Of a stretch of DNA of 64,000 nt, positions 1 through 64,000 are shown in pieces. Below the pieces are notes generated by a model that saw nothing but the letters and a program-made list of their open reading frames with translations, made no database searches and had not been told where the DNA came from. A program made the translations under genes and the position numbers. Source of the stretch: Thiobacillus sp. (GTDB lineage: Bacteria; Pseudomonadota; Gammaproteobacteria; Burkholderiales; Thiobacillaceae); assembly GCA_019459055.1 (NCBI GenBank), contig JAIBEI010000047.1, positions 1-64,000 on the forward strand. The letters are read 5' to 3'. Each line of letters opens with the position of its first letter. Positions within the stretch are counted from its first letter, which is position 1.

Positions 1-59
1 GGGGCGGCTGGCTATGTTGTACCTCTTAAACTTTTGTCGGGGGCTGGCGTGGTGCTCTA

Positions 60-74
60 CCCCCCCCCCCCCCC
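60..74. repeat. 15-base poly-C tract
   Basis: An uninterrupted run of 15 C residues lies 34 bases upstream of the radC-like start codon. Bases 1-59 show no recognisable gene. Such a tract is prone to slippage, either in the cell or during sequencing and assembly. Its place in the leader of the first element gene means length change could alter expression, but that is inference. Confidence 0.9.
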
Positions 75-108
75 TGACCATAACCCCACCTGTTAGAGAG
101 GTGACATC

Positions 109-666
109 ATGGCTACGGCAGATTGTAGCAACCGCACCCGATACGAAGACGCCACCATCCGGCGGGCGCTTCGCATCCTTGAAAACCGGCTGAGGGAGCC
201 GGGCGCCCAGCTTTGCGGCCCCAATGCCGTGCGGGATTACCTGGCCCTGTGGCTGGGGGACCGTGAGCATGAGGTATTCGCGGCCGTTTTTCTCGACGCG
301 CAAAACCGCGTGATTGCTTCGGAAGAGCTATTCCGCGGGACCCTGAGCCACACGGCAGTCTATCCCCGCGAAGTGGTGAAACGGGCGCTGGCCCTGAATG
401 CCGGGGCCGTGATATTTGCTCACAATCACCCGTCCGGCGTTGAAGAGCCGAGCCAAGCGGACCGCTGGCTCACGGAAGAACTTAAATCCGCCCTGGCAAT
501 GGTTGACGTGCGGACGCTGGATCACTTCGTAATCGCCGGCCGGCGCTATACGTCTTTCATGGAACGCGGCTGGCTGCCGGAAAGCCCGGCCGAATCGAAG
601 CTGGAACCCGCAAAACCCAAACGCCCCCGCGCCCGCAAGGCCGCCAAGCGGGCGGCCGATAAATGA
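109..666 (+). CDS. RadC-like JAB/MPN domain protein
   Basis: 185-aa protein of the RadC family as carried by mobile elements. The JAMM metal-site signature is visible: Glu72/Glu73, then His105-x-His107, Ser115 and Asp118 in the HNHPSG...SQAD segment. An arginine/lysine/alanine-rich tail follows residue 160. Chromosomal RadC usually has an extra N-terminal helix-hairpin-helix region that is absent here, as in plasmid and island versions whose role is unknown (often linked to antirestriction or replication modules). A purine-rich GAGAGGTG precedes the ATG. The stop overlaps the next start (ATGA), so the two are probably translationally coupled. It is the first gene of the element operon in the window. 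Confidence 0.85.
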
Positions 667-2021
667 GCAATCGCCCGCGGCGGCGCCTGTTGCGCGAATG
701 GCGAATGCACGCCCTGGTGCGGGAGGATGCCGCGCCACCCGACCCCGACAGCATCCAAAGCCTGGAAGAGTGGAACCGCTTGCATCGTGACGCTTTCCGG
801 TTTCTGTGGCGTGAGCCTTTGCGCTTCCCCAATAACATCCGGCCGGATGCCGGGCTTATCAACATGCAGGCCCGCAACCGGCCAGAGTTTTTCAATCCTT
901 TGGCGGGCGACCCCATACCGGAACGGCCCGAACACCACCGGGAACACGGCCGCCTGAATGATCTTTGGGACAAAACCGAAGAGGCAATTTATAGCGCCCT
1001 GGATTACCTGGCGCCTGCCCAGCGCATCACCCGCGCCCGCTACATCCCCGACTATGGCGACATGTATTTTTTTGAGGATTACCCAGCCCACTTTTATCGC
1101 GGGTTCCGGAAGCTACGCACCGGAATGACTGCCGTGCATCAATACGGCGACAGCGGAAACCCTTGGTTTCGGGATCACGGCCGCGCTGTCCGAAATATTC
1201 TCAACCTGGATGAGTGGATAACCAAATCCTGGCCCCACCGCCCCATTAAGCGAATCACCGATCCCGAGCTATACGCGCTGCTGGTCTTGGCGGCCTGCTG
1301 GTGGGCGCTGCATGAGTTGCTGAACCTGCCGAAATCCTGGACCCGTGATGATTTGGACTACATCGCCGGCAAGTTGCAGGATGCCGAACGCTGGCTGGCG
1401 GAAGCCTACCGGCTGAATGAATCGCACGAAAAACAGGCCGCCATCCGGGCCGAAGCCACCACCGAAAAGGCCGCCATCCTGGGCGCCTGGGCGGACGATT
1501 CGCACCGGGCAAAATCGGCCAATGGCGGCAAGGCTGAGAAAGGATCGCGGGGAGTCCGCTTGCTGGCGCGGAAGATGCGAGACAAAACGCCCTCCGCTTC
1601 CGCTGAGACGCTTTTCCGGGCAGCCCTGGCCCGCGCTGCGAAAGATGACGAACCCCTCATGGCCACCGGCTACACCATAGCCGCAACCACTGACGACCAG
1701 CTAGTTTCGACCGACCCGAACGGCAAACCGGACGGCCTGCCTGTGAGCTTGGCGGGGTGGCGAAATATACTAACAACCTCGAAGGGAATTCGCCAGATGG
1801 CGCTGGCACTGCGAGACGAAACGCCCTCCGCTTCCGCTGAGATGCTTTTCCGAACGGCCCTGGCCCGCGCTGCGAAAGATGACGAATCCCTCATGGCCGA
1901 CGGTTACACCATAACCGCAACCCCTGACGGCCAGTTAGTTTCGACCGACCAGAACGGCAAACCGGACGGCTTGCCTGTGAGCTTTTCACTTTGGGAAAAA
2001 ATCCTGAGACGCAAGCGGTAA
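663..2021 (+). CDS. Element protein of unknown function with C-terminal tandem repeat
   Basis: 452 aa; I do not recognise a family. The first 290 residues are a mixed, aromatic-rich soluble region with many His/Trp/Tyr and no signal peptide. The C-terminal third is two near-identical units of 78 residues (about 300-377 and 378-452), each starting near an R-D-x-T-P-S-A-S-A-E segment and ending in [10 protein letters not shown], so a recent in-frame 234-bp duplication is evident. It overlaps the radC-like gene by ATGA. A gap of 93 bases separates it from the AlpA-type gene, which has its own strong ribosome-binding site. Confidence 0.7.
1561..2018 (+). repeat. Two direct repeats of 234 bp inside the 452-aa gene
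   Basis: Copies at about 1561-1794 and 1795-2018 match at an exact offset of 234 bases (78 codons), for example at 1578 and 1812. Most differences are single bases. The offset being a multiple of three keeps the frame open. This is a tandem duplication within the 3' end of the gene. Confidence 0.85.
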
Positions 2022-2114
2022 CGTAGCAGGCCGGCGCAAGGCCGGCCCCTATCGTGTATTCAAGCCTGCCCGGAGACGGGCGGATTTACTGGAACACGAT
2101 AAGGAGGTTTCACC

Positions 2115-2366
2115 ATGCAAACCAGCTACACCATCAAGCGCGGCAAAGATGCCCGCGCCCAATTCGGTATCGCATCAAGCACGTTTTACGAATGGATCAC
2201 CCGCGGCCTGATGCCCCCAGGGATCGCGCTGGGCTGGCGGTCCGTGGGCTGGCCTGCGCATGAACTGGACGCCATCGCAGGGGCGCGCATCGCCGGCAAA
2301 ACGGAGGATGAAATCCGCGCCCTGGTCCGTGACTTGATCGCGGCCCGTGCCAAGGCGGGCGAATGA
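2115..2366 (+). CDS. AlpA-family helix-turn-helix regulator/excisionase-like protein
   Basis: 83-aa small DNA-binding protein. Residues about 12-32 form a MerR/AlpA-like HTH: an R-x-Q-F-G-I-A-x-S-T-F-Y-E-W segment followed by G-L-M-P-P-G, the wing typical of AlpA, which activates integrase or excision genes in P4-type elements. The C-terminus is a charged helix. The start has a near-perfect Shine-Dalgarno (AAGGAGG, 7 bases upstream). The stop overlaps the next gene start. The target in this element is not visible; the integrase presumably lies outside the window to the left. Confidence 0.8.
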   Translation: MQTSYTIKRGKDARAQFGIASSTFYEWITRGLMPPGIALGWRSVGWPAHELDAIAGARIAGKTEDEIRALVRDLIAARAKAGE

Positions 2367-2665
2367 TGGAGCAAATCAGCTTCCTTCCTCCCCTGCCCTT
2401 CGCGCCGACCTGGCCCCAGCCCGGCACGCTGGCAGCCACCGCCCTTGAAATCTTCCTGCGTGGCGAGGGCATGACCCACCCGCAATTTGAGGCCATTTCG
2501 TTTAGCTGGCGGCTGTCCCATGTGGTGTCTGTCCTGCGCGAGCTTGGATGGCCCATTGAGTCGGTGGACATTCCCGCGCCCACCTTCGAAAACCCTCACC
2601 GCTGCATTGCCCGCTACCACCTGCCGGGAAGGTATATCGAGCAGGCGCGAAGGGGGCAGGGATGA
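2363..2665 (+). CDS. Small helix-turn-helix protein of the element
   Basis: 100 aa, soluble. The centre (about residues 37-60) reads like a helix-turn-helix of the winged kind seen in phage and plasmid replication modules: an F-E-A-I-S-F-S-W-R-L-S-H-V-V-S-V-L-R-E-L-G-W pattern. It starts in an ATGATG context overlapping the AlpA-type stop and ends four bases into the primase gene, so it is coupled to both. The function is not known; control of replication genes is an inference from position. Confidence 0.65.
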   Translation: MMEQISFLPPLPFAPTWPQPGTLAATALEIFLRGEGMTHPQFEAISFSWRLSHVVSVLRELGWPIESVDIPAPTFENPHRCIARYHLPGRYIEQARRGQG

Positions 2666-5472
2666 TCCCCGCCGATATTCAGGCCATTGCGGCGCAAGCC
2701 ATGGCGCATATCGAGACGGTTTGCGCCCGCTGGCTTCCTGATGGCAAAAAGGCCGGCCACGAATGGGAAATCGGCGACCGCCACGGCACGCCCGGAAAAT
2801 CGCTGAAGGTTCACTTATCCGGCAACAAGGCCGGCATGTGGGCGGACTTCTCGACGGGCGACAAAGGTGGGGACCTGGTTTCCCTGGTGGCGTTTGTTGA
2901 GGGTATCGCCCAGGGTGACGCGGCCCGCCGGCTGGCTGAATTCCTGGGGCTGCCTGTTGATGACCGACCCGCCCCGCAACGACCCGCGCCCCAGGCGAAA
3001 CCGGCGCAACCCGCGGCCCCGGAGTGGCGGGCAATTCTCCCCGTTCCCGACGATGCCCCGCCCCCGCCGGCCGCGCATCGCAAGCACGGCAAGCCGGACC
3101 GGGTTTATCACTACCGGAACGCGCAAGGTCAAACGCTGGGCTTTGTGGCCCGATTCGAAGCGAACGCCACGCGGCCAAAAAAGGAATTCACCTGGCAGGT
3201 TTACGCGGAAGCGGACGGCCGGCGGGAATGGCGCTGGCAGGGTTTCCCCGTGCCCCGTCCCTTGTATGGTCTGGATGCCCTGGCGGATCGCCCGGCGGCG
3301 CCCGTGGTTTTGTGCGAAGGCGAAAAGGCGACGGAATCCGGCTGGGACTTGCTGCCGGATCACGTTGGGCTGACTTGGCCCGGCGGATCGAAGGCGGCAG
3401 ACAAGGCGGACTTTTCACCCCTCAAGGGCCGGGACGTGATTTTGTGGGCGGACGCGGACGCACCCGGACGCGAAGCAATGAAAACGGCCGCGAAGCTGGC
3501 GCGGCAGGCGGGCGCGGCTTCCGTGCGCTGGCTGAATCTGCCGGCCCTGGTGACTGCCCGCGGCAAGGGCGAATTGCCCCAGGGGTTTGATGCTGCTGAC
3601 CTGCTGGCGGAAGGCTGGGACGCGGCGCGGCTGGCCGAATTCTTAGCGCGTCCCGATGCCCTGCTGGATACGAAGGCCCCAGCCCCGGCGGCGGATAAGC
3701 CGGCGGCCAAAGGTGCGGACGCGAGCGAACCCGCCACCGCTTCCGAACGCTTCACCGTGACGGCGGACGGCCTTTTTATGAACAAGCCGAACCGTGATGG
3801 CACCCCCCGCGAAGTCCGACTTTCGGACGCCCTGAACGTGCCCGCGCTGGCGCGTGATGAAGAGGGCGGCGGCTGGGCGCCCGTGCTGGAATTCCGGGAC
3901 CGTGACGGGCACCGCCGGCAGGAAATCATCCCCTTCCGGATGTTCCTGGGCGATGGATCGGACGGCGTGAAACAGCTTGCCGATTGCGGCCTGGCGATTG
4001 AACCCGGCCGCGATGCAATCGACGGCCTAAAACAGTACATCGCATCGGCCCAGCCCGGCAAACGCGCCCGGCTGATGGACGCCACCGGCTGGCACGGCGG
4101 CGCCTATCTTTTCCCTGATGGGCAAATCGGAGACGCGGCCGAAACCCTGATTTATCGCGGATCGAAAAAGGCGCTGGGCGTATTCACGCCACGCGGCAAG
4201 CTGGCGGACTGGCAAGGGCAGATTGCGGCCCTTGCCGTTGGCAATCCGCGCCTGATGTTCACCCTATCCGCTGCCTTCGTCGGACCGCTGCTGAAGCCAT
4301 GCGACGGCGCAAGCACGGCCTTTCATTGGTGGGGGGATAGCAGCTTAGGCAAGTCCGGCAGTCTTCACGCGGGCGGATCGGCATGGGGCGCCCCCGCTGT
4401 TACTGTCCATTCGTGGCGAAGCACGGATAACAGCCTGGAATATGTAGCGGCTCAACACAATGACGGCCTGCTGATTCTCGACGAACTGAAAGAGGTTGAC
4501 CCGAAACAGGCCGGCGCCATCGCCTACATGCTGAGTAATGCCAAGGGGAAAAACCGCGCCCACCATGCCGGCGGACTGCGTGAGGCCATCACCTGGCGCA
4601 TTGCGATGCTATCCAGCGGCGAACTTGGCCTGGCGGATCACCTGGCTAGCGCGGGCCAGAAAAGCCACGCCGGGCAAGCGGTCCGTTTCGTGGAACTGCC
4701 GGCTGACGCCGGGGCCGGGCTGGGCATGTGGAACGAGCTTCACCGCCTGGCGGACGGCCGGAGCTTCACGGATCACTTGAAGACGGCGGCGGCGCGGTAC
4801 TACGGCACGGCGGGCCGGGCCTTTGTGGCTGCCCTGGCGGCGAACCTGCCGGACGTGCCCGCCCTGGTCCGCAAGCTGGAAGCGCGGTTTTTTGAAAGCC
4901 ACGTCCCCAGCGATGCCGGCGGGCAGGTTAAGCGCGTGGCCGGCGCCTTCGCCCTGGTGGCGGCGGCCGGCGAACTGGCGGCCGAATGGGAGGTTTGCCC
5001 CTGGCCCCAGCGGTCCGCCTTCGAAGCGGCCGGGCTGATGTTTGCCGAATGGTTGAAGGCACGCCCCACCGCCGGCAACTTGGAAGAGGCGCAAATCCTG
5101 GCGCATGTGGCGGCCGTGATGGAACGCAACTGGCAGGCACGTTTCATAGATTGGGGCCGGGTATCCGAAGCGAACGCGGATTTATCCCGCATGGCGGCCG
5201 TGCCTGATGCGCTGGGCTTCCGCAAAAAGGCCGGCGATTGGAACGAAGACAATCAGGCGTTTCTCTTCTATGTGACCCGCGGCCGTTTCGCGGAGGAATT
5301 CGGCACCAAGGGCGGATTCAAGCCTAAGCGGGTGGCGGCCGTGCTGAAAGCCAAGGGGATTTTGAAATGCGACCCGGACGCGGCCACCCTCAAGGAAACG
5401 CTGCCGAACGGCGACCCGCGGAGTTATTGCATCATCGGCGGCAAGCTATGGGAGGCCGGCCCCGATGCTTAA
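2662..5472 (+). CDS. TOPRIM/DUF927 primase-helicase of the mobile element
   Basis: 936 aa. The N-terminus (residues about 30-95) resembles the primase zinc/CHC2-neighbour region with the S-G-N-K-A-G-M-W-A-D-F segment. A TOPRIM domain follows, with C-E-G-E-K near 218 and W-A-D-A-D-A-P-G-R near 262. After a linker, residues about 350-900 match DUF927, a superfamily-3-like helicase module: a Walker A-like G-D-S-S-L-G-K-S at 558 and a Walker B-like L-L-I-L-D-E-L near 605. This architecture initiates replication in P4-like satellites and integrative elements. It overlaps the small HTH gene upstream and the 213-aa gene downstream by a few bases. Confidence 0.85.
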   Translation: MIPADIQAIAAQAMAHIETVCARWLPDGKKAGHEWEIGDRHGTPGKSLKVHLSGNKAGMWADFSTGDKGGDLVSLVAFVEGIAQGDAARRLAEFLGLPVDDRPAPQRPAPQAKPAQPAAPEWRAILPVPDDAPPPPAAHRKHGKPDRVYHYRNAQGQTLGFVARFEANATRPKKEFTWQVYAEADGRREWRWQGFPVPRPLYGLDALADRPAAPVVLCEGEKATESGWDLLPDHVGLTWPGGSKAADKADFSPLKGRDVILWADADAPGREAMKTAAKLARQAGAASVRWLNLPALVTARGKGELPQGFDAADLLAEGWDAARLAEFLARPDALLDTKAPAPAADKPAAKGADASEPATASERFTVTADGLFMNKPNRDGTPREVRLSDALNVPALARDEEGGGWAPVLEFRDRDGHRRQEIIPFRMFLGDGSDGVKQLADCGLAIEPGRDAIDGLKQYIASAQPGKRARLMDATGWHGGAYLFPDGQIGDAAETLIYRGSKKALGVFTPRGKLADWQGQIAALAVGNPRLMFTLSAAFVGPLLKPCDGASTAFHWWGDSSLGKSGSLHAGGSAWGAPAVTVHSWRSTDNSLEYVAAQHNDGLLILDELKEVDPKQAGAIAYMLSNAKGKNRAHHAGGLREAITWRIAMLSSGELGLADHLASAGQKSHAGQAVRFVELPADAGAGLGMWNELHRLADGRSFTDHLKTAAARYYGTAGRAFVAALAANLPDVPALVRKLEARFFESHVPSDAGGQVKRVAGAFALVAAAGELAAEWEVCPWPQRSAFEAAGLMFAEWLKARPTAGNLEEAQILAHVAAVMERNWQARFIDWGRVSEANADLSRMAAVPDALGFRKKAGDWNEDNQAFLFYVTRGRFAEEFGTKGGFKPKRVAAVLKAKGILKCDPDAATLKETLPNGDPRSYCIIGGKLWEAGPDA

Positions 5473-6106
5473 CTGGCTGAATGATTCTCCCGGTTTCCCG
5501 GTTTCTGAAAACGCCGAAAATCAAAACCGGGAGGCCGCAAACCCGCATGGTTACACGGCTTTCCCGGTTTCCCGGTTTTCCCGGTTTCAAAATGAGGGGG
5601 CGGCGCAACAACAAGACGAAACCGCAAACGCCTGCGAAAAAAACACCCCGTCCATATCCCAACCCCTCCCGGAGCTTTTGAACGCTGTAGCGGCTCGCCT
5701 GGGGCCTGCCGTGTTGGATGATTTACAAACCCAGGCGGGCACAAATCCGGAACGCCTGGCGGAACTGTGCGGCCTTGCCCTGGCGGTCCCGCCCTCCCCC
5801 ACGCCGGAAGACGCGGCCGAACTCGACGCCCTCATGGTCCGCCTGTGCGAGCTTGAACTGTGGCTGGCCGGATACCTGCCGGAAATGAGAACGGCCCGGC
5901 GATGCATGGCGCCCGCGAACGTAGCGGAAAGCCTGGCCTGTTTTCGGCGATGGGTCCGCGAAGCGGAAGCGCGGCGCGGCGCCGTGCTTGGGGCGGGGGA
6001 TGGGAAACCTTCCGCGCTGAAAAATGGCGGCGGGGCGCAAGCGAGCAGGCAGGAAAAGGAATCCCCGCGGCTTGATGTGGGCATGAAGCGAATGGGGGCC
6101 GGCTGA
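5465..6106 (+). CDS. Element protein of unknown function
   Basis: 213 aa, no recognised family. The N-terminal 45 residues are low-complexity and encoded by repeated CCCGGTTT octamers, giving F-P-V-S and S-R-F peptides. The middle, about residues 60-160, is a leucine- and alanine-rich helical region (L-L-N-A-V-A-A-R-L and a run of D-A-L-M-V-R-L-C-E-L). The tail is basic. It overlaps the primase gene by 8 bases and touches the next gene in a TGATG junction. The many octamers suggest that part of this coding sequence may also serve as a protein-binding or origin site. Confidence 0.6.
   Translation: MLNWLNDSPGFPVSENAENQNREAANPHGYTAFPVSRFSRFQNEGAAQQQDETANACEKNTPSISQPLPELLNAVAARLGPAVLDDLQTQAGTNPERLAELCGLALAVPPSPTPEDAAELDALMVRLCELELWLAGYLPEMRTARRCMAPANVAESLACFRRWVREAEARRGAVLGAGDGKPSALKNGGGAQASRQEKESPRLDVGMKRMGAG
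5489..5587. repeat. Cluster of CCCGGTTT octamers (iteron-like)
   Basis: Five direct copies of CCCGGTTT lie at 5489-5496, 5497-5504, 5563-5570, 5571-5578 and 5580-5587, and one inverted copy (AAACCGGG) at 5524-5531. They are arranged as a head-to-tail pair, an inverted single and a triplet within 99 bases, immediately after the primase-helicase gene. The spacing of 8-9 bases is shorter than usual plasmid iterons. A replication origin or regulator-binding array is possible; codon-level repetition is the alternative. Confidence 0.75.
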
Positions 6107-6408
6107 TGGATGCCGTGATTTTCCCCCTCCCCTTAGAGCAATGCGGGCCGGACGTGAAGAACAGCCTGATCCTATCCGGCAATGCGAAGGCGTGCCCCAT
6201 ATGCGGCAAGGCATTTACCGCGGCCCGGAAGCGCGGCCCGGTTTGCCGTGCAACGTTTCTCGGTAGTGACGGGCTTGTGTTTACCTGGTCCTGGGTGCTG
6301 TGCCGGAAGTGCTTGCGGGAGAGCGGAGGCACGATGCCACCGCAACTGAAAGAGCAGGCAATCTGTGAGGCAAGGCTACTGACGGCGAAGCCTGGGGGCG
6401 AAGCATGA
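6106..6408 (+). CDS. Small zinc-ribbon-like element protein
   Basis: 100 aa. Two Cys pairs are visible: C-P-I-C near residue 31 and C-R-K-C near residue 67, with a further Cys at 47, consistent with a zinc ribbon. There is no signal peptide. It begins at a TGATG junction with the preceding gene and is the last clearly coding member of the operon. The function is unknown; small zinc-finger proteins of this kind are common in phage and integrative-element operons. Confidence 0.6.
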   Translation: MDAVIFPLPLEQCGPDVKNSLILSGNAKACPICGKAFTAARKRGPVCRATFLGSDGLVFTWSWVLCRKCLRESGGTMPPQLKEQAICEARLLTAKPGGEA

Positions 6409-6989
6409 GGCCCTATGGTTCACGGGTCCTTCCCTGCCCCTTCCCACGCGGCGCCAATGGACCGCGGCTTTCTGGTAGCGGCTGGGGATTCGGCGGAGTT
6501 GACGAATTGGTTAACGGTTACACCGATATGGTTGACGGGTGGCAGCGGCCACAGATTCGCGGGTCCTTCCGGAGCCTTTTACATGCGGCGCGAAACGACC
6601 GCGGCTTTTCGTCAGTTCTTTGATGCGCTTGGGGGTAAGTAAGTGGCACGCATCGTAGGCCATGAGCAGACTGCGGAGGTATTCGGCATGGCATGAGGAC
6701 CCAAATGTTTACGGGTCCTGCCCTTTCCAACACGGGCCGTTACGACCGCGGATTTTCGCTAGTTATTTCACCTGCCAAGGGGGTTCCGGTTTTTCGCCCT
6801 TGGGTCCTCCCTGGCCGTTTCGTCTTACGGGGATGCGACCCGCGTTTTCTGGCTAGTCACGCAGGTTTCCCAAGGGGGTTATAACGTAACCGCTGAAGGC
6901 CCAGCATTCACGGTTTGCAGTAACAAGCGCAGTAACAGCGCAAACGAAAAAACGCAGAATCTTTCATTCATGCGGGATGCGGCTGACAA
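6409..6989. other. End of element without a convincing gene
   Basis: Several short open frames exist (6405-6623, 6415-6642, 6693-6884). They overlap each other and encode a similar peptide pattern (G-S-F...D-R-G-F) in different frames, so no single one is convincing. The first begins in an ATGA overlap with the zinc-ribbon gene and could be translated. The stretch is dominated by four degenerate repeats described separately. I see no integrase or transposase remnant. Confidence 0.5.
6424..6845 (+). repeat. Four degenerate GGGTCC...GACCGCGG repeats
   Basis: The same layout recurs four times: GGGTCC at 6424, 6561, 6713 and 6802, followed 31-36 bases later by GACCGCGG at 6460, 6597 and 6744, or GACCCGCG at 6837, then a T-rich TTTTC/TTTCT segment. 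Each copy can pair GGTC with GACC around a loop of roughly 30 bases. Copies are about 90-150 bases apart. Translated, three copies give G-(S/P)-x-x ... D-R-G-F, so they may be decayed copies of a small gene or a structured RNA/DNA element. Confidence 0.7.
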
Positions 6990-7012
6990 TTCGGACGCCC
7001 TCCTCTCCACCA
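6990..7012 (+). other. Probable element attachment site: tRNA 3'-end block
   Basis: The block ends CCTCTCC-A-CCA (7002-7012), the exact form of a tRNA acceptor 3' strand plus discriminator and CCA. CCTCTCC pairs with GGAGAGG, a usual 5' end of bacterial tRNA-Ser. TTCG at 6990 sits where the T-loop should be, but no matching T-stem or tRNA body is present upstream, so this is only a 3' fragment. A strong terminator follows 10 bases later, as after a real tRNA. This fits an integrative element inserted in a tRNA-Ser gene, with the intact copy beyond the left edge. A tmRNA 3' end is the alternative. Confidence 0.6.
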
Positions 7013-7021
7013 AGACATCCC

Positions 7022-7057
7022 AAAAGCGCTTCCAGGTCATCGGAAGCGCTTTTTCTT
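7022..7057. terminator. Bidirectional intrinsic terminator
   Basis: A perfect 12-bp stem (7022-7033 with 7042-7053: AAAAGCGCTTCC / GGAAGCGCTTTT) has an 8-base loop, with T-rich sequence on one side and A residues on the other. It can stop rightward transcription from the element or tRNA side and leftward transcription of the hydrolase gene whose stop is at 7067. Confidence 0.85.
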
Positions 7058-7066
7058 TGTCCGCGC

Positions 7067-7918
7067 TCAGGCCAGCTCGACCCACACCGGCTGATGGTCC
7101 GACGCCTCGGTCTCGGCATCGATGCCACACGCCTTGAGTCGACCTGCCAGCCTTTCGGTGACCAAGATGAAATCGAAGCATTCGGGCTGACTGATGAAAT
7201 CCGCCCGGTGGATGCCCACCGTGGGGGCATGCGGCTCACTGAGGTGCAGCACCGACCAGGCGTCGAGAAAACCTGGCACGTCATCGTCGTATGGGGCGAG
7301 GATGCGCGATCGCTCGGGCGACCAGACGGTGAAATTCATGTCGCCGCACAGCAGCGCCTGGGCGGGCCGGGGGAACACCTCGAAGGCGCCGCCCTGTTCT
7401 TCTGCCAGCGGCGAGCGTGCGGACATGGCGCAGGCCTCGGCATGGAGGCGGCGGATGGCGTCGATCTGGGCCTGGCGCTGGCGTTGCGAGTAGTACTCGA
7501 GGTGGGTGGTCATCACCCGCAACGGTCCGACTTCGGCGCTCTCGACGACCGCTTCCACCAGGATGCGCTGCATGCTGGGCGTGGCGGGCTCGGTCGGCCA
7601 GGGCAACAGATGCCGCCACACCTGGCCGACGGGCAGGCGGGAAAAGACGGCGTTTCCGAACTGGCTGCGGCCGCCGTGCATATTCGGCACGTCGGTCGCC
7701 GCACCGTAGATTGCGGTATAGCCGGGCAAGCCGGCGGAAAGTTCGGCCATCTGGTCTTCGCCGCGGCTGCCGGGCAGGCCGGGAAAGTTGATTGCGACTT
7801 CCTGCAGGCAGATGAGGTCGAAATCGCCCAGCCGATGGATAACCCCAAGCGTGCGCGCAAGGTCGACCCGGCCATCCAGGCCGCGCCCCCATTGGATATT
7901 CCAGCTCAACAGCTTCAT
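7067..7918 (-). CDS. Endonuclease/exonuclease/phosphatase (EEP) family protein
   Basis: 283 aa. Family motifs are clear: an N-terminal W-N-I-Q-W-G, L-Q-E-V near residue 40 (metal-binding Glu), T-H-L-E-Y near 145, G-D-M-N-F near 195, and the C-terminal S-D-H-Q-P catalytic Asp-His. Members hydrolyse phosphodiester or phosphomonoester bonds in nucleic acids, sphingolipids or inositol phosphates; the substrate cannot be told from sequence. No signal peptide is seen, so it is probably cytoplasmic. I chose the ATG at 7918 because AAGGAGG lies 6-7 bases upstream; an earlier ATG at 7942 has no such site. It is the first chromosomal gene after the element. Confidence 0.85.
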   Translation of the reverse strand: MKLLSWNIQWGRGLDGRVDLARTLGVIHRLGDFDLICLQEVAINFPGLPGSRGEDQMAELSAGLPGYTAIYGAATDVPNMHGGRSQFGNAVFSRLPVGQVWRHLLPWPTEPATPSMQRILVEAVVESAEVGPLRVMTTHLEYYSQRQRQAQIDAIRRLHAEACAMSARSPLAEEQGGAFEVFPRPAQALLCGDMNFTVWSPERSRILAPYDDDVPGFLDAWSVLHLSEPHAPTVGIHRADFISQPECFDFILVTERLAGRLKACGIDAETEASDHQPVWVELA

Positions 7919-7960
7919 GGCCCGCCTCCTTCGATGCACCAACCATCAAGATCAAAAGTA

Positions 7961-8050
7961 GTCATCGCGAGAACGCGTAGCGATGCGGCGATCCGGCATG
8001 TCTGCGGAATCAAAGAACGCTGGATCGCCACGGCCGGGCCTCGCGATGAC
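7961..8050. repeat. REP-like dispersed palindromic repeat
   Basis: GTCATCGCGAG at 7961 and its complement CTCGCGATGAC ending at 8050 bound a 90-base palindromic unit with inner segments GATGCGGCGATCC and GGATCGCCACGGC. This is the organisation of the CGTCATTGCGAG-type intergenic repeats known from many betaproteobacteria. The rest of the 7919-8301 gap shows no gene; the 3' part should hold the gltB promoter, where TTAAAAT at about 8218-8224 is a possible -10 without a good -35. Confidence 0.75.
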
Positions 8051-8301
8051 GAAATAAATCAGCGTTTCCCTTATCAGGATAGGAAAACCGCGCATTTATT
8101 TGGAACCCCAGGAATTTCCCCCGGCAATCCCACTCCCACCTCAGTCCCGGTCCGCGCGGAAACCCTTGGCCGCCATGGCCTTGCTTGAGGCCGTCATTGC
8201 CGCACGCGGCCCGAGGGATTAAAATGCCGCACTTTTCGCTTAAATTTTTGTTTTGCGGCTTGCCCCATGGGCAGGCCGCTGTTGCCTGAGCATACGGAAC
8301 C

Positions 8302-14216
<5,915 letters not shown>

Positions 14217-14224
14217 CCCACGGC

Positions 14225-14256
14225 GGGCGCGAGGCGGTTTAGCCGCCATCGCGCCC
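14225..14256 (+). terminator. GC-rich hairpin after gltD
   Basis: GGGCGCG (14225-14231) pairs with CGCGCCC (14250-14256), enclosing a second stem GGCGG/CCGCC. There is no T run, so it may be a factor-dependent pause or mRNA 3' stabiliser rather than a classical intrinsic terminator. Confidence 0.45.
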
Positions 14257-14293
14257 CCACACGGGGTACGCTAAGACATTGCCACCCACCCCC

Positions 14294-15727
14294 ATGCTTT
14301 CCGGACTTTATTACCCCCGTTCCTTCACCATCCTGGTCATCGTCGCCATGGGTGTGCTGATCGTGCCGCTGGCGAGCGGCCTGATCAACGCGGTGCACGT
14401 GCTGCAGGGCGTCGCCGACACCCAGCGCCAGTTCACCCGCAACAGCCTCGCCGTCACGCGCGACGTGCGGCAGATCTCCGAATCGGTGAGCCAGTTGCAG
14501 CGCACTGCCGGGCAGTACCACTTGCTGCAGGACGCCGAATTCGCGCCCGCCCTGCGGACCCGCTACGACGAGCTGCAAACCCTGCTGGCACAACTCGACG
14601 GCGAACTCGCCGATGCGCCGGCACGCGCCACGCTGGCCGCGCTCGAGACACGCAGCCGCACGCTATACCGCCTGCTGCAACCCGGAGAATTTCTCGACAG
14701 CGCGCGCTTCAATGCGCTCGAGCCTGCGTTCGACGCGCTGCATGTCAATACGCGCGCTCTGCTCGCCGAGACCGACGCCGCGGTGCAAAGCGAATTGCAG
14801 GCGCTGGAAGAGACCGTGCAAGCCACCCGCCAGCGGCTGATCGTGCTGGCGCTGGCACTGATTCCGCTGACGCTGCTTTTGGCTGCGGTGTTTTCCTGGA
14901 TGATCAACCGCCCGATCAAGCAGCTCAAGGCCTCGATCCAGCAGCTCGGCCAGGCCGATCTGCGACCGCTGCGGGCGATCAGCGGGCCACAGGACATCGT
15001 CGAGCTGGGGCGTGAAATCGACTGGCTGCGCCAGCGTCTGCAGGCGCTGGAGGACCAGAAGCTGCGCTTTTTGCGCCACGTGTCGCACGAACTGAAAACA
15101 CCGCTGGCGTCTCTGCGCGAAGGCGTCGCACTGCTGAACGACGAGCTGGCAGGCAGCCTCAACGCGCGCCAGCGCAGCATCGTCACTATCATGGACAGCG
15201 CCAGCCGAGACCTACAAAAACGCATTGAAGACCTGATCCGCTACAGCGGTATGATGCGCGACGCCACCCTGCGGCCCACCGGCGAGCATGCGCTGGCGGA
15301 CGTGCTCGCCGGCGTGCTGGCGCGGCAACGGCTGGCTCTCGACGCGCGCGGCTTTCAGGTCGAGGCGCAGCTGAATGCCCCCATCGTGCACTGCGATCGC
15401 AGCCAGCTGGAAACCGTTCTGGACAACCTGCTGTCCAATGCGATCAAATTCAGTCCCGAGGGGGGGCGCATCCTGGTGAAGAGCGAGCCGCTCGACAACG
15501 CAGTCGCGCTGTGGGTGTGCGACCAAGGCGAAGGCATACCCGAAGCCGAGCGCAGTCGCGTCTTCGAGCCGTTTTTCCAGGGCGCGCGCCAGCCCGCCAG
15601 CACGGTCAAGGGCAGCGGACTGGGCCTGTCGATCGTGCGCGAATCGATGCTGGCTGCGGGCGGTGGCGTTGAGGCGGTCGATTGTCCGCCGTGGTCGACC
15701 TGTTTTCGTTTAACCTGGCCTGTTTAA
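14294..15727 (+). CDS. glrK: Sensor histidine kinase GlrK/QseE
   Basis: 477 aa inner-membrane kinase. A first membrane segment (about residues 8-30), a periplasmic helical region rich in Q/R/L, a second segment near residues 185-205 and a HAMP-like linker are followed by the H-box H-E-L-K-T-P with His265, an N-box (N-L-L-S-N-A-I-K-F), G1 (D-Q-G-E-G-I-P) and G2 (G-S-G-L-G-L-S). The family senses envelope state and phosphorylates GlrR. The ATG at 14294 is taken; an in-frame TTG at 14279 is possible. Gene order glrK-qseG-glrR matches enterobacteria and supports the name. Confidence 0.88.
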   Translation: MLSGLYYPRSFTILVIVAMGVLIVPLASGLINAVHVLQGVADTQRQFTRNSLAVTRDVRQISESVSQLQRTAGQYHLLQDAEFAPALRTRYDELQTLLAQLDGELADAPARATLAALETRSRTLYRLLQPGEFLDSARFNALEPAFDALHVNTRALLAETDAAVQSELQALEETVQATRQRLIVLALALIPLTLLLAAVFSWMINRPIKQLKASIQQLGQADLRPLRAISGPQDIVELGREIDWLRQRLQALEDQKLRFLRHVSHELKTPLASLREGVALLNDELAGSLNARQRSIVTIMDSASRDLQKRIEDLIRYSGMMRDATLRPTGEHALADVLAGVLARQRLALDARGFQVEAQLNAPIVHCDRSQLETVLDNLLSNAIKFSPEGGRILVKSEPLDNAVALWVCDQGEGIPEAERSRVFEPFFQGARQPASTVKGSGLGLSIVRESMLAAGGGVEAVDCPPWSTCFRLTWPV

Positions 15728-15735
15728 ATGCCGCA

Positions 15736-16224
15736 ATGACGTTCAAATCCACCTTTCTTGCCGGGCTGTTGCTGACGCTGGGCGCCTGTGCCGCCGTGTC
15801 CGAGCTCCCAACAACAGCGGCCATCCCTGCGACAACCACCGCCCAGCCAACCAGACTGAACGCGACAGCACTGCTGAGCGAGTTGACGCGGGTGGCATCG
15901 CTGTCGCCCGAACAGCGACGCCATGAACTGGCTGGGCTGGAGGGCGAGCGCCTCGACGACGCCCGGCGTTTTCAGTTGGCCGCCCTGCTGGAGCGCGAGG
16001 ACAGCGTGGAAGCGCTCGAACGCAGCCTGAAAACGCTGGGTTCGATCACCGACCTGCATCCCCGCGCCCAACCGTTGACCGAACTGATGAGAAAGTCGCT
16101 CAAGGCGCGTATCGAGCTCAAGCAGCAGACCGCGCGCACGCAGGAATTGCAGGACAAGCTCGACCAGATCAAGGCGCTGGAAAAATCGCTGCAACAGCGC
16201 AACATCCCCGACAAGACACCATGA
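15736..16224 (+). CDS. qseG: QseG-like outer-membrane lipoprotein
   Basis: 162 aa. It starts with a lipoprotein signal: a lysine, a hydrophobic core and the lipobox L-T-L-G-A-C with the lipidated Cys near residue 18. The mature part is helical, with predicted coiled coil at the C-terminus (L-K-Q-Q-T-A-R-T-Q-E-L-Q-D-K-L-D). In enterobacteria QseG is the middle gene between the kinase and regulator and controls kinase activity. Sequence similarity is weak by eye, so the name rests on position, size and lipobox. I placed the start at 15736 rather than an upstream in-frame ATG because the signal peptide then begins at Met1. The stop overlaps glrR (ATGA). Confidence 0.75.
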   Translation: MTFKSTFLAGLLLTLGACAAVSELPTTAAIPATTTAQPTRLNATALLSELTRVASLSPEQRRHELAGLEGERLDDARRFQLAALLEREDSVEALERSLKTLGSITDLHPRAQPLTELMRKSLKARIELKQQTARTQELQDKLDQIKALEKSLQQRNIPDKTP

Positions 16225-17570
16225 AAAAGCCCTGCATTCTAGTGGTCGACGATGACGCGTCGCTGCGCGAGTTGATCACGCTGCGACTGGAAGCCAATGG
16301 CTTCCGGGTCGAAGCGGTCGACAGCGGCGAAGCCGCGCTCACACAGTTGGCGCTGGCGCGCCCCGAAGCCGTGCTGACCGACATGCAGATGGGTGGCATG
16401 GACGGCATGGCGCTGTTTCGCGCCATCCATGCGCGCGACCCGGCGTTGCCGGTGATCGTGCTGACTGCGCACGGCACCATTCCGGACGCGGTGGCCGCCA
16501 CCCAGCAGGGGCTGTTCGGCTACCTGACCAAGCCCTATGACGCCGCCACCCTGATCAGTCTGCTGAAACGCGCCACCCGCCTTACGGGCAGCAGTACCGA
16601 AGCCAACAGCGACAGCTGGCGCAGCGAGATCATCACCGCCAGCCCGGCCATGGACGTGCTGCTGGCCGAAGCCCGGCTGGCCGCGCAAAGCGATGCATCG
16701 GTCTTGATCCAGGGGGAGTCGGGCACCGGCAAGGAACTGCTGGCACGCGCCATTCATCGCGCCAGCCCGCGTCACGGTAGGCCCTTCGTCGCGATCAACT
16801 GTGGCGCGATTCCGGCTGAACTGCTCGAATCGGAACTGTTCGGCCATGTGAAGGGCGCCTTCACCGGCGCGGCGCGCGACCACCTCGGCCTGTTCCTGAG
16901 CGCCGAGGGCGGCACCGTGCTGCTTGACGAGATCGGCGACATGCCCGCGCAGCTGCAGGTCAAGCTGCTGCGCGTGCTGCAGGAAGGCGAGGTGCGGCCG
17001 GTCGGCGCGACCGAAACACGGCCCGTCGACGTACGCATTCTGTCGGCCACCCACCGCAATCTGGAGGAGGCGATCGCCAGCGCCGAATTCCGCGAAGACC
17101 TGTATTACCGCCTCAACGTCGTCACCCTGACGCTGCCGCCCTTACGCGAGCGGCGCGAGGACATTCCACTGCTGGCGCGGCATTTCCTTACGGTGCTGAC
17201 GGAAAAATACCGCCGCCGCATCCATGGCTTTGCGCCAGACGCGCTCGACATGCTGACGGCGGCCGACTGGCCGGGCAACATCCGCCAGTTGCACAACGTG
17301 CTGGAGCAATGCATCGCGCTGTGCACCACCTCGACCATCCCGGCCAGCCTGGTGGCGCGCGCCCTGCGCGACAAACCGGCCGAGATCCAGCCTCTGGCCG
17401 AAGCACGCTCGACGTTCGAGCGCGATTATCTGATTTCGCTGCTGAAGCTCACCCGCGGCCAGGTCAGCGAAGTGGCGCGGCTGGCCGGACGCAACCGCAC
17501 CGAGGTATACCGGCTGCTGCAACGCCATGGCCTCACCCCCGCGCTGTTCAAGGACCGCGACGACGCTTGA
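16221..17570 (+). CDS. glrR: Sigma-54-dependent response regulator GlrR/QseF
   Basis: 449 aa. The receiver domain has the phospho-acceptor Asp54 (L-T-D-M-Q-M). The AAA+ activator domain has an intact Walker A G-E-S-G-T-G-K-E (165-172), the sigma-54-contacting loop G-A-F-T-G-A (212-217) and a Walker B (L-L-D-E-I-G-D). The C-terminal HTH contains G-R-N-R-T-E-V-Y-R-L-L. Known homologues bind TGTC-N10-GACA and drive sigma-54 promoters. Exactly such sites and promoters lie immediately downstream in this window. It overlaps qseG by 4 bases. Confidence 0.93.
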   Translation: MKKPCILVVDDDASLRELITLRLEANGFRVEAVDSGEAALTQLALARPEAVLTDMQMGGMDGMALFRAIHARDPALPVIVLTAHGTIPDAVAATQQGLFGYLTKPYDAATLISLLKRATRLTGSSTEANSDSWRSEIITASPAMDVLLAEARLAAQSDASVLIQGESGTGKELLARAIHRASPRHGRPFVAINCGAIPAELLESELFGHVKGAFTGAARDHLGLFLSAEGGTVLLDEIGDMPAQLQVKLLRVLQEGEVRPVGATETRPVDVRILSATHRNLEEAIASAEFREDLYYRLNVVTLTLPPLRERREDIPLLARHFLTVLTEKYRRRIHGFAPDALDMLTAADWPGNIRQLHNVLEQCIALCTTSTIPASLVARALRDKPAEIQPLAEARSTFERDYLISLLKLTRGQVSEVARLAGRNRTEVYRLLQRHGLTPALFKDRDDA

Positions 17571-17571
17571 G

Positions 17572-17589
17572 TGTCAGGCATCTGCGACG
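17572..17589. promoter_or_regulatory. GlrR-type operator (TGTC-N10-GACG)
   Basis: TGTC at 17572-17575, ten bases, then GACG at 17586-17589: seven of eight positions of the known GlrR consensus TGTC-N10-GACA. It lies about 73 bases upstream of the -24 element at 17663, a normal distance for an enhancer-type activator site. Confidence 0.6.
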
Positions 17590-17662
17590 CCTTCCCTGGC
17601 GCGGAGGCGGCCGATTCCCGTACCGTCGCCCCATCCATTTGATTCAAAATACTTTTCTTGAT

Positions 17663-17678
17663 TGGCACGGCCTCTGCT
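17663..17678 (+). promoter_or_regulatory. Sigma-54 promoter upstream of the DUF1328 gene
   Basis: TGGCACGGCCTCTGCT gives GG at 17664-17665 and GC at 17676-17677 with exactly 10 bases between, the canonical -24/-12 spacing. The -24 half is a perfect TGGCACG; the -12 half is CTGCT instead of TTGCT. The downstream ATG is 53 bases away and a GlrR-type box lies upstream. Confidence 0.8.
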
Positions 17679-17730
17679 TTAGGGGGATACCGCCTTTTGG
17701 CGCGCTTATCAACCCCAAGAGGAGGACACC

Positions 17731-17898
17731 ATGTTTGAATGGGCCGTTACGTTTCTGACTATTGCAATCATCGCCGGAATTTTCGGTTTTGCCGGGCTGA
17801 CGGGCACCGCTGCCTGGATCGCCAAAGCGCTGTTCGTCGTCGGTCTGGTGGTGTTTCTCGTGCTGTTGGTCTCGGGCCGCCGCCCGCCAGCCCTTTAA
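17731..17898 (+). CDS. DUF1328 small membrane protein (YtjA family)
   Basis: 55 aa, two hydrophobic segments (residues about 5-24 and 28-48) joined by a small polar turn G-L-T-G-T-A. It matches the DUF1328/YtjA family of tiny inner-membrane proteins linked to envelope stress. A strong ribosome-binding site (GAGGAGG) precedes the ATG. It lies behind a sigma-54 promoter and a GlrR-type box, so it is a likely GlrR target. An intrinsic terminator follows. Confidence 0.85.
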   Translation: MFEWAVTFLTIAIIAGIFGFAGLTGTAAWIAKALFVVGLVVFLVLLVSGRRPPAL

Positions 17899-17915
17899 AA
17901 CGCTCGTTGCACAGG

Positions 17916-17941
17916 AAAGGGGAGCTTGCCTCCCCTTTTTG
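17916..17941 (+). terminator. Intrinsic terminator after the DUF1328 gene
   Basis: A 9-bp perfect stem AAAGGGGAG / CTCCCCTTT with loop CTTGC is followed by further T residues. It isolates the DUF1328 transcript from the downstream EF-hand unit. Confidence 0.85.
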
Positions 17942-17960
17942 ATTGCCTGTTTTCCGTGGC

Positions 17961-17978
17961 TGTCGCCGATGGCCGACA
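17961..17978. promoter_or_regulatory. GlrR-type operator (perfect TGTC-N10-GACA)
   Basis: TGTCGCCGATGGCCGACA: both half sites match the GlrR consensus fully and the whole is nearly palindromic. It lies about 165 bases upstream of the -24 element at 18126. Confidence 0.75.
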
Positions 17979-18024
17979 AAATAATTCAATAAGAACAACC
18001 GCCTAACAAATCCCATCCGGATCC

Positions 18025-18042
18025 GTCGCCGACAGGCGACAT
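18025..18042. promoter_or_regulatory. GlrR-type operator (CGTC-N10-GACA)
   Basis: CGTCGCCGACAGGCGACA: seven of eight consensus positions and 14 of 18 bases identical to the site at 17961. Centre-to-centre distance to that site is 64 bases. Together they form a tandem pair upstream of the sigma-54 promoter at 18126. Confidence 0.7.
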
Positions 18043-18125
18043 ATCGACCGCCCATGCGGACGCAACGCTGCGCCCCGAACCGTAAAAATCATCCACCAAC
18101 TTGTTTTTATTAGAAAAAATAGAGC

Positions 18126-18141
18126 TGGCACGGTCGTCGCT
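18126..18141 (+). promoter_or_regulatory. Sigma-54 promoter upstream of the first EF-hand gene
   Basis: TGGCACGGTCGTCGCT: GG at 18127-18128, ten bases, GC at 18139-18140. The -24 half is perfect TGGCACG; the -12 half is TCGCT rather than TTGCT. It is 58 bases upstream of the ATG at 18199 and is preceded by two GlrR-type boxes and an AT-rich stretch (18100-18122) suited to DNA bending. Confidence 0.8.
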
Positions 18142-18198
18142 TTACCCCTCCTTGAGTGCGTCTGCATTCGTAATGACTCAACCATTAAGGAGCGAAAC

Positions 18199-18468
18199 AT
18201 GAAATTCATTCACCCCAACTTTCTGACCCTCACGCTTGCCGGTCTACTGAGCGCCGCCTCGGCCTCTGTCTTGGCCCAATCCACGCCCGGAACCTCCTTT
18301 TCCCCCGCCCCGAGCGCACCCAGCTTCCAAAGCGTCGACAGCAATAACGACGGCAAAATCAGCCTGGAGGAATACAAGGCTCTGGGCGGAAACGAACAGA
18401 TCTTCGCCAAAATCGACGCCAACCAGGACAAGTACCTGAGCAAGGACGAATTCGCCAAGCAAGGCTAG
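18199..18468 (+). CDS. Secreted EF-hand protein 1
   Basis: 89 aa. A Sec signal peptide (about residues 1-26, cleavage after A-S-V-L-A-Q or nearby) precedes a proline-rich linker and two calcium-binding loops: D-S-N-N-D-G-K-I-S-L-E-E and D-A-N-Q-D-K-Y-L-S-K-D-E, each with acidic residues at loop positions 1, 3, 5 and 12. The protein is predicted periplasmic and to bind Ca2+. It shares length, signal peptide and loops with the next gene, so the two are tandem paralogues. Transcription is probably from the sigma-54 promoter at 18126 under GlrR control. Confidence 0.85.
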   Translation: MKFIHPNFLTLTLAGLLSAASASVLAQSTPGTSFSPAPSAPSFQSVDSNNDGKISLEEYKALGGNEQIFAKIDANQDKYLSKDEFAKQG

Positions 18469-18540
18469 GCAAGTCCAGCACCAAACCCTGCTGACCTGGG
18501 TATTTATTTTGTTGAACCATTACATTGATCGGAGCTAGAC

Positions 18541-18813
18541 ATGAAATCCATTCACCCCCGCGTACTGACCCTCACACTCGCCGGGCTGCTGGGCGCCTCG
18601 GCGTCTGCCTTGGCCCAACCCATGCCCGAGGCCGCCCCCGCCACCGGTGCACCCAGCTTCCAGAGCATGGACAGCAATGGCGACGGCAAAATCAGCTTGA
18701 CGGAATTCAAGGCTAAGGGCGGAGATGATCGTATCTTCACCAAACTCGACACCGACCAGGACAAGGGTCTGAGCCAGGATGAGTTCGCCAAGCTGGGCAA
18801 GCCGAGCGCCTAA
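18541..18813 (+). CDS. Secreted EF-hand protein 2 (paralogue)
   Basis: 90 aa. It has the same design as the gene 72 bases upstream: signal peptide ending near A-S-A-L-A-Q, short Pro/Ala linker, then EF loops D-S-N-G-D-G-K-I-S-L-T-E and D-T-D-Q-D-K-G-L-S-Q-D-E. Sequence identity to the first copy is high, indicating a tandem duplication. CGGAGC precedes the ATG. No separate promoter is evident in the 72-base gap, and no terminator separates them, so read-through from the sigma-54 promoter is likely. Confidence 0.85.
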   Translation: MKSIHPRVLTLTLAGLLGASASALAQPMPEAAPATGAPSFQSMDSNGDGKISLTEFKAKGGDDRIFTKLDTDQDKGLSQDEFAKLGKPSA

Positions 18814-18948
18814 CATACGGCGACTGCGCTGGGCAGTCGGGAGCGGGACAGTGGTCCGCAACGGCTGCTGATCAAACGCGAACCACCGACTCCCAGCCAG
18901 CCGGCGATGAATCCTTCACAACCGGCACATGAATCCAGGAGAACTGAT

Positions 18949-19308
18949 ATGAGCAAAACCATGCCACACCTCAATGACGAGCACATGCAGCTGTATGAAT
19001 GGAGCGGGACCGGAATCGGGGGGACATCCATCCCGGCCAAGTCGAAACGCACCCATCCCTGGCGAGCCTCCTACGCTGTGCTGGGCGTACTGACCAGCCT
19101 GCTGGTCCTGAACGGCTGCGACAACCCGGACTCCGCAGAGCAGGCGAGCGAACAGATCGAGCGGAGAATGAAGGATCGGCCGCTATATGACGACGCCGCC
19201 AACCAGCCCATGCCTGGGGCGGAGGCGGGCGCACCGGCTGCAGACGAAGCGCCCGCGCAGCCGGGCAAAGCGATCGAGCCACCCGGAGAAGGCCAACCAA
19301 CGCAGTGA
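18949..19308 (+). CDS. Membrane-anchored hypothetical protein with internal lipobox-like motif
   Basis: 119 aa; no family recognised. About 42 polar residues precede a hydrophobic segment (residues about 42-57) that ends in L-V-L-N-G-C, a lipobox-like sequence. The remainder is acidic and Pro/Ala-rich, low in structure. The start at 18949 has AGGAGA seven bases upstream; an in-frame ATG at 18907 lacks one. The long N-terminal stretch before the hydrophobic core is unusual for a lipoprotein, so it could instead be a single-span membrane protein. It follows the EF-hand genes in the same direction and is closed by a strong terminator. Confidence 0.6.
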   Translation: MSKTMPHLNDEHMQLYEWSGTGIGGTSIPAKSKRTHPWRASYAVLGVLTSLLVLNGCDNPDSAEQASEQIERRMKDRPLYDDAANQPMPGAEAGAPAADEAPAQPGKAIEPPGEGQPTQ

Positions 19309-19325
19309 CCGGCCGTGTCCATAAA

Positions 19326-19356
19326 AAAGGCCGGGCGCATCATGCGCCCGGCCTTT
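19326..19356. terminator. Bidirectional intrinsic terminator
   Basis: A perfect 14-bp stem (AAAGGCCGGGCGCA with TGCGCCCGGCCTTT) and a three-base loop lie between convergent genes. A-rich and T-rich flanks allow termination from both sides. Confidence 0.9.
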
Positions 19357-19376
19357 CACGTTCATACCATCCGCGG

Positions 19377-20525
19377 TCAGAACGTATGGCTGTACATCAG
19401 CTGCCAGTTGATCTGGCTGTGGTCAATGCTCATGCCGCTACCCGCCGTCACGCTCACCTCCGGCACATAGCTTAGGCCAAAGTTAAGCGCGGATTGCTTG
19501 CTGAAGGCATAGCCGAATCCCGCCGTGTAGTGGTCTTCCATGATCGCCGGCCACAGATAATTGACGAACGCGTCCGGGATCGGATTCTCGCCATGGTTGT
19601 AGCCGACGCGGCCGGTGACGGCGTCGCTGAACCGGTAGGCGAGGCCCAGCGACAGCACGATCTGGTCGTCCCAGTCCTGCTGGAACGGCGCAACGACCAT
19701 GTCATTCTGGTAAATGGTCACCGTATTCATGCTGCTGCCCCACATCACGTCCTTGACGTCGGCCGCGACCATCAGCCGCTCGCTCGCCTGCCAGGCAAGG
19801 CCGAGGCCGAGCATGGCCGGCATGTCGAAGCCGGTCACCTTATAGTCGTCGTCCTTGAGGTCGGGCAGGTTGGCGGCGGTCTGGTAGACGCCGCCGACGG
19901 TCAGGGCATCGTTGAGCCTGTAGGTGAAGCCGAGCTTGGCCGCCACGCTGTAGCCCTTGGCGGCGCCGGTGAAGTCGCTGTCGTCCTTGAAATCGATCTC
20001 CTTGCCCGGATTGAAGGGGTTGAGATCGGCGACCAGATCCATCCCCGCCCACACCACGTCGACGCTGCCGCCGATGTTGAAGCGCGGGTTGACGCTGTAG
20101 GCGAGCGGGAAGATCACCCGGCCCACGCCTACCTGCGCCATGTCGCCATTGGCGTATTCGGTGCCCATTCCGCCCTGGCCGTAGATCCCCGCGCCATAGA
20201 CCAGATTGCCCTGCTTCTTCACGTAGCCGATGGCCGGCATGTAGAAGGCGTCGGCCTCGGATTTGCCCATCCCCATCGATGTTTCCAGGTCCGGGCCGAC
20301 GAAACCCACCATCACGTCGAGCCGGCTGCCGTCCGCCATCAGGCCGAGCGTGGCCGGGTTGTTCGCCAACGCGGCGGTGCCGTTGTCGTAGGCCATGGCG
20401 GCCCCGCCCATGCCTGCGGCGATCGGGCCGTAGCCCTCCATGACCATGCCGTTGGTGGCCATGACCAGGCTGGGAGCAACCAGTCCCACCGCGGCAAGCG
20501 TGGCCGCAAGTTTGTTTCGTTGCAT
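19377..20525 (-). CDS. OmpP1/FadL-family outer-membrane transport protein
   Basis: 382 aa. A Sec signal peptide (Met to about residue 23, ending V-M-A-T) is followed by the FadL hatch-like N-terminus N-G-x-x-x-E-G-Y-G and the A-L-A-N-N-P-A-T motif, then alternating beta-strand sequence, ending in an aromatic Phe as outer-membrane barrels do. The family takes up hydrophobic compounds such as fatty acids or aromatics. I chose the ATG at 20525, which has AGGAGAC upstream; a longer open frame to 20687 lacks a signal peptide at its start. The gene is divergent from the 133-aa gene at 20794. Confidence 0.9.
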   Translation of the reverse strand: MQRNKLAATLAAVGLVAPSLVMATNGMVMEGYGPIAAGMGGAAMAYDNGTAALANNPATLGLMADGSRLDVMVGFVGPDLETSMGMGKSEADAFYMPAIGYVKKQGNLVYGAGIYGQGGMGTEYANGDMAQVGVGRVIFPLAYSVNPRFNIGGSVDVVWAGMDLVADLNPFNPGKEIDFKDDSDFTGAAKGYSVAAKLGFTYRLNDALTVGGVYQTAANLPDLKDDDYKVTGFDMPAMLGLGLAWQASERLMVAADVKDVMWGSSMNTVTIYQNDMVVAPFQQDWDDQIVLSLGLAYRFSDAVTGRVGYNHGENPIPDAFVNYLWPAIMEDHYTAGFGYAFSKQSALNFGLSYVPEVSVTAGSGMSIDHSQINWQLMYSHTF

Positions 20526-20793
20526 CGGGGGTCTCCTGAGATGCGGATTAATGATTAGAAAAGGCGAAGATTCTAACCCACTAACGCGGGCGCTCCCCAA
20601 ACTTGAGCCATGGCTTTTTCGTTGCAGCACCCGTGGCGGAGGCATGGCCGCGTCCCGCCCGCAGCCAGCGGTAACAAAGCGATACACCTTGTTACCCGCC
20701 CCACACGTGCCGCTTACACCACGCCCCTACTCTGCGGGTGTCCGCTGGCGCAACGATCCGGCGACACCCCACCACTGAAACAGGAGCGACACC
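20526..20793. promoter_or_regulatory. Divergent intergenic region with possible sigma-54 site and operator
   Basis: On the plus strand TGGCTTTTTCGTTGCA (20611-20626) has GG-N10-GC spacing and a perfect TTGCA -12 half, but a weak -24 half (TGGCTT) and no TGTC-N10-GACA box upstream. GGTAACAA / TTGTTACC (20670-20677 with 20689-20696) is an 8-bp inverted repeat that could be an operator. GGGTGTC/GACACCC (20736-20742 with 20763-20769) can form a leader stem-loop ahead of the 20794 gene. Confidence 0.4.
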
Positions 20794-21195
20794 ATGAAAA
20801 GCATTTCGATGAAAAAAGCCTTCGGCGTTCTGGCGCTGGGCGCCTTGGGCCTGATGACCACCGGCGCACAGGCCGCCTGGGACCGTGGCGGCCAGAACCA
20901 CGCGCCGACGTATCAGCAAACCAGGGCGTATAGCCAGCAGATCAACGCACGCCAGGATCGTCAGGTGCAGCGCATCCGCGCTGGCCAGCGCGCGGGCCAT
21001 CTGACCCGATTCGAATTCCGCGAATTGATGCAGGAACAGCACAAAATCCACGCCATGGGACAACGTTTCCGCGAAGATGGTGTGATCGACGCCCGCGAAT
21101 TCAGGCGCCTCGATCACGCGCTGGACAGGGCGGATCGCAATATCCGGGCGGAAAAGCATGACCGCCAGGCCTACGGCCAGAACCCCGGGTATTAG
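20794..21195 (+). CDS. Secreted basic hypothetical protein
   Basis: 133 aa. It has an N-terminal signal peptide (two Met starts, residues 1 and 6; cleavage near G-A-Q-A-A at about residue 27). The mature part is rich in Arg, Gln and His and helical. Residues 90-101 (F-R-E-D-G-V-I-D-A-R-E-F) resemble a degenerate EF-hand-type loop with the spacing of acidic residues partly lost. I do not recognise the family beyond such periplasmic proteins in betaproteobacteria. CAGGAGCG precedes the first ATG. Function unknown. Confidence 0.65.
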   Translation: MKSISMKKAFGVLALGALGLMTTGAQAAWDRGGQNHAPTYQQTRAYSQQINARQDRQVQRIRAGQRAGHLTRFEFRELMQEQHKIHAMGQRFREDGVIDAREFRRLDHALDRADRNIRAEKHDRQAYGQNPGY

Positions 21196-21196
21196 C

Positions 21197-21310
21197 AGCC
21201 TGTCGTGCAGCGGCCGGCCGAAATGGTGCCGCCGATCACCACGCCGATCGCGTCGCGGTTGCCGTAGTCGCGGTCATAGGCCACGCGGCCGGGAGCGCCA
21301 AGCCTGCTAA
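21197..21310 (-). pseudogene. Possible C-terminal remnant of a glycine-zipper protein
   Basis: On the minus strand this gap reads [22 protein letters not shown] then a stop after T-G-C. The glycine-spaced tail looks like the end of a glycine-zipper envelope protein. There is no credible start or signal peptide, since the frame runs back into hemE. It could be a decayed gene or coincidence. Confidence 0.25.
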
Positions 21311-21351
21311 AATGCCGGCTTTGCATCCCGGCCATATTTTGTGGCACAGCC

Positions 21352-22419
21352 ATGTCCGTCCTCGAGAACGATACCTTCCTGCGTGCGCTCGCGCGCCAGC
21401 CCACTGAATACACCCCCCTCTGGCTGATGCGCCAGGCCGGCCGCTACCTGCCGGAATACAACGCCACCCGCGCCCGCGCCGGCGACTTTCTGACCCTGTG
21501 CAAGACGCCCGACCTGGCGACCGAAGTGACGCTGCAGCCGCTGGCGCGCTATCCGCTCGACGCCGCCATCCTGTTTTCCGACATCCTCACCGTGCCCGAC
21601 GCGATGGGCCTGGGCCTGTATTTCTCGCAGGGCGAGGGCCCGCGCTTCGAGCGCCCGTTGCGCGACGAATGGGAAATCCGCGACCTCTCCGCGCCCGACC
21701 CCACCGACAAGCTGGGCTACGTGATGGACGCGGTGCGCTCGATCCGCCGTGCGCTCGACGGCTCGGTGCCGCTGATCGGATTTTCCGGCAGCCCCTACAC
21801 GCTGGCCTGCTACATGGTCGAAGGCGGCGGCTCGGACGACTACCGCCACATCAAGACCATGCTGTACAGCCGCCCCGACCTCTTGCACCGCATCCTGGAA
21901 GTGAACACCCGGGCGGTGATCGACTACCTCAACGCGCAGATCGAGGCCGGCGCGCAGGCGGTGATGATTTTCGACTCCTGGGGCGGCAGCCTTACCCCGC
22001 ACGCATACAAGGAATTCTCGCTCGACTACATGGAACGCATCGTCGCCGCCCTGACCAAGGAGCGCGAAGGCCGCCGCGTCCCCAGCATCATCTTCACCAA
22101 GGGCGGCGGCAACTGGCTGGAATCCATGGCCGGCATCGGCGCCGACGCGGTGGGACTGGACTGGACGGTCGACATCGGCGAGGCGCGCCGCCGGGTGGGC
22201 GACCAGGTTGCGCTGCAGGGCAACCTCGACCCCAGCGCCCTGCACGGCACGCCCGACAGCATCCGCGCCGAAGCGCACCGCATCATCGACAGCTACGGCA
22301 ATCACCCCGGCCATGTGTTCAACCTCGGCCACGGCATTTCGCAGTTCACCGACCCGGACAAGGTCAGCGTTCTGGTCGAGGCGGTGCACAGCCGCAGCCG
22401 CGCCGTGCGCGCGGCATGA
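21352..22419 (+). CDS. hemE: Uroporphyrinogen III decarboxylase
   Basis: 355 aa, normal length. It removes four acetate carboxyls from uroporphyrinogen III to give coproporphyrinogen III in haem synthesis, in the cytosol. Signature sequences are present: [13 protein letters not shown] near residue 23 (substrate-binding Arg), the Asp in [16 protein letters not shown] near 145 and the F-N-L-G-H-G-I near the end. TGCTAAAAT at about 21304-21312 may be an extended -10. A Tim44-like gene follows after 50 bases. Confidence 0.96.
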
Positions 22420-22469
22420 TTCCTGGCCCTGAACGGCCACGCTTTGCTTTTTATTCATCAGGAAACACC

Positions 22470-23294
22470 ATGAAACGTATTTTGATCAGCCTGTTTGCCG
22501 TCTTCATCGGCTTCTCCTTCATGATGCCGGATGCCGAAGCCCGCCGCATGGGCGGCAGCAAATCCTTCGGCATGCAGCGCACCGCGCCGGCCAAGCAGAA
22601 TGTCGCGCCGACGCCGCCGCGCCAGCAGACCGGTGCCGCCCCGCAGAAGCGCTCGTGGATGGGACCGATCGCCGGCCTCGCCGCGGGCTTGGGACTGGCC
22701 GCGCTGTTTTCCCATCTCGGTCTGGGGGAGGAAATGGCCAATTTCATGATGCTGGCACTGCTGGCGATGGCCGCCTTCATGCTGTTCCGCTGGTTTCTGC
22801 GCCGCAATGCGCCGGCCCCGGCCATGCAATACGCCGGCATACCCGCTGCAGGCGTCAACCCTGGCGCCACGGTTGATTTGGCTCCCGCCGCTTTGGGTGG
22901 CGGCGCCGTCGCCAGCCCTTTTCCACCCGGCTTCGATGCCGACGCCTTCACGCGCGAGGCCAAGCTCAACTTCATCCGCCTGCAAGCGGCGTTCGACGCC
23001 GCCAACCTCGACGACCTGCGCGCCTTCACCTCGCCCGAAGTGTTTGCCGAAATCAGCATGCAGCTGGCCGAACGCGGCGACGCCGCCCAGACCACCGACG
23101 TCATGACGCTCGACGCCGAGGTGCAGGAAGCGGTCGACGAGGGCAACCGCCATGTCGTCAGCGTGCGCTTCACCGGCCTGGTGCGCGAGGCCGCCGGCCA
23201 GGACGCCGTACCGCTCGACGAAGTCTGGCACCTCACCAAACCGGCCAGCGGCCAGGGCGGCTGGGGCATCGCCGGCATTCAGCAACAACGCTAG
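22470..23294 (+). CDS. Tim44-like domain membrane protein
   Basis: 274 aa. An N-terminal signal or anchor (residues 2-22) precedes a Pro/Gln-rich linker, then two hydrophobic segments near residues 65-83 and 88-110, and a C-terminal Tim44/TIM44-like domain (about 150-270) beginning F-D-A-D-A-F and ending in the W-H-L-T-K-P pattern. Bacterial members are poorly understood envelope proteins. The start at 22470 has CAGGAAAC upstream. It probably shares a transcript with hemE. Confidence 0.85.
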   Translation: MKRILISLFAVFIGFSFMMPDAEARRMGGSKSFGMQRTAPAKQNVAPTPPRQQTGAAPQKRSWMGPIAGLAAGLGLAALFSHLGLGEEMANFMMLALLAMAAFMLFRWFLRRNAPAPAMQYAGIPAAGVNPGATVDLAPAALGGGAVASPFPPGFDADAFTREAKLNFIRLQAAFDAANLDDLRAFTSPEVFAEISMQLAERGDAAQTTDVMTLDAEVQEAVDEGNRHVVSVRFTGLVREAAGQDAVPLDEVWHLTKPASGQGGWGIAGIQQQR

Positions 23295-23799
23295 CCGGAA
23301 CAAGGCCTTGCGCGCCAACAAGGTGCGCGGAAGGCCGTATTTGCGCCTATAGAAGCATTGACTTATGCACATAAGTCGCGCAACTGAAACTTTTTTGCTC
23401 CAATCTCTTGACAGCCAGGCCATCTTTGTAAGTCGTTGATAGATATCAATTTGCTGGCCTGCCTGCTTTTTGGCCTGTGATGGCGACCCGCGTGAGGACG
23501 GGCGTTTGAGGGCAGTCGACACAAATCGCCCACACAATTATCCACAGCTTGCGTGGACAAGACGGAATAAGGCTTGGCAAACAGACGCTTAGTGAATTTT
23601 TCCCGACCCCCTATCAGAATTTACCCCTATTGAGACGGCCTGGTAATGTTTGAACCCATAAAGTGTTCTTCGCGCCGTCCTGAGTGGGGCAGTTCGTTGA
23701 GCCGCCTCAATAGAACGCTGTTTTCTCGCGCTGTCTCACATAGCCCGAGCAAACCGACCTTCAACATCGCTTCAAGCTTCATCAGGCCGAATCAATAAC
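23295..23799. other. 505-base gap before priA with palindromes and a DnaA-like box
   Basis: No convincing gene. Visible structure: an 18-bp palindrome GACTTATG-CA-CATAAGTC at 23360-23377; TTGACA at 23406 without a good -10; a perfect DnaA-box-like TTATCCACA at 23538-23546, followed by GCGTGGACAAG; and CTATTGAGACGGC (23627-23639) matching inverted GCCGCCTCAATAG (23701-23713) at 12 of 13 positions across 61 bases, which might be ends of a decayed mobile element. A 65-codon minus-strand frame at 23363-23560 has no recognisable domain. Confidence 0.5.
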
Positions 23800-25977
23800 A
23801 TGCCGTCCATCCTTCAGGTCGCACTCGATACGCCGCTGCATCGGCTGTTCGACTATCGCCTGCCGGATGGCCTCGGTGGCCTCGGTGGCCTCGGTGCCGT
23901 GCCGCCGGGCACCTTGCTCGAGGTTCCGTTCGGCCGCACCCGCCAGGTTGGCGTCGTGCTCGGGCCGCAGGCCGACAGCACGGTCCAGACCGACAAGCTG
24001 CGCGATGTGATCCGCGTGCTGGCAGACCGCCCCGCGCTGTCGCCCGAAATTCTCCGCCTGGCGCAGTTCTGCGCCGACTATTACCACTATCCGTTGGGCG
24101 CGATCCTGCTCGCCACGCTGCCGCCGCGGCTAAAAAACGTCACGCCGTTCGTCGCCGAGACACCCTGGCTGGTGGTGACCGAAGCCGGACAGGCAGCCGA
24201 ACCCGTCGCCCGCGCCCGCGCGCAGCGCGCCCTGCTTGACGCGCTGCGGACGGCGCCACAGTCGCGCAGCGTGCTGCGCGCGCAGAAACAAGGCCGCCAC
24301 GCCGCCGCGCTGGTGGCGGCCGGCTGGGCCGCCTGGTCGCGCGTTCCTCCGCCGGCAGCCGACGCGCCGCGGACGGCCGAATCGCCCCCTGCCACCGCCG
24401 AGCAGCAGGCCGCGCTCGAGACGCTGCTGCCCGCGCTCGGCCAGTTTGGCGTGCACCTGATCCACGGCGTCACCGGCAGCGGCAAGACCGAGCTGTACCT
24501 GCGCCTGATCGACGCGGTGCTGGCCAAGGAAAAACAGGCGCTGGTGCTGATTCCCGAAATCGCGCTGACCCCGCAACTGGAACAGCATTTCCGCCGCCGC
24601 TTTCCCGGACGCCGCTTCGCCACCCTGCACAGCGGCCTCGCCGAAAAAGACCGCGCCGAAAACTGGCTCGCCGCCCCCGACTGCGACGTGCTGCTCGGCA
24701 CCCGGCTGTCGGTGTTCGCGCCGCTGCCGCGGCTGGGGCTGATCGTGGTCGACGAGGAGCACGACGCTTCGTTCAAGCAGCAGGACAGCCTGCGCTACTC
24801 GGCGCGCGACGTCGCCATCGCGCGCGGCAAGCAGTGCGGCGTGCCGGTGGTGCTCGGCTCCGCCACGCCCTCGCTGGAAAGCTATGCGCAGGCCACGACC
24901 GGGCGCTACCGGCTGATCGAGCTGCAGCAGCGCGCCATCCGCCAGGCGCGGCTGCCGGCGATCGAACTGGTCGACCTCAAGCACATTCCGCTCGACAACG
25001 GTCTCACCCGTCCCGCCCTGCTGGCGCTGACCGAAACCCTGGCGCGCGGCGAGCAGAGCCTGGTGTTTTTGAACCGCCGCGGCTACGCCCCGGCGCTGTA
25101 CTGCCCAAGCTGCGCCTGGGTTTCGCCCTGCCCGCGCTGCTCGGCGCGGCTGGTGCTGCACCGCACCTCGCATCGACTGAAATGCCACCACTGCGGATTC
25201 GAGGCGCGCATCCCGCCCGCATGCCCGAGCTGCGGCAACCCCGATTTGAAAGCCCTCGGCCAGGGCACGCAGCGGCTGGAGGAAACGCTCGCCGCGTTGC
25301 TGCCCGCCGCGCGCATCCGCCGCATCGACCGCGACACCATGCGTCCGCGCGCCTGGGCCGAACTGGGCGCGGCGGTGCACGGCGGCGAAGTCGACATTTT
25401 GGTCGGCACCCAGATGCTGGCCAAGGGCCACGACTTTCCCAACATGACGCTGGCGCTGATCCTCGACACCGACGGCGCGCTCTACAGCCCGGACTTTCGC
25501 GCCACCGAACGCCTGTTCGCCCAGCTGATGCAGGTGGCCGGGCGCGCCGGGCGCGCCGACAAGCCGGGACGCGTGCTGATCCAGACCGCCTTCCCCGATC
25601 ATCCTTTGTTCCGCTACCTGCAGCGCCACGATTTCGCCGGCTATGCGCGCGCGCTGCTGGCCGAGCGCCGCCAGCTCGACCTGCCGCCGTTCACCCGGCA
25701 GATCCTGCTGCGCGCGGAAGCGCCCACGATGGAAGCGGCGCTGTCCTTCCTGCAGCGCGCCGCAGCGCTCGCGCCGGATACGACCGACGTCAGCGTGTTC
25801 AGCGCGACGCCAGCCCCCATGGCAAGGATCGCCAATCTGGAGCGCGCGCAACTGCTGATCCAGTCCGCCTCAAGACTCGCCCTGCAGGCCTTCGTGCGCG
25901 ACTGGCGACCGCTGCTGGACACCATCAAGCCGCGCGTGGCGCGCTGCTCGCTCGACGTCGACCCGCTGGTGTTTTGA
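23800..25977 (+). CDS. priA: Primosomal replication restart helicase PriA
   Basis: 725 aa. It restarts stalled forks by binding branched DNA, unwinding it and loading the DnaB helicase. An N-terminal 3'-DNA-binding domain is followed by Walker A G-V-T-G-S-G-K-T (223-230), the D-E-E-H box, and an insertion with eight zinc-binding cysteines in four C-x-x-C pairs (C-P-S-C, C-P-R-C, C-H-H-C, C-P-S-C), then the helicase C lobe with G-T-Q-M-L-A-K-G-H-D-F. Near the N-terminus three copies of GGCCTCGGT (about 23869-23895) encode G-L-G-G-L-G-G-L-G, a slippage-type expansion. Confidence 0.97.
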   Translation: MPSILQVALDTPLHRLFDYRLPDGLGGLGGLGAVPPGTLLEVPFGRTRQVGVVLGPQADSTVQTDKLRDVIRVLADRPALSPEILRLAQFCADYYHYPLGAILLATLPPRLKNVTPFVAETPWLVVTEAGQAAEPVARARAQRALLDALRTAPQSRSVLRAQKQGRHAAALVAAGWAAWSRVPPPAADAPRTAESPPATAEQQAALETLLPALGQFGVHLIHGVTGSGKTELYLRLIDAVLAKEKQALVLIPEIALTPQLEQHFRRRFPGRRFATLHSGLAEKDRAENWLAAPDCDVLLGTRLSVFAPLPRLGLIVVDEEHDASFKQQDSLRYSARDVAIARGKQCGVPVVLGSATPSLESYAQATTGRYRLIELQQRAIRQARLPAIELVDLKHIPLDNGLTRPALLALTETLARGEQSLVFLNRRGYAPALYCPSCAWVSPCPRCSARLVLHRTSHRLKCHHCGFEARIPPACPSCGNPDLKALGQGTQRLEETLAALLPAARIRRIDRDTMRPRAWAELGAAVHGGEVDILVGTQMLAKGHDFPNMTLALILDTDGALYSPDFRATERLFAQLMQVAGRAGRADKPGRVLIQTAFPDHPLFRYLQRHDFAGYARALLAERRQLDLPPFTRQILLRAEAPTMEAALSFLQRAAALAPDTTDVSVFSATPAPMARIANLERAQLLIQSASRLALQAFVRDWRPLLDTIKPRVARCSLDVDPLVF

Positions 25978-26001
25978 TGCCTTGCTCCCGGCGCTTATAA
26001 T
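25974..26001 (+). promoter_or_regulatory. Sigma-70-type promoter for argS
   Basis: TTGATG at 25974-25979, a 16-base spacer and a perfect TATAAT at 25996-26001. It overlaps the priA stop and lies 58 bases before the argS ATG. Confidence 0.6.
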
Positions 26002-26059
26002 CGCCGGCTACCTATTCTGAAACACTGAGGATGTGCGCGTTGCCGCCCTCTTTGTCACC

Positions 26060-27790
26060 ATGTCCAACACCCATCCGCTCAAAGACCAGATCGCCCTGCT
26101 GATCGGCATTGCCCTCGAAACGGTGGCGCCCGACGCCCCGGTCAGCCTCGAAATCGAACGCCCGAAGAATTCCGCCCACGGCGACTTTTCCAGCAATGCC
26201 GCGATGCAGCTGGCGCGGCCGCTGAAAAAAAATCCGCGCGAACTGGCGCAGCGGATCCTCACCGAATTGCCAAAATCCCCGCTGATTGCCAGGGCGGAAA
26301 TCGCCGGCGCCGGCTTCATCAATTTCCACCTAACCCCCGCCGCCTGGCACGGTCTGGTACCGCAGATCCGGACGGCCGGCGCGGCTTTCGGCCGCAGCGA
26401 TGCGGGTGCCGGCCACAAGGTGCTGGTCGAGTTCGTCTCCGCCAACCCGACCGGCCCGTTGCACGTCGGCCACGGCCGCCAGGCGGCGCTGGGCGACGCC
26501 ATCTGCAACCTCTACGCGGCGCAGGGCTGGGACGTCTATCGCGAGTTCTACTACAACGACGCCGGAGTGCAGATCGCCACGCTGGCCAACAGCGTGCAAT
26601 CGCGCGCAAAAGGGCTGAAACCGGGCGACGCCGGATGGCCGGAAGCCGCCTACAACGGCGATTACATCGCCGACATCGCGGCGGATTTCCTGGCAAAAAA
26701 GACGGTCAAGTCGGATGACCGCGAATTCACGGCATCGGGCAACGTCGACGATCTCGACTCGATCCGCCAGTTCGCCGTCGCCTACCTGCGCCATGAGCAG
26801 GACCTCGACCTCAAGGCCTTCGCGGTACGCTTCGATCACTATTATCTGGAGTCGAGCCTGTATTCCAGCGGGCGCGTGGAGGCGACGGTCAAGCGGCTGG
26901 TCGAGGCCGGCAAGACCTACGAGCAGGACGGCGCGCTGTGGCTCAGAACCACCGACTACGGTGACGACAAGGACCGCGTGATGAAGAAGTCCGACGGCAC
27001 CTACACCTATTTCGTGCCCGACGTCGCCTACCACATCGCCAAGTGGGAGCGCGGTTTCGAGCGCGCGATCAACATCCAGGGCACCGATCACCACGGCACC
27101 ATCGCCCGCGTGCGCGCCGGCCTGCAGGCTGCGGGAGGGTCGCTGCGCAGCAGCGGGGCACCCACCGGCGTACCCCTTGCGGGTGCCGCCAACGTCGGCA
27201 TCCCCGAGGGCTATCCCGACTACCTGCTGCACACGATGGTGCGCGTGATGCGCGGCGGCGAGGAGGTCAAAATCTCGAAGCGCGCCGGCAGCTACGTCAC
27301 CCTGCGCGACCTCGTCGAGTGGACCAGCAAGGACGCGGTGCGCTTCTTCCTGCTCTCGCGCAAGGCCGACACCGAATACATCTTCGATGTCGATCTGGCG
27401 GTCGCCAAAAACACCGACAACCCGGTGTACTACGTGCAGTACGCCCATGCGCGGATCTGCCGGGTGTTCGAGGAATGGGGCGGGCAACCCGCCACGCTCG
27501 ACGGCGTCGACCTGGCGCCGCTGACCGCGCCGCACGAACTCGCGCTGATGCAGCGTCTGGCCGAATACCCGGAAACCGTCGCCACCGCCGCGCGCGAACT
27601 GGCGCCGCACCTGCTGGTGCACTACCTTGGTGTGCTGGCAGGCGATTTTCACGCCTGGTACAACGCGGAGAAATTCCTGGTCGACGATACGGCGACAAAA
27701 TTGGCCCGGCTGGCACTGGCCGACGCCACCCGCATCGCGATCGTCAATGGGCTGGCCTTGCTCGGCGTGTCGGCCCCGGAGAAAATGTAG
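26060..27790 (+). CDS. argS: Arginyl-tRNA synthetase with in-frame repeat insertion
   Basis: 576 aa, class I synthetase charging tRNA-Arg. An N-terminal additional domain is followed by the HIGH motif (H-V-G-H from His135), and the KMSKS-equivalent K-I-S-K-R-A-G at 404-410, with the C-terminal anticodon-binding helices ending near A-P-E-K-M. Residues about 359-377 ([16 protein letters not shown]) interrupt a usually compact stretch between D-H-H-G-T and G-I-P-x-G-Y-P; they are encoded by a dispersed DNA repeat. Start at 26060 gives the normal M-S-N-T-H-P N-terminus. An earlier GTG at 26033 is less likely. Confidence 0.95.
27135..27190 (+). repeat. Dispersed coding repeat, copy in argS
   Basis: About 56 bases, from GAGGGTCGCTGCGCAGCAGC to CCTTGCGGGTG, nearly identical to 31858-31913 (same strand of the DNA) and to the ends of the longer copy at 39068-39170. 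It keeps the argS frame open and adds about 19 residues. Confidence 0.85.
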
Positions 27791-27792
27791 CC

Positions 27793-28323
27793 ATGGCCAA
27801 GCCTTCACCCCGCAAAAACGGCCGCTCGGGCGGCAACTCCATCTTCACCGGCGTGCTGATCGGTCTCATCGTCGGCGCGATTCTCGCCGTCGTCGTGGCG
27901 CTGTGGGTCACCGGCAACAACCTGTTCAAGCCCACGGCGCCTGCGCCCCGCCCGGCTGCGCCCGCTGCCGACGTCCCGGAACCCGCGCCCAGCTTCGATT
28001 TCTACAAGGTCCTGCCGGGCGACGCCCAGGGCGAACTGCCGCCGTCCACCGCGCCCGCCGCGCCCGCCACGCGCTATTTCCTGCAGGCAGGCGCGTTCCA
28101 GAATGCGGACGATGCCGACAATCTGAAGGCGCAACTCGCCATGCTGGGCGTCGAAGCCGTCATCCAGACCGGCGAAGTGGCCGGCAAGGGGGTGTTCCAT
28201 CGCGTGCGCGTCGGCCCGTTCAGCGCCGTGGATGAGGTCGATCGCACCCGCAGCCTGCTGACGCAGAACGATATCCCTGCCACACTGGTCAAAGAAATTC
28301 TCACCCCACAGGAGTCGCCTTGA
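27793..28323 (+). CDS. SPOR-domain inner-membrane protein
   Basis: 176 aa. A short basic cytoplasmic N-terminus is followed by a single membrane span (about residues 18-40), a Pro/Ala-rich periplasmic linker and a C-terminal SPOR domain (about 95-170) with the Y-F-L-Q-A-G-A-F start and R-V-R-V-G-P-F core. SPOR domains bind denuded peptidoglycan glycan strands at division septa. It starts 2 bases after argS and its stop overlaps dsbA (TGATG), so the three are probably one transcript. FtsN-like function is possible but unproven. Confidence 0.88.
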   Translation: MAKPSPRKNGRSGGNSIFTGVLIGLIVGAILAVVVALWVTGNNLFKPTAPAPRPAAPAADVPEPAPSFDFYKVLPGDAQGELPPSTAPAAPATRYFLQAGAFQNADDADNLKAQLAMLGVEAVIQTGEVAGKGVFHRVRVGPFSAVDEVDRTRSLLTQNDIPATLVKEILTPQESP

Positions 28324-29003
28324 TGTTCACCCGCGCTTTGTCTTTTTTCGCCGCCGCCGTTTTTTCCCTGTCTGCCCTGGCCGCCGGGCCGGAAGCCTTC
28401 GAAGGACACGATTACACCCGCCTGAAGCAGGCCCAGCCGGTCGCCACCGGCAAAAAGATCGAAGTGCTGGAGTTTTTCTGGTACCGCTGCCCGCACTGCT
28501 TTCAGCTCGAACCCGGCCTCAATACCTGGCTGAAAACCCTGCCCAGGGACGTCCAGGTTCGCCGCGTGCCGGCGGTGTTCCGCGACGACTGGGTGCCTGG
28601 CGCCAAGCTGTATTACACGATGGAACAGTATTACATGCTGGAACACACGCTGGTACCTACAAACCGGCTCGACAGCCTGCACCGCAAGGTGTTCGACGCC
28701 TACCACCTGGAAAACATCAACCTGAACGACCCGGTCGTGCTGGGCGGCTGGATCGCCCAGCAGGGCGTCGACCGCAAGCAATTCGAAGAGATCTACAATT
28801 CGTTCTCGACGCAGTCCAAGGTCACCCAGGGTGCGCGGCTGACCACCACGTACGCCATCACCGGCGTGCCTGCCTTCATCATCGACGGCAAATACGCCAC
28901 CTCGATGTCGATGACCGGCAGCGAGGCGCGCCTGTTCGAAGTGCTCGATCAGCTGGTCGTCAAGGCGCGCGCCGAACGCAGCGGCAAAAAACCCGCCAAG
29001 TAG
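28323..29003 (+). CDS. dsbA: Thiol:disulfide interchange protein DsbA
   Basis: 226 aa periplasmic oxidoreductase that introduces disulfides into secreted proteins. A signal peptide (residues 1 to about 20, ending L-A-A-G) precedes a thioredoxin fold carrying the active site C-P-H-C (56-59) and the cis-Pro segment T-G-V-P-A-F. The length is usual. ATG 28323 overlaps the SPOR gene stop; a TTG three bases upstream is in frame. Confidence 0.94.
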   Translation: MFTRALSFFAAAVFSLSALAAGPEAFEGHDYTRLKQAQPVATGKKIEVLEFFWYRCPHCFQLEPGLNTWLKTLPRDVQVRRVPAVFRDDWVPGAKLYYTMEQYYMLEHTLVPTNRLDSLHRKVFDAYHLENINLNDPVVLGGWIAQQGVDRKQFEEIYNSFSTQSKVTQGARLTTTYAITGVPAFIIDGKYATSMSMTGSEARLFEVLDQLVVKARAERSGKKPAK

Positions 29004-29057
29004 CGGGATTGCTGGCGGTTCATCGGTTGTGCGTCCCGCAAAAAAAAGGAAAATGCC

Positions 29058-29345
29058 ATGAGCACGAAAGAAGACTTCGTACGCAAGATGCACGCCAAAC
29101 TCGACCAATGGAATGCCGAGATCGACGCGCTGGCGGCAAAGGCCGATGCCGCTGAAGCCAGCGCGCGCGCCGAATATCACAAGCAGATCGAGGCCCTGCG
29201 AAGCAAGCGCGACCACGCCCGCAGCACGCTGAGCGAGCTCGAATCCGCTGGCGAAAGCGCCTGGCAGGACCTGAGGGCCGGCGTCGAACTGGCATGGGAA
29301 TCGGTCAGCGAGGCCGTGCGTTCCGCCACCGCCCGGTTCAAATAA
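29058..29345 (+). CDS. Small coiled-coil protein
   Basis: 95 aa, almost wholly helical with heptad-like hydrophobics and alternating Lys/Glu (for example Y-H-K-Q-I-E-A-L-R-S-K-R). It resembles short bacterial coiled-coil proteins annotated as Sll1863-like stress-response factors. No signal peptide or membrane span. AAAGGAAAAT lies before the ATG. It sits 60 bases upstream of the encapsulin-type ferritin in the same direction. Function unknown. Confidence 0.7.
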   Translation: MSTKEDFVRKMHAKLDQWNAEIDALAAKADAAEASARAEYHKQIEALRSKRDHARSTLSELESAGESAWQDLRAGVELAWESVSEAVRSATARFK

Positions 29346-29405
29346 GCCGCCCGCTGCAAGGCGCCGAATAAAGTCTTGTCCCCAACCCAAACAGGAAAAA
29401 AAAAC

Positions 29406-29693
29406 ATGGCAAACGAGGGTTATCACGAGCCGGTCGAAGCACTCAGTGCCGAGACCCGCGACATGCACCGGGCGATCGTCTCGCTGATGGAAGAACTCGA
29501 GGCGGTGGACTGGTACAACCAGCGCATGGATGCCTGCACGGATCCGGAGCTGCGCGCCATCCTCAAGCACAACCGCGACGAGGAGAAAGAGCATGCCGCC
29601 ATGGTGATGGAGTGGATCCGCCGGCATGACCCGAGGTTCGACAAGCAACTGCGGGACTACCTGTTCACCGACAAGAAAATCGCTCACGACTGA
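29406..29693 (+). CDS. Encapsulated-ferritin-like protein (EncFtn), orphan
   Basis: 95 aa. It closely matches the encapsulin-associated ferritin family: M-E-E-L-E-A-V-D-W-Y (Glu29, Glu30, Glu32, Trp36, Tyr37) and D-E-E-K-E-H (Glu59, Glu60, His63), the residues that build the dimer-interface ferroxidase centre and entry site in the Rhodospirillum rubrum protein. EncFtn oxidises Fe(II) but needs an encapsulin shell for storage. Here no shell gene is adjacent, and the protein ends K-I-A-H-D shortly after L-F-T-D, with no C-terminal cargo-loading peptide. The start at 29406 (M-A-N-E-G-Y) is preferred over an in-frame ATG at 29376. Confidence 0.9.
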   Translation: MANEGYHEPVEALSAETRDMHRAIVSLMEELEAVDWYNQRMDACTDPELRAILKHNRDEEKEHAAMVMEWIRRHDPRFDKQLRDYLFTDKKIAHD

Positions 29694-29740
29694 TTCGGGG
29701 CCGCACGCGACGGCCGGCCCCCTTGTCAACACCAGGAACC

Positions 29741-30331
29741 TTACTCCGCCCGCAGATCCTGCGGCTGGTTGAAATTGGCAAAACAGGCCGCATCGAAGCG
29801 CACGGCCGTTGAGGGCAGGCCCGCCTGCCAGTGGCGCACCGCACGTTCGCCGCGCGCCAGAAATGCGGCGAGGCGGTCGCGCTGATCGACGCGCACGAGG
29901 AAGCAGCCGTAGTGCACGCGTTCCCCGTCCGCCGCCACCGCCAGCGGCACGCTTTCCCGCAGCGCCGCATCGAGCAAACGCGCGGCCAGATCGACAGGCA
30001 GGTGCGGCGTGTCGCAGGGCGCGACCAGCAACCAGTCCGCCGTGACGGCGTCCAGCGCCACCAGCACCCCCGCCAGCGGGCCTGGGAAATCGGGCATCGT
30101 GTCGGGCAGCACGCGGTGGCCATAGGCCGCGTAGAGGTCGAGATTGCGGTTGGCGCTGATGAGAATTTCGCCGACCTGCGGCGCCAGCGCGGCAAGCGCC
30201 CATTCGACCAGCGGGCGCCCCCGATAATCGATCAGGCCTTTGTCGGCGCCGCCCATGCGGCGGCCCTGGCCGCCAGCCAGGATGACGGCAGCGACGCGCG
30301 CCGACCCTAATTTACTGCCAACGCTGGGCAT
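29741..30331 (-). CDS. mobA: Molybdenum cofactor guanylyltransferase MobA
   Basis: 196 aa. It links GMP to molybdopterin, giving the bis-MGD cofactor of DMSO-reductase-family enzymes. The nucleotidyltransferase signature L-A-G-G-Q-G-R-R-M-G-G-x-D-K-G-L near residue 16 and the metal-binding A-P-C-D-T-P near residue 97 are visible. I placed the start at 30331, just before the G-S-A-R-V-A-A-V-I-L-A-G-G strand; a longer open frame upstream is antisense-type noise over the neighbouring gene. It overlaps the glycosyltransferase gene by 20 bases and is probably co-transcribed with it. Confidence 0.92.
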   Translation of the reverse strand: MPSVGSKLGSARVAAVILAGGQGRRMGGADKGLIDYRGRPLVEWALAALAPQVGEILISANRNLDLYAAYGHRVLPDTMPDFPGPLAGVLVALDAVTADWLLVAPCDTPHLPVDLAARLLDAALRESVPLAVAADGERVHYGCFLVRVDQRDRLAAFLARGERAVRHWQAGLPSTAVRFDAACFANFNQPQDLRAE

Positions 30332-31940
30332 ACAGATGGAAGCGGTCGGAACGGTCGCCGGGGCGCGCGCCTTCCCACCGCTTGATCCAGCCATCCGGAA
30401 TATGCGGCTCTGGCTCGTTGCGCCGCGTCTCCAGCAGCAGCCAGTCGCAGCCGGCATCCGCGGGGACGAGTTGGCGGCCGCTGTGATACGCCAGCAGCAG
30501 GCGCTGCGTGCTGCGCACCTGATGGGTCTGGATGCACGCCGCTGGCGGCACCCGCGCCGCCAGCGCCTCGCCGACGCTGACATAACTCAGGCGACGGTCG
30601 AGCGGCGCCTGAAACAGCGCCATCAGCAAAACCCAGATGAAGGTCAGGCTCGCCGTCCACACCAGGATGGGGCGCAGCGGCGAGCGGTCGACACGGGCGA
30701 GGAACCCGATCCAGATCAGGGTAACGACAAGACCCAGTGCCAGCGCCCACGGACGCAACTCGCCGACGCCGGTCATCCCCAGCTTGGCCAGCCGCGTCGC
30801 CAGCCGCGCCGGTTGGCCCAGGTCGTGCGCGCTCCAGTAGACCCACAGCAGCAGCCCGATAAAGCCGAACAGCATGAGCGCAAACCACAGCAGGGCGCTG
30901 GCCGCGCCGCGCCGCAGGCTGAACAGCCCGGCGGCGCCCAAGAGGGCCAGCGGCAGCAACAGAATGAGGCCCTGCTCCTCGCCGGGATGCGCCGCCAGGG
31001 CATACAGGCCGAGCAGGCCCGCCAGCGCGCCGAGCGGCAGCACCATCCCCGGCGTGCGCCACTGGCGCCGGCCGCGATACAGCGCCCAGGCCGCCAGCGG
31101 CCACGCCGGCCAGGCGTACCAGGCCAGAATGCCGGGGTAGTAGCCCGGACGAAGGTTCCCGCCGCCCAGCCAGCGCTCAAGATTGAGCACGCGCACAAAC
31201 GGGATCGCCTGGGTGGCGAGATACGCCAGCCATGCCGCGCTGGCGGCAAGCGCGATGCCCGCCCCCCACAGCAGCGCGCGCCGCGCCGCCGGCGAACGGT
31301 ACTCCTCAAGCAACAGCGGCAACGCGCCCGCCAGCGCCAGGATCAGCACCGCTTCCGCCGCACCGCCGGCCAGCAGCATGAGCGTGGCCCCGATGCCCAG
31401 CGCCCAGCCGCTGCGAGGATTCTGCGGCAGGCCGGCCACGCCATGCAGCATGATCGCGGCGGCGGCGAACTGGGCGGTATAGGCATTGAGTTCGTGACCG
31501 CGCACCAGCAAGCCCACGCAGCCCAGCAGCGTCAACGCCGCGGCCCAGCCGGCTTCTGCGCCATACAGCGCCCGCGCGGTGCGCGCGACAAAAAACAGCG
31601 CCAGCGCGATGAACCCCCCCGAGGCCAGCCGCGCGCCGTCGGGCAGGGCCAGGATGGGCGAAGTCAGCCAGGCGGTGGCGGCCGCCACCCAGTAATACAG
31701 AGGCGGCGTGGCCGCCGCAGCCTGCGGCGCAACGTCGCTTTGCAGCAGCAGCCACAGTTGCACGAAGTGATCGCCATCGCCGCCCTTCCATGGCGCGTGC
31801 CCCACCAGACCCGGCAACAGCCAGGCGGCACAGAGCAGCAGCAGCCCGAGCTGCGAAAGGGTCGCTGCGCAGCAGCGGGGTACCCATCGGCGTACCCCTT
31901 GCGGGTGGAGCGAAAGCTTGGACAGGCGCTTACTGGACAA
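30312..31940 (-). CDS. Integral membrane glycosyltransferase (ArnT/PMT-like)
   Basis: 542 aa with about 11-12 hydrophobic spans and a C-terminal soluble domain, the layout of GT-C (ArnT/dolichol-mannosyltransferase-like) enzymes that move a sugar from a polyprenyl carrier to an envelope acceptor. The G-D-G-D-H-F segment near residue 52 takes the place of the conserved acidic motif in the first periplasmic loop, followed by P-P-L-Y-Y-W. Residues 10-28 ([13 protein letters not shown] region) are encoded by the dispersed repeat in antisense orientation. The start lies within the last codons of the M48 protease gene, so translation is probably coupled. Confidence 0.8.
   Translation of the reverse strand: MSSKRLSKLSLHPQGVRRWVPRCCAATLSQLGLLLLCAAWLLPGLVGHAPWKGGDGDHFVQLWLLLQSDVAPQAAAATPPLYYWVAAATAWLTSPILALPDGARLASGGFIALALFFVARTARALYGAEAGWAAALTLLGCVGLLVRGHELNAYTAQFAAAAIMLHGVAGLPQNPRSGWALGIGATLMLLAGGAAEAVLILALAGALPLLLEEYRSPAARRALLWGAGIALAASAAWLAYLATQAIPFVRVLNLERWLGGGNLRPGYYPGILAWYAWPAWPLAAWALYRGRRQWRTPGMVLPLGALAGLLGLYALAAHPGEEQGLILLLPLALLGAAGLFSLRRGAASALLWFALMLFGFIGLLLWVYWSAHDLGQPARLATRLAKLGMTGVGELRPWALALGLVVTLIWIGFLARVDRSPLRPILVWTASLTFIWVLLMALFQAPLDRRLSYVSVGEALAARVPPAACIQTHQVRSTQRLLLAYHSGRQLVPADAGCDWLLLETRRNEPEPHIPDGWIKRWEGARPGDRSDRFHLYAQRWQ
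31858..31913. repeat. Dispersed coding repeat, copy at the glycosyltransferase N-terminus
   Basis: AAGGGTCGCTGCGCAGCAGC... to CCTTGCGGGTGGAG, almost identical to the argS copy (differences include GGTACCCATCGG for GGCACCCACCGG). The host gene is on the minus strand, so this copy is read in the opposite orientation from the argS and addA copies, and still contains no stop. Confidence 0.85.
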
Positions 31941-33381
31941 TTTTGAGGCGCTGACCCGGGCTGGGCTCCCCGCTTGGGTAAAGGGCGTTCATCAGGCGCA
32001 GCTGGCTTTCGGCGTCGGCGCCCAGCGGCGACTGCCGCGCCAGGTTTGCCATCGTCATGCCGGGCTGCGCCGTGAACAGTTTCAGCACATAAGGCCGCGC
32101 CGCCATTTTCTCGGCCGCGGTGATCGCGCGAAAGCTGTTGATCGCCGCGCGCAGGGTGCCGCGTTCGCGATCATAGGCCGGCTTGTCCCTGGCCATGCCG
32201 GCGATCAGGTACTGCGTGCCGTTGAACACCACGGCCGTCACCACCACCGGCTTGCCCTGCTGCGTGCCGGCGGCGAATGCCGCCGGATAGCCGCTGAGCT
32301 TGCCGCTGTCGTAGCGCGCGCCGGCATCCAGCGTGAGGCCTTTTTGCAGGGTATCCAGCGGCTTGTCGTTCTTCGGCCCCTGCCGCAGCTCGACCAGCGC
32401 ATCGCCCTGGGGGCTCATCGCCATGACCCGGTCGGGACGGTTCTGCACCCGCCAGCCTGGCGGGAGCTGGAGCACAAAGCCAAGTTTTTCATGCAGCAGC
32501 ATGTTGTTGCGGATCAGACCCTGCTCGGGGCTGTCGCCAAAATAGATGCCGACCATTTTTTGCAGATAGTCGCTGCGGCCGTCACGCGGGTTGGCAACGG
32601 TGTATTGGTTTGCCGCGCCCACCACCTGCTTGAGGCGCGCGTCGTTGTCGGGATGGGTATCGAAGGTGCCGTGATAGGTGCGTAGCGGGCGGCCGTCGCG
32701 CCGGGCCTGTTCGGCGGCGAACAGCTCCTGGTTTTTCAGCACGCCGATGACATCGATCATCGCCTGCGGGTTGTAACCGGTCTTCGCCAGATATTCGGCG
32801 CCGAGGCGGTCGGATTCCAGTTCATGCTCGCGGCCGTAGCCCGCGGTCCAGGCCTGCGCCAGCGTTTGCAGCAGGGTGGCGCCCGCCTGATTGCCCAGCC
32901 CCGGCACCAGGATCGATCCCAGCACCGCGCCCAGTCCGGCCGCAGTGGACGCGCTTTGCTGGCGCACCCCGTGGCGCGCGGTGACGTGGCCGATTTCGTG
33001 GCCGACGACGCCGGCCAGTTCGGCCTCGGAATTCAGATACGCCATGAGGCCGCGGGTGATGTAGACGTAACCGCCGGGCAGCGCAAAGGCATTGACATCG
33101 GGGCTGTCGACCACGGTGAAATGCCATTGCAGGTGCGGCCGGTGGCTTTGCTGCGCCAGGCGCTGACCGACCTCGTTCACGTAGGCCTGCAGCGCAGGAT
33201 TATCCAGCGCCGCATATTCCTTCAGCACATCCTGGTGCGCCTGCGTGCCCAACTGGATTTCCTGCTGCTCCGACATCAGCACGAAATCCTTGTCGCCGCT
33301 GACCGGATTTTGCGCGCAGTGGGAGAGCGCCAACGAACCGAAGGCAATGACGGCAATACGGCGAAAAGCGCGGGGGGTCAC
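31930..33381 (-). CDS. M48-family periplasmic metalloprotease (BepA-like)
   Basis: 483 aa. A signal peptide ends at Cys22 in A-L-S-H-C, an imperfect lipobox. The zinc protease motif H-E-I-G-H lies at 128-132 with E-L-E-S-D further on supplying the third zinc ligand. The N-terminal catalytic domain is followed by a long C-terminal domain (about 290-483) ending with a P-G-Q-R-L-K-I motif. Relatives (BepA, LoiP) degrade or chaperone misfolded outer-membrane proteins such as LptD or BamA. It overlaps the glycosyltransferase start by 11 bases. Confidence 0.9.
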   Translation of the reverse strand: MTPRAFRRIAVIAFGSLALSHCAQNPVSGDKDFVLMSEQQEIQLGTQAHQDVLKEYAALDNPALQAYVNEVGQRLAQQSHRPHLQWHFTVVDSPDVNAFALPGGYVYITRGLMAYLNSEAELAGVVGHEIGHVTARHGVRQQSASTAAGLGAVLGSILVPGLGNQAGATLLQTLAQAWTAGYGREHELESDRLGAEYLAKTGYNPQAMIDVIGVLKNQELFAAEQARRDGRPLRTYHGTFDTHPDNDARLKQVVGAANQYTVANPRDGRSDYLQKMVGIYFGDSPEQGLIRNNMLLHEKLGFVLQLPPGWRVQNRPDRVMAMSPQGDALVELRQGPKNDKPLDTLQKGLTLDAGARYDSGKLSGYPAAFAAGTQQGKPVVVTAVVFNGTQYLIAGMARDKPAYDRERGTLRAAINSFRAITAAEKMAARPYVLKLFTAQPGMTMANLARQSPLGADAESQLRLMNALYPSGEPSPGQRLKIVQ

Positions 33382-33438
33382 GTCAGTCTCTTCCTCGAGG
33401 GGCGGCGCTCAAAATGATACCGTTGTCGCGCCGCGAAA

Positions 33439-33470
33439 ATGCAAAAAGCGGCCAAAGCCGCTTTTTGCAT
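33439..33470. terminator. Intrinsic terminator after rpmE
   Basis: A perfect 14-bp stem (ATGCAAAAAGCGGC with GCCGCTTTTTGCAT) and a CAAA loop lie 22 bases past the rpmE stop on the minus strand. It separates rpmE from the M48 protease gene. Confidence 0.85.
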
Positions 33471-33491
33471 CATCGCGCAGACCGGCTTAAC

Positions 33492-33710
33492 TTATGCCGC
33501 GGTTGACTTGATGCCGTAGCGCTGACGGAACTTCTCGACGCGTCCGGCGGTGTCCACGATCTTCTGCTTGCCAGTATAGAACGGATGGCAGGCAGCGCAG
33601 ACTTCCACCTGCAGGGCGTCTTTGCCCAGCGTGGAACGGGTTTTGAAGGTGTTGCTGCAGGAGCAGGTCACGGTCACTTCGTTGTAATCGGGGTGAATGC
33701 CGGCTTTCAT
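33492..33710 (-). CDS. rpmE: 50S ribosomal protein L31 (zinc-binding type)
   Basis: 72 aa, normal for L31. The four cysteines C-S-C (16, 18) and C-A-A-C (37, 40) mark the zinc-binding C+ form rather than the zinc-free paralogue. The [15 protein letters not shown] segment is typical. AGGAATTGCC precedes the ATG. It lies between rho and the M48 protease gene on the same strand, as often seen next to rho in proteobacteria. Confidence 0.96.
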
Positions 33711-33774
33711 GGCAATTCCTTAAAATGGGTTGAATTCGGAGAACGCGAGAGTATAGCGGAGATGCAAGCCCCGA

Positions 33775-35034
<1,260 letters not shown>

Positions 35035-35093
35035 GGAGAAGAGGCCTGAGTAGGCTCGCTTGAAAGAGCCGGGAGATGGGGGAGGGGGTGAAG

Positions 35094-35137
35094 CCGGATG
35101 ACGCTGCGCGCAGGCGGCGCAGGGATGCGCCATCCGG
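35094..35137 (-). terminator. Hairpin between trxA and rho
   Basis: CCGGATG (35094-35100) pairs with CATCCGG (35131-35137), enclosing a second stem CTGCGC/GCGCAG. It sits just past the trxA stop and 60 bases before the rho start. There is no U tract, so it may act as an attenuator or Rho-dependent site in the rho leader, as rho is autoregulated in other bacteria. Confidence 0.45.
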
Positions 35138-35148
35138 TAAGACTTTAA

Positions 35149-35475
35149 TTAGATGTTGCTGTCGACGAAAGCGGTGAGTTGCGACTTGGACAAGGCGCCG
35201 ACCTTGGTGGCCTCGACGTTGCCGTTCTTGAAAATCATCAGGGTGGGGATGCCGCGGATGCCGAACTTCGGCGGGGTGGCCTGGTTTTCATCGATATTGA
35301 GCTTGCACACTTTGAGCTTGCCGGCGTATTCCTTGGCGACTTCGTCGAGGATCGGCGAGATCATCTTGCAAGGGCCGCACCAGTCCGCCCAGTAATCCAC
35401 CAGCACCGGCACGCCGGCCTGCAGGACTTCCTGTTCGAAAGAATCGTCGGATATGTAATGAACATGCTCGCTCAT
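35149..35475 (-). CDS. trxA: Thioredoxin 1
   Basis: 108 aa. It has the classical W-C-G-P-C active site (near residues 32-36), the buried Asp in V-D-Y-W-A and the cis-Pro R-G-I-P-T. It reduces disulfides in ribonucleotide reductase, methionine sulfoxide reductases and others in the cytosol. It precedes rho on the same strand, the conserved proteobacterial trxA-rho order, and is divergent from fdxA. Confidence 0.97.
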
Positions 35476-35634
35476 CGGTGAAGCTCCTATTTGAATTATG
35501 CGGGTGGCCGGACACGGCCTGGAAGGTTTAGGAAGGCGGTAATGCTGGAAAATTTGGTTTTGTGCCGATATGCTACATCAAAATTGCCGCCTGCAAGCAT
35601 CCGGGCGTTTCTCAAATCATCTGGGTAATTACAA

Positions 35635-35958
35635 ATGACTTATGTTGTAGCCGACGCCTGCGTAAAGTGCAAATACACCGATTGTGTTGATGTCTGTCCG
35701 GTGGACTGCTTCCACGAGGGCCCCAACTTCCTCGTCATCGACCCCGAGGAGTGCATCGACTGCACCCTGTGCGTGGCCGAATGCCCGGTCGAAGCCATTT
35801 TTGCCGAAGACGACGTGCCGGATGACCAGCGCGCCTACATCGCGCTCAATGCCGAACTCGCCAAGCAGTGGAAAGTCATCATCGAGAGCAAGGATCCGCT
35901 GCCCGACGCCGACGAATGGGCCCCGGTCAAGGACAAGCTGAAACACCTGGAGCGCTGA
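35635..35958 (+). CDS. fdxA: Seven-iron ferredoxin (3Fe-4S/4Fe-4S)
   Basis: 107 aa. Cys motifs [14 protein letters not shown] and [12 protein letters not shown] carry the 3Fe-4S and 4Fe-4S clusters typical of the FdxA type. The helical C-terminal extension K-Q-W-K-V-I is also typical. It is a low-potential electron carrier in the cytosol. The addB gene starts 6 bases after its stop. Confidence 0.95.
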
Positions 35959-35963
35959 GCCGC

Positions 35964-38582
35964 TTGAAAATCTCCGGCGATGGCGCGCTGCCGCATGCCG
36001 TCGCCCGCCACCTGCTCGATCAACACGCCGACCGCCTGCCCGATCTGTCCGGGCTGACGGTGCTCGTCCCCAACCACCGCGCCGGGCAGGATTTCGCCCG
36101 CGCGCTGGCGCAGGCCGCCGGCCGCCGGGCACTGATCCCGCCACGCATCATCCCACTGAAGGCCTGGGCCGACAACGTGGCCGACGGCCGCACCGAACCG
36201 CAGGCGCGGCGGCTGGCACGCCTACACGGCGTGCTGCGGCGTGTCGACTGGCTGGGTGCGGTCGACCGTTGGGCGCTCGCCGGCGAGCTGCTGGCACTGG
36301 CGGACGAACTGTCGGCCGCGCGGCTGGGCGGCGGGATCGGCGCACGGATTCGCGCGCTGCACGCCGGCGCGCTCGACCGCGCCATACTTGATCGTGAGAC
36401 GGCGCTGATCGAGGCGGTGTGGCAGGCGCTCAACAATGACGGCCATGACCCGCAGGCGCGCTATGCACGCGCGCTCGACACGCTGGCCGAACAAATCGGA
36501 GCCGCCCCGCAGCCGATTTACGGCTATGCGCTCGGCACGCTCACCGCCGTCGAACGGCAGTTTCTCGCCCGTTGCGCCGAACTCGCCCCGCTCACGCTGT
36601 TCGAACCGGATGCCGAAACGGCCATCGCCTTCACCCTGCACCAGGCCTGGCAGCGGACCGATCCGCCGCTGCGCGACCGCGCCGCCGCGCTGGCCCGGCG
36701 CGTCCCCGCCTCGCCGCTGCAGGATCGCATCACGCTGGCCCCGGCGCCGCACCTGGAAGCCGAAGCGCGCGCCGTCGCCACCTGGGTGGCCGGCCAGCTG
36801 CGCGCCGGCCGCCGCGGACTCGCGCTGATCGCGCTCGACCGCGAAACCGCGCGGCGGGTGCGCGCGCTGCTCGAACGCATGGACGTGCTGGCGGCCGACG
36901 AAACCGGCTGGACGCTGTCGACCACCGCCGCCGCCGCCGTGATCGACCGCTGGCTCGAATGTGTGGCAAGCGACTTCCCGCACGTCGAATTGCTCGATCT
37001 CCTGAAATCGCCCTTCGTTCTGGGTGAACCCGCCGCGCGCCAGGACCAGGTGCTCGCTTTCGAACTGGCGCTGCGCCGACAAGGTGTGTCGCAGGGGATG
37101 GCGGAGATGCAGCGGCTGGCGCACCGCGAATTCGCCGCACTGCCTGTCTGGCTCGCCGCGCTGTTCGACGCCCGCCAGGGGTTCGAGCAGCGCCGCGCGC
37201 CGCTCGCGGTGTGGCTCGCCCGGCTCGCCGACAGCCTCGCCAAACTGGAGGCCATCGCCTCGTTCAAGGCCGACGCCGCCGGCGCCCGCGTGCTCGAAAC
37301 GCTCGACGCCCTGCGTCGCGACCTGGCCGACGACGGCGAAAAATACGGCTTCAACGAGTGGCGGCGCTGGCTCAACCTGGCGCTGGAGTCGGAAAGCTTC
37401 ATCGATGCCAGCGTCGCCAGCCCCATCGTGCTGACCTCGCTGCCCGCCGCCCGCGGGCGCCTGTTCGACGCCGTGGCGCTGATCGGCGCCGACGCCCGCC
37501 ACCTGCCCGCGCGCCCCGCGCCCGGCCTGTTTTCGCAGGCCACCCGCGTGCAGCTGGGCCTGTCGACCGCAAGCGACGAAGCCGAGGCCGTCACCGCCGA
37601 TCTGATGCAGCTGCTGGCCCAGGGGCCCGCGCTCATCAGCTGGCAGGCGTGGCACAACGACGAGCCCAACCCCGCCTCGCCGCTGGTGCTGCGGCTGCAG
37701 GCGCTGCACCGGGCGGCCTGGGACAGCGTCCTGCCCGAGCAGGCCATCGGCGCGCCGCCCACGCAGGCCAGCCCGCTGCCCGCCATCTGCGTGCAGCCCG
37801 CGCCGACGGTCACAGCCGCGCAGCTGCCGCGCCATTATTCGCCCACCGCCTACCAGACCCTGCTCGACTGCCCCTACCGGTTTTTCGCGCGCAGCGTGCT
37901 CGGCATCCGCGAACTCGACGAGGCCGACGACGCGCTCGACAAGAGCGATTACGGCAATGCCCTGCATCGCATCCTCAAGGCCTTTCACGACAGCGCACCG
38001 CCGCCTGAGCGCGCCGCCGCGCTGGCGCGGCTGAACGCCCTCTCCGCCGCCGAGTTCGCCGCGCTGCCCGCGTACACCGCCGCCGCCTGGGCGAGCCAGT
38101 GGGACAGCATCCAGCCCGCCTACATCGACGCCTGGCTGGCGCACGCGGCCGCCGGCTGGCGCTACGAATCCGGCGAAACCGATTTCGCGGTGCCGCACAC
38201 CGTTGAAGGCCTGGGTGAGATCACCCTGCATGGCCGCGTCGACCGTGTGGATGCAAAAGGCGACGCCCGCTACGTGATCGACTACAAGACCAGCGCCGCG
38301 CAAGGCCTGAAAAAGAAGCTCAAGACGCCCGACGAGGCCGTGCAGCTGCCCTTCTACGCCTGGCTGGCGGACGCCGCCGCCGCCTACCTGCCGATCAACG
38401 AAGCCCCCGTCGCCGTGCTCGAACTCGACGGCGAAACCGACGTCGCCGCCATCAGCCTGCGCCTGCCGGCGCTACTCGAAGCGATCGCCCAGCGTGCCGC
38501 GCTTCCCGCCCACGGTATTGACGGCATCTGCAATTACTGCGAAGCGCGCGGCCTGTGTCGCAAGGGGATGTGGGATGCATGA
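35964..38582 (+). CDS. addB: AddB-type subunit of double-strand-break repair nuclease
   Basis: 872 aa. The N-terminal inactivated helicase-like region has V-L-V-P-N-H-R-A-G in place of a Walker A. The C-terminal nuclease domain shows the motif V-I-D-Y-K-T and the iron-sulfur cysteines, one in L-L-D-C-P-Y-R-F and three in C-N-Y-C-E-A-R-G-L-C. These are features of AddB/RexB and related RecB-family nucleases. TTG 35964 gives the M-K-I-S-G-D-G start; the frame upstream overlaps fdxA and is unlikely to be used. It overlaps addA by 8 bases, so both subunits are coupled. Confidence 0.88.
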   Translation: MKISGDGALPHAVARHLLDQHADRLPDLSGLTVLVPNHRAGQDFARALAQAAGRRALIPPRIIPLKAWADNVADGRTEPQARRLARLHGVLRRVDWLGAVDRWALAGELLALADELSAARLGGGIGARIRALHAGALDRAILDRETALIEAVWQALNNDGHDPQARYARALDTLAEQIGAAPQPIYGYALGTLTAVERQFLARCAELAPLTLFEPDAETAIAFTLHQAWQRTDPPLRDRAAALARRVPASPLQDRITLAPAPHLEAEARAVATWVAGQLRAGRRGLALIALDRETARRVRALLERMDVLAADETGWTLSTTAAAAVIDRWLECVASDFPHVELLDLLKSPFVLGEPAARQDQVLAFELALRRQGVSQGMAEMQRLAHREFAALPVWLAALFDARQGFEQRRAPLAVWLARLADSLAKLEAIASFKADAAGARVLETLDALRRDLADDGEKYGFNEWRRWLNLALESESFIDASVASPIVLTSLPAARGRLFDAVALIGADARHLPARPAPGLFSQATRVQLGLSTASDEAEAVTADLMQLLAQGPALISWQAWHNDEPNPASPLVLRLQALHRAAWDSVLPEQAIGAPPTQASPLPAICVQPAPTVTAAQLPRHYSPTAYQTLLDCPYRFFARSVLGIRELDEADDALDKSDYGNALHRILKAFHDSAPPPERAAALARLNALSAAEFAALPAYTAAAWASQWDSIQPAYIDAWLAHAAAGWRYESGETDFAVPHTVEGLGEITLHGRVDRVDAKGDARYVIDYKTSAAQGLKKKLKTPDEAVQLPFYAWLADAAAAYLPINEAPVAVLELDGETDVAAISLRLPALLEAIAQRAALPAHGIDGICNYCEARGLCRKGMWDA

Positions 38583-41500
38583 ATCGCTCGACACCGCCGC
38601 CGCGCTCGACCCGCGCGCCTCATGCGTGGTCGAAGCCTGTGCCGGCAGCGGCAAGACCTGGCTCCTGGTCTCGCGCATGCTGCGTCTGCTGCTGGCGGGC
38701 GCAGCGCCCTCGGAGTTGCTGGCGATCACCTTCACGCGCAAGGCGGCGCAGGAAATGACCGACCGCCTGCACGAATGGCTGCGCGTACTGGCGCTGGAAG
38801 ACGACGCGACGGTGCGTGATTTTTTGCGCGCGCGGGCGGTACCGGGGGACGAGATCGACGCGCTGCTGCCGCGCGCGCGCGGACTGCTGGAAACGGTGCT
38901 GACCGCGCAGCCAGGGCCGACGGTGACGACTTTCCACGGCTGGTTTCTCGATCTGCTGAAACGCGCGCCGCTGGAAGCCGGGCTGCCGTGGGGCGCGCCG
39001 CTGCTGGAGCGCACCCGTCTGCTGCAGGACGAGGTGCGCGACCGCCTGCTCGCGAAGTGGGCTGCGGAAGGGTCGCCACGAAGCGGCGGGGCACCCACCG
39101 GCGGTGTCAATTCCGCATCGGCTTTAGTCGATAGCGGATTGCCTACCTTGGGTGTACCCCTTGCGGGTACTGCGATGCCCAATTCGCCTGAAGGCGCAGC
39201 GCTGCTGGCCTTGCTGACCGACATTGGCGAGCACAATTTGCGTGCGCTGCTGAAGCGCTTTGTCGATGCCCGCGCGGAATGGTGGGCGTACACCGACGAG
39301 GCACCCGACCCGGTGGCCCATGCGCTGGAACAGCTGCGGCCCGGGCTACACCCCGATCTGGAGTGCGATCCGGTGGCGACATTCTGGGCCGACGAGCGGA
39401 TGGCTGCGCGGGTGAAGCGGGTGGGTTTTGCGCTGGAAAAGGGCGGCAAGAGCGAGCGGGGGCGCGCACCCGAAATTCAACGCAGCCTGGGCCTGTCGCC
39501 CGATGAGGCCCATGTCTCACTCATGAGACACCTGATGACGGCGGGCAAGCGGCGCAAGAAACAGGCGACCAAGGAGCTGGAAAAAGCGCTCGGCGCCGAA
39601 CTCGACACCTACCTGCGCGACCTCGACACGCTCGAAACCGCGCTGGAAACCGTCGCCGCGATCCAGGCCGACCAGCGCATCTGGGCGCTCAACCGCCACG
39701 GCCTGCTGCTCGGCCACGCGCTGCTGGCGGCCTATCAGGACGCCAAGGTGCAGCAGGGGGTGATCGACTTCGCCGATGCCGAATGGCAGGCCTGCCGCCT
39801 TTTGCGCAGCGAGGAACACGCCCCGGCGCTGGCCCTGAAGCTGGACGCGCGCTACCGGCATCTGCTGCTCGACGAATTCCAGGACACCAACCCGCTGCAG
39901 TGGCAGGCGCTTTCGACCTGGCTTCTGGAAGCGCGCGGCGCCGACAGCGCGATGACGGTTTTCATGGTGGGCGACCCCAAGCAGGCGATCTACCGCTTCC
40001 GCCGCGGCGAGGCGCGGGTGTTCGACGCGGCGGCGGATTTTCTGCGCACGCATTTCGACGCTGCACGCTTCAGCACCGACATGACGCGGCGGCTGGCGCC
40101 GGCGGTGGTCGCGGCGATCAACCCGGTGTTCGCCGGTGTGGCGGGCTTTGCCGAGCACAAGCACGCCCCGGAACACGCAAGCCGCCCCGGCGCGCTCCGC
40201 AGCCTGCCGGTGCAGGTGGATAAACCCGACGTCGAAGCGCGCGACGGCCTGCCCCACACGGGGACTCCGATCCACTACGCGGCCTCCGGCCACGTGTGGA
40301 ATCATATGCGCAATCCGCTCACCACGCCGCAGCCGGAAGCCGATGACCGCGCCGTGCATGAAGAAGCGCGGCAGTTTGCACGGGTGTTGCGCGACGAGGT
40401 GCTGGGGCGCTGGGGCGTGGCAGACAAAGCCGGCGCCCTGCGCGCGGCGCGGCCCGGCGACGTCATGGCGCTGGTGCGAAAGCGCACCCACCTGCACCTG
40501 TACGAGCGCGAACTGGAAGCCGCTGGCATCCCCTTCATCACCTCGCGTCGCGGCGGCCTGCTGCACGCGCTGGAGGCGCAGGACGTGATTGCGCTGATCG
40601 AAACCCTGCTGCTGCCGCACGCCGACCTGAAGCTGGCACACGTGCTGAAGTCTCCGCTCTTCGGCTGCAGCGACGACGACCTGCTGTGGGTGTTCGCGCC
40701 CGGCGCCGCGCCGCGTGGCTGGGAACGGCTGATTGCGCTGGCCGCCGAGCCAGACTGTCCCGCCACGCTCGCGCGCGCGGCGCAGCGATTGACCCGCTGG
40801 CGCACCCACTGCGGCACCCTGCCGGTGCACGACCTGCTCGACCGAATCTACTTTGAAGGCGATGTCGAGGCGCGCTACGCCGCCGCCGTGCCGGAGGCGA
40901 TGCGACCCCAGGTGGCTGCCAACCTGCGCGCCTTCATGCAGCTGGCGCTGACGCAGGACGCAGGGCGCTACCCCACGCTGGCCGGCTTCGTACGCGAGCT
41001 GGCCTCCCTCATCGACGACGCCGACGCCGCGCCCGGCGAGGGACTGGCAGCCGATGGCGAGAATGCGGTGCGCCTCTTGACCATCCACGGCGCCAAGGGG
41101 CTGGAAGCGCCGATCGTCTGGCTCCTGGGCGGCAGCGACCACGCCCGCGGCGACTGCTACGCCGTGCTGGCGCCGTGGCCGCCCGAAGCCCCCCGGCCAG
41201 TGCACTTTTCGCTGTTCGGCACGCTGGAAGACCGGGGGGCGGAACGGGAAGGCTGGTTCCAGGAAGAGGCGGATCTGGCGCAGCGCGAATCCGACAACCT
41301 GCTGTACGTGGCGCTGACCCGCGCCGCGCAGGGACTGATCGTCAGCGGCGACGCCGCCAAGAACGCCTGGCTTGCTCGCGTCGACGCCGCCTGGCAAAAC
41401 CTGGGGCTGCCGGCCGACCTGCCGCCCGCCGCCGCCGAGGCAACCAGCCCCCCCGCCATGCCGGCCCGCATCGACGCCCCTGCGGTGGGACAGCGCGTCG

Positions 41501-41976
41501 CCCCGCCCGCCGCAAGCCCGGCGGCGGCGGGCGGCGAATTGTTCCACGCGTGTCTGGAGGCTCATGCGCCGCCCGGCGCACCGCGCGACCTGTCCGCGCT
41601 GGCGGCGCGCCTGGGGCTTGAAGCCGAACTGGACGCCACCGAGGCCGCGGCCCGCGCCCTGCTGGCACAGCCGCGGCTGACGCACCTGTTCGACCCGGCG
41701 CGGTATCGACGCGCCCACAACGAATGGGCGCTGCTGGATGCCGACGGCCGCCTGCAGCGGCTCGACCGCGTGGTGGAATTCGACGACGCGGTGTGGCTGA
41801 TCGACTACAAGACCGGCGACGACAGCCGCGCGCTGTCCGATGCGCAACTGGTCGAGCGCCATCGCGCCCAGCTCGCCGGCTACCGGATCCTGCTCGCCGA
41901 ACTCTATGCCGGCAAGCCGGTGCATGTCGCGCTGCTGCTGGCCGACGGCCGCCTGGTCGACATGATGTCCGGCTGA
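38575..41976 (+). CDS. addA: AddA-type UvrD/REP helicase-nuclease with in-frame repeat insertion
   Basis: 1133 aa. Helicase motifs: Walker A A-C-A-G-S-G-K-T (Lys27), I-T-F-T-R-K-A-A, L-L-L-D-E-F-Q-D-T (motif II), V-G-D-P-K-Q-A-I-Y-R-F (motif III), L-T-I-H-G-A-K-G-L-E (motif V) and Y-V-A-L-T-R-A (motif VI). The C-terminal RecB-like nuclease has W-L-I-D-Y-K-T. With AddB it resects double-strand breaks for RecA. Residues about 165-198 (S-P-R-S-G-G-A-P-T-G-G-V ... G-V-P-L-A-G) are encoded by the long form of the dispersed repeat, between the 1A and 1B parts. Confidence 0.9.
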   Translation: MHESLDTAAALDPRASCVVEACAGSGKTWLLVSRMLRLLLAGAAPSELLAITFTRKAAQEMTDRLHEWLRVLALEDDATVRDFLRARAVPGDEIDALLPRARGLLETVLTAQPGPTVTTFHGWFLDLLKRAPLEAGLPWGAPLLERTRLLQDEVRDRLLAKWAAEGSPRSGGAPTGGVNSASALVDSGLPTLGVPLAGTAMPNSPEGAALLALLTDIGEHNLRALLKRFVDARAEWWAYTDEAPDPVAHALEQLRPGLHPDLECDPVATFWADERMAARVKRVGFALEKGGKSERGRAPEIQRSLGLSPDEAHVSLMRHLMTAGKRRKKQATKELEKALGAELDTYLRDLDTLETALETVAAIQADQRIWALNRHGLLLGHALLAAYQDAKVQQGVIDFADAEWQACRLLRSEEHAPALALKLDARYRHLLLDEFQDTNPLQWQALSTWLLEARGADSAMTVFMVGDPKQAIYRFRRGEARVFDAAADFLRTHFDAARFSTDMTRRLAPAVVAAINPVFAGVAGFAEHKHAPEHASRPGALRSLPVQVDKPDVEARDGLPHTGTPIHYAASGHVWNHMRNPLTTPQPEADDRAVHEEARQFARVLRDEVLGRWGVADKAGALRAARPGDVMALVRKRTHLHLYERELEAAGIPFITSRRGGLLHALEAQDVIALIETLLLPHADLKLAHVLKSPLFGCSDDDLLWVFAPGAAPRGWERLIALAAEPDCPATLARAAQRLTRWRTHCGTLPVHDLLDRIYFEGDVEARYAAAVPEAMRPQVAANLRAFMQLALTQDAGRYPTLAGFVRELASLIDDADAAPGEGLAADGENAVRLLTIHGAKGLEAPIVWLLGGSDHARGDCYAVLAPWPPEAPRPVHFSLFGTLEDRGAEREGWFQEEADLAQRESDNLLYVALTRAAQGLIVSGDAAKNAWLARVDAAWQNLGLPADLPPAAAEATSPPAMPARIDAPAVGQRVAPPAASPAAAGGELFHACLEAHAPPGAPRDLSALAARLGLEAELDATEAAARALLAQPRLTHLFDPARYRRAHNEWALLDADGRLQRLDRVVEFDDAVWLIDYKTGDDSRALSDAQLVERHRAQLAGYRILLAELYAGKPVHVALLLADGRLVDMMSG
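39068..39170 (+). repeat. Dispersed coding repeat, long copy in addA
   Basis: 103 bases. The first third (AAGGGTCGCCACGAAGCGGC...GGGGCACCCACCGGC) and the last 20 bases (GTACCCCTTGCGGGT) match the argS copy. About 45 extra bases sit between, including CGGCTTTAGTCGATAGCGG. The short copies look like internal-deletion forms of this one. The frame of addA stays open, with the same peptide frame (G-A-P-T-G and G-V-P-L-A-G) as in argS. Confidence 0.8.
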
Positions 41977-42044
41977 AAGCCATTGGCCCGCACTTTTTCG
42001 CTTGCCGCCGGCAAGCGGCATTCTTTGATACCGGAGCAACAAAC

Positions 42045-42644
42045 TTGATCGACAAGCCCTTTTCCGAATCCTGCGTGCAGAACCGTGAGCCGATCCTGGC
42101 GGTGCTGCGCGAAATATTTGCCGACTGCCGCCAGGTGCTGGAAATCGGCAGCGGCACCGGCCAGCACGCCGTGTATTTCGGCGCGGGTCTGTCGCACCTC
42201 GTCTGGCAGAGCGCCGACGTGCCGCCGCATCATGCGGGCATCCGGGCCTGGCTCGATGAAGCTGCGCTGCCCAATGTGCGGCCGCCGATCGCGCTCGAAG
42301 TCAGCCAGTCCGGCTGGCGCAACGGGCGCTACGATGCGGTGTTCTCGGCCAACACCCTGCACATCATGGGCTGGCCCGAGGTGGAAGCCTTTTTCGAAGG
42401 CGTGGGCGAAGTGCTGGAGGCCGGCGGCGTGCTGGCGGTGTACGGCCCGTTCAACACCAACGGCGCCTACACTTCGGAGAGCAATGCCCGCTTCGACGCC
42501 TGGCTGAAGGCGCGCGACCCAACCTCCGGGGTGCGCGACTTCGAGGCGGTAGACGCGCTGGCTCGCGCGCAGGGGCTGGTTCTGCAGCAGGACATCGCCA
42601 TGCCGGCGAACAACCGCACGCTGGTATGGCGGCGCACTGGCTGA
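42045..42644 (+). CDS. DUF938 SAM-dependent methyltransferase
   Basis: 199 aa. The class I methyltransferase motif I is L-E-I-G-S-G-T-G-Q-H (near residue 32), preceded by the family signature S-C-x-x-N-R-E-P-I. The D-A-V-F-S-A-N-T-L-H-I-M segment is motif IV-like. The substrate is unknown. No in-frame ATG fits the family N-terminus; TTG 42045 with GGAG ten bases upstream gives the usual I-D-K-P-F-S-E-S-C start. It follows addA after 68 bases. Confidence 0.85.
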   Translation: MIDKPFSESCVQNREPILAVLREIFADCRQVLEIGSGTGQHAVYFGAGLSHLVWQSADVPPHHAGIRAWLDEAALPNVRPPIALEVSQSGWRNGRYDAVFSANTLHIMGWPEVEAFFEGVGEVLEAGGVLAVYGPFNTNGAYTSESNARFDAWLKARDPTSGVRDFEAVDALARAQGLVLQQDIAMPANNRTLVWRRTG

Positions 42645-42707
42645 ACCCGGCTTTCGCTTGCGAAGGGCTTTGCTATAAACAAGACATTGTGAGCCCGGGG
42701 AAATCCC

Positions 42708-43046
42708 ATGCGTATCGCCGAACTGATCCAACGCTGGAGCAAGGAGGGACATGCGCGGACAGACGTGCGCGCCTACATGGTTCATTTGCCGCTGCGCGAC
42801 GCCGCGCGGATTGAAGCCCTGCACATGATGTATCCCGGCCGCAGCGCTTCCCAACTGATGTCCGATCTGATCCGTGCCGCGCTGGACGAACTTGAAGTAG
42901 CCATGCCCTACATCCCCGGCAACCGCGTCATTGCCGAAGACGACTACGGCGATCCGATCTATGAAGACCTCGGCCCCACGCCGCAGTTCTATTCGCTCTC
43001 GCACGAGATCCTGCGCAAGCTCGCCGCCGAGCCGGAAAGCAAATAG
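42708..43046 (+). CDS. Conserved hypothetical protein (pili-tip-component-like annotation)
   Basis: 112 aa, soluble, no signal peptide. It resembles a gammaproteobacterial family misleadingly annotated as type 1 pili tip component: E-L-I-Q-R-W near the start, D-A-A-R-I-E-A-L-x-x-M-Y-P-G-R-S in the middle, then A-L-D-E-L-E and Y-E-D-L-G-P-T-P near the end. The middle resembles a ribbon-helix-helix fold (A-S-Q-L-M-S-D-L-I-R-A-A-L), so DNA binding is possible but unproven. The role is unknown. Confidence 0.7.
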   Translation: MRIAELIQRWSKEGHARTDVRAYMVHLPLRDAARIEALHMMYPGRSASQLMSDLIRAALDELEVAMPYIPGNRVIAEDDYGDPIYEDLGPTPQFYSLSHEILRKLAAEPESK

Positions 43047-43183
43047 CTGTCGAATTCCTTTACATTTTTTTACTGGAACAGCCCGCCTGGCAAACATAAC
43101 CATTTGTATTGACTGCAGTTTCCCAACCGGGAACGAGGCTTGCTTGGTGTTCATGCACAACACCTCCAATGATGGGGAACGCC

Positions 43184-43423
43184 ATGTACCTCGGCCCGGC
43201 TTTTCTTTTTGCGGCCTTTGCCAGCCTGTTTTACATTCCCGGCTTCCTGGACATGCCCCTCGGCATGCTCACCCCCCGCCAACTCGTTTCGCAACTGCTG
43301 TTTTCCGTCTTCGCCCTGATTTCACTTGCCTCGCTGGCGCGCTCCATCGAACTCGATCCGGTGTGGCCATGGCGGCCTGGATTCCGCCGCGCGATGAACT
43401 GGTTGCTTGGGCGCACGCAGTAA
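43184..43423 (+). CDS. Small membrane protein
   Basis: 79 aa from the ATG at 43184 (GGGGAAC upstream). Two hydrophobic spans (about residues 3-22 and 37-55) and a basic C-terminus (W-R-P-G-F-R-R-A-M-N-W). No family recognised. An upstream in-frame start at 43109 would add 25 polar residues and lacks a clear ribosome-binding site. It lies between the 112-aa gene and argJ in the same direction. Confidence 0.55.
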   Translation: MYLGPAFLFAAFASLFYIPGFLDMPLGMLTPRQLVSQLLFSVFALISLASLARSIELDPVWPWRPGFRRAMNWLLGRTQ

Positions 43424-43487
43424 GTTCCCGCATCCATTTGCCGGCCGGCCGGCATAAAATGACGGTTTTCCGTTTTGCGAAACCGCC

Positions 43488-44714
43488 ATGCCCGTCAATC
43501 TCGCCGCGCCCGATCCCGCTTCCTTGCTGCCCATTCGTGGGGTACGTCTGGGCATTGCCTCGGCCGGGATCAAGAAACCCGGACGGCGCGACATCACCCT
43601 GATCGAGCTTGCGCCGGGCGCCCGGGTGGCCGGGGTGTTCACGCAAAACCGCTTCTGCGCCGCGCCGGTCGTACTGTGCAAACAGCATCTGACGCATGGC
43701 AACATCCGCGCGCTGGTGATCAACACTGGCAACGCCAACGCCGGCACTGGCGAAGAGGGCCTGCAGCGCGCGCGCCAGACCTGCGAAGCGGTGGCGCAGC
43801 TGATGGGCTGCGCGGCAGAGGCCGTGCTGCCGTTTTCCACCGGCGTGATCCTGGAGCCGCTGCCCATCGACAAGATCCTGCCTGCGCTGCCGGCGGCGCA
43901 GGCCGATCTCGCACCCGACCACTGGTCGGAAGCCGCGCACGCGATCATGACCACCGACATCGTCGCCAAGGGCGCGTCGCGCCGGGCGCAGGTCGGTGGC
44001 AAGACGGTATCGGTGACCGGCATCGCCAAGGGCTCCGGCATGATCCATCCCAACATGGCGACCATGCTGGGTTATATGGCGACCGATGCGGCCGTCGCCC
44101 CCGGCCTGATGCCGCAGCTGGTGAAGGAAGTGGCCGACCTCTCGTTCAACTGCGTCACCGTCGACGGCGACACCTCGACCAACGACAGCTTCATCCTGAT
44201 CGCCACCGGGCAAGCCGGCAATGCGGAAATCGCCGACGCCGCCAGTGCCGACTATGCCGCGCTGAAAGCCGCGGTCAGCGACGTCGCGATCGAACTGGCG
44301 CAGGCGATGGCGCGCGACGGCGAGGGCGCGACCAAGTTCATCACCGTGGCGGTCGAAGGCGGGCGCGACCGCGCCGAATGCAAGCAGATCGCCTACGCGA
44401 TCGCGCGTTCGCCGCTGGTCAAGACCGCGTTTTTCGCCAGCGACCCCAACCTCGGCCGCATCCTCGCTGCCATCGGCTATGCGGGGGTGACGGACCTCGA
44501 CGTCAACACGCTGCGGGTGTATCTGGGCGACGTGCTGGTGGCGGAAAAGGGCGGCCGCGCCGCCAGCTACACCGAGGCGCAGGGCGCGGCGGTGATGCGG
44601 GAAGCCGACATCACCGTGCGCGTGGTGCTCAATCGCGGCTCAGCCCAAGCCACGGTGTGGACCTGCGATTTCTCGTACGACTACGTCAAGATCAACGCAG
44701 AGTACCGTACCTGA
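43488..44714 (+). CDS. argJ: Bifunctional ornithine acetyltransferase/N-acetylglutamate synthase
   Basis: 408 aa. It recycles the acetyl group in arginine synthesis. The N-G-N-A-N-A-G-T-like segment (N-T-G-N-A-N-A-G-T-G) near residue 83, the T-T-D region and the autoproteolysis site A-T-M-L-G-Y near residue 190, where Thr becomes the N-terminal nucleophile of the beta chain, are all present. The C-terminus has the usual [10 protein letters not shown]. Length is normal. Its 3' end overlaps, in antisense, the broken cytochrome frame. Confidence 0.96.
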
Positions 44715-44951
44715 TTCGACGATCGCCCCTGGCGCCGGACCCCACGGCCCCTGCCAGCCCATAGCGTCGCCGGTCGGCCAGTCTGCCTCGGCAATCCTGC
44801 CTCCGTTTTGCATGAAGCCGGCGGTATGGCAGTCATTGCAGCCGCCGATCTGAATCAGATAGCGGCCGTGACGAATGTCGTCCTCGCCGGCCGCGGCCAG
44901 GCAGGCCCAGCCCGCAAGCAGGCTCGCGGTGATTTTCATCCCTGTGTTCAT
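44640..44951 (-). pseudogene. Truncated c-type cytochrome
   Basis: The N-terminal part is a real cytochrome c: signal peptide to about residue 22, then G-R-Y-L-I-Q-I-G-G-C-N-D-C-H (haem site C-x-x-C-H at 38-42) and M-Q-N-G-G, D-W-P-T-G-D-A, W-Q-G-P-W-G. Family members usually run on for another 60 or more residues with the distal Met. Here the frame enters sequence antisense to the argJ 3' end and stops, with no homology after G-P-W-G. The start has an excellent AAGGAGG. It may make a short haem peptide but is best read as a gene truncated by rearrangement next to argJ. Confidence 0.7.
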
Positions 44952-45078
44952 GTCGCCTCCTTTCGCGGCGCACCGTGCGCCTGATCGATAGAGGCCTAGT
45001 CAGGCCTTTTCCGCTTCGCTGGCGCGCTTTCGCCAGCAGAACCGGATTTTTTTCCAGACCAGCAGCTAAAATCCCGGG

Positions 45079-45915
45079 ATGACTGATCTTGCCGCCCTGC
45101 TGCCGCGCATCGAAAAACTGCTCGATCGCCTCGACACCCCGGCCACTGCCGCGCCGGACTGGAAGCGCGTGCGCGCGGCGCGCTGGTCGGCGCAGGCGGG
45201 AACGCTGAAACCGATCCTGCATCCGCAAAGGGTGGCCCTGCGCGACCTGCTGGCGATCGACGAGCAGAAGCAGCGGGTGAACGCCAACACGCGCCAGTTC
45301 GTCGCCGGCAAGCCCGCCAACAACGTGCTGTTGACCGGCGCGCGCGGCTGCGGCAAGTCCTCGCTGGTGAAGGCGGTTCACGCCAAGTACGCCCCCAAGG
45401 GGCTGCGCCTGATCGAGGTCGACAAGGCCGGGCTGCCGCAGCTGCCCGATCTGTTCGACCAGCTGGCCGACGCCGGCTACCGCTTCATCGTCTTCATCGA
45501 CGACCTCACGTTCGCCGAACACGAACCCGGCTACACCAGCCTGAAGGCCGCGCTCGACGGCTCGCTGGCGGGGCCGTCGGACAACGTGCTGATCTACGCG
45601 ACCAGCAACCGCCGCCACCTGATGCCGGAATACATGGCGGAAAACCTGGAAACGCAAGACCTCGGCGGCGAGGTGCATCCAGGTGAGGCGATTGAGGAAA
45701 AGGTCTCGCTGTCCGACCGTTTCGGGTTGTGGGTGTCTTTCCACAGCATGGACCAGGACACCTATCTCGCCATTGCCCGCCACTGGGCGGCGGCGCTGGG
45801 CGCATCGGCCGACGACGGCTTCGAACGCGCCGCGCTGCAGTGGTCGATGGGGCGCGGCGCGCGCAACGGACGGGTGGCCTGGCAGTTCGCGCGCGACTGG
45901 GCGAGCAGGCAATGA
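45079..45915 (+). CDS. DUF815 AAA+ ATPase
   Basis: 278 aa. Walker A G-A-R-G-C-G-K-S (87-94) and Walker [11 protein letters not shown] near 140; sensor-like A-T-S-N-R-R-H-L. It belongs to the DUF815 family of AAA+ proteins found widely in proteobacteria beside argJ and mutT; their role is not established. It ends overlapping the MutT-ThiE gene (ATGA), so it is translationally coupled. Confidence 0.88.
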
Positions 45916-46853
45916 GCTCGGCCCCGATCACCGAAGTCGCCGCCGCGGTGCTGACCCAGCCCGATGGTCGCGTGCTGCTGGCGCAGCGTCCGCAGGGCAA
46001 GGCCTACGCGGGTTACTGGGAATTCCCCGGCGGCAAGGTGGAGCCGGGCGAATCACTGGAAGCCGCGCTGGCGCGCGAACTGCACGAGGAGCTCGGCATC
46101 GTCGTCAGCCGCGCCTGCCGCTGGATCACCCGGGTGTTCGAATACCCGCACGCCATCGTGCGTCTCAACTTCTTCCGCGTGTTCGACTGGCAGGGCGAAC
46201 CGCACCCGCACGAGGGGCAGGTGTTTTCCTGGCAGCAGCCCGATGCGGTCGAAGTGACGCCGCTCTTGCCGGCCAATTTTCCGATTTTGAAGGCCTTGTC
46301 GCTGCCGCCGCTGCTGGGGATTACGCATGCCGAGTCGCTCGGCGTCGACACCTTCCTCGCGCGCCTCGACATCGCGCTCGCCAACGGTCTGCGGCTGATC
46401 CAGCTGCGCGACAAGACGCTGCCTGAATACGCACGGCTGGCACTGGCGCGCGAGACGGTGCGCCGCGCCCATCGGTACGGCGCCCGCGTGCTGGTCAACG
46501 GCGATCCGGCGCTGGCGCGCGCGGCGGGCGCGGACGGCGTGCACCTCGATTCGACCGCCGCCGCCAAACGGACGGCGCGTCCCGATTGCGGCTGGGTGGG
46601 CGTGTCATGCCACGATACCGCCGAGCTGGCGCACGCTGCCGCGATCGAGGCCGATTTCGCGCTGCTGTCGCCGGTGCTGCCCACGCTCACCCATCCGGGT
46701 GCCGCCACGCTCGGCTGGGACGCCTTTTCCGCGCTCGCTGCCGCCAGCCCGATCCCGGTCTACGGCCTCGGCGGGCTGGGACGCGACGATGTGGCGCTGG
46801 CGCAGTCGCGCGGCGCGCACGGCGTGGCGCTGCTGCGCGGGGCGTGGATATGA
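45912..46853 (+). CDS. MutT-type Nudix hydrolase fused to a ThiE-like domain
   Basis: 313 aa. Residues 1-130 are a MutT-like 8-oxo-dGTP hydrolase with the full Nudix box from Gly41 to Ile63 (G-x5-E-x7-R-E-L-x-E-E-x-G-I). Residues about 140-313 are a thiamine-phosphate-synthase (ThiE/TenI) TIM barrel with Q-L-R-D-K, L-V-N-G-D and V-H-L-D motifs. The ThiE lobe ends V-Y-G-L-G-G-L and A-L-L-R-G-A-W. This Nudix-ThiE fusion is common in beta- and gammaproteobacteria; the role of the second domain is unclear. ATGA overlaps at both ends tie it to the neighbours. Confidence 0.9.
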
Positions 46854-47263
46854 AGCGGGTCATGCCGCCCCTGCTGCTGGTGGTCGCGCTGGTGGCCATC
46901 GCGGTGGCGGGTTGGTGGCTCAAGCGTCCGGCCGAGGCACTGGCCGTGCACTGTGCCGACCCGCTGGCCGGCTGTGCCTTCAGCCACCACGGTGCGCCGA
47001 CAAGCGTGCGCTTTTCGATGCGGCCGGCGCCACTGGAAGCTTTCGAACTGAACGTCCGTGCAGCGAACGCCGCCCGCATCAGCGCAGAATTCCAGATGGT
47101 TGGCATGGACATGGGTTTCAACCGCTACGACCTGCGGCCGGTCGCGGACGGCACCTGGGCCTCGACGGTAACCCTGCCGGCTTGCGTCAGCGGGCAGGGC
47201 AGCTGGGTGTTGTACTTGGACCTGGACGGCTCACGGTACGCGCTGCCCTTCAGTACACAATGA
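46850..47263 (+). CDS. Membrane-anchored hypothetical protein
   Basis: 137 aa. A single N-terminal hydrophobic segment (residues about 5-23) acts as signal anchor. The rest is predicted periplasmic, beta-rich, with Cys residues at about 35, 42 and 118 that may form disulfides. [11 protein letters not shown] resembles the Met-rich copper/FixH-type beta-sandwich pattern (M-G-M-x-x-N-R-Y), so a FixH/YtkA-like fold is likely. It is the third gene of an ATGA-coupled set with DUF815 and mutT/thiE. Confidence 0.65.
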
Positions 47264-47298
47264 AACCTCCCGCCTCCCGCGCTGCCAGTCATGCAATC

Positions 47299-47320
47299 TT
47301 CACAATGCGCAGCCTATAAT
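47299..47320 (+). promoter_or_regulatory. Probable phoU promoter
   Basis: TATAAT at 47315-47320 is a perfect -10, 31 bases before the phoU ATG. No good -35 is seen at the right distance (TTCACA at 47299 is too close), and no PHO-box direct repeats are evident. Confidence 0.4.
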
Positions 47321-47350
47321 TAAAGGCGAATTATTGGGGATACCAACACG

Positions 47351-48052
47351 ATGCCAACAGAACACACCTACAAGCAGTTTGATGCCGAGCTGGAAGCCGT
47401 GCGCGCCAGCGTGCTGAAAATGGGCGGCATGGTCGAAGAGCAAATCATCAACGCCGTCGAAGCGCTCATCTCGGGCGACATGGCGCTGGCGGAGCGGGTG
47501 GATGCAAACGACCATAACGTCAATGGACTGGAAGTCGCGATCGACGAGGATTGCACCCGCATCATCGCGCGCCGCCAGCCGACCGCATCCGACCTGCGCA
47601 TGGTGATGATGGTGGTCAAGACCATCACCGACCTCGAACGCATCGGCGACGAGGCGGCCAAGATCGCCCGCATGGCCAAGCTGATCCACCAGTCGGAGCG
47701 CATCAGCATGCCGCGCTTCTCCGAAGTCAAATATATGGCGGATATGGTGCTCGACATGCTGCGCAAGGCGCTCGACGCCTTTGCCCGTCTGGACGCCACC
47801 AAGGCAGTGGAAATCGCGCGCCAGGATCAGGCGGTGGACGAGGAATTCCGCCTCAACCTGCGCCACCTCATCACCTTCATGATGGAAGACCCGCGCACCA
47901 TTTCGGTTTTCATCGACATCCTGTTCGTCACCAAGGCGATCGAGCGCATGGGCGACCACGCCAAGAACATGTCGGAATACGTGGTCTACATGGTCAAGGG
48001 CAAGGACGTCCGCCACACCTCCCTGGAAGAAATCGAAAAAGAAGTAATGTGA
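47351..48052 (+). CDS. phoU: Phosphate-transport regulator PhoU
   Basis: 233 aa, all-helical protein of two three-helix bundles, each with the metal-binding E/D-x-x-x-D motif (D-L-E-R-I-G-D-E near residue 95 and A-I-E-R-M-G-D-H near 200). PhoU links the Pst transporter to the PhoR kinase and keeps the phosphate regulon off when phosphate is plentiful. It stands alone here, without pst or phoBR genes. An intrinsic terminator follows. Confidence 0.95.
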   Translation: MPTEHTYKQFDAELEAVRASVLKMGGMVEEQIINAVEALISGDMALAERVDANDHNVNGLEVAIDEDCTRIIARRQPTASDLRMVMMVVKTITDLERIGDEAAKIARMAKLIHQSERISMPRFSEVKYMADMVLDMLRKALDAFARLDATKAVEIARQDQAVDEEFRLNLRHLITFMMEDPRTISVFIDILFVTKAIERMGDHAKNMSEYVVYMVKGKDVRHTSLEEIEKEVM

Positions 48053-48070
48053 TTTTTGCAGCGGTCATGC

Positions 48071-48100
48071 AAACGGGCTCCCGCGAGGGAGCCCGTTTTG
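48071..48100 (+). terminator. Intrinsic terminator after phoU
   Basis: A perfect 12-bp stem AAACGGGCTCCC / GGGAGCCCGTTT with a GCGA tetraloop ends in TTTT, 19 bases after the phoU stop. Confidence 0.9.
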
Positions 48101-48117
48101 CTTGAACGCTGCCGGCT

Positions 48118-48234
48118 TTACCCGCAAGGGGTAGGGGGTGGTTGTCCCCGCAAGGGGGAGGCCGCGGTTGTATAGCCGATGAATCGGCAACAACCACGCA
48201 CTAAAGCCGCTGAAGCGTCAACAACCGCGCACTA
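48118..48234. repeat. Composite repeat between phoU and yggX, related to the coding repeat
   Basis: ACCCGCAAGGGGTA (48120-48133) is the reverse complement of the TACCCCTTGCGGGT end of the dispersed coding repeat. CCCCGCAAGGGGG follows. GGTTGT (48166-48171) pairs with ACAACC (48190-48195) around an inner CCGAT/ATCGG stem. CAACAACC(A/G)CGCACTA occurs twice at 48188-48203 and 48219-48234, a 31-base period. The second copy supplies the yggX stop codon. It looks like an intergenic, decayed or composite form of the same element. Confidence 0.6.
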
Positions 48235-48507
48235 CCTTGCGGGCGGCACGTAACCCGCGGCGGCATCGACGTTGCCGCCGCCGAAAAAGTAGCGCTCCAT
48301 CTGTTCCATCAGATAGCTGCGTGCCTGCGCATCGGCCAGGTTGAGGCGATTTTCATTGATCAGCATGGTCTGGTGGCGCTGCCAGCCTGCCCAGGCTTCT
48401 TTCGACACGCTCTCGAAAATCTTCTTGCCCAGTTCGCCCGGCACCGGCTGGAAGGCCAGGCCCTCGGCCTCGCGCCCGAGCTTCACACAATTCACCATCC
48501 GCGTCAT
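48232..48507 (-). CDS. yggX: Fe(II)-trafficking protein YggX
   Basis: 91 aa. It carries the family sequence [14 protein letters not shown] near the N-terminus (conserved Cys7), [16 protein letters not shown] and Q-T-M-L-I-N-E. YggX protects iron-sulfur enzymes from oxidation. The C-terminal tail ([13 protein letters not shown]) is lineage-variable. Its stop lies inside the repeat described at 48118. CAGGAGC precedes the ATG. Confidence 0.93.
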
Positions 48508-48526
48508 TTTCTGCTCCTGAAAAAAA

Positions 48527-48877
48527 TCAATCGTCCGATTTTAACCCAAGCGGCTTATTGATCAGCGCGGCTTCGATTCGCCGTGCAAACACGCCCATTT
48601 CCTTGGCTGCCTGCTTGTCGCCACGCGCCTCGGCCACCGCGATGCCCTCACGGTAGGCCGCCAACGCTTCGCTCCAGGCCTCGCTGTCGGCAAGCGCCCG
48701 GCCCAGCAGCTTCCAGGCAGCGGAATACTTCGGGTCTTGCTCGACCGCGTGGCGCAGGTGCTCGGCCGCTTTGATTGCATCGCCCTGCTTGAGGTATTCG
48801 TTGCCGAGCGAGAAGCGCAGCAGCGCATTGTCGCGGCCAGCGGCCAGCATGGCTTCGAAATCGGCAATCGACGGCAT
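48527..48877 (-). CDS. Small TPR protein
   Basis: 116 aa, about three tetratricopeptide repeats ([40 protein letters not shown]), a protein-interaction scaffold. No signal peptide. It lies between trkH and yggX in the same direction with small gaps. The partner is unknown. Confidence 0.8.
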
Positions 48878-48886
48878 AAACTTTCC

Positions 48887-50344
48887 TTACTTTCTCCAGA
48901 ACACCGGGGTCAGCACCACCAGCAGGGTGAAAAACTCCAGCCGCCCGAGCAGCATGGCAAAGCTGCACACCCAGATCTGGAAATCCGTCAAAACGGCATA
49001 GGTGCTGGCGGGGCCGACCTGCCCCAAGCCGGGTCCGGTGTTGTTGACCATGGCCACCACCGCGGTGAACGCGGTAAAAACATCCAGCCCGGACGCAGAG
49101 AGGATGAACGACAGGATGACGATCGACGCGACATAAATGAACAGGAAGGCCAGCACCGCATAGATGATCTTATTGGGCACCGATTGCTGCCCGATCTTGG
49201 TGTGGATTTCCGCGTTGGGGTGGATCAGTTTGATCAGTTCGCGGTAGACCTGTTTGTAGAGTAGCACCGCGCGCAGCATCTTGATGCCGCCGCCGGTGGA
49301 GCCGGAACCGGCAACGAAGCTCGACAAGAACAGCATGAACAACGGGGCGAAATAGGGCCAGACGTTGAAGTCGGTGGTGGAAAACCCGAGCGTGGTGGCA
49401 ATGGCGATGGTGTTGAATGCCGCATAGCGCAGGGCCTCGGAGAAGCCGAAATAAAATCCCTTGTACTGCAGATAGAACGCCAGCCCAAGAACGCTGGCGC
49501 CGAGCACGCCAAAGGTCCAGCGGATTTCCGCGTCGAAGCGGTAGGCCAACAGATTGCGCGTGCGAAACGCCATGAAATGGGTGGAAAAGCTGATGCCGGC
49601 GATCAGCGCGAACACCATGACGATGATTTCCAGCGCGACGGAATCGAAATAGGCCATGCTGGCGTCGTGCGAGGACATGCCGCCCAGGCTCATGACGCTG
49701 AAGGCGTGAACGACGGCATCCACCCAACTCATGCCGCCGATCCACAACGCCAGGATACAAAGCACGGTGAAGATGACGTACACCAGCCACAGCCCCTTGG
49801 CGGTTTCCGCCATGCGCGGAGTGAGCTTGCTGTCCTTCATCGGCGTCGGCGTCTCGGCCTTGAACAGCTGCCGGCCGCCGACCCCCAGCATCGGCAGCAC
49901 CGCCACCACCAGCACGATCACGCCCATGCCGCCGATCCAGTGCATCTGGGTGCGCCAGATGTTGATCGACGGCGGCAGGCTGTCAAGCCCGGACAGCACG
50001 GTGGCGCCGGTGGCGGTCAGGCCCGAGACAGCCTCGAAATAGGCGTCGGTGAAGCTGAGGTCGGGCATGTACGACAGCAGCGGGATGGTGGAAAACAGCG
50101 GCAGGATGGTCCAGATCATCACCACCAGCAGAAAGCCGTCGCGGGTGTGCAGTTCGCGCTTGCCCCTGCGGGAGAAAAGCCACAGCACCACTCCGGACAG
50201 GAAGGTGACGACGATCGCCTCGTCGTAGGCCCGGTGCGCACCATCTTGCAGCCCCAGCGAGATCGCCAGCGGCAGCAAAAATGCGGCCGAATAAAGGATC
50301 AGCACTTTCGACAGGATGTGGACGACAGGCAATATTTGCGACAT
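48887..50344 (-). CDS. trkH: Trk potassium uptake channel, TrkH (copy 1)
   Basis: 485 aa integral membrane protein with the four MPM repeats of the Trk/Ktr/HKT family. Selectivity-loop sequences are visible: T-A-T-G-A-T-V near residue 110, S-L-G-G-M-S-S-H near 220, S-G-S-T-G-G-G-I near 320 and N-T-G-P-G-L near 440. It takes up K+ with TrkA on the cytoplasmic side. It ends an operon ntrY-ntrX-trkA-trkH-trkH read leftward, or its own unit. The second trkH lies 118 bases upstream. Confidence 0.95.
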   Translation of the reverse strand: MSQILPVVHILSKVLILYSAAFLLPLAISLGLQDGAHRAYDEAIVVTFLSGVVLWLFSRRGKRELHTRDGFLLVVMIWTILPLFSTIPLLSYMPDLSFTDAYFEAVSGLTATGATVLSGLDSLPPSINIWRTQMHWIGGMGVIVLVVAVLPMLGVGGRQLFKAETPTPMKDSKLTPRMAETAKGLWLVYVIFTVLCILALWIGGMSWVDAVVHAFSVMSLGGMSSHDASMAYFDSVALEIIVMVFALIAGISFSTHFMAFRTRNLLAYRFDAEIRWTFGVLGASVLGLAFYLQYKGFYFGFSEALRYAAFNTIAIATTLGFSTTDFNVWPYFAPLFMLFLSSFVAGSGSTGGGIKMLRAVLLYKQVYRELIKLIHPNAEIHTKIGQQSVPNKIIYAVLAFLFIYVASIVILSFILSASGLDVFTAFTAVVAMVNNTGPGLGQVGPASTYAVLTDFQIWVCSFAMLLGRLEFFTLLVVLTPVFWRK

Positions 50345-50462
50345 GAGTCGATTGGTGCGTGGCGTTTACCCTTCCGCTTGCGGGGGGGTGGGCTGGATGG
50401 AAGAGCGCAGTCTCGTTGCGGCAGATCGGCTTCGGTTAGCTCGATGGTACCAGTGCTCGCCC

Positions 50463-51920
50463 TCAGCCACGCCAGAAGGCGCGGGTGAACAACACAAATA
50501 CGGTGATCAGCTCAAGCCGCCCGAGCAGCATGGTAAATGCCAGAACCCAGGTCTGAAAGTCATTGAGGCCGGCGTAATTCGTCCCCGGACCGACCTCGTT
50601 GAGTCCGGGGCCGGCGTTGTTGATGCAGGCAATGACGGCAGAAAACGCGCTGACGAAATCGAGCCCGCTGGCCAGCAGCACCAGCGTCATCGTTGCGATG
50701 GTGGCGATGTACATCATGACGAAGGCCTGGATCGCGAACACGATCTGGTTGGGCACGGCATGGCCACCGATCTTGACCGGCAGTAGGGCGGCGGGATGTA
50801 GCTGGTGCTCCAGTTCGCGCACGCCCTGGCGGAGCATCAGCACCGTGCGGATCATTTTCAGGCCGCCGCCGGTGGAACCGGAACTCGCGGTGACGCAGCT
50901 CAAGAGCAGCATCCACATCGGCGCGAAAATCGGCCAGCTGTTGAAGTCGGTGCTGGCAAAGCCGCAATCGGTGGCAATCGACACCAGGTTGAAGCTGACG
51001 TGGCGCAGCGCCGTCAGGAATTCGGGATAGACACCGGCCTGCCAGACATACAGGCTGATGCCGAGGCAGCTCGCCACCACCAGCCCGAGCACGCCGACGA
51101 CTTCGGGGTCATGCCGGTAGGCTGCCAGGCTGCGCTGACGGAAGGCCAGAAAATGGGTGACGAAATTGAGCGCCGCCAGCAGCATGAAAACGATCATCAC
51201 CGCCTCGATCAGCGGCGAGTCGAAATAGCCGATGCTGGCGTCGTGGGTGGAAAAGCCGCCCAGGCTCATGGTGGCGAAGGCGTGGCAAACGGCATCGAAC
51301 CAGCTCATGCCGGCCAGCTTGAGCGCCACCGCGCAGAACGCGGTCAACGCGGCATACATCGCCCACAGCAGCTTGGCGGTGTCGGCGATGCGCGGGGTGA
51401 GCTTGCTGTCCTTGATCGGCCCCGGCAGTTCGGCTTTCAGCAACTGGCGACCGCCGACCCCCAACAGCGGCAGGATCGCCACCGCCAGCACAATGATGCC
51501 CATGCCGCCCAACCAGTTGAGCAGGTGGCGCCATAGGTTGAGCGAGGGCGGCAGCGTATCGAGCCCGCTCATCACGGTGGCGCCGGTGGTGGTGAGCGCG
51601 GAGATGGCCTCGAAATAGGCGTCGGTGAAGCCCATCTCCGGCGCGTAGATCAGGAAGGGCAGGGTGGCGAAGGCCGGCAGGCCGGTCCACACCAGCAGCA
51701 CCAGCAGGAAGCCGTCGCGCACCTTGAGCTCCCGGCGCCAGCGCAGCCCGACCAGCCACAGCGCCAGGCCGGCGGCCAGCGTCACGGCGAAGGACTTGTC
51801 GAACGCATGCTGCGCCGCATCGTGCGCAACAAGCGCCGTCACCAGCGGCGCCAGCATGGTGAAGGAAAAAATCAGGATCACCGGGCCGAGCACATGCAGC
51901 AGAGGCGCGAGACGGTGCAT
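50463..51920 (-). CDS. trkH: Trk potassium uptake channel, TrkH (copy 2)
   Basis: 485 aa, the same length and layout as the adjacent copy, with T-T-T-G-A-T-V, S-L-G-G-F-S-T-H, S-G-S-T-G-G-G-L and N-A-G-P-G-L filter-loop sequences. The two are diverged paralogues, not a recent duplication, and differ in loop residues (T-A-T-G versus T-T-T-G; N-T-G versus N-A-G), which may give different ion affinity. It starts 6 bases past the trkA stop, so it is likely co-expressed with trkA. Confidence 0.94.
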   Translation of the reverse strand: MHRLAPLLHVLGPVILIFSFTMLAPLVTALVAHDAAQHAFDKSFAVTLAAGLALWLVGLRWRRELKVRDGFLLVLLVWTGLPAFATLPFLIYAPEMGFTDAYFEAISALTTTGATVMSGLDTLPPSLNLWRHLLNWLGGMGIIVLAVAILPLLGVGGRQLLKAELPGPIKDSKLTPRIADTAKLLWAMYAALTAFCAVALKLAGMSWFDAVCHAFATMSLGGFSTHDASIGYFDSPLIEAVMIVFMLLAALNFVTHFLAFRQRSLAAYRHDPEVVGVLGLVVASCLGISLYVWQAGVYPEFLTALRHVSFNLVSIATDCGFASTDFNSWPIFAPMWMLLLSCVTASSGSTGGGLKMIRTVLMLRQGVRELEHQLHPAALLPVKIGGHAVPNQIVFAIQAFVMMYIATIATMTLVLLASGLDFVSAFSAVIACINNAGPGLNEVGPGTNYAGLNDFQTWVLAFTMLLGRLELITVFVLFTRAFWRG

Positions 51921-51926
51921 GGAAAC

Positions 51927-53300
51927 TCAGAAGAACCCGAAACCGACCTGGAACAGCTTTTCGACCTTGGGGATGATGCGCTTGTTGAGCGCGAACAGGA
52001 TGAGGTGGTCTTCTGCTTCCATCAGCGTGTCGTGGTGGGCAATCAGCACCGCGTCGCCGCGGATGATGGCGGCGATGGTCGCGCCTTCGGGCAGCGCCAC
52101 GTCGCCGATGCGGCGCCCCACCACCTTGGAGGTCTTGAAATCGCCATGGATGACGATTTCGAGCACTTCCGCCGCGCCGCGCCGCAGGCTGTGCACCGCT
52201 GCCATGTCGCCACGGCGAATCTTTGACAGCAGCGGGCCGACCGTCGCCTGTGCCGGCGAAATGGCGATGTCGATCTCGCCGCCCTGCACCAGATTGACGT
52301 AGGCCGCGCGGTTGATCAGCGAAATCACCCGGTGCGCCCCCATGCGCTTGGCCAAGAGCGCCGACATGATGTTGTCCTCATCGTCGTTGGTGAGCGCGCA
52401 GAACACATCCATCGACTCGACGTTTTCCTGCTCCAGCAGCTCCTCGTCAGTGGCGTCGCCGCACAGCACCAGGGTGCGATGCAGTTTTTCGGCCAACTGG
52501 GTGCAGGTGGCCTTATTGTGATCGATCAGCTTGACCTCGTAATCGCGCTCCAGGCTCGCCGCCAGGCGCCGCCCGATGTTGCCGCCACCGGCAATCATGA
52601 CCCGCTTGACCGGGCGCTCCATGCGCCGCAGCTCGCGCATGACGGCGGAAATGTCCTGCTTGCGGGCGAGGAAAAAAACCTCGTCTCCCGGCTCGATGAC
52701 AGTGGTGCCCTGCGGCACGATGCCACGATTGCGCCGGTAGATCGCCGCCACCCGGGCGTCGATATCCGGCATGTGGCGGCGCAGGTCCTGCAGTTCGTGG
52801 CCGACCAGCGGCCCACCGTGATAGGCGCGCACCGCCACCAGCCGCACACGGCCGCCGGCGAAATCCAGCACCTGCAGGGCTTCCGGGTGCTCGATCAGGC
52901 GGCGCAGGGTTTCGGTGACCTCCTGCTCGGGGCTGATGATGTGGTCAACGCCGAAATGCTCGGCAAGAAAGCCGCCTTCGGTTTCCAGGAAATCGGCCGA
53001 ACGGATCCGCGCGATGCGCGTTGGCACATTGAACAGGGTCGACGCGATGCGGCACGCCACCAGATTGGTCTCGTCGCTCTGGGTGACCGCCACCAGCATG
53101 TCGGCGTCTTCCGCCCCGGCCATTTCCAGAATCGAGGGATGGGCGGCATGGCCGCGCACGGTGCGCAGATCGAAGCGGTCCTGCAGCAGCGCCAGCCGCT
53201 CGAGATCGAGGTCGACCACAGTGATGTCGTTGTTTTCGGCAACCAGGCTTGCGGCCAGGTTGGCCCCGACCTGGCCGGCGCCGAGAATGATGATTTTCAT
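51927..53300 (-). CDS. trkA: Trk system NAD-binding regulator TrkA
   Basis: 457 aa with two RCK-type halves. Each has a nucleotide-binding Rossmann motif: I-L-G-A-G-Q-V-G near residue 5 and I-A-G-G-G-N-I-G near 235, each followed by a TrkA-C domain. TrkA gates the TrkH channels using NAD(H)/ATP. The ATG directly follows a GGGGTGA heptamer tandem repeat on the plus strand, so no purine-rich Shine-Dalgarno is visible ahead of it. Confidence 0.95.
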   Translation of the reverse strand: MKIIILGAGQVGANLAASLVAENNDITVVDLDLERLALLQDRFDLRTVRGHAAHPSILEMAGAEDADMLVAVTQSDETNLVACRIASTLFNVPTRIARIRSADFLETEGGFLAEHFGVDHIISPEQEVTETLRRLIEHPEALQVLDFAGGRVRLVAVRAYHGGPLVGHELQDLRRHMPDIDARVAAIYRRNRGIVPQGTTVIEPGDEVFFLARKQDISAVMRELRRMERPVKRVMIAGGGNIGRRLAASLERDYEVKLIDHNKATCTQLAEKLHRTLVLCGDATDEELLEQENVESMDVFCALTNDDEDNIMSALLAKRMGAHRVISLINRAAYVNLVQGGEIDIAISPAQATVGPLLSKIRRGDMAAVHSLRRGAAEVLEIVIHGDFKTSKVVGRRIGDVALPEGATIAAIIRGDAVLIAHHDTLMEAEDHLILFALNKRIIPKVEKLFQVGFGFF

Positions 53301-53303
53301 TAT

Positions 53304-53331
53304 GGGGTGAGGGGTGAGGGGTGAGGGGTGA
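53304..53331. repeat. GGGGTGA heptanucleotide tandem repeat (four units)
   Basis: Four exact copies of GGGGTGA begin 3 bases upstream of the trkA start codon (TCACCCC on the trkA strand). A 10-bp inverted partner CACCCCTCAC lies at 53371-53380 and can pair with the array, giving a stem-loop in the trkA leader. The array occupies the usual ribosome-binding position. Copy-number change would alter spacing and structure. Confidence 0.85.
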
Positions 53332-53399
53332 GGCGGGAAACCTCGGCCTTGCCGCTTGCCGGGAGCATCGCACCCCTCACGCCTGACGTCTCGCCCATG

Positions 53400-54674
53400 T
53401 CACAGGTCTTCATCGAGGCGTCGCCCATGGCGGATATTCAGCTGTTTGAGCTTGCGGTAGAGGTGGGTGCGTTCCAGTCCCGACTTGTCGGCGACCCGGG
53501 TCATGCTGCCGCCTTCCTGCTGGATCAGGTGCTCGAAATAGGTGCGCTCGAAAGCATCGCGCGCCTCGCGCAGCGGAATGTCGAGCGGGATGCCGTGGGC
53601 CACTGCGGGGGTCGACTGCTTCATCGGGGCCAGCACGCGGTTGACGTCGGCGGCGTCGATTTCGCTCGCCAGCGCGGTGACCGCCAGCGTGCGCACCACG
53701 TTGTGGAGCTGCGGCAGGTTGCCCGGCCAGTCGAAGTTGCGCAGCTGATTCAAGGCCGGCGTGGTCAACCGCCGCACCGGGCAAACGCCTTCCTCCACCA
53801 GTTGCGCCAGCATGAAGTTGGCGATCTCGGGCACGTCCTCGCGATGCTCGCGCAACGACGGCACCTGGATGGCCAGGCTGGACAGGCGGTAATACAGGCG
53901 ATTGTCGAACTCGCCCGCCGCGACCATGGGGTCGAGGCTGCGCCTGGCCGCGCACACCAGGCGCGCGCCGCTGCCCTCGATGCGGTCGAGCAGCAGCCCC
54001 AGGCCTTTCTGCTCCAGACGCGCCAGCTCGCACACTTCGGGCAGATAGAGCGTGCCGTTGCCGAGCGCCTCGACAAAGCCAAGCGGATCGGACACCAAGC
54101 GCGCGCGATCCTTGATCTCGACCCACGGACTGGCGGGCTGGTGCAGGAAACGGGCGCAGACTTCAAAGCCGCTGCCGGTCTCGCCCTGCAGCAGGACGGG
54201 CGCGGTATTGCCGGCAATCTGGGTGAGGCGTTTTTTCAGTTCGAGGATCAGCGGGCTGCGGCCGAGTGCCGACAGATCCATGCCGGGCGAACGGCGAGGC
54301 AGGGCGACGCCGCGCTTGATCGCCTTGCTGACGGTGTCGATCAGCTTGGCCAGCGAAACCGGCTTTTCCAAAAAATCGGCGGCGCCGAGCCGGGTGGCTT
54401 CGACCGCGGTATCGATGGTGCCGTGGCCGGACATCATCACCACCGGCATGGTGAGCAGGCCACCAGCCGCCCATTCCTTCAGCAGCGTCACGCCATCGGT
54501 GTCGGGCATCCAGATGTCGAGCAGGACCAGGTCCGGGCGCCGCAGGGCGCGGAAGGCGCGCGCCGCTTCCGCGTTTTCCGCCAGATGCACGTCGTAGCCC
54601 TCGTCGGTGAGGATTTCCGACAACAACTCACGAATGCCCACTTCGTCATCGACAACGAGAATATGTCCGCTCAC
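53400..54674 (-). CDS. ntrX: NtrX-like response regulator with degenerate AAA+ domain
   Basis: 424 aa. The receiver domain is intact (Asp53 in L-L-D-I-W-M-P-D; Lys104). The central AAA+ domain is degenerate: the Walker A reads G-E-T-G-S-G-F-E (164-171) with Phe170 where Lys is required, and there is no G-A-F-T-G-A loop; about 40 residues of that region are missing. R-x-D-L-Y-Y-R-L survives only as N-R-L-Y-Y-R-L. The C-terminal Fis-type HTH is present (S-G-L-E-R-T-H-L-Y-R-K-L). It pairs with the overlapping NtrY-like kinase gene. Confidence 0.88.
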   Translation of the reverse strand: MSGHILVVDDEVGIRELLSEILTDEGYDVHLAENAEAARAFRALRRPDLVLLDIWMPDTDGVTLLKEWAAGGLLTMPVVMMSGHGTIDTAVEATRLGAADFLEKPVSLAKLIDTVSKAIKRGVALPRRSPGMDLSALGRSPLILELKKRLTQIAGNTAPVLLQGETGSGFEVCARFLHQPASPWVEIKDRARLVSDPLGFVEALGNGTLYLPEVCELARLEQKGLGLLLDRIEGSGARLVCAARRSLDPMVAAGEFDNRLYYRLSSLAIQVPSLREHREDVPEIANFMLAQLVEEGVCPVRRLTTPALNQLRNFDWPGNLPQLHNVVRTLAVTALASEIDAADVNRVLAPMKQSTPAVAHGIPLDIPLREARDAFERTYFEHLIQQEGGSMTRVADKSGLERTHLYRKLKQLNIRHGRRLDEDL

Positions 54675-56803
54675 GCTTGCTCCCCGGCCGCATCGGAAAC
54701 AGGCAGTGCAATGCGGATGACAGCACCGCCCGATTTGAGATTTTCAATCTGAATTTTGCCATGATGCTCTTCGACGATCTTTTTGACGATGGCCAGGCCC
54801 AGGCCCGTTCCCTTGGCCTTGGTGGTTGCATAGGGTTCGAACAGCCGCGTCATCAGGTGCTCCGGAAACCCGGCTCCATTGTCTGTTACGGTCAGATAAA
54901 CAGCATCGTTATCAAGGTGCGTGCCGACCTCGACCCTCGGCGCGGGATGGCCGGTCAGCGCATCCTGCGCATTTTGCAACAGATTATGAATCACCTGACG
55001 CAATAATGTGGAGTCGCCCGCGATGCGTGGCAAGCCGGCATCGAGATGCAGCTGCAGCCCGAGCGCCCTGGCGTCATACAGCGCCAGCACTTCGCGCACC
55101 AGCGCATTCAGATCGGTCGCCTCGAGCCGGGCGCGCGGCATCCGCGCATAGTTGGCGAAAGCGTCGACCATGCTTTTCATCGCAGCGACCTGGTTGACGA
55201 TGGTTTGCGTGGCGCGCGCCAGGAATTCGGCGTCCGCCGCTTCCAGCCGTCCGTCCAGCTTGCGCGCGATGCGCTCAGCCGACAATTGGATCGGGGTGAG
55301 CGGATTCTTGATCTCGTGCGCCAGCCGGCGCGCCACCTCGCTCCAGGCGGCATTGCGCTCGGCGTCGATCAGCTTGGTGACGTCGTCGAAGACCAGCACA
55401 TAACCGCGCTCGACTCCGGGCGGCAGGCGGGTGCCGCGCAGCAGCAGCGACTGGTTGCCGCCGTGACCCGCATAGTCGATCTGTTCCTGCCATTCGCCCT
55501 CGTGCTCGGCAAAACGCGCCGCAACCGTGGCCCCGAACGCGTGCAGTGCCTCGTCCGGCTGGCCCAGTTCGGCAAGCGGGTGGGCGTCGAACGCGGCATC
55601 CGCCACCCCGAGAATCTGCGCGGCCGCACTGTTCACAGTGCGTACCCGCAGCGCTTCGTCGAGCACCACCACGCCGGATGACAGGTTGGCCAGCACGCGC
55701 TCCAGAAAGGCCTTGGCCTGCTCGGTCTGCTGATGGTTCCGCGCGACCTGTTCGCGCGCCTCGGACAGCTGGCGCGTCATGCGGTTGAACGACTGGATCA
55801 GCACGCCCAGCTCGTCGCGGCTATTCACCGACGGCATCTGCGAGAAATCGCCCTTGGCCACGGCGCGGGTGCCGCGCGCCAGCGAGCGCAACGGCGCGCC
55901 AAGGCGCTCCGACAGCAGATAGGCGATGACAAGGGTCATCAGCAGCGCCAGCATCAGGGTCAGCGTCAGCGCCACGCCGTAGATGCGCTTCAGCCCCAGC
56001 CGCGACACAGCGATCTGCTGGTATTCCTGATACGCCAGCTGCACCGCCTGCGCGTCGCGCGCCAGGCCGGCGGGCACCGGCTGCACCAGCTGCAGCACGC
56101 GCGTTTCGCCGGCCAGCGCGCTGGTATACACCGGCACGATGACACGCATGATGAGCCCGCGCTCGGCCACTTCCTCGATCCGGCTGTAGGGCTGCTGCTG
56201 GCGCACCTGCCACAGCACGCTGCGCTCGGGCAGCACCGGCAGCAGGGTGCCGCGCTCGCCGCTGAGGTGGGCAATGACGCCGCCGCGTTCGTCGAACAGG
56301 GTCAGCTCCTGCACCGCGCTCTGCTCGCGCAGGATCGACAGGCTGGTAATGGTCGAGCCGATACCCTCGTCCGTCAGGGTCAGCGCCATGCGCTGGGCTT
56401 TTTTGTCCAGCTCGCGCAGCAGGTCGTCGAGCGCGGCGTGGCCGAGGTTGACGCCGGAGGTCAATGCGTTGTCGACCCGCACATCGAACCAGGTCTCGAT
56501 CGAACGGTTGAGAAAGAACACCGAGGCGCCATACACCACCAGGCCGGGCAGCATGGCGACGACGCCGAACATCAGCAACAATTTCAAGGTGAGCTTGGCG
56601 CCGAACACCCCGCGGCGGATGCGTTTTTGCAGCCACCACAGGCGCCAGCCCAGCAGCACCAGCAGCGCCACGCCGAGCACGCTGCCACCGATGAACAGGG
56701 TGGGCAGGGTGTCGGAGAGGGGGCTGCTGCCGCTGCTGGCATCGAACAGCAGGAACAGCAGCACAATGCCCATGATCAGGGCGGCGACAATCAGACTTCG
56801 CAT
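54671..56803 (-). CDS. ntrY: NtrY-like sensor histidine kinase
   Basis: 710 aa. Several N-terminal membrane spans (about residues 5-22, 33-55, 85-105 and 280-305), a periplasmic region, a HAMP domain, a PAS-like region (about 375-480) and the kinase core with H-E-I-K-N-P-L-T-P-I (H-box), N-L-L-Q-N-A-Q-D-A-L (N-box), D-N-G-A-G-F (G1) and G-T-G-L-G-L-A (G2). In related bacteria NtrYX responds to nitrogen or redox state. It overlaps ntrX by 4 bases and the DUF4390 gene by a TGATG junction. Confidence 0.93.
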   Translation of the reverse strand: MRSLIVAALIMGIVLLFLLFDASSGSSPLSDTLPTLFIGGSVLGVALLVLLGWRLWWLQKRIRRGVFGAKLTLKLLLMFGVVAMLPGLVVYGASVFFLNRSIETWFDVRVDNALTSGVNLGHAALDDLLRELDKKAQRMALTLTDEGIGSTITSLSILREQSAVQELTLFDERGGVIAHLSGERGTLLPVLPERSVLWQVRQQQPYSRIEEVAERGLIMRVIVPVYTSALAGETRVLQLVQPVPAGLARDAQAVQLAYQEYQQIAVSRLGLKRIYGVALTLTLMLALLMTLVIAYLLSERLGAPLRSLARGTRAVAKGDFSQMPSVNSRDELGVLIQSFNRMTRQLSEAREQVARNHQQTEQAKAFLERVLANLSSGVVVLDEALRVRTVNSAAAQILGVADAAFDAHPLAELGQPDEALHAFGATVAARFAEHEGEWQEQIDYAGHGGNQSLLLRGTRLPPGVERGYVLVFDDVTKLIDAERNAAWSEVARRLAHEIKNPLTPIQLSAERIARKLDGRLEAADAEFLARATQTIVNQVAAMKSMVDAFANYARMPRARLEATDLNALVREVLALYDARALGLQLHLDAGLPRIAGDSTLLRQVIHNLLQNAQDALTGHPAPRVEVGTHLDNDAVYLTVTDNGAGFPEHLMTRLFEPYATTKAKGTGLGLAIVKKIVEEHHGKIQIENLKSGGAVIRIALPVSDAAGEQA

Positions 56804-57426
56804 CAGGGCAAAGGGGGTGGGGCAGGTAACGCGGGCGCCTCAAACGACCAGCCGTACCACGGGGTGGAGAATTCCCATTTGTCGCTGGTGACCGCGCCGA
56901 TGGACAGCGGCTTGGGCAATTGCGCGGTGTCGAGGCGCAGGCGCAGGCGGGCGTCGTAGCGACGTCCGGTTTTAAGCGCGCCGCGCTCCAGCACCTGCCA
57001 GCTTTCCACCCGCCCCAGCAAGGCCAGCGCCTCGTCCAGCGTGGCGGTGGTCTGCGTGGTGTAGCCGGTTTCAACGACATAGCGGCGCAGCAGCAGGTGG
57101 TAATAAATCCGCATCTTGCGAACCGGCTCGGCGATGCTTTCGTCCAGCCACCAGTTGCGCGGCCGGGTCAGTTCAAGGTTCAGCTGGAAGTGCAGATTGA
57201 TGCCGCGAGTCAGTGCATCTTCCAGGGTGGGGTTGAGCGCGATATCGATGTCCGCATCCAGCACATAACCCTGTGGCGAAGCCTGGATAACCGCCTGTTT
57301 GACCGCGCTCCTGTCGTTGGCCAGCGCCCCGCCAGCCACGCCCAGCCAGCAGCCCAGCCACAGCGCCGCCAGCCAGCGCAAAGCCGGCTCAGGTCTTGCG
57401 CAGCAGGGCGTAAAAAAAGCCATCAT
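56803..57426 (-). CDS. DUF4390 secreted protein
   Basis: 207 aa. A signal peptide (residues about 14-36, ending G-G-A-L-A-N) is followed by a DUF4390 domain: V-L-D-A-D-I-D-I-A-L-N-P-T-L-E-D-A-L near residue 55, W-W-L-D-E near 92 and the F-S-T-P-W-Y-G-W at the end. In betaproteobacteria this family sits between rsmB and ntrY, as here. The start lies inside the rsmB 3' end (38-base overlap, other frame), with two ATGs back to back. Function unknown. Confidence 0.85.
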   Translation of the reverse strand: MMAFFTPCCARPEPALRWLAALWLGCWLGVAGGALANDRSAVKQAVIQASPQGYVLDADIDIALNPTLEDALTRGINLHFQLNLELTRPRNWWLDESIAEPVRKMRIYYHLLLRRYVVETGYTTQTTATLDEALALLGRVESWQVLERGALKTGRRYDARLRLRLDTAQLPKPLSIGAVTSDKWEFSTPWYGWSFEAPALPAPPPLP

Positions 57427-58645
57427 GCTCGGCAGCGGGCAGCAACGACCCGTCGGACAAAGGTTCAGGAAGCGGACAGCGTTCGGCGTCTCCCGTGTGG
57501 CGCGCCAGAAACGCACGCACCTGCCCGTCGTTTTCTTCATTGAAGAGGGAGCAAGTGGCGTAAAGCAATGTACCACCCGGGGCCAGCAGTCGCCAGAGCG
57601 CCTCCAGCATAACGGCCTGCTGCGCGGCAAATTGAGGGATATCGTCGGGGCGGCGCAGCCACTTGATGTCGGGGTTGCGGCGCACCACGCCGGAGGCGCT
57701 GCACGGCACGTCGGCCAGGATACGGTCGAACGGCCGGCCATCCCACCAGGCATCGGGCTGCGCGGCGTCGCCCTGAATGAGCGTGGCGGAGCGTTGCAGC
57801 CGGTTGAGGTTTTCCTCCACCCGCGCCAGCCGCGTGACGTCAAGGTCGAGCGCGGTCAGGCTCGCCTCGGCGCGCTCCAGGATGTGGCCGGTCTTGCCGC
57901 CGGGCGCAGCGCAGGCATCGAGCACACGTTCGCCCGGCTGCGCATCCAGCAGACGCGCCGCCCACTGCGCCCCGGCGTCCTGCACCGACACGTCGCCCTG
58001 ATCGAAGCCGGGAAGCGTGTGCACTGGCACCGCCTTGTCGAGGGTGACCGCATCCGGGCCGGTTTGCCACGCCGGCAGGCCGGCCTCCGCCAGACGCTGC
58101 AGGTAGCTCGCCACGTCGCCGTGGCGGCAATTGACGCGCAGGGTGAACGGCGGATGCTGCTGGCTGGCTTCGAGAATGCCCTGCCAGTGCGCGGGATGTT
58201 CGGCCTGCAGTTTGGCGATCCACCAGTCGGGATGCGACCAGCGCGCGCGCGGCTGCTCGTCCGCAAGCTTTTCCAGCTCGGCGCGGCGACGCTGAAAATT
58301 ACGCAGCACCGCGTTGGCCAGCCCGCGCCGCCAGCCCTCGCCCGCCGCGGTGACCGCGTTGTGCACCACGGCATGCGCCGGTGCCCGGGTGTAGGCCAGC
58401 TGGTATAGCGCCACGCGCAGCAGCCAGCCAAGCTCGGGGTCGGTCAGCGGGCGCTCCAGCAGCGCCTCCAGCCAGGCATCCAGGCGCCCCAGATGGCGCA
58501 GGCTGCCGTACACGATGTCCTGCAGGGCGCCGCGCTCGCCCGGCGTTTCCAGTTGGTGCAGGCGCCGCGGCAGCACCTGGTGCAGCGCCGCGCCAGCAAG
58601 CACTTCTTCGAGCGCGCCGGCGGCCAGTTTTTGCAGATTACGCAT
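57389..58645 (-). CDS. rsmB: 16S rRNA m5C967 methyltransferase RsmB
   Basis: 418 aa. An N-terminal NusB-like helical domain (residues 1-140) is followed by a class I methyltransferase domain with V-L-D-A-C-A-A-P-G-G-K-T (SAM-binding) near 240, D-V-P-C-S-A-S-G (catalytic Cys) near 318 and the T-C-S-L-F (second Cys) near 370. It modifies C967 in helix 31 of 16S rRNA. It lies downstream of fmt on the same strand, the conserved def-fmt-rsmB order. Confidence 0.95.
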   Translation of the reverse strand: MRNLQKLAAGALEEVLAGAALHQVLPRRLHQLETPGERGALQDIVYGSLRHLGRLDAWLEALLERPLTDPELGWLLRVALYQLAYTRAPAHAVVHNAVTAAGEGWRRGLANAVLRNFQRRRAELEKLADEQPRARWSHPDWWIAKLQAEHPAHWQGILEASQQHPPFTLRVNCRHGDVASYLQRLAEAGLPAWQTGPDAVTLDKAVPVHTLPGFDQGDVSVQDAGAQWAARLLDAQPGERVLDACAAPGGKTGHILERAEASLTALDLDVTRLARVEENLNRLQRSATLIQGDAAQPDAWWDGRPFDRILADVPCSASGVVRRNPDIKWLRRPDDIPQFAAQQAVMLEALWRLLAPGGTLLYATCSLFNEENDGQVRAFLARHTGDAERCPLPEPLSDGSLLPAAEHDGFFYALLRKT

Positions 58646-58766
58646 GGTGGGACATGCCCCGGTTAGTCGGTTGATTCATGGGATTCCAGCCGCAGCGATG
58701 AGCGGCGGATGATAGCAGGACGCGCGCGAATCGCCGGATGCCGACACCGGCGGCCCGAAGCGGGTC

Positions 58767-59738
58767 TCAGACGCCGAAATGGGTGCCGGCCGGCAACGGC
58801 CGGCCGGCAAGAAACGCCGCGGCCGTCATCCGTTTACCACCCGCTGGCTGAAGCTCCTGCAAGGCCAGCGCGCCGCCGCCGCAGGCGACCAGCAGCCGGT
58901 CCGCCTCCGCAAGCAGCACGGTGCCGGCTTCATGCGATCTTTCCTGGGCGGGAGCCCGTAGAACGCCGGCGTCCTTTGGGGCGCCCGAGCCGGCGACAAG
59001 GTGCGCCGACCAGATCTTCAACGGCGCGCCGTCCAGCAGCGTCCATGCGCCGGGCACCGGATTGTAGGCGCGCACCGCACGCGCCAGCGCGTCGGCGGGC
59101 TGGCGCCAGTCGAGCCGGGCTTCTTCCTTGCTCAGTTTGGCGGCGTAGGTGGCTTGGGCGTCGTCCTGCGCCTGCGGCACCAGCGCGGGATGATTCGCCA
59201 GCGCCGCGACGATCGCGGCGGCGCCGGCGGCGGCCAGGGTGTCGTGCAGGCTGGCGGCGGTATCGGTTTCTAGGATCGGCACCACCGTTTTGGAGAGCAT
59301 CGCCCCGGTGTCGAGCCCGGCGTCCATCTGCATGATGGTGATGCCGGTCTCCAGGTCGCCCGCCAGGATCGCGTGCTGGATCGGCGCCGCACCGCGCCAG
59401 CGCGGCAGCAGCGAGGCGTGGATGTTGAGGCAGCCCAGGCGCGGCAGGTCCAACACCGCCTGCGGCAGAATCAGGCCGTAGGCGGCGACCACCATGACAT
59501 CGGCATCCGCTGCGCGCAGTACGGCCTCGGCCTCGGCCGTTCTCAGGCTGGCGGGCTGAACCAGCGACAGGCCACGCGCCAGCGCCGCCTGCTTGACCGC
59601 GCTGGGCGCGAGCTTCATGCCGCGCCCGGCCGGACGGTCGGGCTGGGTCAGCACCAGGGCGATATCGTGCCCGGCGGCGGCCAGGGCGTTGAGGGCGGCC
59701 GCCGCAAACGGCGGCGTGCCGGCAAAGACGATGCGCAC
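58767..59738 (-). CDS. fmt: Methionyl-tRNA formyltransferase
   Basis: 323 aa. It formylates initiator Met-tRNA using 10-formyl-THF. The N-terminal Rossmann domain starts V-F-A-G-T-P-x-F-A-A. The catalytic loop [16 protein letters not shown] contains the Asn-His-Ser/Arg set, and D-x-G-L-D-T-G follows. The C-terminal OB fold binds the tRNA (residues about 205-315). It begins 8 bases after the def stop and is co-transcribed with it. Confidence 0.96.
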
Positions 59739-59746
59739 GGGCCGGC

Positions 59747-60280
59747 TCAGAGCGACGCGCGCACCGGCGCGGCATCGGGCCGGTGTTCGCGCGCCTGTTT
59801 GGCCAGTTTGGCCCTGATGCGGTTGCGTTTGAGGTTGGACAGATAATCGACGAACACCTTGCCCATCAGGTGATCCATTTCATGCTGGATGCATACCGCC
59901 AGCAGGCCGTCGGCGTCCAGCTCGAAGGACTTGCCAGCGCGATCGAGCGCACGCACGGTGACGCGCTCGGCGCGCTGGACCCGGTCGAAAACGCCGGGCA
60001 CCGACAGGCAGCCTTCCTCGCTTTCCTCGCGCCCCGACTGGGCGACGATTTCAGGATTGATGAAGACGCGCAGCGCATCATGGGTTTCGGAAATGTCGAT
60101 GACGATGATGCGCTCGTGGACGTTGATCTGTGTCGCCGCCAGGCCAATTCCGGGGGCCGCGTACATGGTCTCGGCCATGTCGTCGACCAGTTTGCGGATG
60201 CGCGCATCGACTGTGGCCACGGGCTTGGCGACGGTGTGCAGGCGGGCATCGGGATAATGCAAGATATCGAGTCTGGCCAT
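59747..60280 (-). CDS. def: Peptide deformylase
   Basis: 177 aa Fe(II)/Zn enzyme removing the formyl group from nascent chains. All three motifs are present: G-I-G-L-A-A-T-Q (near 44), E-G-C-L-S-V-P-G (Cys metal ligand, near 89) and Q-H-E-M-D-H (two His ligands and the catalytic Glu, near 132). A basic C-terminal tail follows (N-R-I-R-A-K). It is divergent from the LysM gene with a 160-base shared leader rich in AT. Confidence 0.96.
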
Positions 60281-60440
60281 AAAAAAGGTTTACGAATGAA
60301 GGAGCTGGGTGCACACTTTGATGCGAAATCCGCATCCAAATTTGCAACGCCCTAAATATAAGGCGGCGGATAGCCGTAAGCTAAGCGCACAGTATATTTT
60401 CAACGCAAAATTAGACAAGATTTAAGTGGAGGGTTCCCCC

Positions 60441-61712
60441 GTGCGTCAATTCGTTATTTCTCTTGCCCTGTTGCTGGCGATGCCTGCGTTGGCCGACACC
60501 CTGAAACTGCAGGACAACGCGCCCGACACCTATGTCGTGGTCAAGGGCGACACCCTGTGGGACATCTCCGGACGTTTTCTCAAGGATCCGTGGCGCTGGC
60601 CGCAAATCTGGAACCTGAATCGCGAGGAGATCAAGAATCCGCACTGGATCTATCCCGGTGACCTCGTCGTGCTCGACCGCAGCGGCACGGAACCGCGGCT
60701 GTCGCTGGTCAAGGGCGGCAGCAACGGCCTGCCGACGGTCAAGCTGTCGCCCGGCGTACGCGCAACCGACATCGGGGACGAAGCCATTCCCGCCATTCCG
60801 ATCAGTGCCATCCACGCCTTTTTGAACCAGCCGCTCCTGGTCAGCGATGACATGCTTGAAAAAGCACCGCAGATCATCGGCAGCAACGAAGAGCGCGTCA
60901 TCATGACCTCCGGCGATACCGTTTACGCGACCAGCGATGAATCGGGCACCACGCGGTGGCAGGTTTATCGCAAAGGCCAGGCGCTGACGAATCCGGACGA
61001 TGGCGAGCTTCTCGGCCATGAAGCGGAATATCTGGGCGACGCGGAAACCGTGACGCCCGGCAACCCGCAAAAACTGCAGATCACCCGGGTTAGTCAGGAA
61101 ATCCTCCCCCAGGACAAGCTGATCCCGGCCCGGGAAGTTACCCAGTTCGAGTTTGTGCCGCACGCTCCGGAAAAGCCAATTTCCGGCAAAGTGATTTCTG
61201 CCTACGGATTGACGGGGCACGCGAACGCGGGACGTTACCAGACCGTCGTCATCAATCGCGGCGCTCAAGACGGCCTCGAACCGGGCCATGTGCTGGCCGT
61301 TTACCGTGCCGGCAAAGTGGTCAAAATCGACAAGGCCGGGCGCCAGCGCTGGGTTTATCTGGATTCCGGTTGCATCAAGCCCGGAGAAGAGGTCAGCTAC
61401 GACCAGTTTTACCAGCCCGGCAAGGTGATGGAAGACTGCAGTCCAAGCGCAGAAGTGCAAGCAGGCCCCTGGGCCTACCTGGACGTGGGCTGCCTGAAGC
61501 CGGGCAAGAAGGTCAGCTTCAACCAGTTCTTCGACCCCAGGGAAGTCTACGATCGGGGATGCACGGACAAAAAACAGACCGAATCGGTGCAGCTTCCGGA
61601 TGCGCGAACGGGCCTGGTCATGGTGTACCGCGTGTTCGACCGCGTGTCGTACGCGCTCATCATGCAGTCCGAGCGGCCGGTCTACCTGCTCGACACGGTG
61701 AAAAACCCCTGA
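60441..61712 (+). CDS. Secreted LysM-domain protein
   Basis: 423 aa. A signal peptide (residues 1 to about 18, ending M-P-A-L-A-D) is followed by a LysM domain (about 33-80) with V-V-V-K-G-D-T-L-W-D-I-S and N-P-H-W-I-Y-P-G-D, which binds peptidoglycan. Residues 304 to about 379 contain two 40-residue units, each W-(V/A)-Y-L-D-x-G-C-(I/L)-K-P-G followed by V-S-x-x-Q-F-x-x-P and a Cys, an internal duplication. I prefer the GTG at 60441, which begins the signal peptide and has GGAGG upstream, over the GTG at 60426. It lies before dprA, as usual in betaproteobacteria. Confidence 0.85.
   Translation: MRQFVISLALLLAMPALADTLKLQDNAPDTYVVVKGDTLWDISGRFLKDPWRWPQIWNLNREEIKNPHWIYPGDLVVLDRSGTEPRLSLVKGGSNGLPTVKLSPGVRATDIGDEAIPAIPISAIHAFLNQPLLVSDDMLEKAPQIIGSNEERVIMTSGDTVYATSDESGTTRWQVYRKGQALTNPDDGELLGHEAEYLGDAETVTPGNPQKLQITRVSQEILPQDKLIPAREVTQFEFVPHAPEKPISGKVISAYGLTGHANAGRYQTVVINRGAQDGLEPGHVLAVYRAGKVVKIDKAGRQRWVYLDSGCIKPGEEVSYDQFYQPGKVMEDCSPSAEVQAGPWAYLDVGCLKPGKKVSFNQFFDPREVYDRGCTDKKQTESVQLPDARTGLVMVYRVFDRVSYALIMQSERPVYLLDTVKNP
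61350..61577 (+). repeat. Internal 120-bp duplication in the LysM gene
   Basis: Units at about 61350-61469 and 61470-61577 are offset by exactly 120 bases (40 codons). The conserved W-x-Y-L-D-x-G-C and C-x-K-P-G peptides make two cysteine-containing modules. DNA identity is moderate, so the duplication is not very recent. Confidence 0.75.
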
Positions 61713-61742
61713 GCATGCACGCGCCCGAAAGACACATCGAGC

Positions 61743-62810
61743 GTGCCTGACGCCTGGCTGCGCCTCGCCCTCGCCCCAGGCGTCGGCAACACCAGCCTGA
61801 TCCGCCTGCTGACGGCCTTCGGTTCCCCGGAGGCCGTTTTGGCGTCCGGGCGCGGCGCGCTGACGGCGCATCTTTCCCGCGCACAATGCGACGCGTTGCT
61901 GGACGAACCCGACACCGCGCTGCTGGACGCCGCGCACGCCTGGCTCGCCCAGCCCGGCAACAGCCTGATGACGCTGGCGGACGAGGACTATCCGAAAAGT
62001 CTGCTCGAGATCGCCGATCCCCCCGCCGTGCTGTATTGCAAGGGGCGGCGCAACCTGTTGAGCCAGCCCTGCCTCGGCATCGTCGGCAGCCGCAACGCCA
62101 CGCCGCAGGGGGTGCGCGACGCCGAGGCATTCGCCCACGCGCTGTCCGACGCCGGACTCACCATCGTCAGCGGGCTGGCACTCGGCATCGACGCCGCCGC
62201 ACACCGCGGCGGGCTGGCCGGCGCCGGCTCGAGCGTTGCCATCATCGGCACCGGGCTCGATCGCATCTATCCCGCGCGCAACAAGGCACTGGCGCACCAG
62301 CTGGCTGAAAACGGGCTGATCGTATCGGAGTTCGCACTCGGAACGGCCCCCCTGCCCGGCCACTTTCCGCGCCGCAACCGGCTGATCAGCGGCTTGAGCC
62401 GCGGCGTGCTGGTGGTGGAAGCTGCGCCCAACAGCGGTTCGCTGATCACCGCCCGGGTGGCGACCGAACAGGGGCGCGAGGTGTTCGCCATTCCCGGTTC
62501 GATCCATTCGCCGCTGGCGCGCGGCTGCCATGCATTGATCAAGCAGGGCGCCAAGCTGGTCGAATCCGCCGCCGACATTCTCGACGAACTGGCGTGGCAG
62601 CAGCGGCTGGCATCGCCGGTATTGCGGGTGCTGGCCGAAACCCGGTCTGACCCAATACTGGATGCGCTGGACGGCGCGCCGACCACCCTTGACACGCTGG
62701 CACAAAGAACCGGGTTGACGCTGGAAGCGCTTTCAGCGAAGCTGTTGGCGCTTGAACTGGACGGGCGGATTGCTTCCTTGCCCGGCGGGCGTTACCAAAA
62801 AATTCACTGA
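61743..62810 (+). CDS. dprA: DNA processing protein DprA
   Basis: 355 aa. It protects incoming single-stranded DNA and loads RecA during natural transformation. The Rossmann-like domain shows G-I-V-G-S-R-N-A-T near residue 118, S-G-L-A-L-G-I-D-A-A-A-H and G-T-G-L-D-R-I-Y-P, then F-P-R-R-N-R-L-I-S-G-L. The C-terminal winged-helix DML1-like domain (about 295-355) is present. The frame opens with GTG at 61743, 30 bases after the LysM stop; no ATG fits better. Confidence 0.95.
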   Translation: MPDAWLRLALAPGVGNTSLIRLLTAFGSPEAVLASGRGALTAHLSRAQCDALLDEPDTALLDAAHAWLAQPGNSLMTLADEDYPKSLLEIADPPAVLYCKGRRNLLSQPCLGIVGSRNATPQGVRDAEAFAHALSDAGLTIVSGLALGIDAAAHRGGLAGAGSSVAIIGTGLDRIYPARNKALAHQLAENGLIVSEFALGTAPLPGHFPRRNRLISGLSRGVLVVEAAPNSGSLITARVATEQGREVFAIPGSIHSPLARGCHALIKQGAKLVESAADILDELAWQQRLASPVLRVLAETRSDPILDALDGAPTTLDTLAQRTGLTLEALSAKLLALELDGRIASLPGGRYQKIH

Positions 62811-62814
62811 CACT

Positions 62815-63261
62815 ATGCTCGACATTCTGGTTTACCTCTACGAAAGCTTCCGCATGGCGGAGTTGGCGCCCGATCGTGACGCGCTGGAAAAGCGCCTGTT
62901 TGCCGCCGGTTTCGAAGAAGCCGACATCAACGCCGCGCTCGACTGGTACGCCAACCTCTCCGGCAGCGCCACCCACGAGCGGCTGGCGCTGGCCTTCGAC
63001 CGCCATTACGCGCCCGAAGAGCTGGAGCGCCTGAACGACGCCTGCCGCAACGAACTGACCTACCTGGTCTGTGCGCAGGTGCTCGACCCCGAATCGCGCG
63101 AATGGGTGATTTCCGGTCTGATGGCGCTGGGCGGCGAAGACATCGAACCCGACCACGTGCGCTGGATGACCCTGATCGTGCTTTGGAGCCGCGGGCTGAT
63201 CGAACACTTCACCCACCTGGAAGACATGCTGCTGAACCACGAGCCAGGACGTCTGCATTAA
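62815..63261 (+). CDS. smg: Smg family protein (DUF494)
   Basis: 148 aa. It begins M-L-D-I-L-V-Y-L-Y-E-S, the hallmark of the Smg/DUF494 family found between dprA and topA in beta- and gammaproteobacteria. Helical and acidic; no signal peptide. The function is not established. It starts 4 bases after dprA. A longer open frame upstream (from 62752) overlaps dprA and is not used. Confidence 0.93.
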   Translation: MLDILVYLYESFRMAELAPDRDALEKRLFAAGFEEADINAALDWYANLSGSATHERLALAFDRHYAPEELERLNDACRNELTYLVCAQVLDPESREWVISGLMALGGEDIEPDHVRWMTLIVLWSRGLIEHFTHLEDMLLNHEPGRLH

Positions 63262-63273
63262 TAAAGTAAAACC

Positions 63274-64000
63274 ATGTCCAAACTCGTCATCGTCGAATCG
63301 CCGTCCAAATCCAAAACGCTGAAAAAATACCTCGGCGCCGACTACGACATCCTCGCCAGCTACGGCCACGTGCGCGACCTGGAGCCGAAAACCGGCGCGA
63401 TCGATACTGAAAATTTCAGCATGAAATATCAGATCATCGAGCGCAACGCCAAACACGTCGAGGCCATCGTCAAGGCCGCCAAAAAGGCCGACGAAGTGCT
63501 GCTGGCAACCGACCCGGACCGCGAAGGTGAGGCGATTTCCTGGCATATCAGCGAAATCCTCAAGGAGCGCAAGGTCAAGACGCCGATGAAGCGGGTGGCC
63601 TTCTACGAGATCACCGAATCCGCGGTCCAGGACGCGGTGCGCAACCCGCGCGAGATCGCGACCGACCTGGTCAACGCACAGCAGGCACGGCGCGCGCTGG
63701 ATTATCTGGTCGGCTTCAACCTGTCGCCGCTGTTGTGGCGCAAGATCAGCCCGGGGCTGAGTGCCGGCCGCGTGCAGTCGCCCGCACTGCGCATGATCGT
63801 CGAGCGCGAGCTGGAGATCGAAGCCTTCGAGCCACGCGAATACTGGACACTGCACCTCGACACCCACAAAGGTACGCAGGCCTTCATCGCCAAGCTCACC
63901 CACTTCAAGGGCGAAAAGCTCGAACAGTTCACGGTCGAGCACGAGGCGCGCAGCAAGGAATGGCTGGCGATGCTGGAAGGCCGCGATGCCACGGTGATGC
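63274..64000 (+). CDS. topA: DNA topoisomerase I (partial, 5' end)
   Basis: The first 242 codons; the gene runs off the right edge. The N-terminus V-I-V-E-S-P-S-K-S-K-T (Glu in the TOPRIM metal site) and D-P-D-R-E-G-E-A-I near residue 88 are diagnostic, followed by Q-A-R-R-A-L-D-Y-L-V-G-F and S-A-G-R-V-Q-S-P-A-L-R. It relaxes negative supercoils by a type IA mechanism; the active-site Tyr lies beyond the window. It starts 12 bases after smg, so dprA-smg-topA is probably one operon. Confidence 0.97.
   Translation, partial: MSKLVIVESPSKSKTLKKYLGADYDILASYGHVRDLEPKTGAIDTENFSMKYQIIERNAKHVEAIVKAAKKADEVLLATDPDREGEAISWHISEILKERKVKTPMKRVAFYEITESAVQDAVRNPREIATDLVNAQQARRALDYLVGFNLSPLLWRKISPGLSAGRVQSPALRMIVERELEIEAFEPREYWTLHLDTHKGTQAFIAKLTHFKGEKLEQFTVEHEARSKEWLAMLEGRDATVM

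Follow-up and report, generated by a model that had tools for sequence, protein, structure and literature searches.

The glrKR locus and its promoter elements

The window, that is, the whole stretch of 64,000 nucleotides of Thiobacillus DNA analysed here, carries between 14279 and 17570 three genes placed like qseE-qseG-qseF (glrK-glrR), followed by genes for a small DUF1328 membrane protein, for two secreted EF-hand proteins and for a further small lipobox-bearing product (Table 1). For the regulator, the best NCBIfam model is GlrR (NF011695, 579 bits), with NtrC next at 436 bits, i.e. 143 bits lower. The curated cut-off of NF011695 (763 bits) is passed by E. coli but reached neither by the window protein nor in any of 300 genomes of the order, and the regulator is an orthologue of the betaproteobacterial branch rather than an equivalog under NCBI's rule. 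Pfam assigns it Response_reg and Sigma54_activat domains, and its HTH region aligns with that of Citrobacter GlrR, to which the protein is 54% identical overall and with which it has the HTH core AGRNRTExYxLL in common; the nearest match with a species name is GlrR of T. thioparus (89% identical). The names of the two other genes rest on synteny, as the best NCBIfam model of the kinase is CreC, far under its cut-off, and the ORF in the qseG position has no support from Pfam, where only two weak and unrelated matches (E up to 0.1) were obtained. The genome contains rpoN.

Behind the DUF1328 gene lies a terminator-like hairpin with a T run, which folds with -15.1 kcal/mol (z -2.2) and is equalled in stability by 6 of 200 shuffled sequences; a terminator scan did not list it. 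Owing to this hairpin, DUF1328 is likely transcribed as a single gene. The small ORF at the end of the locus has no family in Pfam or NCBIfam, is matched at the corresponding place in T. thioparus by an evident relative, and is possibly cotranscribed with the EF-hand genes.

Both GG-N10-GC sigma-54 promoters that a sequence-only reading of the window had placed at 17663 and 18126 were recovered by pattern search, and both lie downstream of the glrR/qseF orthologue. Likewise, all three TGTC-N10-GACA-type boxes it had described are present, except that the third begins at 18024, one base off the position given for it (18025). The box at 17572 precedes the DUF1328 promoter, with 91 bp to its -24 element, whereas the EF-hand promoter is preceded by two boxes 63 bp apart, the second of them 102 bp upstream of its -24 element.

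Table 1. Features of the glrKR locus in the window, and further candidate GlrR-type promoters in the same genome (contigs C4, C42, C26 and C11)
Feature	Position	Strand	Basis and remarks
glrK/qseE-like sensor histidine kinase	14279..15727	+	ORF; Pfam HAMP, HisKA, HATPase_c
Small lipoprotein-like ORF in qseG position	15736..16224	+	Lipobox-like LTLGAC (by eye); between kinase and regulator
glrR/qseF orthologue, sigma-54 enhancer-binding response regulator	16221..17570	+	NCBIfam, Pfam
Degenerate GlrR-type box (UAS), DUF1328 promoter	17572..17589	+	TGTC..GACG, 7/8; 3.9 bits
Sigma-54 -24/-12 element, DUF1328 promoter	17663..17678	+	TGGCACGGCCTCTGC at 17663-17677; pattern search
DUF1328 small membrane protein, 55 aa	17731..17898	+	Pfam PF07043, E 1.1e-12
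Terminator-like hairpin behind DUF1328	17916..17940	+	AAAGGGGAG-CTTGC-CTCCCCTTT and T run; sequence
GlrR-type box 1 (UAS), EF-hand promoter	17961..17978	+	8/8; 20.9 bits
GlrR-type box 2 (UAS), EF-hand promoter	18024..18041	+	CGTC..GACA, 7/8; 19.8 bits
Sigma-54 -24/-12 element, EF-hand promoter	18126..18141	+	TGGCACGGTCGTCGC at 18126-18140; pattern search
Secreted EF-hand protein 1, 89 aa	18199..18468	+	Pfam EF-hand_1, E 9.8e-11; signal-peptide-like N-terminus (by eye)
Secreted EF-hand protein 2, 90 aa	18541..18813	+	Pfam EF-hand_1, E 1.5e-9; signal peptide (by eye)
Small ORF	18949..19308	+	Lipobox-like LVLNGC
Bactofilin candidate target	C4:49608/49686; -24/-12 at 49779 (L009:1609-2500)		Tandem boxes
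Exopolysaccharide-type locus	C42:3350/3438/3529 (L005 / L236:3350-9300)		Two boxes 88 bp apart and -24/-12
C26 promoter	C26 (L007:2400-2800)		Four GlrR-type boxes within 250 bp and sigma-54 element
114-aa protein without family (small secreted protein)	C11:34919/34984		Tandem boxes

Counted singly, the motifs are unremarkable: TGGCACGN6GC occurs twice in the window (2.5 expected), and TGTCN10GACA with at most one mismatch 26 times (16 expected; 2 of 100 shuffles give at least as many). Such counts, being at or slightly over chance, were dropped as evidence. A search of the own genome for a perfect box with TGGCACN6TGC found only the C42 locus and missed the window promoter, so that a weight matrix was used instead, trained on 17 promoters of which none lies in the window (16 from other genomes, one from elsewhere in the own genome). 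Over the 64 kb this matrix ranks the boxes at 17961 (20.9 bits) and 18024 (19.8 bits) first and second, the next best site scoring 11.1 bits. Furthermore, TGTCGCCN4GGCGACA with at most one mismatch occurs at only five places in the 2.93-Mb genome (51 contigs), namely at these two boxes and at C11:34984, C26:24197 and C2:53650, the first two of which stand in tandem arrangements like the window pair; with up to three mismatches, the motif is hardly more frequent (474) than its reversed control (444). Thus, the combination of motifs is far above chance, whereas the single motifs are not.

Association of the promoter type with GlrR

From a scan for regulators, the best 80 of 595 stretches were taken and split at 50% identity, which gave 19 GlrR-type loci (L025-L043) and 61 loci of other NtrC-type regulators (L044-L104, at most 49% identical). 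Boxes paired 58-82 bp apart were found in 15 of the 19 GlrR-type loci, 14 of them with a -24/-12 element behind, versus none of the 61 others. The weight matrix was then applied to 119 GlrR loci, i.e. these 19 and 100 further ones. In 81 of the 119, the 700 bp that follow glrR contain a -24/-12 element with a box, and in 60 of these the boxes are in tandem; counted anywhere in the locus, the combination occurs in 86 of 119 GlrR loci versus 2 of 61 controls, in which tandem boxes were absent (0/61). The 33 remaining GlrR loci have no promoter by these weight-matrix and -24/-12 criteria. Leaving out L025-L043, most of which had served to train the matrix, 69 of 100 loci retain a -24/-12 element and a box within 700 bp downstream of glrR.

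In a survey of 300 genomes of the order, GlrR was called at E up to 1e-140 and found in 119, while a strict tandem-box/sigma-54 pattern was found in 30 and its reversed control in none. The strict pattern occurs in 29 of 119 GlrR-positive versus 1 of 181 GlrR-negative genomes (Fisher p 4.5e-12) and, counted by genus, in 19 of 57 versus 1 of 77 (p 1.6e-7); it is absent from 90 of the 119 GlrR-positive genomes. The own genome is positive through C11; the EF-hand promoter in the window escapes the strict pattern, its box 2 having C as first base. When coordinates were compared by hand, a match was seen to start at most about 350 bp downstream of glrR in 21 of the 30 pattern-positive genomes. Across the 300 genomes, the promoter type tracks GlrR. 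The sole pattern-positive genome without GlrR by this cut-off is G017 (C2:245176-245359, L105), where the match may be due to chance.

Conservation within the genus

GlrR was found in 41 of 56 surveyed genomes of the genus, and 29 same-genus loci were analysed, a box being counted at seven or more of the eight half-site bases. Loss of the boxes and of the -24/-12 elements from syntenic loci of close relatives, named beforehand as speaking against the proposal, was looked for in these 29 loci, and the outcome does not refute the proposal. The EF-hand promoter has its -24/-12 element in all 29 and both boxes in 27, followed by an EF-hand relative in 28; in the 29th the contig ends too early. DUF1328 is present in 20 of the 29, each time with a -24/-12 element ahead of it, and in 17 of these 20 a box follows directly on the glrR stop (absent in L247, L265 and L267). 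Ten of these 17 boxes begin TGTCGGGC, and several are far stronger than that of the window, some reaching 16-18 bits. The other nine loci lack both DUF1328 and its promoter, so that the EF-hand promoter comes first behind glrR.

When the window is aligned with the 20 DUF1328 loci, column conservation is 0.78, 0.80 and 0.85 for the boxes at 17572, 17961 and 18024, and 0.87 and 0.92 for the -24/-12 elements of the DUF1328 and EF-hand promoters, compared with 0.85 for the DUF1328 coding sequence and 0.58-0.66 for the spacers. Within the 17572 box, the half-site columns are conserved to 0.90 and 0.85. In G201, a relative from another genus, the tandem boxes and the two -24/-12 elements are retained, but the 17572 box is absent.

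Promoter layout and IHF sites

Among 69 tandem promoters, the boxes lie 65-67 bp apart in 56 and 63, 68, 77-78 or 96-97 bp apart in the others. The distance from box 2 to the -24 element is 80-84 bp in 27, 91-94 bp in 15, 101-105 bp in 8, 111-114 bp in 14 and elsewhere in 5, thus clustering near 82, 92, 102 and 112 bp with a period of 10.25 bp; with one locus per 80%-identity GlrR cluster (n = 43) the period is 10.2 bp (R 0.72; 99% of the null at 0.45). The box spacings are helically phased. As for the sigma-54 elements, the IHF consensus used is the generally known one, and perfect matches to it occur between the boxes in 20 of the 69 promoters and between box 2 and the -24 element in 23, with means of 0.5 and 0.6, respectively, in base-shuffled spacers. 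In the window, the EF-hand promoter has only sites with two mismatches and the DUF1328 promoter a site with one.

Genes behind the promoter in other lineages

Predicted proteins behind the promoters gave 89 rows in 25 clusters, the first ORF having been chosen automatically, which is error-prone. The largest cluster (31 members) contains a BON domain in 25 and EF-hands in 12, so that at least six members carry both. A cluster of 16 has a glycine-zipper 2TM domain in nine. Furthermore, there are seven glycosyltransferases, which we take to be OpgH/MdoH-like (the member tested, L030, belongs to Pfam glycosyltransferase family 2), two rows of MdoG type (L031 tested), with one or two more by eye, and two of CsbD type, of which the tested L028 is just over the cut-off. 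Seven bactofilin-type rows, divergent from and upstream of glrK, come from six loci, two of them in the same genome (L032 tested). A cluster of four (L170, L196, L206, L208) and one of three (L147, L153, L156) were each tested in one member (L170 and L153), which matched no Pfam family; 17 rows are singletons, several of them doubtful. Four loci without an automatically chosen ORF have, by eye, two glycine-zipper-type genes, one MdoG-like gene and one sRNA-like gene.

The gene behind the promoter thus changes across lineages (BON, EF-hand, glycine-zipper, glucan synthesis, bactofilin, CsbD, DUF1328), and the recognisable products are mainly envelope proteins. As these genes differ among lineages, the proteins by themselves do not confirm the regulator. 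Fusions of EF-hands with BON domains stand behind the promoter in L136:6117-6608 (EF-EF-BON) and L214:1953-2435, linking two of the target families; the EF-hand scores of L214 are under the Pfam cut-offs.

GlmY and the sRNA-like gene of family f23

The best match to GlmY (RF00128) in the own genome scores 12.6 bits against a threshold of 33, with the E. coli control over the cut-off. Across the order, none of 150 genomes has a match at E 0.01, a search in which the filters lose some weak matches and the E. coli control passes, and in positions 10000-24000 of the window no Rfam family matches at its gathering score. It had been suggested that GlrKR acts here on protein genes instead of, or as well as, a glmY RNA; as GlmY was not found in the own genome or in the 150 of the order, "instead of" fits better than "as well as".

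In family f23, a short sRNA-like gene follows the sigma-54 promoter downstream of glrR. Its core, AGAGTGCGCCTTGNGGGG, occurs in 14 of 28 family genomes (control 0/28), and each of the 14 core loci is immediately preceded by GlrR and has a -24/-12 element together with two boxes that score 9.5 bits or more; among the 14 family genomes without the core, at least four (G069, G189, G220, G280) lack GlrR in the order survey. In that survey the core occurs in 4 of 300 genomes, all of f23. The gene comprises a CU-rich stretch, an invariant AGAGTGCGCCTTG core and a terminator-like hairpin, and is found in L272-L285 (core at 1501-1518 of each) and also in L203, L165, L209 and L193; L203, L209 and L165 gave no Rfam match at E 0.5. 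With just five pairs in the fold of the alignment, none of them changed on both sides, support for a structure is weak and none is claimed.

Discussion

The stretch from 17.5 to 18.2 kb would contain the target promoters of the adjoining GlrK-QseG-GlrR (QseEGF) system, a known sensor of envelope stress. In the model that we propose, phosphorylated GlrR would bind the tandem boxes at 17961 and 18024 and, possibly helped by IHF-type DNA bending, would reach sigma-54 RNA polymerase at 18126 and open it for a transcript that encodes the two secreted EF-hand proteins and possibly the small lipoprotein. The second sigma-54 promoter, at 17663, with its one degenerate box, would serve a probably monocistronic gene for the DUF1328 membrane protein. 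We consider this explanation as a whole, i.e. window promoters that are GlrR/sigma-54 targets for an EF-hand transcript and DUF1328 within an envelope regulon of proteins, very probable. Its parts differ in strength. That GlrKR drives the EF-hand promoter, as claimed at the outset, has a high likelihood, judging from conservation, the ranks of its boxes and the association with GlrR. The DUF1328 promoter is a probable but weaker case of a sigma-54 promoter with a GlrR box, and its control by GlrR appears to be the weakest link of the whole reading: the element conserved in 20 of 20 loci and the box in 17 of 20 agree with the original claim, whereas the low score of the window box and its absence from three relatives and G201 do not. 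The elements, their conservation and spacing, the link to GlrR and the lack of a GlmY match are read from sequence; binding, activation, the help of IHF, the signal and the functions of the products are inferred, and a "calcium-linked" output is a weaker proposition, drawn from the presence of EF-hand domains.

Several other explanations were weighed. That the motifs are chance occurrences in a GC-rich genome would suit the single motifs, which lie at or little over chance level, but is contradicted by the way they combine, by their conservation and helical phasing and by their association with GlrR, and may be regarded as practically negligible. Alternatively, another sigma-54 activator (NtrC, PrsR-type or other) could read the boxes, the neighbourhood of glrR being incidental. 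Many NtrC-type candidates per genome appear at first look, and G017 has the pattern without GlrR by the cut-off; yet GlrR is present in 29 of the 30 pattern-positive genomes, a match lies close behind glrR in 21 of the 30, and none of the 61 other NtrC-type loci has the tandem arrangement, which renders this alternative quite improbable. A shade less probable still is that the chief product of the EF-hand promoter is a regulatory RNA, with the ORFs being secondary. The best-known enterobacterial target of GlrR is an sRNA, according to the excerpt of PMC6075780, and f23 has an sRNA-like gene at the corresponding place, but in the window an ORF start with a Shine-Dalgarno-like AAGGAG follows about 60 bp behind the -12 element, EF-hand relatives accompany the promoter in all same-genus loci but the truncated one, and neither GlmY in the genome nor any Rfam family at its gathering score in 10000-24000 was found.

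A real, although minor, possibility is that GlrR targets the EF-hand promoter alone, and that the DUF1328 promoter responds to a different activator or to GlrR acting from the downstream boxes at 17961/18024, some 300 bp away. The 17572 box scores just 3.9 bits and is missing from G201 and from three of the 20 relatives that keep the DUF1328 promoter. Against this, the box stands at the identical place in the 17 others, at 16-18 bits in some, its half-sites are among the well-conserved columns, and DUF1328 and its single-box promoter are absent together from the same nine of 29 loci.

The model has clear parallels in known systems, here cited from excerpts of the sources. In Enterobacteriaceae, QseF/GlrR activates the sigma-54 promoter of glmY (PMC6075780, PMC8745638), assisted in E. 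coli by IHF (PMC6075780). The glmY system and the window have in common the regulator family, an apparent qseEGF gene order, the TGTCN10GACA (TGTN12ACA) boxes and the sigma-54 promoter; they are also alike in IHF help (described for glmY and suggested for window-type promoters by enriched sites) and in the adjacency of the promoter to the regulator genes. Citrobacter (L043) has tandem boxes with a -24/-12 element about 2.4 kb before glrR, which would be the position of glmY. In contrast, the promoters of the window follow glrR and lead into protein genes (DUF1328, EF-hand), with GlmY undetected. E. coli rpoE, likewise activated by QseF through sigma-54 (PMC6075780), resembles the window in being a protein-coding envelope-stress gene, although it encodes a sigma factor and not a small envelope protein. 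A theme of sigma-54 targets that concern the bacterial exterior, with a QseF-like class listed, comes from PMC3162934, whose excerpt agrees with this theme and names no betaproteobacterial GlrR targets. QseE/QseF have been reported from Betaproteobacteria and other groups (PMC12691602, PMC8895600), with qseG between qseE and qseF in Betaproteobacteria (PMC12691602), but in the excerpts these two papers treat signalling or phylogeny and use glmY as sole promoter, with no other targets. GlrR is not mentioned in the excerpt of PMC11722255, and none of the open-access matches listed describes GlrR/QseF targets in Betaproteobacteria in its title or abstract start.

What these excerpts say of GlrKR targets concerns glmY and rpoE of enterobacteria. 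The conserved layout together with the known operator would allow direct GlrKR targets to be read in many Betaproteobacteria. Comprising small periplasmic and membrane proteins, periplasmic-glucan synthesis and bactofilin, these targets point towards a common role in envelope homeostasis, and they suggest that glmY is one local solution. Moreover, the DUF1328, small EF-hand and glycine-zipper families, whose function is obscure, gain a testable candidate regulator. The wider pattern of a conserved switch with exchangeable genes is, in our view, the more interesting result, and we lean moderately towards reading GlrKR (QseEGF) as an old envelope switch of Beta- and Gammaproteobacteria, with a conserved layout next to its own genes, in which a box, an IHF site, a second box, a second IHF site and the sigma-54 element keep a fixed helical phase, with a repeatedly exchanged gene and, in f23, a separate and as yet unlisted sRNA that would parallel glmY. 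Thiobacillus would then, with the same moderate confidence, be one instance of a switch whose exchangeable outputs include the EF-hand/BON fusions. That regulator and promoter type are known while the outputs appear new and exchangeable is largely supported.

Within the own genome, too, GlrR seems to head a regulon of envelope proteins and not of the sRNA GlmY, as similar boxes precede bactofilin, exopolysaccharide, flavocytochrome-c and small secreted protein genes (Table 1). The envelope output first proposed for this locus is largely supported, yet seems broader than DUF1328 and the EF-hand proteins. Since these further targets come from searches rather than a complete scan, their list is a minimum. 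At C42, the promoter is followed by a small ORF, a sugar transferase gene and Wzz/GNVR. At C26, the -24/-12 element faces an ORF that by eye is cytochrome-like, together with a flavocytochrome-c sulfide dehydrogenase-like gene. The bactofilin at C4 is of a target type also seen in Dechloromonas and Propionivibrio, upstream of glrK. The boxes at C26 are apparently a duplicated enhancer, and the sigma-54 element there is one base off the EF-hand element of the window.
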